Source of the DNA: a virus
Length of the DNA: 30,004 nucleotides
Strand: one strand, 5' to 3'
IMG/VR virus record: IMGVR_UViG_3300030328_000292
Location: 1-30,004 of that record
The position numbers were made by a program, and so were the translations under genes. Shown one piece after another: positions 1-30,004 of the stretch (the stretch's first letter is position 1; each line of letters begins with the position of its first letter). Under the pieces are notes generated by a model, which saw nothing but the letters and a program-made list of their open reading frames with translations, had not been told where the DNA came from and searched no databases.

Positions 1-493
1 TTGCTAATGCTGTGACAATCACGTGCATATCCAAATCTCTAATTGCCTTACAGGCTCCTAGTAATTGTTGTGCGTGATTACCCCATATAGCAAATCCGTC
101 TGGGTTTTTTTTGCCTAGCTTCTCGGCAATTTCTGTTGCCTCCTGCTCTGCGTGTTTATAAGATAGGTCTGATAACTCAGTTAAACTATCTATGCCAATC
201 CATTTGTATCCTTGTTTCTTAAAGTCCTCTGACTTTATAAACTTAAAGATAGACTTAAAGGAATAAACTCCCTTGTCTTGGTTGACTTCTCCATCCCAAC
301 TCGTGAATGGTAGGTAATCTATCTTCGCTTGTCGAATGGAACTTAATCCACTCTCACCAGATAAGATAAATCCTTTTCCATATTCCTGTTGGAAATACTT
401 TAGTTGGGTTGTTTTACCCCAACCGTGATGTCCGTATAACAAAACCTTTCTTTTAGCAGTCTCATCATCGGAAGTGTTCATAGGTTTGAACAT
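1..493 (-). CDS. RecA/Sak4-like P-loop ATPase, partial (C-terminus outside window)
   Basis: The reading frame is open from an ATG at 493 down to the window edge, giving about 164 residues without a stop. A Walker A motif GHHGWGKTT lies near residues 21-29. A Walker B-like strand with IDSLTEL lies near residues 101-107, where D102 would coordinate magnesium. This matches the phage AAA_24/Sak4 type of RecA-like ATPases, which act in single-strand annealing and recombination during phage DNA replication. AAGGAG sits 7 bases before the ATG. The start overlaps the TAA of the frame upstream (TAATG), so translation is probably coupled. Family assignment is from motifs only; a related phage P-loop ATPase is possible. 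Confidence 0.8.
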   Translation of the reverse strand, partial: MFKPMNTSDDETAKRKVLLYGHHGWGKTTQLKYFQQEYGKGFILSGESGLSSIRQAKIDYLPFTSWDGEVNQDKGVYSFKSIFKFIKSEDFKKQGYKWIGIDSLTELSDLSYKHAEQEATEIAEKLGKKNPDGFAIWGNHAQQLLGACKAIRDLDMHVIVTALA

Positions 494-660
494 TAGCTAC
501 TCCTTGTGATTTTAACAGATACAGGACCTGGCTTGATTGTCAACGCAGGTTCGACCGTGCCTTGTTCTGCTTTGGTTAGTTTTTGATAGGTACGTTTCTC
601 AACAGTTAGTCTGCGTTTAACGTGAGTTGGAAGAGGATGCTTACTAAAAATCTCCTCTAA
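493..660 (-). other. Open frame without a normal start, possible +1 frameshift extension of the nucleotidase
   Basis: In the frame +1 to the nucleotidase, an open stretch runs from just upstream of the nucleotidase stop (TAG, 646-644) to a TAA at 495-493. That TAA overlaps the start of the ATPase gene as TAATG, the same junction type used by true genes here. Past the TAG it encodes 50 residues rich in Lys and Arg. It has no ATG, GTG or TTG start near its beginning. The sequence AGAGGAGAT TTT TAG resembles the release factor 2 frameshift site: an SD-like stretch, a short spacer, a slippery codon, then a stop. Slippage on TTT T would fuse these residues to the nucleotidase. An ATT start or a miscounted T run could also explain it. 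Confidence 0.45.
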
Positions 661-1183
661 CTTTTTGTATTAATGTGATTGCTTTAGTTAGTTCATCCTC
701 TAGCTTAGTGATCTTATCTCTGTTAGCTTGCCATAGAATACCTAACCCACCTGCCTCTGTCCATCTCTTAACATTAGTGTGCTTGTCATCGACAAGGATG
801 TTAGGTGTACCATCTACTGTATGGGTAGCGTAGGTTTCTTTCTTGTGAGTGAAGACCAAGTAAGGTATCTTATCAGGCATAAGGTTATTCTTTTCTAACC
901 ACCTACGTTTCCAATAGGTACAGTTATCCCTGTCATTACGCAAAGGTGTAGAGCATATGCCCCAATCCAAATGAGGATATTTATATGTCAACTCTTTGAC
1001 ATGACCTACAAGAGGATACGTAGTGTCAAACATATCTAAGTGTCCAAAGAAACTTGTGTCTTTTAGTTGAGCAAGTGCGTCATCTATATCAGGGATATCT
1101 TTCCAATGTGTTACCTTGAATCTCTTCTCAAGTCCACCAAAGAAATCAGCTAACACACCATCCATATCTAAATATATTATCAT
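644..1183 (-). CDS. HAD-superfamily 5'(3')-deoxyribonucleotidase (NT5C type)
   Basis: The 179-residue protein starts with the HAD nucleophile motif DMDGVLAD (D6 nucleophile, D8 acid/base). It has a Ser/Thr motif II at ICSTP (residues 77-81), a Lys motif III near K114-K115 and an acidic pair VDD at 131-133 followed by a Gly-rich loop. This is the order seen in the NT5C family, which dephosphorylates deoxynucleoside monophosphates. In a phage it would tune nucleotide pools during replication. AAGGAG lies 7 bases before the ATG, inside the end of the methyltransferase gene, and the genes overlap by ATGA. Length is normal for the family. Its stop codon lies in a possible +1 frameshift context. 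Confidence 0.85.
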   Translation of the reverse strand: MIIYLDMDGVLADFFGGLEKRFKVTHWKDIPDIDDALAQLKDTSFFGHLDMFDTTYPLVGHVKELTYKYPHLDWGICSTPLRNDRDNCTYWKRRWLEKNNLMPDKIPYLVFTHKKETYATHTVDGTPNILVDDKHTNVKRWTEAGGLGILWQANRDKITKLEDELTKAITLIQKVRGDF

Positions 1184-2319
1184 CTCTTTACTCCTTTCAA
1201 TGCTTGGTATCCACAGCCACAGCCATCAAACAAACTGACAACAGTACCCAACTTATCCTGTGGTATGCCATTCAGTATGTGCTTGATCACATCTACTGTC
1301 CACCCATTACCGATCATCTTGTATCGCCTTGAATTACTTATTTCTTTCATAGGTTTAGTAAGACCATCAGCATCATGGTAGTCACCATACTTTGTGTAGT
1401 CATCAGGCATAGTCTGTAATCGTTCACACTCTTTTACTGTCAATGCTCTCCAATATAATTCATCTGTATTCACAGCAACATTATCTTTCCTTACTGTGGT
1501 AAGAGTATTAGTCTTGGTATCTTGACGCATCTCTAGTCTTTGTGTTGTAAGACCTGCCGTTTTCATCTTGTGATCTTGACGCACACCATCAACGATATAC
1601 CTACCTCGCCATGCACCACACACTACCTTCGGCATTCGCCAACCACCCTGCATGGTAGTCAAGGAAGGTGACTTGTGCTTACGATCATAGACACGCTTGA
1701 TGATATCATAACCCTTGAGATCAGCTTCACCAACCTGCCTACACTTTTGGTCATGGTTGAATACTAATTGTCTACGTGCTTTCTCAAAGTACATCTTCAT
1801 AGATCCACCCTTGAAATAGTTGGCATCAATACAGTATGCTTTCTCTCTGTCGGTCATGCTCTCATCCTCAAGGATATCCTCAAGGTTGATACCAAGATCA
1901 GGCAGATCATCATGGGGTATGTTAGTCCAATACAAACGCTTACGATTCTGTGCAGACACAGACGCAGAGTTATGTACTCTAGGTTCACAACCAAACTCAC
2001 GTGAGAATATGTCTTGATACTCCTTCTTCATAGGTGTTTCTTCCACAAGCCACCACTTAGGCTTCCACTTGTGGAACAGTTTGAAGAACTCTATCGTAGG
2101 CTTGGCTCTCTCGTCATTGAATGCAAGCTGATTACCTGCAAATGAGAACGGCTGACAAGGTACACCTGCTAGTAGCAGATCAATACCCTCTGTGTATCCT
2201 TGATACCATCTGTCTATGTCAAGTACATCACCCATCTGATATACGTCAGGGTGATTGTACTGTGACACAGCACTAGCATAGGGATCAATCTCACTTGCGA
2301 ATGCTGTTTGATATTTCAT
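1180..2319 (-). CDS. C5-cytosine DNA methyltransferase, circularly permuted
   Basis: The 379-residue enzyme transfers a methyl group from S-adenosylmethionine to cytosine C5. Motif II (ASEIDPYA) is at residues 8-15, motif IV (PCQ, catalytic C55) at 54-56, motif VI (VEET, in place of the usual ENV) at 92-95 and motif VIII (QNRKR) at 124-128. Then come a probable target recognition region, a motif IX-like LTVKECERLQ and motif X (MIGNG) at 335-339. Motif I, the AdoMet-binding loop SLFDGCGCG, is at 362-370, the extreme C-terminus, whereas in canonical enzymes it comes first. An in-frame stop shortly upstream of the ATG excludes an N-terminal copy. The gene starts in a TAATG overlap behind GAAAGGT and the repeat at 2344-2359. 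No restriction partner is visible. A role in masking phage DNA from host nucleases is inference. Confidence 0.92.
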   Translation of the reverse strand: MKYQTAFASEIDPYASAVSQYNHPDVYQMGDVLDIDRWYQGYTEGIDLLLAGVPCQPFSFAGNQLAFNDERAKPTIEFFKLFHKWKPKWWLVEETPMKKEYQDIFSREFGCEPRVHNSASVSAQNRKRLYWTNIPHDDLPDLGINLEDILEDESMTDREKAYCIDANYFKGGSMKMYFEKARRQLVFNHDQKCRQVGEADLKGYDIIKRVYDRKHKSPSLTTMQGGWRMPKVVCGAWRGRYIVDGVRQDHKMKTAGLTTQRLEMRQDTKTNTLTTVRKDNVAVNTDELYWRALTVKECERLQTMPDDYTKYGDYHDADGLTKPMKEISNSRRYKMIGNGWTVDVIKHILNGIPQDKLGTVVSLFDGCGCGYQALKGVKR

Positions 2320-2660
2320 TAGCCATTTACCTTTCTCTTAGACTGTCCGATGTCGGACACTTTATAAGTACCCTTATCAATTACGTTACCATACTTACGT
2401 ATGACAGAACCCTTATGGTTCTTCTGCAAGAATGCTACACGATACGCAACTCTCCAAAAGCTTTCATTCATTATGATAGCTATCTCTCTAATGGTATGAT
2501 CAACATAAGACTCCATTAGGATTGCGTCAATCGTAGCATAGTTATATGTAAATGGCTGTGCCTTTTTAAGGTGTGCCGTATGGTTGCTATAGTCTACGAT
2601 AGCTAACGCAGGGTTGTTCTCTTTAATTGTGTCTATATTTTTCTGTGTTGTATTTGTCAT
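2319..2660 (-). CDS. Hypothetical protein with possible helix-turn-helix
   Basis: 113 residues that I cannot assign to a named family. The central segment (about residues 50-80) combines TIREIAIIMN with FWRVAYRVAFLQ, a pattern like the second and recognition helices of small DNA-binding proteins, and the C-terminus is basic. AAGGAG precedes the ATG. The start overlaps the previous gene by ATGA and the end overlaps the methyltransferase start as TAATG, so all three are probably translated together. One copy of the 16-bp repeat lies inside its 3' end and encodes part of VSDIGQ. A regulatory role is a guess. Confidence 0.7.
   Translation of the reverse strand: MTNTTQKNIDTIKENNPALAIVDYSNHTAHLKKAQPFTYNYATIDAILMESYVDHTIREIAIIMNESFWRVAYRVAFLQKNHKGSVIRKYGNVIDKGTYKVSDIGQSKRKVNG
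2344..2359 (-). promoter_or_regulatory. Repeat site 1: TGTCCGA-N2-TCGGACA
   Basis: Perfect arms, read leftward as TGTCCGACATCGGACA. It lies inside the 3' end of the 113-residue gene, 24 bases before the methyltransferase start and ahead of GAAAGGT. This placement matches that of sites 2 and 3. Confidence 0.65.
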
Positions 2661-2914
2661 ATCAAATTCTCCTTATCATATAACTGTGCGTCTTGGGGTT
2701 GAAATATATAACCTAGATCACTAGGCTCGTCATCAATCTCGTACTCCTTTACGAAATCAAACTCTGTTTTAAGGTTAGGGTAGATTAGTTTTGCTAATTG
2801 CAACACATATTCCACTGCTTCCTTCCAATCTTTTACAGGTGTAGAGTTACTGTCTACAACCACCATAGATGGTTGCTTCTCTATGGATAGACCTATCTCA
2901 TAGTACATAGCCAT
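2657..2914 (-). CDS. Small acidic hypothetical protein
   Basis: 85 residues, not recognised. An upstream in-frame TTG would add seven residues, but the ATG at 2914 has AAGGAG six bases upstream and follows directly on the TAG of the preceding gene, so I prefer it. The protein is soluble and acidic, with a hydrophobic core segment around VEYVLQLAKLIYP. It sits in a tightly packed leftward operon with four-base overlaps on its downstream side. Confidence 0.7.
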   Translation of the reverse strand: MAMYYEIGLSIEKQPSMVVVDSNSTPVKDWKEAVEYVLQLAKLIYPNLKTEFDFVKEYEIDDEPSDLGYIFQPQDAQLYDKENLI

Positions 2915-2915
2915 G

Positions 2916-3035
2916 CTATCTCCTTCTCTTTGCAAGCGAGTCTATCTTAGCGACAAGCCAACCTGTTATGAAGCATGCATATCCAAATACACATGCACTA
3001 AAAAACCATACATAAATTTCGGGGATCTGTTCCAT
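2916..3035 (-). CDS. Single-pass membrane micro-protein (39 aa)
   Basis: ATG overlaps the TAA of the preceding gene (TAATG) and the frame ends with TAG two bases before the next gene. The 39-residue product has one hydrophobic segment (about residues 8-29, including WFFSACVFGYACFITGWLV) followed by a basic tail ending KRRR. The positive-inside rule puts its C-terminus in the cytoplasm. Function unknown. Support comes from its exact fit between neighbours and the clear membrane segment. Confidence 0.6.
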   Translation of the reverse strand: MEQIPEIYVWFFSACVFGYACFITGWLVAKIDSLAKRRR

Positions 3036-3199
3036 TAGCTCACCTCTTTCCAAAGTTTATCTAAACTTTCTTGTCCACTACCTGACATTCGCTCGTACTC
3101 CCAATACAAATCGTCAACTAACAACTGTACTTTTGTCATGCGTTTACGTTCTTCCATATATTTTTCTTGTAAATTTATTCGTTCAACTTCCAAAGTCAT
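3035..3199 (-). CDS. Small charged hypothetical protein (54 aa)
   Basis: AAAAGGAG lies upstream of the ATG at 3199. The ATG overlaps the stop of the previous gene as TAATG and the gene's own stop overlaps the next start in the same way. The product is helical and strongly charged, with many Glu, Lys and Arg and no membrane segment. Not recognised. Confidence 0.6.
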   Translation of the reverse strand: MTLEVERINLQEKYMEERKRMTKVQLLVDDLYWEYERMSGSGQESLDKLWKEVS

Positions 3200-3345
3200 T
3201 ATCCAAATCTCCTTTTGTTTTTACGTTCCTGTCTGTAGGCATTGCCATGCCTTGTCTTATCTCTGAGGTTAAGCTTCTTTTTCTGCTTGAACTTCTCAAA
3301 GTTCTTGACTTCGTAGTGCGTTACGTTTCTCTTTCGTTCTGTCAT
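3199..3345 (-). CDS. Small basic hypothetical protein (48 aa)
   Basis: The frame runs from an ATG behind AAGGAAAAGG to a TAA shared with the next start (TAATG). It overlaps the preceding gene by 50 bases in another frame. The product is very rich in Lys and Arg, with a KFKQKKKLNLRDK stretch, which suggests nucleic acid binding. Not recognised. The overlap lowers confidence, but the RBS and coupled stop favour a real gene. Confidence 0.5.
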   Translation of the reverse strand: MTERKRNVTHYEVKNFEKFKQKKKLNLRDKTRHGNAYRQERKNKRRFG

Positions 3346-3451
3346 AGCTACCTTTTCCTTTCTTAGGTTTAACAGTTTGCATTGGTTTGCGTAGCATCAG
3401 CATTGCCTTTGCTACAGGATTAATTCTTGTGATTGTAAGTTTCTTTTTCAT
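3296..3451 (-). CDS. Small basic phage protein (51 aa)
   Basis: ATG overlaps the TAA of the upstream Cys-rich gene (GTAATGA). The product has the layout NPVAKAM, then a Pro-rich middle, then KKGKGSYDR. I have seen this arrangement in short unannotated phage proteins, but I cannot name a family. Positive charge and small size suggest nucleic acid contact. It overlaps the next gene by 50 bases. Confidence 0.6.
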   Translation of the reverse strand: MKKKLTITRINPVAKAMLMLRKPMQTVKPKKGKGSYDRTKEKRNALRSQEL

Positions 3452-4185
3452 TACGCTACCCACTTCTTTCCTGTGCCATGTGCAGGTATGAGTATGGACT
3501 TGGCATTGATCTTCATGCCACTACATAACTTACACTTGTCACATGTAGTACGTCTACCTGCTTCCTCACTTGCAGGACAGAGTATCTCTTTATCTTTCAC
3601 CATAGATGTAAGGTGTCCTACTCTGAAAGTACGTTCACCTTTCGACCAAGCTTCACGTGCTTCGTCTAATGTGTCGGCACTACGCATACATATAGTAGGA
3701 TCGTAGTTTGCACCATGTGTCTTGGCTTGGTGGCTGTAGGCTGTATGTGCTTTAGCACTCTTGATCCACATCTTGTTGTTCCTCTTGGGTACACAAGCAG
3801 GATCACCATACATACCTAGTCGTACAGTTCTATCCTTTGTCATATCAACAAAGTCAGCAGTTTTTATACGTGGGTATTTACCTGCCTTGTATGTTTTCCA
3901 TATGCTAAGTATGGATAGCAACATGACATAGCAACCACGTTCATCAGCCGTAGCCCGATCCTCTCTGTCATGTGCTTTACCACGTAACTTACAATCTCCA
4001 CATATAGAATAGTCTTCACCATTCTTGTTGGCAGAGATAGGATCTATATCTGTACGTATGTACAATATCTGTATCATCTTGCTAGTCTTACTGTTATTAC
4101 TGTTCATCAATGCTATTGCTACGATAGGTTTTCCATCTAGCAAACTAGCACCTTCCCATAATACGTATCCACTTGGCTTAGTCAT
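3451..4185 (-). CDS. Conserved phage protein with Cys clusters
   Basis: 244 residues. It contains a first cysteine cluster (CGDCKLRG), a CYVML segment, an RLGMYGDPA motif, a YSHQ segment near the middle, and a C-terminal cluster CPASEEAG-TTCDKCKLCSG followed by IPAHG. This arrangement matches a family of unknown function found in many phages (I believe DUF7227-like). The Cys/His layout suggests a metal or iron-sulfur site, but no reaction can be named. The ATG is preceded by GAAAGGT and by a copy of the 16-bp repeat 21 bases upstream, so it may be controlled with the methyltransferase and the 81-residue protein. Confidence 0.75.
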   Translation of the reverse strand: MTKPSGYVLWEGASLLDGKPIVAIALMNSNNSKTSKMIQILYIRTDIDPISANKNGEDYSICGDCKLRGKAHDREDRATADERGCYVMLLSILSIWKTYKAGKYPRIKTADFVDMTKDRTVRLGMYGDPACVPKRNNKMWIKSAKAHTAYSHQAKTHGANYDPTICMRSADTLDEAREAWSKGERTFRVGHLTSMVKDKEILCPASEEAGRRTTCDKCKLCSGMKINAKSILIPAHGTGKKWVA

Positions 4186-4206
4186 CTTAATACCTTTCAG
4201 TTAAAG

Positions 4207-4222
4207 TGTCCGATGTCGGACA
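4207..4222 (-). promoter_or_regulatory. Repeat site 2: TGTCCGA-N2-TCGGACA
   Basis: Perfect 7-base arms around two central bases, 21 bases before the start of the Cys-rich gene and upstream of its GAAAGGT ribosome-binding sequence. In mRNA it could fold into a 6-bp stem with an ACAU loop. As DNA it could be a dimer operator. Confidence 0.7.
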
Positions 4223-4223
4223 G

Positions 4224-4469
4224 TTACCCCTCGTTGCCACAGAGGTTATCCCATTCAGCAGGTGTTACACCTGTCATAATGAATTCACGCTGATCAGCGT
4301 CAAGCGTAGGGAATACATCTTGTACGCATTCCTTGCCACCATAGTAGCGATCAAGCTTACCTTGTGTAGTAGGTAGCACCATCGAGTTCACATTACCTGT
4401 GAAGTCGGATGAGCGAGTGAGTTCTACCGAACCCTCTGATACATGAGTACAATTCCAATTAGTAAACAT
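4224..4469 (-). CDS. Small conserved phage protein (81 aa)
   Basis: 81 residues with a distinctive C-terminal half: VQDVFPTLDADQREFIMTGVT then PAEWDNL. I recognise this VQDvFP...REFiMTGvTpaEWD pattern from small unannotated phage proteins but know no function. GAAAGGT precedes the ATG and a perfect repeat copy lies 20 bases upstream of it. It is the first gene behind the internal promoter at 4536-4564. Confidence 0.7.
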   Translation of the reverse strand: MFTNWNCTHVSEGSVELTRSSDFTGNVNSMVLPTTQGKLDRYYGGKECVQDVFPTLDADQREFIMTGVTPAEWDNLCGNEG

Positions 4470-4489
4470 TTAAAAAACCTTTCATTAAG

Positions 4490-4505
4490 TGTCCGATGTC
4501 GGACA
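4490..4505 (-). promoter_or_regulatory. Repeat site 3: TGTCCGA-N2-TCGGACA
   Basis: Identical to sites 1, 2 and 5 in leftward orientation. It lies 20 bases before the ATG of the 81-residue protein and about 24-39 bases into the transcript predicted from the 4536-4564 promoter, so it could act as an RNA hairpin or as a downstream operator. Confidence 0.7.
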
Positions 4506-4535
4506 GTTTCAATTTACTTTTACTATAATACACTA

Positions 4536-4576
4536 GTTATATAACACTTTCATATATATTTCAAGTGTTATATAAC
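4536..4576 (-). promoter_or_regulatory. Leftward promoter inside a perfect 14-base inverted repeat
   Basis: Arms 4536-4549 and 4563-4576 are perfect reverse complements (AAGTGTTATATAAC and its complement) with a 13-base spacer. Read leftward, TTGAAA at 4564-4559, a 17-base spacer and TATAAC at 4541-4536 form a sigma70-type promoter embedded in the repeat. Its -35 and -10 elements overlap the two arms, so binding of a dimeric protein would block RNA polymerase. It would drive the gene at 4469 and those below it. No T tract follows, so it is not a terminator for the 63-residue gene. Confidence 0.6.
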
Positions 4577-4592
4577 GTGTATATAGTATGAT

Positions 4593-4784
4593 TTAATCTA
4601 GGTCTAAGACCCATTCTCCATCACGAAACCACGCTAGGTATTCTGTGCTGTCTGTGTTAGCGACTACCTTGATCGTAGGTACACCATCTAGACGCACTAC
4701 TTCTGTGACTGTGTACTCATCGTACCCATAGTCTGTGCCGTAGCCTGAGTTGATCTTATGACAAGTTACTTGCATTCCTTGCAT
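4593..4784 (-). CDS. Small acidic hypothetical protein (63 aa)
   Basis: AAGGAT lies before the ATG at 4784. The product looks like a small beta-rich domain (VTCHKINSG, YTVTEVVRL, TIKVVAN, WFRDGEWVLD) with an acidic tail. No family recognised. It follows the 219-residue gene by about 46 bases and ends just before the internal promoter. Confidence 0.6.
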   Translation of the reverse strand: MQGMQVTCHKINSGYGTDYGYDEYTVTEVVRLDGVPTIKVVANTDSTEYLAWFRDGEWVLDLD

Positions 4785-4830
4785 GATTTTATCCTTATAA
4801 AATTTAAGTTTCAGTTAAGTGATAAGTTAC

Positions 4831-5490
4831 CTAGAAAGGTAACTCATCAGCTTTTGTTAAAGTTCCTTGAACTTTCTTAGTTCCTTTATCTGTCTTGACC
4901 AAGATCTCTTGAAATTGATCTACAGGATCTTCTCCTGTTGCTAACTCTAAAGCCCAATCAGCGATATCACAAAGTGATTGATTGTTAACTTGTGACCACA
5001 GCTTTAAAGCTTGCATCAGAGATTGCTTGGTATTTCCAAGAGAAATCTGAGAGGTGTCGATTTCTTGTCCGACATCGGACTTTGCTTTAGTTTCTTGACT
5101 TGTTTCAGTTTCTTCAGAAACTTTAGCAGGTTTCTTTGATTTCTGCCAAGCTTTAAGTAAAGCACTTGGGTTTGTAAATCCTTTCTTGGAGGATTTGCTA
5201 AACTCTCTAAGTTCATCAATGTTATCGAAAATCTGTAAAGCTTCATTTAATCTCCTACGATCAATCGTACTGATTCCTGCTCTAGCTTTTTGATCTCTAC
5301 CGACAATCCCTTTTTCATTTGGGCTTTCAGCTCTAAGCTGTGCCATAACTCTGCCAAGTCTAAGATCAAATCCATTATCAGAGATGGATTTCTTGACATT
5401 GTTGGTCTGTGACCAAATTCTAGCAAGTGCCTTGCCTTCTTTTGAAAGATCAGAAATTGAAAGTGGTTTGAATGTGATTTGATTTTCCAT
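4831..5490 (-). CDS. First leftward gene, hypothetical protein (219 aa)
   Basis: Not recognised. Residues 1-115 form a charged, probably helical domain (LSKEGKALARIWSQ, then STIDRRRLNEALQIF). Next comes a Lys/Glu/Thr-rich linker, then a second helical segment around LMQALKLWSQVNNQSL. The end, KADELPF, is short and partly acidic with a terminal Pro-Phe like the tails that single-strand DNA-binding proteins use to recruit partners; that resemblance alone is weak. It is the promoter-proximal gene of the left arm, and an imperfect repeat site lies inside it. A role in early DNA metabolism or regulation is inferred from position only. Confidence 0.75.
   Translation of the reverse strand: MENQITFKPLSISDLSKEGKALARIWSQTNNVKKSISDNGFDLRLGRVMAQLRAESPNEKGIVGRDQKARAGISTIDRRRLNEALQIFDNIDELREFSKSSKKGFTNPSALLKAWQKSKKPAKVSEETETSQETKAKSDVGQEIDTSQISLGNTKQSLMQALKLWSQVNNQSLCDIADWALELATGEDPVDQFQEILVKTDKGTKKVQGTLTKADELPF
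5066..5081 (+). repeat. Repeat site 4, imperfect and inside a gene
   Basis: TGTCCGA-CA-TCGGACT on the plus strand: the same near-palindrome in opposite orientation to the other four, with one mismatch at the last base. It encodes part of SDVGQ in the 219-residue protein. It may be a weak internal site or an accident of the coding sequence. Confidence 0.45.
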
Positions 5491-5531
5491 AATCGGTTTT
5501 TCCTTTTTTAGTTTAGGTTTTCTTTTTATAA

Positions 5532-5580
5532 GAGATTTATAATATATCTCTCACAAATAAGTGAGATATATTTAAATCTC
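5532..5580 (-). promoter_or_regulatory. Long imperfect inverted repeat in the leftward 5' leader
   Basis: Arms GAGATTT...ATATCTCTCAC and GTGAGATATATTTAAATCTC flank an AAATAA loop, with a few gaps. It begins at about +1 of the leftward promoter, so the RNA would start with a stem-loop of some 20 pairs. It could stabilise the 5' end, attenuate transcription, or be a DNA operator. Confidence 0.5.
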
Positions 5581-5586
5581 GTTAAA

Positions 5587-5615
5587 AAGATAACCCTAAA
5601 CTATTTGGTTGTCAA
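5587..5615 (-). promoter_or_regulatory. Leftward sigma70-type promoter
   Basis: Read leftward: TTGACA at 5615-5610, 17 bases, TATCTT at 5592-5587. It points at the 219-residue gene, about 90 bases before its start. TAACACTT abuts the -35, as at the 4536-4564 promoter. Repeat site 5 lies about 30 bases upstream. Confidence 0.7.
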
Positions 5616-5644
5616 GTGTTAGTTTTGTTCTGTGTTTGTTCTAG

Positions 5645-5660
5645 TGTCCGATGTCGGACA
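5645..5660 (-). promoter_or_regulatory. Repeat site 5, upstream of the leftward promoter
   Basis: Perfect TGTCCGA-N2-TCGGACA copy in the same leftward orientation as sites 1-3. It lies upstream of the -35 box, where an activator, or a repressor acting by looping, could bind. It is not in the transcript from that promoter, which argues that the family is not purely an RNA signal. Confidence 0.65.
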
Positions 5661-6013
5661 GGGTTATGGTGCATCGGCAACTACAAATCGGTACTGTTTT
5701 GGTAGTGTTGCTAATCGGTGAAACTCAGAGGATGGTAACTGATGTGATAACAGTTTACCTTGTGTGCTTATGTGCCTTATTTTATTGATCTTTAGTGTGT
5801 ATTGGGTGAGTGATTACGTATCATGTGTATTCACCATGCAAGTATGCACTACATATATGCCTATACAAGTGCTTGATCGAGGGTGTGGGCGAGAGCCACC
5901 CCACATGCGTACGTTATTATATACATAAATATACACAGATTAGTAAAATCCAATGTTAACCACTTAGAGTATGCATAAAGAGCTGCACACCTAGCCTATG
6001 TCAAATTAATTAC

Positions 6014-6042
6014 TTGACACCCCTTTTGAGTTGTGGTATAAT
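6014..6042 (+). promoter_or_regulatory. Rightward promoter with perfect sigma70 consensus
   Basis: TTGACA at 6014-6019, exactly 17 bases, TATAAT at 6037-6042. Both boxes match the bacterial housekeeping consensus. It is the only evident promoter ahead of the whole right arm, so host RNA polymerase would start there. A promoter this strong usually needs a repressor or a timing control. Confidence 0.85.
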
Positions 6043-6070
6043 TATATAGAAACATAAACGAACGGCACAC

Positions 6071-6110
6071 TTTAAGTGTTATTCACCTAATATATAAATA
6101 ACACTTTAAA
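6071..6110 (+). promoter_or_regulatory. Inverted repeat in the rightward leader
   Basis: AAGTGTTATT (6074-6083) and AATAACACTT (6097-6106) are perfect complements with a 13-base spacer, starting about 22 bases after the predicted RNA start. The half-site AAGTGTTAT is the one found at the 4536-4576 promoter, which also has a 13-base spacer, though the arms there are in the opposite order. It could be a shared operator or an mRNA stem-loop. Confidence 0.55.
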
Positions 6111-6148
6111 TGAATATCATCCGTATAAAATAAAAATAAGTATTGACA

Positions 6149-6355
6149 ATGGCAAAGAAATCCGTAAAACTATATACAGACAATGTTATCGAAGCATTCT
6201 ATGATGCTATCCGTACTAACAGTCTACATAAACTCCACATACCTCACAGTGATGTCTTCTACGTACGAAAGGCAGTAGAGGCTCACTATGGTAGGTCTTT
6301 TTCACTTAAAGAAGTGGAAGAAGCAATGATCGCTGAAGGGTGGTCGGGTAATTAA
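6149..6355 (+). CDS. First rightward gene, small hypothetical protein (68 aa)
   Basis: An upstream TTG at 6143 is in frame, but the ATG at 6149 gives a normal start (MAKKSVK). No strong SD sequence is visible. The product has a basic N-terminus and a compact helical remainder (VFYVRKAVEAHYGRSFS, then LKEVEEAMIAEGW) like small phage proteins of unknown role. Its place directly after the strongest promoter suggests it acts first in the right arm, possibly as a regulator. No motif proves this. Confidence 0.65.
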   Translation: MAKKSVKLYTDNVIEAFYDAIRTNSLHKLHIPHSDVFYVRKAVEAHYGRSFSLKEVEEAMIAEGWSGN

Positions 6356-6373
6356 AGTAAAGGAACTTTAAAT

Positions 6374-7462
6374 ATGGCAAGAGATTACAGTAGTAATAAA
6401 TATAAAGATAAGGTTAAAAAGATACAGCAGCAAAAAAGAACTGCTGCACTAAAGAGAAAATCCGTAGCTGATCTTAAACGAGAAGTAAAATCAAATAAAA
6501 AGATTGAAAGTGCTAATCGTACCAAGAAAGCAAACAAAGAATTTGGGGAGAGAGTCAACGCAATTCTAGATTTGTTTAAGCCTAAGAAGAAAGCTAGACC
6601 CGGTGTACGATCAGGAATACAAACAGGTAAGCCCCCTGTAGGTAGAGGAAAGTTTGGAAGCTCTACTACATCATCAGCTAAACTTACATCGAAAGCAGGA
6701 AGAGATCCTGCCAAAACCTTAACAAATGCACAACGTGCGTCTATGGCTCGTATTGGTAGTGTATCAGATACGATACCTATGGATCTAACAGGTACAGCTA
6801 GACGTAAGAAGTTATCGAAGCTTGCTGAAACACGTGCAATGGCAGAAGCTAGGATAAGCGGCGGCAAGAGTAAAAGAAGACCACCTCAAGGTGGAAGTGG
6901 AGGACCATCGGCAAGCACAGATCGTGCAGGACCTAAGGGCTATAGAAAAAGAAAAGATAGACCTGCTTATGGTGGTTACGTGTTAGATAGTACTAAACCT
7001 AAGAGAAGACCACCTCAAAGTGGTAGTGGAGGACCATCATCAAATAAAAGACCACCTCAAAGTGGTAGTGGACCAAAAGCTAAACCAAAAGAACTACCTA
7101 CAGGCGTAGGTGGCGATAAGGCTCTACCAAGACTTAAATCGTATACAATTAAGAAGGGCGATACTTTAACAGCTATTGCAAAAGCAAATGGTACAACTGT
7201 AGCTATGCTTAAAAAGGCTAATAATATTAAAGATGCCGATAAAATACGAACAGGTCAGAAGATTAAGATCTATAAAGATAAGGATTGGATGAAGAAGGAA
7301 GTCAAACCCTTTCTAGCTGATAGGCCACGTACAATAGCCCAAGCACAGAAAATGGGGAAGAAATACTTCTACGATAAAAACGGCAAGCGTAAGGCAGCCG
7401 TAACTGCAGAGCAGCTCAAGAAGTCAGGTCTTACCTTGTCTCAATGGCTTAAAAAGAAATAG
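6374..7462 (+). CDS. Basic LysM-containing protein, probable virion or lysis-related
   Basis: 362 residues, very rich in Lys and Arg. Residues 1-160 are a charged, poorly ordered region. Residues 165-235 hold three copies of a Pro/Gly motif (RRPPQ-GSGGPS, RRPPQ-GSGGPS, KRPPQSGSG). Residues 256-300 form a LysM domain (YTIKKGDTLTAIAKANG through GQKIKIY), which binds peptidoglycan. The C-terminus has YFYDKNGKRKAAVT and LTLSQWLKKK, a pattern I associate with marine phage virion proteins. No catalytic domain is seen. It may be a virion protein that touches the cell wall during entry, or an accessory to lysis. TAAAGGAAC precedes the ATG. Confidence 0.75.
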   Translation: MARDYSSNKYKDKVKKIQQQKRTAALKRKSVADLKREVKSNKKIESANRTKKANKEFGERVNAILDLFKPKKKARPGVRSGIQTGKPPVGRGKFGSSTTSSAKLTSKAGRDPAKTLTNAQRASMARIGSVSDTIPMDLTGTARRKKLSKLAETRAMAEARISGGKSKRRPPQGGSGGPSASTDRAGPKGYRKRKDRPAYGGYVLDSTKPKRRPPQSGSGGPSSNKRPPQSGSGPKAKPKELPTGVGGDKALPRLKSYTIKKGDTLTAIAKANGTTVAMLKKANNIKDADKIRTGQKIKIYKDKDWMKKEVKPFLADRPRTIAQAQKMGKKYFYDKNGKRKAAVTAEQLKKSGLTLSQWLKKK

Positions 7463-7473
7463 GGAAATAGAGC

Positions 7474-8502
7474 ATGGGTAAATTTACAAAAGGAGCTAAA
7501 AAATTAGCTGAGTATGTTGCTAGTTCAGGTAGACCTGACGCTAGAATTAGTACAGGAAAAAAGACAGCTAAAAGACCTGTAGGTCGTACAACAAGATCCA
7601 AGACAGAACAAGAGTCTTGGGAGAAGGTGAAGAAGGTTAAGCCTAAAGAGAGGTCAGCATCACAGAAACAAATGCATGCTAAACTAGCAAAGCTTAAACC
7701 ATATAAAGAAAAAAAGAAAGCATCAAAAGTAAACCGAAGCTTTAGGAAGAAGTATGAAGTAGAAGCAGGTACAGGTTCTGAAAGTAGAGGTCGTAGTGGT
7801 TCATCTGATAGATCCGAGCTTGATGTAGAATTGGGCAGGGCAGGTAAAGTTACTGTCGGTAAAGCTTCAGGTGCTAACTTCTTAAAAGATCAAGCTGCTT
7901 TTGGTGGTGGTAGAGCTAGAGCTAAAAAGCAAGTAGCTTTACAAAAAACTAAAAGAGAGGGTAGTACAGAAGCCGCAGAAAACGCTAAAGACGAATTAAA
8001 ACGTATGGATAAATCTGATGCTACACAACAAACTAGAACAAGATTAAAACAAGCAGGTAAAAGAGGTTCAAATGCACAAGAGAATATTAGTTTAGCAGGT
8101 CCCGGTGGAGCAGTATATAAAGCCAAAGAGACTAAAGCTAAAGGAGTAGAAACTAAAAATATCATTGGTAATAGAAAGGATGGTATTGATCGTACGTCAG
8201 GAGAGGTGTGGGGTAATCCAACACCAAAGCAGGTAGAACAGGCGATACGAGATTTTGAAGCACGTGCTAACCTTACGGCTATACAGAAACGTAATCTTGC
8301 TTCACTAAAAAGAAATCTTGCAAGATCAAGCAAGCAAGATAAGTACCCAACTTTAAAAGGTAAGAACTTAGCAGCTATGGAATATAAAGCAAGACGAATG
8401 GAAGAAGCAGCACAAAGGCGTGACTCAGCTAGAAAAGGATATAATCGTGGTGGTAAAGTAAAGCACACAGATTGGCGTAAAGGTGGTTTGTTTAAAAGAT
8501 GA
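7474..8502 (+). CDS. Basic, low-complexity probable virion protein
   Basis: 342 residues, strongly basic, rich in Lys, Arg, Ala and Gly, with no recognised enzyme domain. Residues near 245-285 (PTPKQVEQAIRDFEA then ARANLTAIQKRNLA) are likely helical. The end is NRGGKVKHTDWRKGGLFKR, a KGG-type tail related to those in the genes at 10924, 11183 and 15506. Charge suggests contact with packaged DNA. The stop overlaps the next start as ATGA. Function is inferred from composition and place. Confidence 0.65.
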   Translation: MGKFTKGAKKLAEYVASSGRPDARISTGKKTAKRPVGRTTRSKTEQESWEKVKKVKPKERSASQKQMHAKLAKLKPYKEKKKASKVNRSFRKKYEVEAGTGSESRGRSGSSDRSELDVELGRAGKVTVGKASGANFLKDQAAFGGGRARAKKQVALQKTKREGSTEAAENAKDELKRMDKSDATQQTRTRLKQAGKRGSNAQENISLAGPGGAVYKAKETKAKGVETKNIIGNRKDGIDRTSGEVWGNPTPKQVEQAIRDFEARANLTAIQKRNLASLKRNLARSSKQDKYPTLKGKNLAAMEYKARRMEEAAQRRDSARKGYNRGGKVKHTDWRKGGLFKR

Positions 8503-8741
8503 TAACACCTGAAAAACTAGACTCATGGCGTATTGTGCCTAGAGCATTGATCCTGTCGTACATGGTCGTGTTCTATCAAACTTGTAATTGGTTTATGAAT
8601 CTATCTGATCCTAACAACGCACAGGCAGGATTTGTGTCTGTCGTTGTGGGGGCAGGTGCAGCTTGGTTTGGACTATACATGAATGGTGGGAAGTCAAGAG
8701 TTGAAGTCTCATCTAAAGTAGAGCAAAGGGAGAACATATAA
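8499..8741 (+). CDS. Two-pass membrane protein, holin-like
   Basis: 80 residues with two hydrophobic segments (about 15-33, PRALILSYMVVFYQTCNWF, and 45-61, FVSVVVGAGAAWFGLYM) and a charged C-terminus. This layout and the PRALI...WF pattern occur in small phage membrane proteins of lysis regions. Four downstream genes also encode membrane peptides and the 3TM holin follows, so a role in lysis is likely. Starts by ATGA overlap. Confidence 0.65.
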   Translation: MITPEKLDSWRIVPRALILSYMVVFYQTCNWFMNLSDPNNAQAGFVSVVVGAGAAWFGLYMNGGKSRVEVSSKVEQRENI

Positions 8742-8884
8742 TGTGGGGAAGAATAATGGATTTTTTTAGCTCACGTGGTGAAGGTACTGCGTGGGATTTA
8801 GATTATGGTAAACTTATTATCATAGCTATATGTTTATATATTGCAGTCATGGTTAGTGGCTGTATGTACACAGGCATTAAGTAA
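8741..8884 (+). CDS. Single-pass membrane micro-protein (47 aa)
   Basis: The ATG lies in a TAATG overlap and the TAA overlaps the next ATG in the same way. The product has an amphipathic N-terminus, a hydrophobic segment around residues 25-40 (LIIIAICLYIAVMV) and then SGC, which faintly resembles a lipobox. Its place between two membrane proteins fits a lysis accessory. Function not known. Confidence 0.65.
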   Translation: MWGRIMDFFSSRGEGTAWDLDYGKLIIIAICLYIAVMVSGCMYTGIK

Positions 8885-9096
8885 TGGATAGTATGAAACA
8901 CATAACTGTAATGATCTTAGCGTTAGGTCTTATGGGCTTGCTAGGTATCATTGTTGTAGATGAGTTTATGATGGCTGCAGAGCATGGTGGTGAATTTGAT
9001 GAGGGCATCTTAGCTCTATTAAATAATGCTCTCGTAGGCGTTGTAGGAATCGTGGCAGGTTATGTCACAGGCAGTAAGGGGTGTACGTGTAAATGA
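8884..9096 (+). CDS. Small membrane protein, holin-like (70 aa)
   Basis: Two hydrophobic segments (about 8-25 and 43-62) are separated by an acidic loop and followed by a Cys-containing tail, GSKGCTCK. The size and topology are those of small holins. It is translationally coupled on both sides (TAATG before, ATGA after). It could be a holin or antiholin beside the larger 3TM holin. Confidence 0.6.
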   Translation: MDSMKHITVMILALGLMGLLGIIVVDEFMMAAEHGGEFDEGILALLNNALVGVVGIVAGYVTGSKGCTCK

Positions 9097-9155
9097 CGAT
9101 ATGCCCTAGATGCTATAAAGAAATATTAGAAGGAAAAGGACATACATGTGAGTAG
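9093..9155 (+). CDS. Cys-rich micro-protein (20 aa), possible zinc knuckle
   Basis: The frame begins with an ATG overlapping the previous TGA and encodes CPRC followed after 12 residues by a HTC. Three Cys and one His could bind one metal ion. At 20 residues only the perfect coupling of start and stop to neighbours and the cysteine pattern argue that it is expressed. Confidence 0.4.
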   Translation: MTICPRCYKEILEGKGHTCE

Positions 9156-9228
9156 ATTTCCAATCCCATGCCCTCAATGTGACACACGTGCTACGTGTAG
9201 ATCGACAGGTAAGTGTACTAAAGAATAG
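9148..9228 (+). CDS. Cys-rich micro-protein (26 aa), possible zinc ribbon
   Basis: GTG start inside the end of the preceding gene, with AAAAGGA upstream. It encodes CPQC, then TC and KC, four cysteines in 26 residues, arranged like a small zinc ribbon. It ends in TAG overlapping the next GTG (TAGTG). Confidence 0.4.
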   Translation: MSRFPIPCPQCDTRATCRSTGKCTKE

Positions 9229-9308
9229 TGATTACATTTTTTGTGGTCACTATATTTGTTTCTGTGGTATTTTTACTCACAGCATTACTATGGATTTCAG
9301 ATGATTAA
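9228..9308 (+). CDS. Membrane micro-protein (26 aa)
   Basis: GTG start overlapping the previous stop. Almost the whole product is one hydrophobic helix (about residues 2-22) with ISDD at the end. An acidic C-terminus after a single membrane span resembles very small lysis peptides. The stop region overlaps the next ATG. Confidence 0.4.
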   Translation: MITFFVVTIFVSVVFLLTALLWISDD

Positions 9309-9378
9309 ATTTATATTATGGTTAGACAGAATTTTTTCTAAAAATTCGGTGGCCTATTTATCAGGTAAAAGGAAGTAA
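9301..9378 (+). CDS. Amphipathic micro-protein (25 aa)
   Basis: The ATG overlaps the end of the preceding frame and the TAA is two bases before the holin ATG. The product begins MIKFILWLDRIF and ends with basic GKRK. Its end carries AAAAGGAAG, the ribosome-binding site of the holin, so it may exist only as a leader that couples translation. Confidence 0.35.
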   Translation: MIKFILWLDRIFSKNSVAYLSGKRK

Positions 9379-9379
9379 T

Positions 9380-9751
9380 ATGTTAGGCTTTAATGCCATA
9401 TCTTCAATATTAGGTTCAGTCGGTGGACTTGCAACATCTTGGATAGATGGAAAGACTGCAGTACAAAAGGCTGAAGCACAGATTCGTATGAAAGAAGCAA
9501 CAGGCGAAATTGATTGGGAGCTTGCTGCTATACGTGCTACGCAAAGTAGTTGGAAAGACGAGTGGTTGACTATAATCTTTACACTACCACTTATCCTTTC
9601 ATTTTGTGGTGATTGGGGAAGACAGATCGTGCATGATGGGTTTCTTTCACTACAACAGATGCCTGATTGGTATCAACTTTCCTTGGGAGCGATAGTGGCC
9701 GCATCGTTTGGGATACGATCTGTGAGTAAGTTTTTTGGTAGAAGAAAGTAA
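9380..9751 (+). CDS. Holin, GTA 3TM type
   Basis: 123 residues. An N-terminal helix (SILGSVGGLATSWI) is followed by a charged helix (VQKAEAQIRMKEATGEIDWE) and then two clear membrane spans around 63-78 and 99-113, with a basic end FFGRRK. The SWKDEWLTIIFTLPLI segment is characteristic of the holin family found in gene transfer agents and marine phages. It would make the membrane hole that releases the endolysin. AAAAGGAAG precedes the ATG and the endolysin gene follows. Confidence 0.8.
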   Translation: MLGFNAISSILGSVGGLATSWIDGKTAVQKAEAQIRMKEATGEIDWELAAIRATQSSWKDEWLTIIFTLPLILSFCGDWGRQIVHDGFLSLQQMPDWYQLSLGAIVAASFGIRSVSKFFGRRK

Positions 9752-9956
9752 AAAACATTATATACGTTATAGGCAGGAATACATTGGACACAGAAGATAC
9801 CCATTAGACAGCTTGAAGCACACAAGCCAATGGGTGAGGAATAGGGAGAAAGAGCATGAGTTATACATTAAGTTCCAAGAGTTTGAAAAAGCTAGAAGGC
9901 GTTCACGAATCCTTAGTGAGTATCGTAAAAGAAGCCATAAAGGTGACGAAGGTTGA
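9735..9956 (+). CDS. Possible overlapping gene, charged protein (73 aa)
   Basis: An open frame begins at a TTG near the end of the holin gene and runs 101 bases into the endolysin gene in another frame. The product is very rich in Arg, Lys, Glu and Tyr, with a likely coiled helix (WVRNREKEHELYIKFQEFE). It fills the otherwise empty 104 bases between holin and endolysin. Spanin-like genes are often found overlapped in this position, but it has no signal or membrane segment. Weak start codon; could be chance. Confidence 0.3.
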   Translation: MVEESKKHYIRYRQEYIGHRRYPLDSLKHTSQWVRNREKEHELYIKFQEFEKARRRSRILSEYRKRSHKGDEG

Positions 9957-10329
9957 TTTCGGAGTAATATGCGGCACCCGGACAAAAACAGAACAGGCAG
10001 AATTGGTTAAGAAGGGTGCATCGAAAACAATGAATAGCCGTCACCTACCCCAAGAGAGTACAGGTAAATCACATGCTGTGGACCTCATGGCGTATGTGGG
10101 TTCAAGGGCATCATGGGAGTTGAATCTTTACGATGACATAGCTGATGCAATGAAAACTGCAGCAGTTGCACAAGGAGTACCTATTACGTGGGGAGCAGCG
10201 TGGCATTGTCGTTTAGATGACTTTGCAGGACCATGTTCAGAGCTTATGCAACAGTATATTGACTTGCGGCGTGGTCAAGGAAAACGGCCTTTTATTGATG
10301 GACCTCATTTTCAGCTTGAGATAAACTAA
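9856..10329 (+). CDS. Endolysin, M15 family peptidase
   Basis: 157 residues matching the phage M15 (VanY/L-Ala-D-Glu or D-Ala peptidase) group: N-terminal SLKKLEGVH, GTRTKTEQAEL around residues 40-50, SHAVDL with zinc ligands H73 and D76, and PHFQLE with H151 as the third ligand. It cuts peptide bonds of peptidoglycan once the holin opens the inner membrane. No signal peptide, as expected for a holin-dependent enzyme. GGGAGAAAGAG lies before the ATG. Confidence 0.9.
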   Translation: MSYTLSSKSLKKLEGVHESLVSIVKEAIKVTKVDFGVICGTRTKTEQAELVKKGASKTMNSRHLPQESTGKSHAVDLMAYVGSRASWELNLYDDIADAMKTAAVAQGVPITWGAAWHCRLDDFAGPCSELMQQYIDLRRGQGKRPFIDGPHFQLEIN

Positions 10330-10553
10330 TGTGGCTACCCATAATTTTGGTGTGTTCAGCACCTTACGTACAATCTTGCAACATGATTACAGGATTAGAA
10401 TTAATAGAAACAAAAGATGAATGCTTTGCTGAATCTACTGCTAAAGCAGAGTATATTATGCAGAGTCCTACTGTGTATCTAGCTAAACCTGCTTGTCAAA
10501 TTCTACCTGAGAAAGTCAAGAAGTCTACAAAAACAAAAGGAACAGATATCTAA
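10329..10553 (+). CDS. Small exported Cys-containing protein (74 aa)
   Basis: Starts by TAATG overlap. Residues 1-18 (MWLPIILVCSAPYVQSC) look like a signal peptide or lipoprotein-like leader. The remainder has three more Cys residues, a helical TKDECFAESTAKAEYIM and a VYLAKPACQILP end. This pattern recurs in small phage proteins next to endolysins. It may act in the periplasm during lysis; no function known. Confidence 0.65.
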   Translation: MWLPIILVCSAPYVQSCNMITGLELIETKDECFAESTAKAEYIMQSPTVYLAKPACQILPEKVKKSTKTKGTDI

Positions 10554-10924
10554 TGGCTCGACAATTAACCGAAATGCAACAACGCTTTCTTGATGTCCTC
10601 TTTGAGGAAGCAGGTGGTAATGTTGTTGCTGCTAAAAAACTTGCAGGATATTCCGAATCAAGTAGTACTAGCGATATTACCAAAGGCTTAAAGGATGAAA
10701 TCCTAGAAGCGACACAGCTATACTTAGCACGTAATGCACCACAAGCTGCCGTTGCGATTGCAGGTAGTTTATCTGATCCTACACAGCTAGGTATAAGAGA
10801 TAAGCTCTCAGCAGCTAAAGAGCTATTAGATCGTACAGGTTTAATTAAAACCGAAAAGGTACAGGTCGAAGCAAGTGGTGGGGTTATACTAATGCCCCCT
10901 AAAAACATTGAAGGAGATTACTAA
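10553..10924 (+). CDS. Terminase small subunit-like DNA-binding protein
   Basis: 123 residues. The N-terminus (MARQLTEMQQRFLDVLFEEAG) followed by NVVAAKKLAGYSESSS is the usual layout of small terminase helix-turn-helix domains (mqqrFld...GN...AakkAGY). The end holds VEASGGVILMPP, common in this group. It would bind phage DNA and load the large terminase. The start is coupled by TAATG. A second candidate lies just before the large terminase. Confidence 0.75.
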   Translation: MARQLTEMQQRFLDVLFEEAGGNVVAAKKLAGYSESSSTSDITKGLKDEILEATQLYLARNAPQAAVAIAGSLSDPTQLGIRDKLSAAKELLDRTGLIKTEKVQVEASGGVILMPPKNIEGDY

Positions 10925-11169
10925 TGGCTTCAGCAAAAACAAAATTATACGATAGGATAATGGATCTTAAAAATGATTTAATATTAATTGAATTAGATGA
11001 ATACGAAGGATCTATGTCACCTAACAAAGTAGGCACGACCTATGATCGTTTAACTGCAAAATATGAAGATAAGTATGGTAACCCGGGAACATTTAATAAA
11101 GGTGGCCTTACAAAAAAGAAATATTGTAATCCTGTCAAGATAGTAGACAATTTAAGAAAAAAGAAATAG
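10924..11169 (+). CDS. Small protein with shared C-terminal KGG tag (81 aa)
   Basis: Residues 1-55 are a charged helical body (SAKTKLYDRIMDLKNDLI). The last 24 or so residues begin FNKGGLTKKKYCNPV and end in a basic run. The tag recurs nearly unchanged at the end of the next gene, although the two bodies are unrelated. The tag resembles short KGG-type tails in other virion-region genes here. It lies between the small and large terminase genes. Function unknown. Confidence 0.65.
   Translation: MASAKTKLYDRIMDLKNDLILIELDEYEGSMSPNKVGTTYDRLTAKYEDKYGNPGTFNKGGLTKKKYCNPVKIVDNLRKKK
11095..11151 (+). repeat. 57-base direct repeat, copy 1 (C-terminal tag)
   Basis: Matches 11348-11404 at 56 of 57 bases, the difference being a silent C/T in a Gly codon. 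It encodes NKGGLTKKKYCNPVKIVDN at the end of the 81-residue protein. Confidence 0.9.
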
Positions 11170-11182
11170 TGAGGAGTAGATT

Positions 11183-11422
11183 ATGGCATCTTTAAAAAAT
11201 ATGAGCAAGTCTGAAATTATTAATTTTTTTGGTGATTTAGCTATACAAGAAGATTTTAAAAGTATGACTAAAAAAGATATATTAAAACTTATTAATGATG
11301 AAAAAATAGGGTATGGTCTTTCTATTGCAGAAAATGTAGATAAATGGAATAAAGGTGGTCTTACAAAAAAGAAATATTGTAATCCTGTCAAGATAGTAGA
11401 CAATAGAAAAAAGAAAAAATGA
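11183..11422 (+). CDS. Small protein with shared C-terminal KGG tag (79 aa)
   Basis: GAGGAG precedes the ATG. Residues 1-50 (MSKSEIINFFGDL, SMTKKDILKLINDE) look like a small SAP/HeH-like helical fold. Residues from WNKGGLTKKKYCNPV onward repeat the tail of the preceding protein. The body is AT-richer than the tag. The stop overlaps the next start as ATGA. Function unknown. Confidence 0.65.
   Translation: MASLKNMSKSEIINFFGDLAIQEDFKSMTKKDILKLINDEKIGYGLSIAENVDKWNKGGLTKKKYCNPVKIVDNRKKKK
11348..11404 (+). repeat. 57-base direct repeat, copy 2 (C-terminal tag)
   Basis: Second copy, 253 bases downstream in the same orientation, at the end of the 79-residue protein. The DNA similarity stops abruptly at both edges of the tag, which points to recent copying of the tag alone. 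Confidence 0.9.
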
Positions 11423-11835
11423 ACCGATCATTAGGTACATGGGAACTGCCACAGCCTACAGATTTAAAAGAAGATAATGAGTGGCAGCCCATTCCTAGAA
11501 TAGCAAGAACAATACCCTTTGGATATAAGCAAGATAAAGAAGATCCCGATATTTTGCTACCGATGTCTAATGAATTAGATAAATTAGAAATGGCGAAGAA
11601 GTATGTAAATCAGTACTCGTATCGTGAGGTAGCGAATTGGTTATCTAAAGAAACAGATAGATACATTTCTCATGTGGGATTAAGAAAAAGATTAGAGAAT
11701 GAACGAAAACGTAAGAACCAAACTAGAAGCCTACGCAAGTGGGCAGAGTATGCAGAAAAGGCGATCACCAAAGCGAAAGAAATTGAAGAAAAAAGAACAG
11801 GAGCAACCCAAAGTTCTAGCAACGCCCACAATTAA
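11419..11835 (+). CDS. HTH protein ahead of the large terminase
   Basis: 138 residues. Residues 66-95 (YSYREVANWLSKETDRYISH, then VGLRKRLENER) form a helix-turn-helix of the resolvase/sigma-like type, followed by a long basic helix. It sits immediately before the large terminase, overlapping it by up to 137 bases. Position and fold make it a second candidate for the small terminase subunit or a DNA-recognition partner of packaging. Confidence 0.7.
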   Translation: MNRSLGTWELPQPTDLKEDNEWQPIPRIARTIPFGYKQDKEDPDILLPMSNELDKLEMAKKYVNQYSYREVANWLSKETDRYISHVGLRKRLENERKRKNQTRSLRKWAEYAEKAITKAKEIEEKRTGATQSSSNAHN

Positions 11836-13255
11836 GCGAGAACAAGTTTCTGTTGAAGAATCGCACAATGTAATATTCTCCCCCAACAAAGGACCACAGA
11901 CTGACTTTTTAGCAAGCAGTGAAAGAGAAGTCCTTTATGGTGGCTCGGCAGGGGGTGGCAAGAGTTACGCAATGCTTGCAGACCCTCTTAGGTACTTACA
12001 GCATCCACAGTTTAGTGGATTGCTATTGAGACATACAACAGAAGAACTTAGAGAACTTGTGTGGAAGTCACAAGAACTCTACCCTAAAGTTATACCAAAT
12101 ATAAAATGGTCAGAAAGAAAAATGCAATGGGTCACTCCTTCAGGTGGAAGATTGTGGTTTTCTTATCTAGATAGAGAAGATGACGTACTACGATACCAAG
12201 GTTTAGCATTTACATGGATAGGATTTGACGAACTTACCCAATGGCCTACACCTTTTGCTTGGAATTACCTACGTTCACGTTTAAGAACTGCTAGTTCTGA
12301 TTTACCTATCTACATGAGAGCAACAACAAATCCCGGTGGAAGAGGGCATCATTGGGTCAAAAAGATGTTTATAGATCCTGCACCTGCAGGTAAGTCTTTT
12401 TGGGCAACCGATATTGAAACGAATGAAACTCTTAGCTATCCCACAGGCCACAGTAAAGAAGGTCAACCACTATTTAAACGTAGGTTTATTCCTGCGAGAT
12501 TATTTGACAATCCTTATCTTGCAGAACAGGGTGATTATGAGTCTATGCTCCTTTCCTTGCCTGAACAGCAAAGAAGACAACTCCTTGAAGGGGATTGGGA
12601 TATCAAGGAAGGTGCAGCGTTTACAGAGTTTAATCGTGATATACATGTCATCGAACCTTTTGATATACCGACAGCTTGGACAAAGTTTAGGGCATGTGAC
12701 TACGGATACGGAAGTAAATCTGCAGTTGTATGGTTTGCTATTTCTCCTGACGAGCAGCTTATTGTATATAGGGAGTTGTATGTTTCCAAAGTATTAGCTA
12801 CTGATTTAGCAGATATGATATTGGAGGCAGAACAACATGACGGAACTATTAGTTACGGCACTCTTGATAGCTCTCTTTGGCATAGGCGTGGTGATACTGG
12901 CCCATCACTAGCAGAGCAAATGATTCAAAGAGGATGTCGATGGAGGCCATCAGACAGAAGTAAAGGAAGTCGTATAGCAGGGAAGAATGAGATACACAGA
13001 AGACTACAAGTTGATGAGTTCACAGAAGAACCACGTTTGGTTTTCTTTGATAACTGTACTAACCTAGTGTCACAGCTTCCCTCTATACCATTGGATAAAA
13101 AGAATCCTGAAGATATAGACACACAATCAGAAGATCACTTGTATGATGCATTAAGATATGGTATAATGTCAAGACCAAGATTTAGTATATTTGATTATGA
13201 ACCAAATAAGCAGAATCATGGGCATCAGATAGCTGATCAAACATTTGGGTATTAA
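11699..13255 (+). CDS. terL: Terminase large subunit
   Basis: Packaging ATPase and nuclease. The ATPase domain shows Walker A GGSAGGGKS (residues 81-89) and Walker B WIGFDELTQW (173-182). A TTNPGG segment follows, like the coupling motif. The nuclease domain holds FRACDYGYGSKSAVV, GTLDSSLWHRR and DHLYDALRYG, which provide the acidic metal ligands. The full frame gives 518 residues; an alternative ATG at 11750 would shorten the basic N-terminus by 17 residues. Either start lies inside the HTH gene and neither has a strong SD. The conserved core begins near residue 55. With the portal it fills the capsid. Confidence 0.93.
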   Translation: MNENVRTKLEAYASGQSMQKRRSPKRKKLKKKEQEQPKVLATPTIKREQVSVEESHNVIFSPNKGPQTDFLASSEREVLYGGSAGGGKSYAMLADPLRYLQHPQFSGLLLRHTTEELRELVWKSQELYPKVIPNIKWSERKMQWVTPSGGRLWFSYLDREDDVLRYQGLAFTWIGFDELTQWPTPFAWNYLRSRLRTASSDLPIYMRATTNPGGRGHHWVKKMFIDPAPAGKSFWATDIETNETLSYPTGHSKEGQPLFKRRFIPARLFDNPYLAEQGDYESMLLSLPEQQRRQLLEGDWDIKEGAAFTEFNRDIHVIEPFDIPTAWTKFRACDYGYGSKSAVVWFAISPDEQLIVYRELYVSKVLATDLADMILEAEQHDGTISYGTLDSSLWHRRGDTGPSLAEQMIQRGCRWRPSDRSKGSRIAGKNEIHRRLQVDEFTEEPRLVFFDNCTNLVSQLPSIPLDKKNPEDIDTQSEDHLYDALRYGIMSRPRFSIFDYEPNKQNHGHQIADQTFGY

Positions 13256-13256
13256 C

Positions 13257-15350
13257 ATGGAAGAGAATGACGAAGTTTTAATAGACGATACATCTGTAGC
13301 GTTAGAAGATGATGCTGATGAGAATATTAAAGTTGTCTATCATATTATGGATAAGTATAAAAAGGCTGAGACTAATCGTGAACAAGATGAGACACGATGG
13401 TTAAAGTCTTATAAAAACTATAGAGGTTTATATGATTCCGATGTACAATTTACTGAAGCTGAAAAGTCAAGAGTATTTATTAAGGTTACTAAGACCAAGA
13501 CACTAGCTGCCTATGGGCAAATCGCTGATGTACTGTTTGCAGGAAATAAGTTTCCTTTAACTATAGAACCAACAGAATTACCTGAAGGTGTTATAGAGAG
13601 CGTTAGTTTAGATCCCCAAAAGCCTGAACAAGTTAAACGTGATCCCAACGTAAGTCCATATGGATTTGAGGGAGATGGTAAAGCTTTTCCTATAGGAGCA
13701 ACAGAACAAAGTCTTATGGATAGTTTAGGACCTCTAAGTGAAAAGCTAAAAGACGTAGAAGGATTAGAACAAGGGGCAGGTAAAACTCCCTCTGCTATAA
13801 CATTTCATCCTGCAATGATTGCAGCAAAGAAGATGGAAAAGAAGATACACGATCAGCTACAAGAGTCTAATGCCAATACTCATCTTAGGAGTACAGCATT
13901 TGAAATGGCTTTATTTGGTACAGGTATTATTAAAGGACCTTTTGCTTTAGATAAAGAGTATCCTAATTGGAATGATGAAGGTGAATACGAGCCGTTATTT
14001 AAAACAGTACCTTTAGTTTCTCACGTATCTATATGGAACTTCTTTCCTGATCCTGATGCAAACAATATGACAGAAGCACAGTATGTGTTTGAAAGACATA
14101 AGATGTCAAGATCACAATTACGTGCATTAAAGAAAAGACCACACTTTAGAGATACAGCTATAAATGATTGTATCGCTGTTGGTGAGAACTACCAAAAGCA
14201 ATCATGGGAAGATGATCTATCTGACTATACTAATTCAGAAGATATACAAAGATTTGAAGTGTTTGAATATTGGGGTATGCTTGACGTTGAGATGTTAGAA
14301 GACCATGACGTAACTATACCTAAAGAGTTAAAGAGCCACGATGAGGTACAGGTTAATGCATGGATATGTAATGATAAATTACTACGTTTAGTTATTAATC
14401 CTTTCAAACCTTCTAAGATACCTTACATGGCTTCTCCGTATGAGCTTAATCCGTATAGCTTTTTTGGTATTGGATTAGCAGAGAACATGGATGACACACA
14501 AACGCTAATGAATGGCTTTATGCGTATGGCTGTTGATAACGCTGTACTATCAGGTAATTTACTTATTGAAGTAGATGAAACTAACCTAGTCCCCGGTCAG
14601 GATCTAAGTGTTTACCCCGGAAAAGTCTTTCGTAGACAAGGAGGGGCCCCCGGTCAAGCCGTGTTTGGAACTAAATTTCCCAACGTATCAAATGAAAACT
14701 TACAGCTATTTGACAAGGCTAGAGTCTTGGCAGATGAATCTACAGGCTTTCCTTCCTTTGCACATGGGCAGACAGGTGTATCAGGTGTAGGTAGGACAGC
14801 TAGTGGTATCTCTATGCTTATGAATGCTGCGTCAGGTGGAGTTAAGACTGTTATTAAAAATATAGATGACTATATACTTAGACCATTAGGCGAAGGACTA
14901 TTTCGATTTAATATGCAATTTGACTTTGATCCTGAGATTAAAGGTGATCTAGAAGTCAAAGCTAGAGGAACAGAAAGTCTTATGGCTAACGAAGTACGTA
15001 GTCAAAGACTAATGCAATTCCTACAAGTAGCATCTAATCCTGCACTAGCACCCTTTGCTAAGATGGATTATATCATTCGTGAGATAGCTAAATCTCTTGA
15101 CCTAGATCCTGAAAAAGTCACTAACGATAAAGCAGAAGCTATGCTTATGGCAGAGATGATGAAAAGCTTTCAACAACAGCCACAAGGACAACCACCTGCA
15201 GGTGCAAATCCGAATGATCCGACAGGATCAGGCGGCGGCACAATAGGAACAGGTACTGCCCCCGGACCACAAGAAAAAGGATTTACAGGTAATGCACAAC
15301 CACAAGGACCACAAGGAGCTTCTCAGCCCCCTCAAACCCCTATGCAATAA
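13257..15350 (+). CDS. Portal protein
   Basis: About 697 residues, the size of the large portals of podoviruses in marine alphaproteobacteria. An in-frame TTG at 13245 is weaker than the ATG at 13257. An acidic N-terminus leads into NREQDETRWLKSYKNYRGLYD. The middle has SHVSIWNFFPDPDA and MSRSQLRALKKR, which are typical portal segments, then SPYELNPYSFFGIGLAENM and GVGRTASGISMLMNAASG. The C-terminus is Gln/Pro/Gly-rich and disordered. It forms the ring through which DNA enters and is joined to the tail by the connector coded at 27482. Overlaps the terminase stop closely. Confidence 0.9.
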   Translation: MEENDEVLIDDTSVALEDDADENIKVVYHIMDKYKKAETNREQDETRWLKSYKNYRGLYDSDVQFTEAEKSRVFIKVTKTKTLAAYGQIADVLFAGNKFPLTIEPTELPEGVIESVSLDPQKPEQVKRDPNVSPYGFEGDGKAFPIGATEQSLMDSLGPLSEKLKDVEGLEQGAGKTPSAITFHPAMIAAKKMEKKIHDQLQESNANTHLRSTAFEMALFGTGIIKGPFALDKEYPNWNDEGEYEPLFKTVPLVSHVSIWNFFPDPDANNMTEAQYVFERHKMSRSQLRALKKRPHFRDTAINDCIAVGENYQKQSWEDDLSDYTNSEDIQRFEVFEYWGMLDVEMLEDHDVTIPKELKSHDEVQVNAWICNDKLLRLVINPFKPSKIPYMASPYELNPYSFFGIGLAENMDDTQTLMNGFMRMAVDNAVLSGNLLIEVDETNLVPGQDLSVYPGKVFRRQGGAPGQAVFGTKFPNVSNENLQLFDKARVLADESTGFPSFAHGQTGVSGVGRTASGISMLMNAASGGVKTVIKNIDDYILRPLGEGLFRFNMQFDFDPEIKGDLEVKARGTESLMANEVRSQRLMQFLQVASNPALAPFAKMDYIIREIAKSLDLDPEKVTNDKAEAMLMAEMMKSFQQQPQGQPPAGANPNDPTGSGGGTIGTGTAPGPQEKGFTGNAQPQGPQGASQPPQTPMQ

Positions 15351-15528
15351 TACAAAACTATGGGATGGGTTTGTTGAATATCTAGACTACTATATTAATA
15401 TGAATCAAAAAATAATGGAACAGACTTCTGATGAAGATCTATGGAGAAAAGCACAGGGTGCTATTGCCGTATTAAGAAAGCTACAAACACTTAGGGATGA
15501 AGTCAATGTCAAAGAAGTTAATACGTAA
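15292..15528 (+). CDS. Small conserved protein after the portal
   Basis: 78 residues from an ATG inside the portal end; no later start precedes the conserved part. From residue 23 on it reads LWDGFVEYLDYYI, KIMEQTSDEDLWRKAQGAI and LRKLQTLRDEV, an all-helical pattern I know from small genes directly after marine phage portals. Probably a virion assembly factor; role unproven. It overlaps the portal by 59 bases and the next gene by about 23. Confidence 0.7.
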   Translation: MHNHKDHKELLSPLKPLCNNTKLWDGFVEYLDYYINMNQKIMEQTSDEDLWRKAQGAIAVLRKLQTLRDEVNVKEVNT

Positions 15529-18406
15529 GCGTGTAGGAAAACCTACAGGAAAAACATCAAAGGCAGGTAGACCTATCTATGAAACTGAAACAGGGGAAAG
15601 ACGTTCAGAATATTCTTCCACTATTCAACTAGACAATGGTAAGTGGATTAATATTCCTAGTATACATAATGGCAAATACTACTCTGATAAGGAATTAAAA
15701 GAAGCTGTGGAAGATAATCGTATGCTTCCTACTAGTGAGCATAAATCAGAGAAAGAAGCCATACTCGCAGCTAAACAAAGGAGCAAGAACTTGAAACAAG
15801 GTGGATTATTAAAAGCACATCAAGGTACAGTAGTTAATGGTCAGATAGTCTATCCACAGACTTCTCAAGCACCAAATGATCCTGAACCTACACAACCTAA
15901 ACCTCAGATAGGCTTGCCTAATCCGAATCCTTTTGTTACCGATCCTAATGCTATTAATCCAAACTTAATTAAAACACAGACAGATGAAGGTATTACATTC
16001 AAAGATAAGATGCCTGATGGTTGGAATTACCAAGATGCTATTAAAAATGTGCCAAAGTTTAAAGATGGTGTTGAGATGTTGGAGCAAGGTAAACCTGATA
16101 CAAGTAATGTAGAACCTGCACCTCTTGCACCTTTACCAATACCTAAAGAATTAGAAGCCCAACCTCAACCTGTTCAACAAGCAACTAAACAACAAGCAAC
16201 TTTAGCTGATTTGGCAGAGTTTAACAAAGAGCTAGAGCTAAAAAGAAAGGCGATGCAGGTAGCTACACCTGTACCACATTTAGCACAAGCACAAGCACAA
16301 CTACAACCCTCTATGCAGCAACAGATAGAGCAATATTACAAACAACAAGGGCAAGCCATGAATGATAGATGGGCTGCTATGAACAAGTTTCGACAGTCTA
16401 ATCAACAGAAAATAGAATCGTATAAAGAATTTCAAGACTTGGAAACAGTAGGTAAAAAGTTTGAAACTATGATGAATAGCGTGGTAGAACCTTTTAAACT
16501 AGAAATGAAGCAACTAGATGAGAAATATGCAGCACTTCCTAAAAACTTTAAAAATTGGGTTGGTCGGCAGCAGGAAATGAAGGCAGTTCAAAAACAAATA
16601 CACGAGGCACAAGAAAATGCTTTACAAACACAACAGTATTCTCAAGCTAGATTCAATGTCGCAAACGCACATAAAGCTTTAGAAGCTAAAGTTATGGCAG
16701 AATTTGATAAGCAGTATAAGCCTGTAGGAGAAGGGCAATCAGTTAATAAACAAATGGCATTTAATGAGGGTGGAACAGTCATGGAGAAACAAATGGAAAT
16801 GAATTTTGGGGATAAGCCTGACATGTCTTCAGGCACATTTATCTTTAAAGAAGGTGGCATGAAAGACGATGGTGGAGAAAAAGATCCTGTATCGGGTAAT
16901 GATATTCCATCAGGAGCAACAGCTAAAGAGGTGCGAGATGATGTACCTGCTATGGTAAGTGAGGGCGAGTTTATATTTCCTGCAGATGTAACACGTTTTA
17001 TTGGTTTAGATAAGTTAATGGAATTACGACAAGACGCAAAGATGGGATTAAAGAAAATGGAAATGATGGGTCAGCTAGGAGATCCTGAAGATGCTGTATT
17101 AGACGATGATATTCCATTCGATGATGAAGATATTATAATAGAGTTTGGACAAGCTGAACTAGAAGAGAAAAATGAAGGTGGCATTATAGGATTTTCTGAT
17201 GGAACTGCCGATGCAGGTGAGCAAGGTAATCAATACTATAATATTCAAGAGGAAGCAAACAAAGCGTACTCAAAGAAATATACATGGTACAAGAACGAAG
17301 CAGGTGATATGAAAGCCATTCTAACCGATTGGCAAGGTAATCCTCTTGAGGATGTACCTGCAGGATATAAGATCATGTTGAATGAAGATGGTTCTCCTGT
17401 AACTAAGAAGCCTGAAAAAGCTCCTGATGATGATTTAGAAGCAACAAAACCACAGCCTACGCAACAGAAGGATGATGATGACGATAAAGATCCTGAACCT
17501 ATGTTTTCTACAGAGTATTTAGCCAAAGAGTTTGGGGGTGCTGTGATACTAGATAAAAATGGTAATCCTAGATCTATGACTGAAACAGGATATAATGCTG
17601 TACTAGCATCTGCTAATAGACTAGGACTAGATACTAACACGTATTTTAATTTGCCTTGGGGTGCAAAGATGGATATGCTTGGACAAGAGTTTGCAGGAAT
17701 GTTTGGTAAAGAGGTAGATCAAGACTACGTAAACAATATTGTAAAGCAGGTACAGGCAGGTGAGTACAAGAGTAAAGGTCTATTTGGATTCTTAGGTGGT
17801 ATTGGCGATTGGATATCAGGATTGTTTGGTGGTAATGATGATGCTGAAACTACACAAAAGAAGATCAATGTTGTTAATGATGCCAAGAAGAATAATAAAG
17901 ATGTGTTTAAAAATCTATATGATCCTAAACCCGGCAAGAAAAGATACGAAAGAGATGATACGTATGGTGAAGCTACTAATCTTATGCGTACAGGAGATTT
18001 AACAACAAGTGGAAGGATAAATCGTGGTACAACTAGTGCAGTAAGAAAAGCACAAAGTGATAAAACGCAAGCAGGATTAGCAGGCCCCGGATTTGCATCA
18101 GGTAAGTTTAGGCAGAAAGAAGATGCCGATGATAGAAGACAAGCAAGACAAGCAAATCAAGCTAAAGAATCTTATGGCATGAGGTCAGGTCCTCAGACAG
18201 GAAAGAAGACTGTAGCAGGGTCTGCAAATCAAAATAAAAAAGCACAACAAAATAAAGATAAAGAAAATCTTTCTAAAGCATATGGTGGTGGAGGAGATGG
18301 CAATATGGCATCAGGTAAATTTGGAAACAAAGGTATGTTAATAGCAAAGCCACCAACAAAGAAGAAACCAACAACACAAAGGAAAGCTTTAGTCGGTAAA
18401 TACTAA
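15506..18406 (+). CDS. Large virion-associated protein with KGG and SEGEF segments
   Basis: About 966 residues (an ATG at 15497 would add three). The N-terminus contains ERRSEYSSTIQLDNGKWINI and AILAAKQRSKNL, a domain seen in phage structural proteins. Next comes a Pro/Gln-rich region and a coiled-coil stretch (about 225-420). Around residues 485-530 is a segment with VRDDVPAMVSEGEFIFPADV and LMELRQDAKMGLKKM, recurrent in marine phage virion proteins. GG linkers (KQGGLL, NEGGTV, KEGGM, NEGGI) separate modules. The C-terminal 150 residues are basic and low-complexity. It may be an internal or ejected protein. No lytic motif is seen. Confidence 0.7.
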   Translation: MSKKLIRKRVGKPTGKTSKAGRPIYETETGERRSEYSSTIQLDNGKWINIPSIHNGKYYSDKELKEAVEDNRMLPTSEHKSEKEAILAAKQRSKNLKQGGLLKAHQGTVVNGQIVYPQTSQAPNDPEPTQPKPQIGLPNPNPFVTDPNAINPNLIKTQTDEGITFKDKMPDGWNYQDAIKNVPKFKDGVEMLEQGKPDTSNVEPAPLAPLPIPKELEAQPQPVQQATKQQATLADLAEFNKELELKRKAMQVATPVPHLAQAQAQLQPSMQQQIEQYYKQQGQAMNDRWAAMNKFRQSNQQKIESYKEFQDLETVGKKFETMMNSVVEPFKLEMKQLDEKYAALPKNFKNWVGRQQEMKAVQKQIHEAQENALQTQQYSQARFNVANAHKALEAKVMAEFDKQYKPVGEGQSVNKQMAFNEGGTVMEKQMEMNFGDKPDMSSGTFIFKEGGMKDDGGEKDPVSGNDIPSGATAKEVRDDVPAMVSEGEFIFPADVTRFIGLDKLMELRQDAKMGLKKMEMMGQLGDPEDAVLDDDIPFDDEDIIIEFGQAELEEKNEGGIIGFSDGTADAGEQGNQYYNIQEEANKAYSKKYTWYKNEAGDMKAILTDWQGNPLEDVPAGYKIMLNEDGSPVTKKPEKAPDDDLEATKPQPTQQKDDDDDKDPEPMFSTEYLAKEFGGAVILDKNGNPRSMTETGYNAVLASANRLGLDTNTYFNLPWGAKMDMLGQEFAGMFGKEVDQDYVNNIVKQVQAGEYKSKGLFGFLGGIGDWISGLFGGNDDAETTQKKINVVNDAKKNNKDVFKNLYDPKPGKKRYERDDTYGEATNLMRTGDLTTSGRINRGTTSAVRKAQSDKTQAGLAGPGFASGKFRQKEDADDRRQARQANQAKESYGMRSGPQTGKKTVAGSANQNKKAQQNKDKENLSKAYGGGGDGNMASGKFGNKGMLIAKPPTKKKPTTQRKALVGKY

Positions 18407-18462
18407 AGAAGTAATCCTAATTAGCTACCCACATATGTGGCCCTTGAAAGGAGAAAAGATCA

Positions 18463-19332
18463 ATGGAACAAGCAAATGTAGCAGGTGAAGTACAGAAGCC
18501 TGAAAAGAAAATGGCTTTTACTACTCGTAAATATACGAATGAGGAAAAGCGAAAGAAAGAAGAAGAGGAACTAGAGCAACTTCTTGAAGAACAAAAAGGC
18601 GAGACTAAGGAAGCTAAGAAAGAAGATGATGCTAACTTATCAGCCGAAGAGAAAACCTTTAAGAAGAGATATGGCGATTTGCGTAGGCATATGCAAAGTA
18701 AAGAGAATGAGTTTACTGATCAGTTAAAAGCTTTAAAAGGACAACTTGAAGAAGCTACTAAACAGGAAATTAAGTTACCTAAGTCGGATGAAGACATAGA
18801 AGCTTGGGCAAAGAAATACCCTGATGTAGCAGCGATAGTAGAAACTATAGCTATTAAGAAAGCTAAAGAGCAATCTGATCATCTAGAAACACGTGTGCGT
18901 GAGATTGATGAGATGCAATTAAATGTACATAGAGAAAAAGCTGAAGCACAACTATTAGCTATGCATCCTGACTTTAATGATATAAAAGAAAGTGATGAGT
19001 TTCATAATTGGGCAGACGAACAACCTAAATGGATTCAAGATGCCCTCTATGAGAATGAAACAGACGCTAAATCTGCGGCAAGAGCTATAGATTTGTACAA
19101 AGCCGATAGAGGTATGAGTACAAAAGAAAAGAATACATCAAAAGATGCTGCTAAAAGTGTCACACGTAGACCAAGTAAGGCTACTCCTGACACCGATGCC
19201 TCATCTGCGATGTTTAGGGAATCAGATGTAAACGATATGTCGGCACAAGAGTACGAAAAAAATGCTGACGCTATTATGGAAGCAATCCGTAGTAATAAGT
19301 TTATATATGATATGTCAGGTAATGCGAGATAA
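18463..19332 (+). CDS. Capsid scaffolding protein
   Basis: 289 residues, almost entirely charged helix. There is a Glu/Lys-rich N-terminus with a FKKRYGDLRRHMQSK segment typical of podovirus scaffolds, a coiled coil, an AWAKKYPDVAAIVETIA block and a MHPDFNDIKESDEFHNWA block, both familiar from scaffold families. It sits directly before the major capsid gene, as usual. AAAGGAG lies 8 bases before the ATG. It should guide capsid assembly and leave before maturation. Confidence 0.85.
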   Translation: MEQANVAGEVQKPEKKMAFTTRKYTNEEKRKKEEEELEQLLEEQKGETKEAKKEDDANLSAEEKTFKKRYGDLRRHMQSKENEFTDQLKALKGQLEEATKQEIKLPKSDEDIEAWAKKYPDVAAIVETIAIKKAKEQSDHLETRVREIDEMQLNVHREKAEAQLLAMHPDFNDIKESDEFHNWADEQPKWIQDALYENETDAKSAARAIDLYKADRGMSTKEKNTSKDAAKSVTRRPSKATPDTDASSAMFRESDVNDMSAQEYEKNADAIMEAIRSNKFIYDMSGNAR

Positions 19333-19335
19333 AGC

Positions 19336-19363
19336 TTGACAAATAAGTAGTTATTAGTATAAC
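19336..19363 (+). promoter_or_regulatory. Promoter for the major capsid gene
   Basis: TTGACA at 19336-19341, 16 bases, TATAAC at 19358-19363, right after the scaffold stop. A separate promoter would supply extra capsid mRNA, since capsid protein is needed in hundreds of copies. Confidence 0.65.
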
Positions 19364-19374
19364 TATAAATATAG

Positions 19375-19410
19375 ATAGAGTGTTACCCGGAAACGACACT
19401 AACACTCTAT
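19375..19410 (+). promoter_or_regulatory. 11-base inverted repeat in the capsid leader
   Basis: ATAGAGTGTTA and TAACACTCTAT are perfect complements around a 14-base spacer, starting within a few bases of the predicted RNA 5' end. No T run follows, so it is not a standard terminator. It carries the same GTGTTA/TAACAC core as the repeats at 4536-4576 and 6074-6106. Confidence 0.6.
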
Positions 19411-19548
19411 AATCAGCAAACAACAAAATACTTATGGACTATCCGAATCCGTTTTTGCCCATTTAATTATGCACCTTAAACGATTGGCCTCTTTAATAGT
19501 TAGATTGTAGTTTGTATCTGTTTTTGAAAGCATAAAGGAGAATATATT
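19411..19548 (+). other. Capsid gene leader, non-coding
   Basis: After the inverted repeat, about 140 bases remain before the capsid ATG. I see no frame with an RBS. AAAGGAG lies 9 bases before the ATG. A long leader on a highly expressed gene can set mRNA stability. Confidence 0.5.
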
Positions 19549-20604
19549 ATGGCGTTTCAAAAAGCTGCAGGTCATGGAAATCTACCCAATGGTAATTTTA
19601 GTCCTGTAATTTACAGCAAACAGGTGCAACTTGCGTTTCGTAAGTCATCTATTGTTGAAGCAATCACTAACTCCGACTATTTTGGAGAGATTGCAAATAT
19701 GGGCGATTCGGTAAAGATTATCAAAGAGCCTGAAATCACAGTTAAGGAGTATGCACGTGGTACGCAAATCACTCCTCAAGATCTAGACGATGAAGAGTTC
19801 TCTCTTACCATCGACAAAGCAAATTACTTTGCATTTAAAGTCGATGATATTGAGGAAGCTCACAGTCACGTAAACTTTGGCTCACTTGCTAGTGATCGTG
19901 CTGCCTATCGACTAGGTGACCAATTTGACCAAGACGTATTAGGTTATTTAACAGGCTTCAAGCAAGGAGCTATGCATGGTAATCCTAATGTCGCAAACAC
20001 AACCATTAATGGTACTAAGTCTGTAGCATCTGCAGGATCAGACGAACTTCTAGGATCAATGAAACTAGAAGCTGATGACTTTAACGCAGGTGTAAATGGA
20101 CAATCTGTTGGTATTCAACCAAGAGGTTCTTCAGCTGCTCCAACAGGTGCAGGTGTAGCTAATCCATTAACTGTTATAGCAAGAATGGCTCGTAAACTTG
20201 ACCAACAAAATGTGGACACACAAGGTCGTTGGATCGTAGTTGACCCTGTATTCTGTGAAGTCTTAAAAGACGAAGACTCTAGACTATTCCAAGCTGATTG
20301 GGGTGGATCAGGGCTACAGAATGGTCTAATACTTAACAACCTACATGGTTTTAAAGTTTACATGTCAAACAATCTACCTTCTATGGGTACAGGTCCTGCC
20401 ACTACAGGTGGTACGAACGCTAGTAACTATGGAATGATTGTTGCAGGACATTCTTCAGCAGTCGCAACAGCCGAGCAAATCAACAAGACCGAAACTTATC
20501 GTGATCCTGATTCATTTGCAGACATTGTTCGTGGCATGCATCTGTATGGTCGCAAGATTCTCAGACCTGAGAGCCTTGTGAACTGTAAATACAACTTAGT
20601 ATAG
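19549..20604 (+). CDS. Major capsid protein (HK97-like fold)
   Basis: 351 residues. The N-terminal half contains KQVQLAFRKSSIVEAITNSD, VKIIKEPEITVKEYARGTQI, DLDDEEFSLTIDKANYFAFK and DDIEEAH, then ASDRAAYRLGDQFDQDVLGY. The C-terminal half contains the A-domain-like RWIVVDPVFCEVL and LHGFKVYMSNNLP and ends LRPESLVNCKYN. This is the pattern of marine podovirus capsid proteins, with the E-loop in the first third. Its position behind a scaffold and its own promoter agree. Forms the icosahedral head. Confidence 0.92.
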   Translation: MAFQKAAGHGNLPNGNFSPVIYSKQVQLAFRKSSIVEAITNSDYFGEIANMGDSVKIIKEPEITVKEYARGTQITPQDLDDEEFSLTIDKANYFAFKVDDIEEAHSHVNFGSLASDRAAYRLGDQFDQDVLGYLTGFKQGAMHGNPNVANTTINGTKSVASAGSDELLGSMKLEADDFNAGVNGQSVGIQPRGSSAAPTGAGVANPLTVIARMARKLDQQNVDTQGRWIVVDPVFCEVLKDEDSRLFQADWGGSGLQNGLILNNLHGFKVYMSNNLPSMGTGPATTGGTNASNYGMIVAGHSSAVATAEQINKTETYRDPDSFADIVRGMHLYGRKILRPESLVNCKYNLV

Positions 20605-20614
20605 GGGGTTTATC

Positions 20615-21094
20615 ATGGCTACAATATCAAGTCTTTTAAAACCTGCACATGGCAGCGGTGGTGGTGGCAGACAGCCATACTTCCTTGACATGACTATCGA
20701 TCTTACAGCACAAGCGATCTCTAGTACAGCAGGGGATGTAGTTCAATGTCTTACAATTCCTGCAAATACAAGAATATTGCATGCAGGTCTTCAAGTTGTT
20801 GAATCAGCAACTATGAATACAGGTACAAATGCTACAGCATCATTGGGTGCAGCTGACGCTGACGAATTTGTTGCTACATTTGATATCGATGGTGCGGCTG
20901 ATGGTGCTTATGCTCCTTCTGCTACTCCTTCAGGCGATATAACACTAGCTACGGCAGATACTTTGGATGTTACCTTTGCAGGTGATGGTGCAACGTATAG
21001 TGCAGGTAAGATACGTGTTTACGCTATGTTGATGGATGTTAGTGAAATGGGTGACATGCACTGTGATGAAGTTGACAGAGATCAATTAGCTTAA
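20615..21094 (+). CDS. Possible head decoration protein
   Basis: 159 residues, Ala/Thr/Asp-rich, predicted all-beta. It starts SSLLKPAHGSGGGGRQPYFL and has a core with CLTIPANTRILHAGLQVVE and KIRVYAMLMDVS. Directly after the capsid gene, where decoration proteins are usual, and it looks like a small soluble jelly-roll-type protein. No specific family is certain. GGGGG lies before the ATG. Confidence 0.65.
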   Translation: MATISSLLKPAHGSGGGGRQPYFLDMTIDLTAQAISSTAGDVVQCLTIPANTRILHAGLQVVESATMNTGTNATASLGAADADEFVATFDIDGAADGAYAPSATPSGDITLATADTLDVTFAGDGATYSAGKIRVYAMLMDVSEMGDMHCDEVDRDQLA

Positions 21095-21113
21095 TTAGCT
21101 AGTTATTTATGGT

Positions 21114-21139
21114 AAGGGGGCAGGGAAACTTGCCCTCTT
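21114..21139 (+). terminator. Terminator-like hairpin after the capsid pair
   Basis: AAGGGGGCA and TGCCCTCTT form a 9-bp stem with one G-U pair and an 8-base loop, 20 bases after the stop of the 159-residue gene. The stem is GC-rich but lacks a T tract, so it would be a partial terminator or an RNA 3' end protector that lets some reading through. Confidence 0.5.
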
Positions 21140-21163
21140 AACCTGTATAAAAAGGAGAAAGAA

Positions 21164-21604
21164 ATGGCAATATCTACAGCATTGTGTAGTTCATTTAAAC
21201 AGGAATTACTACAGGCAGTTCACAATTTTAGTTCCCATACCTTTAAACTAGCTTTAATTAAAGATGGTGAATCAGGTACGTATGGGGCAGCATCTACTAA
21301 TTATTCAAATATTACAGGAAACTCAGATGAACAGGCTAACACAGGAACATATGCCGCAGGTGGTGCAGCATTAACAAATGTTACAGTTAACCTAACAAGT
21401 ACAACAGCACACATTGACTTTGATAATCCACAATGGACTAGTGCAACTATTGACGCAGATGGTTGTATGATATATAATACAAGTGCAAGTAATAAAGCTG
21501 TTGCTGTTATTAGTTTTGGTTCAACCCAATCTTCTGACAATGGTACATTTACTATTACAATTCCTGCAGATGGAGCGAGTACGTCTATTATAAGGGTAGC
21601 CTAG
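21164..21604 (+). CDS. Beta-rich virion protein
   Basis: 146 residues. It begins AISTALCSSFKQELLQAVHNF, then TFKLALIKDGESGTYG, and repeats of Thr/Ser/Asn-rich strands (VTVNLTSTTAHIDF, CMIYNTSASNKAVAV). I know this pattern from structural proteins near the capsid gene in marine phages, where it may be a head or tail-surface protein. AAAAGGAG precedes the ATG. Confidence 0.65.
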   Translation: MAISTALCSSFKQELLQAVHNFSSHTFKLALIKDGESGTYGAASTNYSNITGNSDEQANTGTYAAGGAALTNVTVNLTSTTAHIDFDNPQWTSATIDADGCMIYNTSASNKAVAVISFGSTQSSDNGTFTITIPADGASTSIIRVA

Positions 21605-21605
21605 T

Positions 21606-22607
21606 ATGGCACTAGTCTTAAATGACAGAGTAAAAGAAACAACTACTAGTACAGGCACAGCCGATATTTCTTTAGGTGGTGCTGTTACAGGATTTGAGAC
21701 TTTTGTAAGTGGTGTTGGCAATGCTAATACTACTTATTATTGTATTGCACACAAAACTCTTAGCGAGTTTGAGATTGGCATTGGTACAGTAAATGATCTT
21801 AGTACTGATACAATTTCAGGCAGAAGCAACAGTAATGTTATATCAAGTAGTAATGCCGATAACTTGGTTGACTTTAGTGCAGGAGACAAAGATGTATTTT
21901 GTACATTACCTGCAAGCAAAGCTGTTGTAGAAAATGCTAACGATGAAATATTATTAGGACATACTGCAACAGTTACTCCTAGAGGTGGTAGTATAACAAA
22001 ATTTACCACAAGTAATGACGATGGTTTTACAGTTGTTAGGCATGGCACAAATTCAAACGATTCAGCTTATGGTTTTAACTTTGCTAGATCAAAGAATGCA
22101 AATATAGGTAGTTATGGTGTACTAGCATCAGGAGATGAAGTAGGTAGAATTACTTGGTTTGGTGATGATGGTACTGATTTTAATTCTGAAGTAGCAACTA
22201 TAAAAGCAACAGTAACAGGTTCTCCCGGCAACAATACTGTACCCGGAGTCTTGCAGTTAAATGTGGCTGCTCAAGGCTTTGTTTCTGCATCTAAGGGAAT
22301 AACCATTTATGGAGATGCCGCAACTGAATTTACTCAAGATATTAAAGTAAGTGGTGGAAGTAATACTATTACTAATACTAAAGTCGGTCAATGGGATACG
22401 GCATATGGATGGGGCAATCACGCAAGTGGGGGCTATCTAACTGCACACCCAAATATATCTGCTGCAAGTAGTTCAGACAATAGTGGACAAACATTTATAC
22501 AAGATATTACAGTAGACAGTAATGGACATATTACAGCAATAGGTACAGCCACTTCAAGTGGTGGTGTGTCAGAAGCATTAGCAATAGCGTATGCAACGGC
22601 ACTTTAA
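21606..22607 (+). CDS. Fibre-like virion protein
   Basis: 333 residues, Ser/Thr/Gly-rich. The N-terminus (MALVLNDRVKETTTSTGTAD, then VTGFETFVSGV) leads into an ordered domain with DVFCTLPASKAV. The C-terminal third has WDTAYGWGNHASGG, a motif typical of tail fibres and spikes, followed by IQDITVDSNGHITAIG. It probably contributes to surface contact. Begins one base after the previous gene's stop. Confidence 0.7.
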   Translation: MALVLNDRVKETTTSTGTADISLGGAVTGFETFVSGVGNANTTYYCIAHKTLSEFEIGIGTVNDLSTDTISGRSNSNVISSSNADNLVDFSAGDKDVFCTLPASKAVVENANDEILLGHTATVTPRGGSITKFTTSNDDGFTVVRHGTNSNDSAYGFNFARSKNANIGSYGVLASGDEVGRITWFGDDGTDFNSEVATIKATVTGSPGNNTVPGVLQLNVAAQGFVSASKGITIYGDAATEFTQDIKVSGGSNTITNTKVGQWDTAYGWGNHASGGYLTAHPNISAASSSDNSGQTFIQDITVDSNGHITAIGTATSSGGVSEALAIAYATAL

Positions 22608-22617
22608 GGAGAAATAG

Positions 22618-25600
22618 ATGGCAAAGGAATTACAAGGTTTTTATACGTTCACTCCCGGTGGTGGTGGTGCAGGAACGATTGTTGTTAATGGCTTTTATAG
22701 ATTGGAGCAATTCCAATTAATAACCAACATAACTGATCAAGAAATTATATTTAACTTTGCTGACACAGCTAAAGGTGCAACACTTGCCTACAATGATACC
22801 ACAGATAAGACAACACTAACACTAGAAACAAGTACTTCAGGTATGAATGCAAATGATAGACTGCAGATATTTGTACAAAATTTACAAGGACAAGAGATTT
22901 TACCAACAGGAACTTATCAAGACCCTGTTGAAAAGATGAGGGTATCAAATCCTCAAGCGTTAATTGATACTGACTTTGAATACTCTCTACAGGCAACGAA
23001 ATGGGAATCAGTACAATTACAAAATAATATCCCCGGAATTTATCAAAGAGCCAATGAACCTGCTTTCCAAGGTGCAGAAATTAGTAGTATTGTACAACAA
23101 AGCTTTAGTTCAGGTTCAGGACAGGTTAATGTCACTAATGGTTCGTTCACAGAAAATGGCAGAACAGGAATGTCTGCTAATGTTAACTTTAATTGGGATG
23201 ATGGTAATCAATTTATTTCCTCTCCTTTTAGTATAGATTTTTTAGGAACTTCATATAATGGTATATATGTAAGTACTAATGGCTATTTTACCTTTGGTTC
23301 AGGATCAAGTCAGTATTGGAGTATGTCAAGTGTAGACACTCCAAATATTCCTGCTATTAAAGTATTTGCAGGAGATAGACGAGCGTATTGGATTGGTAAT
23401 AGAACTATAGGCTCTGCCCCAAGCAGAACATGGATTGTAAGATTTGAAGGAACAAACTATAGCCCACAATATTCAACAGGTGGTTATGGCTCTCATATTT
23501 ATGAGGTACGATTTTCAGAAGGTGGTACAGGATGTGATTTACATTATGTACGAAACCAAAGTACTTCCTATACGGCAGCTATTCAAGACGGCCCCGGACC
23601 ATCTGCAGCTTTCTTAGCAACTTGGACAGGTGTAGCAAATGCAAGTAGTCCTTGGACTGTTGGTGTTTGTAAGACTATTACATGGGGATCATCCTCTACA
23701 GTTATTAGAACAACTGTGGCATCTCCACCTTCATCTCCATTCGTTATAGGTCAGCCTATTATTATGAAGGAAACCAAAGATCCGATACACTTGGATGGTG
23801 CGTTCCTTATTACAGGTGTGCCTAGTAGTACTTCTTTTGAGGTACAAAGTAGATCACCTACAAGTTATGGAACAGCAGATCAAAAGACAGATTATACAGC
23901 TATATACACAGGGGGTTTCTTCTCTAATGCAGAATTAGCATTGAGTGGTATTGCACGTGTAAACGGAACAACACGTGCTAGAATTACCTTTGGTTCTAAT
24001 CATGGCCTCTACGTGGGTTCTAAGCTCTATGTGGTGGATAGTAACGTATCTACAGGTACATGGGTAGGTGCTGTGAAAGTGTCACGTGTGTACAGCGATA
24101 CAGCCGTAGAATACAATACAGACGAAACCTCTAATTACACTAATAGTAATACACTAAGTTCAGGACAGACTAAGGTGTATGTACGAAACGAGGGTGTTGC
24201 TACGCACAGGTATCACGATGGAGGTGTTCAGATAAATCCTTCATCCAATTCTCCCAACGCTCAAATCATTAGACAGACACGTAAGTACTTCCGATATCAG
24301 TCAGGTAAAGGGATACAGTTTTCTACAGGTGTTTTATTTAAACCTGTTTACGATGTGCGTACTGTTGATATTGTTACTAATACATATCAAGCAGGAACAA
24401 ATGAGAAGTATGAAATGAACATACAAACAGATCAAGAGCATGGATTCACATCCAACTCTACGTATAAACCCGGTGCAAGTGTTACTATTACAGGGTTTAC
24501 TGTGGGTGCAGGAAGTAATCCGTATAATGGTACGTTCACTATTAAGAACGTAACAGATCGTGTTCGTTTTACTGTTGAGGTAGATGTAAGTAGTGGTAAT
24601 GGTGGCATACCTAGTGATACTAGCCCCGATGGTATACCCAAGGTTGCAGTTTCAAATTGGAATGATGCTGTTGTACGAAGTGGTATGTTCGATGACCAAA
24701 ATGGTATGTACTTTGAACATGATGGTCAATACCTATATGCAGGTAGACGAACTAGTACAGAACAAATTATGGGTGTTATAGCTGTTAATCAAAACTCTTC
24801 AACAGTTAATGGTACAGACACAAAGTTTAAATCTCAATTAAACGAAGAAGATTATATAGTTATTAAAGGTGTATCTTATTTAATTACAAAGTTAATTAGT
24901 GATACACAGTTGACAATATCGCCTGATTATAAAGCTTTATCTGTATCTGATGCAAAGATTGTTAAGACTAATGATATTAGAGTAAGACAAACAGATTTTA
25001 ATCTTGATCCTGTCGATGGAACAGGTCCTACAGGCTATACGCTAGATGCCAATAAAATGCAAATGGTATTCATGGACTACTCTTGGTATGGTGCAGGTAG
25101 AATTAGATGGGGTTTACGTTTACAGGATGGCTCTATTCAGTATATACATCAAGCACCACAGAACAATGTTAATACGGAAGCGTACATGCGTTCAGGTAAC
25201 ATTCCTGCACGTTTTGAGATATCTTCTAAGTCTAAGAATGGTAAGCTTCTTACTGCTATGACAAATTCTTCTACTTCTGTTAATGTAAATGAATCGGGAG
25301 AAGCAGAGTTTCTACCTACAACAGGAACTATTGTTATTAACAATGAATATATAGAGTATACAAAAGGTACTCTTAGTACAAATACAAGAACCTTAAACTT
25401 TAACAATAGAAATATTGGTGGTAAATCGGCAAACTCTACAGCGAATATAAATGATACATGGTTATCGGCTAATCAGAATTGTTCTCCTTCATTAAGCCAT
25501 TGGGGTACATCTACTATTATGGATGGTGAATTTAACACAGACAAATCCTATCTCTTTACTGCACAAACAGCTTCTTCTGTGTCAGTAAATGCAGGGGATA

Positions 25601-26079
25601 CTAAAGCTCTTGTGTCAGTTAGACTAGCACCATCAGTGGACTATGGTATTCCCGGATTTTATGGAGTTAGAAACTTGATCAATAGATCGGCACTAGCTCT
25701 TGAAAGTATTGGTTTGTCAGTACAGGGTAACTTTAGTGTTGAAGTTAAAATTAATCCTGAGAGTACGATATACAATACAAATACAAATTGGCTAAGACCT
25801 ACCAATGGATCTATTGCACAGTATATGGATCATTCGTCTGTAACAGGTACGTTTACAGGTGGTGACGTAGTTGCGTCATTCTTTGCTGACGAAGGTTCAA
25901 ATAGATACGCTAACTCTACGTATCCAATTACAGCAATTAGAGAACTAGGTAATAGTATTTTAGGAGGTCCTAATGTTTATCCCGATGGCCCTGATGTTTT
26001 AACGCTATTTGTTAAAAACAATAGCAATCAAACACGACAGGCTTATGGGCGTATAACTTGGCAAGAAGCACAAGGATAG
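22618..26079 (+). CDS. Very large virion protein, likely adhesin or tail-associated
   Basis: 1153 residues with no catalytic motif I can see. The N-terminus (MAKELQGFYTFTPGGGGAG) resembles short virion anchors. Residues 175-350 look like a lectin- or nidogen-like beta domain (FSIDFLGTSYNGIYVSTNGY, RTWIVRFEGTNYS, YEVRFSEGG). The middle repeats Gly/Thr/Ser-rich beta segments. Around 850-900 is GAGRIRWGLRLQDGSIQYI. Composition and length fit a host-binding or baseplate-like protein. GGAG precedes the ATG. Confidence 0.7.
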   Translation: MAKELQGFYTFTPGGGGAGTIVVNGFYRLEQFQLITNITDQEIIFNFADTAKGATLAYNDTTDKTTLTLETSTSGMNANDRLQIFVQNLQGQEILPTGTYQDPVEKMRVSNPQALIDTDFEYSLQATKWESVQLQNNIPGIYQRANEPAFQGAEISSIVQQSFSSGSGQVNVTNGSFTENGRTGMSANVNFNWDDGNQFISSPFSIDFLGTSYNGIYVSTNGYFTFGSGSSQYWSMSSVDTPNIPAIKVFAGDRRAYWIGNRTIGSAPSRTWIVRFEGTNYSPQYSTGGYGSHIYEVRFSEGGTGCDLHYVRNQSTSYTAAIQDGPGPSAAFLATWTGVANASSPWTVGVCKTITWGSSSTVIRTTVASPPSSPFVIGQPIIMKETKDPIHLDGAFLITGVPSSTSFEVQSRSPTSYGTADQKTDYTAIYTGGFFSNAELALSGIARVNGTTRARITFGSNHGLYVGSKLYVVDSNVSTGTWVGAVKVSRVYSDTAVEYNTDETSNYTNSNTLSSGQTKVYVRNEGVATHRYHDGGVQINPSSNSPNAQIIRQTRKYFRYQSGKGIQFSTGVLFKPVYDVRTVDIVTNTYQAGTNEKYEMNIQTDQEHGFTSNSTYKPGASVTITGFTVGAGSNPYNGTFTIKNVTDRVRFTVEVDVSSGNGGIPSDTSPDGIPKVAVSNWNDAVVRSGMFDDQNGMYFEHDGQYLYAGRRTSTEQIMGVIAVNQNSSTVNGTDTKFKSQLNEEDYIVIKGVSYLITKLISDTQLTISPDYKALSVSDAKIVKTNDIRVRQTDFNLDPVDGTGPTGYTLDANKMQMVFMDYSWYGAGRIRWGLRLQDGSIQYIHQAPQNNVNTEAYMRSGNIPARFEISSKSKNGKLLTAMTNSSTSVNVNESGEAEFLPTTGTIVINNEYIEYTKGTLSTNTRTLNFNNRNIGGKSANSTANINDTWLSANQNCSPSLSHWGTSTIMDGEFNTDKSYLFTAQTASSVSVNAGDTKALVSVRLAPSVDYGIPGFYGVRNLINRSALALESIGLSVQGNFSVEVKINPESTIYNTNTNWLRPTNGSIAQYMDHSSVTGTFTGGDVVASFFADEGSNRYANSTYPITAIRELGNSILGGPNVYPDGPDVLTLFVKNNSNQTRQAYGRITWQEAQG

Positions 26080-26084
26080 TGTAA

Positions 26085-27113
26085 ATGTCTTTTGGTGGTG
26101 TAGCATTTAGTGAATCGGCATTTAGTGCCGTAGGTGGAACAGATCTAACTATAGCTGTTTCAGGGCTAGAAGCTACAGGATCTGTAAGTTCAGTTTCTAT
26201 ATCGGGTAATACAGGAATTAATGCTCCATCTCTTGTAGCTACCACAACACTAAACCCACCAACAGTTGTAGGCAATGCTAATTTTACAGCATCCTCATTA
26301 TTAGCAACTACGGCACTAGGAACAATTACTACTACAGGTAGTGCTGATGTTACTCCTACTGCAGTAGTTCTGAATGGAACGATTGGTACTATAGGCATAG
26401 TAGGTGATGCTAATGTAACTGTAGCACTTTATGTTGGTTCAGGCGAATTAGAAGCTACTGTCACATTAGATACAGTCTTCTTAGACATAGTGGCAGACGC
26501 TAATGTTACTGCACCAACACTTGTAGCAACAGGTTCAATAGGAACACTCACATTCACAGGTGATGCAAATGTATCACTACCTTTAACAGCACCTGTTTAT
26601 GGAACTACAATTTATGATAGTGGTGCGATCTATGGTGGCACAGGTCTTGTAGCACAAACACAACTTGGCACACCTGTTGTTAACTCTGACGCTAATGTTG
26701 CTGCACCAACACTTGTAGCAACAACACAACTTGGCACACTAACAGCAATAACAGGAGATGCCAATGTTGTACCACAAACAGTTGTACTAAATGGCTCTAT
26801 AGGAACATTAACATTTGTAGGTGATGCTAACTATACATTACCTGCCGTACCTCAAGCAACTACGCATATAGTTCCTACGTTAAGTGTAGTTGGTAGTGCC
26901 TTAGTAGAACCACCAACGCTTGTTCTACAGACGAATATAGGAATAGTGTTAGTTACTACCATTAGTCAAGATGATTATGCGAAAGATAGAACAGTAATTA
27001 TACCTACAAGGAAACATATTATAAATTCGCAGAACGAAGTAGGGCAACAAATGAGAACTGTAATTGTTCCACCTAGAAGACACGTAACAGTTACAACGAA
27101 TATAGCAGCATAA
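26085..27113 (+). CDS. Tandem-repeat virion protein
   Basis: 342 residues. After a short N-terminus (MSFGGVAFSESAFSAVGG), residues of roughly 30-285 consist of imperfect units of about 22-28 residues with the consensus GDANVxxPTLVATxxLGTLT, at least eight copies, rich in Thr, Val and Ala. The end (after about 285) is different and basic-mixed: DRTVIIPTRKHII and MRTVIVPPRRHVTV. The pattern predicts a beta-solenoid or Ig-like rod. Two DNA segments, 26496-26531 and 26688-26723, match at 35 of 36 bases. Likely a fibre shaft or surface protein. Confidence 0.75.
   Translation: MSFGGVAFSESAFSAVGGTDLTIAVSGLEATGSVSSVSISGNTGINAPSLVATTTLNPPTVVGNANFTASSLLATTALGTITTTGSADVTPTAVVLNGTIGTIGIVGDANVTVALYVGSGELEATVTLDTVFLDIVADANVTAPTLVATGSIGTLTFTGDANVSLPLTAPVYGTTIYDSGAIYGGTGLVAQTQLGTPVVNSDANVAAPTLVATTQLGTLTAITGDANVVPQTVVLNGSIGTLTFVGDANYTLPAVPQATTHIVPTLSVVGSALVEPPTLVLQTNIGIVLVTTISQDDYAKDRTVIIPTRKHIINSQNEVGQQMRTVIVPPRRHVTVTTNIAA
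26496..26723 (+). repeat. Near-identical DNA repeats inside the repeat protein gene
   Basis: Bases 26496-26531 and 26688-26723 match at 35 of 36 positions and encode DANVxAPTLVAT. Other units are diverged at DNA level, so this pair is a more recent duplication or conversion. Confidence 0.8.
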
Positions 27114-27123
27114 AGGAAAACAT

Positions 27124-27480
27124 ATGTCGTTCAAATGGCCTAACAAAGATCCTGATGAAACACTAGACTATAGTATGGATTGGTCTAGGTTTCTTGGATA
27201 TGATCATGCAACAAGCACAGGCACTACTGTAATATCTAATCTTTGGTTTATAGATGATGCAAGCAATGTTAAGACACAGATTAGTACAACACAGAATACT
27301 ACAGTAGATGGTTTAACTGTTATCTATGGGGGTATACTAAGAGATAGTACTAATACAGTTTGTACTATTAGATTTAGTGCAGGTACAATTAATAAAGTGT
27401 ATAAAGTAACTAGTCAAATAACTGACAGTACAGGTCTTACGGCTGAACGTGTAGTTAAGCTACGTATTAAGGAAAACTAA
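27124..27480 (+). CDS. Small conserved virion protein
   Basis: 118 residues. It starts MSFKWPNKDPDETLDYSMDW then SRFLG and continues with VISNLWFID and a beta-rich rest ending VVKLRIKEN. The KWPNKDPDE...DWSRFLG opening occurs in marine phage proteins next to the connector gene. It may be a minor head-tail or fibre-joining protein. AAAGGA precedes the ATG and the next gene starts one base after its stop. Confidence 0.7.
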   Translation: MSFKWPNKDPDETLDYSMDWSRFLGYDHATSTGTTVISNLWFIDDASNVKTQISTTQNTTVDGLTVIYGGILRDSTNTVCTIRFSAGTINKVYKVTSQITDSTGLTAERVVKLRIKEN

Positions 27481-27481
27481 T

Positions 27482-28201
27482 ATGGCTTATAATTATTTAG
27501 ATTTAGTAAATGAAATCAATAGAAGACTTAATGAAGTCGAATTAACATCTTCTAATTTCCTAACGGCTAAAGGGTTTTATCATACAGCTAAAGATGCTGT
27601 TAACTCTTCTATTAGACACATTAACCATGAAGAGTTTAATTGGCCGTGGAATCATAGAGAAGAAGAAGAAACGCTTTCAAATGGTATTAGTAGATATCCT
27701 TATCCTGAAGATGCTAAGTTAATTGATGAGAATAGTTTTAGATTAAAGAGAAACGATACATTAGGTAACGACACTAAGAAACTAAAATCGTTAGACTATC
27801 AAGAATATCTTGACAGCTATATAGATTATGAGTATAATACCTCAACAGGTATTCGGGGTGTACCACAGTATGTAGTACGTACACCAAGTCAAGAGTTTAT
27901 TTTTGTACCTACCCCCGATAAAGCATATGAGGCAGTTTACGAGTACTATCAGAATCCTATTGTACTTGAAAAACACACAGATGTACCCACAGTACCTCAA
28001 GAATTTAGACATGTAATTGTGGATGGTGCAATGTTTTATGCCTATCAATTTAGAGGAGATGTTCAAAATTCCCAACTATCGCAAGGAAAGTTTAAAGAAG
28101 GTATTAAATATATGCGTAGCATTTATATTAATCGCTATGAGTATGTTCGTTCTACTGTTATAGATCGTGGATCAGGAAATATAAACCCTAGAGTATTTTA
28201 A
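27482..28201 (+). CDS. Head-tail connector (tail tubular A / P22 gp4-like)
   Basis: 239 residues. It starts YLDLVNEINRRLNEVELTSS and TAKDAVNSSIRHINHEEFNW, the usual opening of podovirus head-tail adaptors (T7 gp11 or P22 gp4 type). It ends EFRHVIVDGAMFYAYQFRGD and RSIYINRYEYVRST. It would form the ring under the portal. The stop overlaps the next start (TAATG), so adaptor and tail protein are made together. Confidence 0.78.
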   Translation: MAYNYLDLVNEINRRLNEVELTSSNFLTAKGFYHTAKDAVNSSIRHINHEEFNWPWNHREEEETLSNGISRYPYPEDAKLIDENSFRLKRNDTLGNDTKKLKSLDYQEYLDSYIDYEYNTSTGIRGVPQYVVRTPSQEFIFVPTPDKAYEAVYEYYQNPIVLEKHTDVPTVPQEFRHVIVDGAMFYAYQFRGDVQNSQLSQGKFKEGIKYMRSIYINRYEYVRSTVIDRGSGNINPRVF

Positions 28202-29814
28202 TGGCAACAGCTTGGCAAACATTTCCTGTTGAGTTTAAGGGTGGATTGATATCCAATCTAAGCCCACTTCAGCATGGTACACAAGCAGTAGGTAGTGCAA
28301 CTATACTACAGAACTTTGAACCCTCATTGCAGGGTGGTTATGCTAAGATTAAAGGCTACAGTAAATTTAATAGTAATAAGGTAGAGATAGGTAGCAATAC
28401 AGGTGGAACAAATAAGATAACTAATCTTACCATTGTAGATGTTAATACTACTATAGCAACAAGGCTTGATAGTGCATCGGCTAACTATTGTTTCTACCAC
28501 GTAACTCCTAGTACTGTAACTCTAGCACATACAGTAGGTGGTGGGTCGGCTCATGCAGGAAGGTCGGTATCGCCACACAAAGTACGTAGTGTAATATATA
28601 ATTTTAATGGTAATGATAAGGCAGTATTTGTAGATGGCGTAAACTATCCTGCTTATTATGACAGTAGTGCTAGTGCCAATGCGTGTGTTTCTTTTGTCAC
28701 ATCTACTACAGGTGGTGGTGCAAATGCTGTAAGTCAAAATAATGTATTAGGTGCAAAGTTTGTAGCATTATATAAAGATTGTTTATTCTTTGTTGTGGGT
28801 AATAACCTAACCTCTATGGCAATTAAAACAGATCTAGATTGGTCAACAGGTACAGCAAGTATAACTAGGTATCAGGATGAAATTACAGGACTTATACCTT
28901 TTCGTGATCAGCTAATCTTATTTACTAGGCAAGCTATTTACAAAATAACAGGAACTTCAAATGCCTTTAAGTCAGAAGAAGTAACACAACAGATAGGTTG
29001 TACTGAACCTGATACCATTAAAGAAGTAGGTGGTGATATTTTATTTATGGCCCCTGATGGCATAAGATCTCTTGCTGCTACAGATAGAATAGGTGACTTT
29101 AATTTAGATGTAGCATCTGCACCAATAAAGAAAGACATTGACAATTTTACAAGTGGTTCTTTTCAGGCAGTAACACTAAGAGAAAAAGCTCAGTATAGAA
29201 TTTTTAAATATAATGCAGCTACACAGGATGAAACAGCCGAAGGATACTTAGCAACAAAGTATATTGCACAAGGTGGAACAGGTTTAAGTTGGGCAAAGAC
29301 TGTAGGTATTAATGCTTACGTAACCGATTCCCGATACATGGGTCAGACAGGAGTTAGTACAGAACTAATATTATTTGCCAATAAAGATGGCTACATATAT
29401 AAAATGGACACTACTGATACGTTTGATGGAGATACTATTGAAGCGTTGTTTGAATCTCCACCTATGCCTGTAAGTGATCCTTTAGTACGAAAGACTTTTT
29501 ACAAAGTTGTACTTTATATTGATGCAGTTGGTACATTTAATAGTACATTAAGTTTACGATATGATGAAGGTAGTCCTGATGTAATACAACCACAACCTAT
29601 TACATTTGCGTCAGGAACTCAGGGAGCAGTTTTATATGGCACTAGTACATATGGTAGCACAGGAAACTATGGTACTCCCTTAGATGTTATCTATAGTAGT
29701 AATGTAGTAGGTTCAGGTAAAACAGTTACGTTACGTATTGAGGACAAAGTAACGACAGCAAATTATAGATTGGATACGGCTCTATTAGAGTATTCAAATA
29801 ATGACAGACAATAA
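28201..29814 (+). CDS. Tail nozzle protein (tail tubular B / P22 gp10-like)
   Basis: 537 residues. It opens WQTFPVEFKGGLISNLSPLQ, then SATILQNFEPSLQGGYAKIK, and has repeated beta blades with DCLFFVVGNN, DQLILFTRQAIYKITG and GDILFMAPDGIRSL, consistent with a beta-propeller nozzle. This is the usual partner that follows the connector in marine podoviruses. It would form the end of the short tail. Confidence 0.78.
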   Translation: MATAWQTFPVEFKGGLISNLSPLQHGTQAVGSATILQNFEPSLQGGYAKIKGYSKFNSNKVEIGSNTGGTNKITNLTIVDVNTTIATRLDSASANYCFYHVTPSTVTLAHTVGGGSAHAGRSVSPHKVRSVIYNFNGNDKAVFVDGVNYPAYYDSSASANACVSFVTSTTGGGANAVSQNNVLGAKFVALYKDCLFFVVGNNLTSMAIKTDLDWSTGTASITRYQDEITGLIPFRDQLILFTRQAIYKITGTSNAFKSEEVTQQIGCTEPDTIKEVGGDILFMAPDGIRSLAATDRIGDFNLDVASAPIKKDIDNFTSGSFQAVTLREKAQYRIFKYNAATQDETAEGYLATKYIAQGGTGLSWAKTVGINAYVTDSRYMGQTGVSTELILFANKDGYIYKMDTTDTFDGDTIEALFESPPMPVSDPLVRKTFYKVVLYIDAVGTFNSTLSLRYDEGSPDVIQPQPITFASGTQGAVLYGTSTYGSTGNYGTPLDVIYSSNVVGSGKTVTLRIEDKVTTANYRLDTALLEYSNNDRQ

Positions 29815-29825
29815 GGAACTAAATT

Positions 29826-30004
29826 ATGGCAGGATATACTAGACAAGATACTAATGATAATATTGCAACAGGAAAAGTTATCAACGCAACAGACTTTGAT
29901 AATGAATACAATGCAATACAAACAGCGTTTAATGCATCAGGTGGGCATAAGCATGATGGTACGGCGGCTGAAGGTGCTAGGATTACTGTTATAGGTCCTG
30001 CAGG
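29826..30004 (+). CDS. Tail fibre N-terminus, partial (cut by window edge)
   Basis: 59 residues visible. They start AGYTRQDTNDNIATGKVINA and continue DFDNEYNAIQTAFNASGGHK, then HDGT and VIGPAG. This is the standard virion-anchoring start of marine podovirus tail fibres, in which GH.HDGT and the GPAG turn recur. AAGGAAC lies before the ATG. The receptor-binding part lies outside the window. Confidence 0.8.
   Translation, partial: MAGYTRQDTNDNIATGKVINATDFDNEYNAIQTAFNASGGHKHDGTAAEGARITVIGPA

Follow-up and report, generated by a model that had tools for sequence, protein, structure and literature searches.

A predicted C5-cytosine DNA methyltransferase naturally permuted between motifs I and II in an HMO-2011-type marine phage

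The window, meaning the whole stretch of 30,004 nucleotides analysed here, is a viral fragment which encodes, from an ATG start on its minus strand, a C5-cytosine DNA methyltransferase with motifs II to X followed by motif I (Table 1). Its terminase shares 78% identity with its counterparts in Roseobacter phage CRP-1 and Puniceispirillum phage HMO-2011, which identifies the source as an HMO-2011-type marine phage. The 113-aa ORF upstream of the methyltransferase has been found, among the fetched loci, only beside the permuted gene; Roseobacter phages CRP-345 and CRP-1 contain weak matches to it. Related HMO-2011-type phages (CRP-603 and CRP-9) carry a canonical methyltransferase, and at several of the loci L020-L033 the canonical enzyme lies behind homologues of the window ORFs 3451-4185 and 2657-2935. 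Based on these shared upstream homologues, the permuted gene sits at the same local site as the canonical one. No restriction endonuclease partner was found among the window ORFs scanned, the contig being 30 kb long and related phages about 54-57 kb; since the window is a fragment, the term "solo" enzyme is valid only for the part of the genome seen.

Table 1. The permuted methyltransferase gene, its motifs and its neighbours, in window coordinates.
Feature	Position	Strand	Basis or remark
5'(3')-deoxyribonucleotidase-like gene (phrog_2643), downstream	644..1183	-	start overlaps methyltransferase stop
Circularly permuted C5-cytosine DNA methyltransferase gene, 379 aa, order II-III-IV-VI-VIII-TRD-IX-X-I	1180..2319	-	motif order, Pfam, NCBIfam
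Motif I SLFDGCGCG, residues 362-370, C-terminal	1210..1236	-	alignment, motif scan; in the model strand 359-363, turn, helix 367-376
Linker NGIPQDKLGT, residues 350-359, motif X to motif I	1243..1272	-	resembles L129-group linker FIPETYLHT
Motif X KMIGNGWTVDVIKHIL, residues 334-349 (includes GNGWTVDV)	1273..1320	-	alignment
Motif IX RALTVKECERLQ, residues 291-302	1414..1449	-	alignment
Variable / target recognition region (approximate), residues 155-287	1459..1857	-	low pLDDT; shorter in L002-L006, L034
Motif VIII QNRKR, residues 124-128	1936..1950	-	Q124, R126, R128 invariant
Motif VI VEET, residues 92-95, ENV to EET, Glu93 retained	2035..2046	-	6/6 permuted EET vs 72/73 canonical ENV
Motif IV GVPCQPF, residues 52-58, catalytic Cys55	2146..2166	-	C55 invariant, 18 relatives
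Motif II FASEIDPYA, residues 7-15, N-terminal	2275..2301	-	alignment with canonical relatives
Upstream ORF, 113 aa	2319..2660	-	stop overlaps methyltransferase start (TAATG); without motif I
92-aa ORF	2657..2935	-	homologue also precedes canonical methyltransferases (L020-L033)

A sequence-only reading of this DNA had placed motif I behind motif X and the start of the chain between motifs I and II, and both observations hold. Motif X precedes motif I in a single chain whose N-terminus lacks motif I, the variable region is continuous, and motif I, which reads GCGCG instead of GMSCG, is followed by nine residues and the stop codon. In a six-frame regular-expression scan, no second motif-I-like string was found on either strand of the 30-kb window, the C-terminal one being the only copy, and each of five permuted relatives has one such string, always C-terminal. 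The protein matches PF00145 (Pfam) with 96 bits (cut-off 22, E 3.9e-27) from profile position 22, and TIGR00675 (NCBIfam) with 106.1 bits (cut-off 100.65). That the two matches start only at profile position 21-22 fits the absence of the N-terminal motif. Residues C55, E93, Q124/R126/R128, E297 and G337 are invariant in an alignment with 18 relatives. The nearby in-frame stop pointed out in the sequence-only reading is located 7 codons upstream of the ATG (RTV-stop-EKGKWL-M), and in L002-L006 and L034 an in-frame stop lies 2-3 codons upstream of the start, which excludes a missed N-terminus. The proposal that joining tail to head would restore a canonical N-terminus was borne out: the rejoined spacing from FDG to the E(I/V)D of motif II is 28 in 6/6 permuted enzymes and 27 in 63/68 canonical relatives. 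The cut is therefore traceless save for one residue, and this extra junction residue is plausibly the new start methionine.

A wider search for the permuted order, which had been recommended as a check, returned III/IV-cut relatives, described below, and the identical arrangement in seven IMG/VR contigs (L001-L006 and L034) encoding five distinct proteins of 82-88% identity. The permuted gene is carried by several metagenomes, and its flanks are conserved among these loci, namely the 113-aa and 92-aa ORFs upstream and the deoxyribonucleotidase-like gene downstream. Whole-gene dN/dS values of the relatives against the window are 0.16-0.26, as expected of purifying selection; of the changes found in the 23-codon tail in these comparisons, 2-3 are synonymous and 0-2.5 non-synonymous. 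VEET at motif VI, which had been noticed as an oddity, turned out to be clade-specific: all permuted members have EET (6/6), canonical enzymes have ENV (72/73) and most gut III/IV permutants have ENN. The change may be a compensation for the cut or a matter of target choice. A scan of bacterial genome contigs with the window-clade alignment gave no bacterial relative of this clade, and a search of the phage collection with a 53-aa tail sequence gave no second I/II-cut enzyme among the matches listed.

An AlphaFold2 model of the window enzyme, for which 18 natural sequences served as input, has a pTM of 0.70 and a mean pLDDT of 67. The recognition region is poorly modelled and the tail well modelled, strand 359-363 and helix 367-376 forming blocks at pLDDT 80-85. 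Superposition on M.HhaI, also advised at the outset, was obtained by sequential structure alignment, in which model residues 1..356 run along 31..323 of M.HhaI (Z 17.0, 252 residues, 3.3 A). Similarly, residues 1..356 run along 36..392 of M.MpeI (Z 16.8) and residues 1..357 along 651..906 of Dnmt3a (Z 19.5). As modelled, the structural register of residues 1-356 is canonical. Residue 1 falls on residue 31 of M.HhaI, before which motif I of that enzyme is located, and the window chain thus starts just where motif I ended. The C-terminal motif I would pack beside motif II in the usual site, since the strand residues must pair with another strand and the sheet of this family has one vacancy. For a model of the sister-topology enzyme L129 (IV-X-I-III), plant DRM is the best match, with a Z of 18.0 for model residues 42..400, and this match runs in sequence through motif X into motifs I-III. 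As DRM is itself permuted, a motif I placed after motif X may, by analogy, fold into the usual site. The window model itself has no DRM among its 50 listed structural matches, which has no bearing either way. Collectively, these data support a genuine I/II permutation that is conserved and makes structural sense.

Permuted C5 enzymes are known, as the sequence-only reading had stated with M.BssHII as its example, and they also include plant DRM and active laboratory I/II permutants of M.MpeI and M.SssI. In 2018, 21 permutants of these two enzymes, covering ten permuted topologies, were built (PMC5944983). Among them, cp35M.MpeI and cp33M.SssI share with the window enzyme a cut located between the end of motif I and the start of motif II, and they protect their plasmids, i.e. 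they are active; in extracts, all the laboratory permutants except cp62M.MpeI were much weaker than wild type (PMC5944983). In the structure alignment, residue 1 of the window enzyme aligns with residue 36 of M.MpeI and 31 of M.HhaI, and the cp35 cut is matched within a residue. In the A-J series of topologies of PMC5944983, cp35 and cp33 appear to be "type A", a type which the window enzyme would fit. While these two enzymes are engineered, CG-specific and bacterial, the window enzyme is natural.

The natural permutants described so far are cut elsewhere. The REBASE survey in the same study lists 27 natural permuted prokaryotic C5 enzymes, all of them cut in the variable region (PMC5944983). 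M.BssHII, M.Alw26I, M2.Eco31I, M.Esp3I and the other REBASE permutants are natural and have motif X before motif I, as has the window enzyme. However, in the M.BssHII type (types H/J) the cut in the variable region places IX-X before I-VIII, whereas the window enzyme is cut between I and II with its variable region unbroken and thus stands outside this type. Plant DRM2/DRM, a natural permutant of order VI-X then I-V with the cut between V and VI (PMC2965745), likewise has motif I after motif X. Unlike the window enzyme, in which motifs II, IV and VI precede X, it is eukaryotic and carries UBA domains, and the window enzyme is not a member of the DRM family. Canonical phage C5 methyltransferases (phrog_116, phrog_363; CRP-603, CRP-9; Vibrio phage ICP1) share family and motifs with the window enzyme but have motif I at the N-terminus instead of the C-terminus. 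Phage and Clostridia enzymes of order IV-X-I-III (phrog_17284; nd4 WRQ08028.1; the L129 group) also have motif I after motif X, and the L129 group has linker and tail in common with the window enzyme, but they are cut between III and IV. No report of a natural I/II or III/IV permutant was found in a literature search of partial coverage, in which REBASE was represented by its 2018 survey. Because the 2018 survey holds variable-region cuts only and DRM is cut between V and VI, the I/II-cut window enzyme represents a natural permutation topology that is new for an otherwise known kind of enzyme. To the earlier judgement that a solo phage enzyme cut between I and II is unusual, it should be added that related phage enzymes show several natural permutations, among which this cut does not stand alone.

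The reading that we favour, with a probability of about 0.85, is that the window gene, from an HMO-2011-type marine podovirus, encodes a C5-cytosine DNA methyltransferase which is circularly permuted by nature and predicted to work. As far as sequence comparison goes, motif order, conservation, selection and spacing are established, as is a topology that makes the enzyme a new natural variant; its chemistry is most likely that of an ordinary C5 methyltransferase. In the proposed mechanism, the C-terminal strand-loop-helix (residues 359-376) would return as beta1/helix A beside motif II and complete the AdoMet pocket. Cys55, Glu93 and QNRKR would then methylate cytosine in a target selected by the variable region. 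The predicted role is methylation of phage DNA, most likely guarding against host restriction. Such a gene may have arisen by an in-frame tandem duplication, which fused the motif I of the second copy behind motif X, followed by a new start after the motif I of the first copy and loss of the remainder. A direct-repeat search around the window gene revealed no duplication scar.

Further permuted enzymes were found with a query made of the X-linker-I tail, followed by a two-segment HMM classification. The order IV-X-I-III was obtained in about 37 viral contigs and, among bacterial genomes, at 33 loci, most of which belong to Oscillospiraceae and other Clostridia. L129-L133, L210 and L211 are close to the window family, about 30 further viral contigs belong mostly to one clade, and phage nd4 (OR777945.1) has the order too, as do two phage records from human faeces. 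The III/IV-cut loci comprise L129-L133, L210, L211, L213-L227, L288-L313, L201 and L205, with L366-L398 as the bacterial ones, and two-frame (broken) genes of this order are present in L158, L204, L212, L222 and L297. III/IV-cut C5 methyltransferases are widespread among contigs of gut phages and genomes of Clostridia and seem to be undescribed. In these proteins, as in the window enzyme, the permutation goes unseen because profile libraries file them as ordinary methylases or as "unknown function", the label of PHROG 17284, to which the nd4 and L372 proteins have their best PHROG match. The gut-type permutant of Oscillibacter sp. 1-3 (L377:2337-3803) has GGSPY instead of GGSPC at motif IV and for this reason is probably inactive. 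L011, L012, L018 and L020-L026 are canonical enzymes with an unusual N-terminal motif I (VVSLCGGTDSAYLSC) and a low score with the motif I-III profile. An apparent crossing from motif X to motif I in phage T2S2 (H10), Psychrobacillus phage Perkons (H47) and Bacteroides phage BT638P8 (H78) was rejected, as translation gave canonical or separate genes.

Several loci contain duplicated copies. In the tandem array L135:2245-6150, a single 568-aa frame holds a fusion of two complete methyltransferases, with further copies after it, and other tandem arrays are found in L134, L154, L170, L176 and L202. L131:2076-3380 has a separate I-III ORF followed by a IV-X-I-III ORF, the two being tied by a direct repeat of 281 nt whose copies match at 88% and lie 1,018 bases apart, and by this layout looks like a permutation intermediate; L135, L131 and the tandem arrays are presumed to be such intermediates. 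At L129, a 73-nt direct repeat (1923-1995 and 3373-3445; 75%, 1,450 bases apart) in Cys-rich coding sequence flanks the permuted gene and is possibly a duplication scar. Taken together, the permuted, fused and partial-duplicate forms suggest repeated permutation by duplication and truncation.

It is possible, though we lean against it, that a single fused ancestor gave rise to both the window clade and the L129 group, which acquired different start points later. Linker and tail of the two groups are very alike (IPxxxLxTVVSLFDG), and a joint clade was compatible with a quick 83-row analysis (p-AU 0.74). In contrast, a careful 35-row tree of the IV-X part, in which the window clade is monophyletic (100/100) and adjoins canonical L013/L015 (89/96), rejects the grouping of the window clade with the L129 group (p-AU 0.0019), of the window clade with the gut group (p 0.0004) and of L129 with the gut group (p 0.0015). 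Both trees could be misled by recombination of the variable region. Separate origins of the two groups are thus proposed with some caution in view of the common linker, and the number of origins is likely, not firm, given the conflict between the trees. On balance, phage C5 methyltransferases are probably a hot spot in which natural circular permutation has recurred, driven by tandem duplication and truncation. At least three separate events would have given two topologies that the 2018 REBASE survey lacks, namely the I/II cut of marine HMO-2011-type phages and the III/IV cut, which would have arisen once in gut phages and Clostridia and a second time in the L129 group. Fused (L135) and partial-duplicate (L131) forms persist.

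For the window gene itself, we regard as improbable that it is truncated and inactive, its C-terminal motif I being a remnant and EET the mark of lost function or of non-catalytic DNA binding. While the change from ENV to EET is present in all clade members, and the gut-type permutant L377 has its catalytic Cys changed (GGSPY), all clade members keep Cys55, Glu93 and motifs VIII-X intact and without variation, and the gene is under purifying selection and present in several metagenomes. Still less credible is a split enzyme, which would take motif I from another polypeptide as in the two-chain M.AquI, the C-terminal copy being incidental. Two-chain C5 enzymes do exist (cited in PMC5944983), and L131 has a separate I-III ORF beside its permuted ORF. 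However, a separate motif-I polypeptide, a possibility already raised in the sequence-only reading, was sought without success in the window: neither there nor in the five permuted relatives is there another motif-I-like string, and the upstream 113-aa ORF has none. Since all its motifs lie in one ORF, the window enzyme is not M.AquI-like, and its tail motif I is conserved and under constraint. As for an artefact, such as a gene read over a misjoined contig, the window is a single metagenomic contig and such errors happen, but the same join and flanks in seven independent contigs (82-88% protein identity), together with purifying selection, rule out an assembly error, barring one and the same error in all of them.

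It has been suggested that a cut near the AdoMet motifs (in that case II/III) may be disfavoured by weaker AdoMet binding (PMC5944983). A natural I/II-cut enzyme and a large natural III/IV-cut group indicate that evolution uses cuts near the AdoMet site, and these permutants provide enzymes for testing the 2018 idea. The I/II shuffle, earlier built in the laboratory and functional, is here natural, in a marine virus of bacteria. With tandem, fused and partial-duplicate forms in one family, the permutation-by-duplication model becomes examinable in nature. Finally, in Pseudoflavonifractor sp. 524-17 (L372:2241-4346), a IV-X-I-III methyltransferase is fused to a Mom-like / XF1762-family domain (phrog_1384, E 2.8e-42; NF045478, 216 bits), and this protein, judged from its domains, possibly combines two DNA modifications.

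Follow-up and report, generated by a model that had tools for sequence, protein, structure and literature searches.

Five copies of one near-palindrome lie in the early arm of a marine phage genome fragment, three of them shortly ahead of start codons, an arrangement that raises the question of which protein, of phage or host, reads them and whether it does so on DNA or on RNA. The fragment (IMG/VR record IMGVR_UViG_3300030328_000292, positions 1 to 30,004; hereafter, the window) contains the early arm, on the left, and the greater part of the structural arm of an HMO-2011-type podovirus, as assigned from its terminase, which is 78% identical to those of Roseobacter phage CRP-1 and Puniceispirillum phage HMO-2011. 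Phages of this type are among the most abundant marine phage groups. Phage records queried with the early-region DNA gave no match.

A repeated palindrome in the early arm

The sequence TGTCCGATGTCGGACA (TGTCCGA-N2-TCGGACA), which reads TGTCCGACATCGGACA on the minus (coding) strand, occurs four times without a mismatch, and a fifth copy, TGTCCGACATCGGACT on the plus strand, deviates from it at a single outer position (Table 1). The sequence-only reading had listed these same five sites, with none in the right arm, and a mismatch scan of the 30,004 bases bore it out: no further copy was found with up to three mismatches, and all five lie in the early arm, within 2344-5660. Five or more copies were present in none of 100 dinucleotide shuffles (mean, 0.54 copies), and the set in the window is not due to chance. 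The repeated architecture of the leaders was likewise confirmed, with the reported spacings and a shared GAAAGGT between site and start at all three genes, as was the location of the copy at 5645, which ends 29 nt upstream of the −35 element of a predicted promoter, TTGACA-N17-TATCTT; a relative (L014) has TTGACG-N17-TATCTT at the same distance. Overlooked at that stage was that two copies are intragenic, the one at 5066 within the open reading frame for the 219-aa protein and the one at 2344 within the 3' end of that for the 113-aa protein. Both are read in the same frame, xx-TCC-GAY-RTC-GGA-CA, and encode the peptide SD[I/V]GQ. The description of the copy at 5066 as inverted holds for the central TG/CA pair only and has no meaning for the arms, which are palindromic.

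Table 1. Sites, putative targets, and candidate reader in the early arm of the window
Feature	Position	Strand	Basis or remark
C5-cytosine DNA methyltransferase, putative target	1180..2319	-	PF00145
113-aa protein, 3' end encodes the 2344 site	2319..2660	-	found in some site-bearing phages only
Palindromic site, 24 nt before methyltransferase start (2319)	2344..2359	-	kept in L123 before the homologous gene
244-aa Cys-rich protein, putative target, function unknown	3451..4185	-	PHROG 2554
Palindromic site, 21 nt before start of the 244-aa Cys-rich protein (4185)	4207..4222	-	same place in L014, L099
81-aa early protein, putative target, function unknown	4224..4469	-	PHROG 20898
Palindromic site, 20 nt before start of the 81-aa protein (4469)	4490..4505	-	same place in L014, L099, L026, L065, L022, L005
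First early gene product (219 aa), candidate reader of the sites	4831..5490	-	homology, structure model, co-switching
Site inside the 219-aa gene, coding for KSDVGQ in the linker	5066..5081	-	one mismatch; linker pLDDT <50
Leftward early operon promoter (predicted), TTGACA-N17-TATCTT	5587..5615	-	sigma-70-like
Palindromic site in the divergent intergenic region	5645..5660	-	154 nt before the 219-aa start

On the other side of the divergent region, a near-consensus promoter (TTGACA-N17-TATAAT, 6014-6043) precedes a rightward operon that opens with a protein of ~70 aa (6149-6355), strongly conserved in the group and without a PHROG or Pfam match. The leader of this gene contains an inverted repeat of its own, AAGTGTTATT ... 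AATAACACTT (6073-6112).

Conservation and placement of the sites among relatives

IMG/VR was scanned for exact matches to the 14 specified bases of the palindrome, which gave 119 stretches; at least 23 of the loci were relatives of the window phage, and in most of these, several near-sites surrounded early genes homologous to those of the window. Loci were also fetched by the 219-aa protein alone, so as not to select on the site, and at least two GTCC-N6-GGAC sites were present in all 80, with a total of 404 against ~5 expected. A chance reading of the sites is disfavored. In a second set, fetched by the neighboring 70-aa protein, 32 loci contained both the 219-aa family and at least two sites, and 44 contained neither, the latter number being an upper bound given that some contigs are too short to include the early region. 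In the four exceptions, the protein is present but canonical sites number fewer than two; three loci spell the site GTCCCAA, and the fourth is cut off by the contig end.

In nine further records searched over their entire length, matches fell in the early region, except for a codon run in the integrase gene and a copy in gp30 of CRP-345. Isolates CRP-1 and CRP-345 carry GTCCAA-N2-TTGGAC, and HMO-2011 carries AGTCCG-ACAG-CGGACT at comparable places; the window palindrome is absent from CRP-2, CRP-603, CRP-207, CRP-9, and CRP-13, and an HMM search of the stretches fetched from these five phages detected no member of the 219-aa family. More generally, HMO-2011-type genomes without the 219-aa protein also lack the window palindrome; many of them have another perfect palindrome at equivalent places, together with diverged first-gene products. 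The number of copies per genome ranges from 4 to 10, in gene leaders. Apart from the integrase and gp30 matches, the sites are confined to the early region in the window and in the nine records rather than randomly distributed, and they recur ahead of homologous genes (in L123, L014, L099, and others), the two outcomes on which the sequence-only reading had staked its proposal. The integrase copy, GTCCAAGGTTGGAC (at 6868 in CRP-1, 7079 in CRP-345, 23196 in the L157 record, and others), was rejected as an operator: its AA spelling persists unchanged in the L157 record, a GTCCGA-type genome, which points to what is probably a conserved codon run mimicking the site.

The distribution among phages also bears on the possibility that the copies are operators of a host transcription factor. 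Dimeric regulators of bacteria typically have palindromic sites of about this size, but CRP-1 has the sites, whereas CRP-2, CRP-9, and CRP-13, which infect the same host, FZCC0023, have none, and the version of the site switches together with a phage protein (see below). We consider this possibility already contradicted and give it next to no credence.

The position of the sites is tied to genes. A start codon preceded by a Shine-Dalgarno sequence lies 10-29 nt from 57% of 235 unique downstream sites, compared with 9% of random positions, and the upstream copy is separated from the first early gene by 111-460 nt, usually about 220-300 nt. Symmetric AAA...TTT flanks extend the palindrome. The downstream copies are polar in both the center (165:38) and the outer bases (126:3), and the intragenic copies are polar as well (center, 58:5); the upstream copies show no polarity, and a per-genome reversal between upstream and downstream sites was not significant (25 vs. 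23; 17 vs. 11). Dispersed palindromes with a dedicated binding protein are also compatible with ParB/parS-like systems, in which a ParB- or initiator-like protein would use the sites as a centromere or origin, for partition or replication, with gene control being secondary. However, the sites are tied to translation starts and spread, unclustered, over several kilobases, and no ParB-type domain was detected, so a role of this kind appears very unlikely.

Concerted change of the sites and the 219-aa protein

The sites come in two versions, GTCCGA/TCGGAC and GTCCAA/TTGGAC, and the copies of one genome change together. Of 349 unique contexts, 109 had G..C and 240 had A..T as the fifth base pair of both arms, and none was a hybrid. 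A single version was found in 123 loci and both versions in seven; in the latter (for instance, L016), GTCCGA and GTCCAA sites occur together without any hybrid site, and these genomes may have been caught midway between specificities. The intragenic copy, initially taken for an imperfect outlier, behaves in this comparison as a conserved intragenic operator: it matches the majority version of its locus in 114 of 116 loci, and the switch turns the encoded SDVGQ into SNVGQ, a D-to-N change. Because the linker that contains this peptide is predicted to be disordered (pLDDT <50 at residues 123-145), the constraint is one on the nucleic acid.

Symmetric changes would also keep the pairing of an RNA hairpin, with the palindrome forming a 5-7 bp stem in the leader, either bound by the 219-aa protein or serving as a processing or stability element, and acting on translation or decay. 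In many leaders, the sites closely precede the Shine-Dalgarno sequence on its 5' side, and this, like the coding-strand polarity of the downstream copies, is in line with such a structure. However, the arms within a genome are identical, with no compensatory variety between copies, and the would-be loop varies and is found in both orientations (ACA, TGT, ACT, and AGT in L240 alone). The outer pair in leaders is C..A in 116 cases and the wobble-pairing T..G in only 2. In addition, the copy at 5645 is located upstream of the predicted promoter and hence outside the predicted transcript, and no Rfam match was obtained for window positions 1-6500. Given the invariant arms, variable centers, outer C..A, and location of the upstream copy, we favor a DNA dimer site, as the sequence-only reading had done, and leave the hairpin a small but real share of probability.

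The candidate reader of the site is the product of the first early gene, a 219-aa protein modeled as a helical N-terminal domain (residues 11-120, including helix 108-119), the disordered linker, and a C-terminal helical hairpin. On a tree of 89 nonredundant proteins of the family, built with the tested columns and the linker left out, the site version changes 16 times. Counted over 11 independent, supported pairs with unlike versions of the site, residue 109 (S in GTCCGA-type and T in GTCCAA-type loci) scored 9.2 concordant and 0 opposite, K113 scored 8.1 and 0, and a non-basic residue at 116 scored 8.0 and 0.3. Position 139, the codon of which is part of the site itself, served as a built-in positive control; with this position set aside, the strongest of 185 columns were 109, 113, 116, and 117, which fall within about 100 degrees of one face of the predicted helix 108-119. 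In the same scan, no column of the 70-aa neighbor protein, used as a control, exceeded 3. Because residues on one helix face co-switch with the base pair of the site, unlike in the control, the site is very probably read by the first early protein itself, a correlation that no binding experiment yet backs. Helix 108-119 is likely its recognition helix, and binding is most likely by DNA-binding dimers, both inferred without binding data. Exchange of modules can move a gene and its sites together but would not single out one helix face.

Two other proteins were considered and rejected as the factor. The 70-aa protein remains at least 83% identical across the listed loci despite wholly different sites and has no co-switching column, and the 113-aa protein is absent from HMO-2011 and many site-bearing genomes. 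The initial proposal that one factor controls the methyltransferase, the Cys-rich protein, and the 81-residue protein together thus gains a shared set of sites and, through co-switching, a candidate in the 219-aa product, but co-regulation remains without experimental proof.

Searches of Pfam and PHROG with the 219-aa protein gave no match, and comparison of its modeled N-terminal domain with the PDB revealed no significant fold match and no recognized helix-turn-helix (HTH). One strong viral fold match was obtained, S4S2E1 (205 aa, E = 1.2e-5), which has the length of HMO-2011 gp74 and may be that protein. The protein ends in DELPF, reminiscent of the acidic tip at the C terminus of single-stranded DNA-binding proteins; this ending is common to L014 and absent from most homologs.

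Proposed control of the early genes and its parallels

Starting from what the sequences establish, namely the site set, its conservation and concerted change, the association with the protein, and the co-switching of residues and bases, the explanation that we consider best, and hold with good though not full confidence, is that a phage-encoded early regulon has these copies as its operators and the 219-aa product as the protein that binds them, with repression proposed to occur through a stoperator-like block. The protein would bind the palindromes in DNA, probably in dimeric form and with a recognition helix for each half-site TGTCCGA, and would control its own gene through the upstream and intragenic sites as well as the early genes in whose leaders a site closely precedes the Shine-Dalgarno sequence. 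Once bound, it would stop RNA polymerase on the early operon near each gene start, in the manner of a stoperator, so that the early genes would be turned off with increasing amounts of the protein, or in the lysogenic state. Action on DNA rather than RNA, dimer binding, self-control, repression, and the roadblock are all inferred, in the absence of binding or expression data. Simple promoter occlusion does not fit, because the site in the window is not in the promoter core, and the polarity of the downstream and intragenic copies is not explained by a symmetric dimer alone.

The same protein might instead activate the early genes from leader-proximal promoters. In the window lineage, the left flank of the site is often TTGAAA-like, with a spacing of 17 to the right flank, but the latter, CTTTAA, is a poor −10 element, and the TTGAAA flank is absent in other lineages. 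Leader promoters of the form TTGAAA-N17-CTTTAA were rejected on these grounds, and activation seems to us improbable, although not negligible.

Whether early repression would serve lysogeny or the lytic cycle is a separate matter. A relative, CRP-3, integrates experimentally into tRNA-Met (PMC6918029), and by analogy lysogeny is possible in the group. No relative of the 219-aa protein was found in 84,980 species genomes; a prophage role is therefore without direct support, and early shutoff in the lytic cycle is at least as likely.

The closest functional parallel is provided by the operators and stoperators of Cluster A mycobacteriophages (L5, Bxb1, TipsytheTRex), which are bound by the immunity repressor (PMC6550527, PMC9283540). 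In common with these, the sites are many, dispersed, and mostly not at promoters, and their lineage-specific spelling tracks a phage protein. Stoperators are polar relative to transcription (PMC9283540, PMC6550527); here, polarity in the center and outer bases is seen in the downstream and intragenic copies but not in the upstream ones. Stoperators of the L5 type are 13-bp, asymmetric, and monomer-bound, whereas the window-type sites are near-perfect palindromes in all copies, adjoin the Shine-Dalgarno sequence, are confined to the early arm, and include one copy inside the gene of their own candidate reader. The immunity repressor has an N-terminal HTH plus a stoperator domain; the 219-aa protein has no detected relationship to it, and searches with it yielded no Pfam, PHROG, or significant PDB match of any kind. 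The functional pattern is most like that of stoperators, judging by analogy, yet the sites lack a defining feature of these, an asymmetric sequence bound by a monomer.

Two other systems share only parts of the pattern. SPBRE of SPbeta is a 15-bp element bound by the master repressor MrpR (PMC10516654), with about ten dispersed copies read by one phage protein, as is inferred here. However, SPBRE lies in promoter regions, whereas the present sites are in leaders and inside genes, most of them 10-29 nt before starts, and MrpR has a tyrosine-recombinase fold, whereas our candidate is a small helical protein, the modeled N-terminal domain of which gave no match to that fold (absence of a match being no proof). 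The SAS/ESAS repeats of Cluster K mycobacteriophages (PMC3203893) mark the translation starts of some of the genes; as here, inverted repeats stand upstream, and the version varies from one subcluster to another. The SAS element itself is asymmetric and 13 bp long, its 17-bp inverted repeats are imperfect with spacers of 4-13 bp, and it has no known binding protein; in contrast, the present palindromes are perfect over 14-16 bp, have spacers of 0-4, and come with a candidate protein. A start-associated asymmetric 13-mer is not the conserved element here; instead, the palindrome stands upstream of an ordinary Shine-Dalgarno sequence. We place the sites with the dispersed operators, as a variant with a putative binding protein that is undescribed, and the HMO-2011-type papers searched contain no description of them.

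A de novo search in relatives without the 219-aa family uncovered other recurrent perfect palindromes, namely TGTCTGA-N3, TGTCACA-N2, TGTCACT-N1, TGTCCCAA-N1, TGTAGCA-N2, GTGGTA-N2, TGTCAA-N3, TGTCAC-N3, and TTTTAC-N2, mostly in 6-10 copies (3 for TTTTAC) and, in many cases, immediately ahead of the Shine-Dalgarno sequence. In L240, L272, L229, L256, L260, L275, L280, L290, and others, the region upstream of the 70-aa gene has a palindrome particular to the lineage in its early gene leaders, with different arm sequences and spacer lengths. Several of the first-gene products are linked to one another and, more weakly, to the 219-aa family (phmmer or HMM); the 219-aa HMM detected those of L290 (3.9e-5) and L229 (0.0055), with no link for L240, and the model of the L290 protein has the same layout as the 219-aa protein (helical N-terminal domain, disordered linker, C-terminal helices). 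In some HMO-2011-type loci, no such palindrome was found. We raise only tentatively, at a little short of even chances, the wider reading that the DNA-binding early regulators of HMO-2011-type phages form a family that is undescribed and diversifies fast, and that every lineage has a perfect palindrome of its own before many early genes, the spellings GTCCGA, GTCCAA, and GTCCCAA included.

The comparison names a candidate protein, helix, residues, and target sites, which opens binding specificity and its evolution to tests with a few synthetic genes and oligonucleotides, without culturing a host. The arrangement is of interest in itself, in that a regulatory site is written into the disordered linker of its putative reader, and a change of the code alters the sequence of the protein. 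The papers searched on HMO-2011-type phages describe neither a repressor nor an early regulator, an absence that is conspicuous given that integrases are common in the group and that CRP-3 integrates (PMC6918029). If the wider reading is true, the many mutually blind specificity groups would represent the missing immunity or early-shutoff system of these abundant marine phages.
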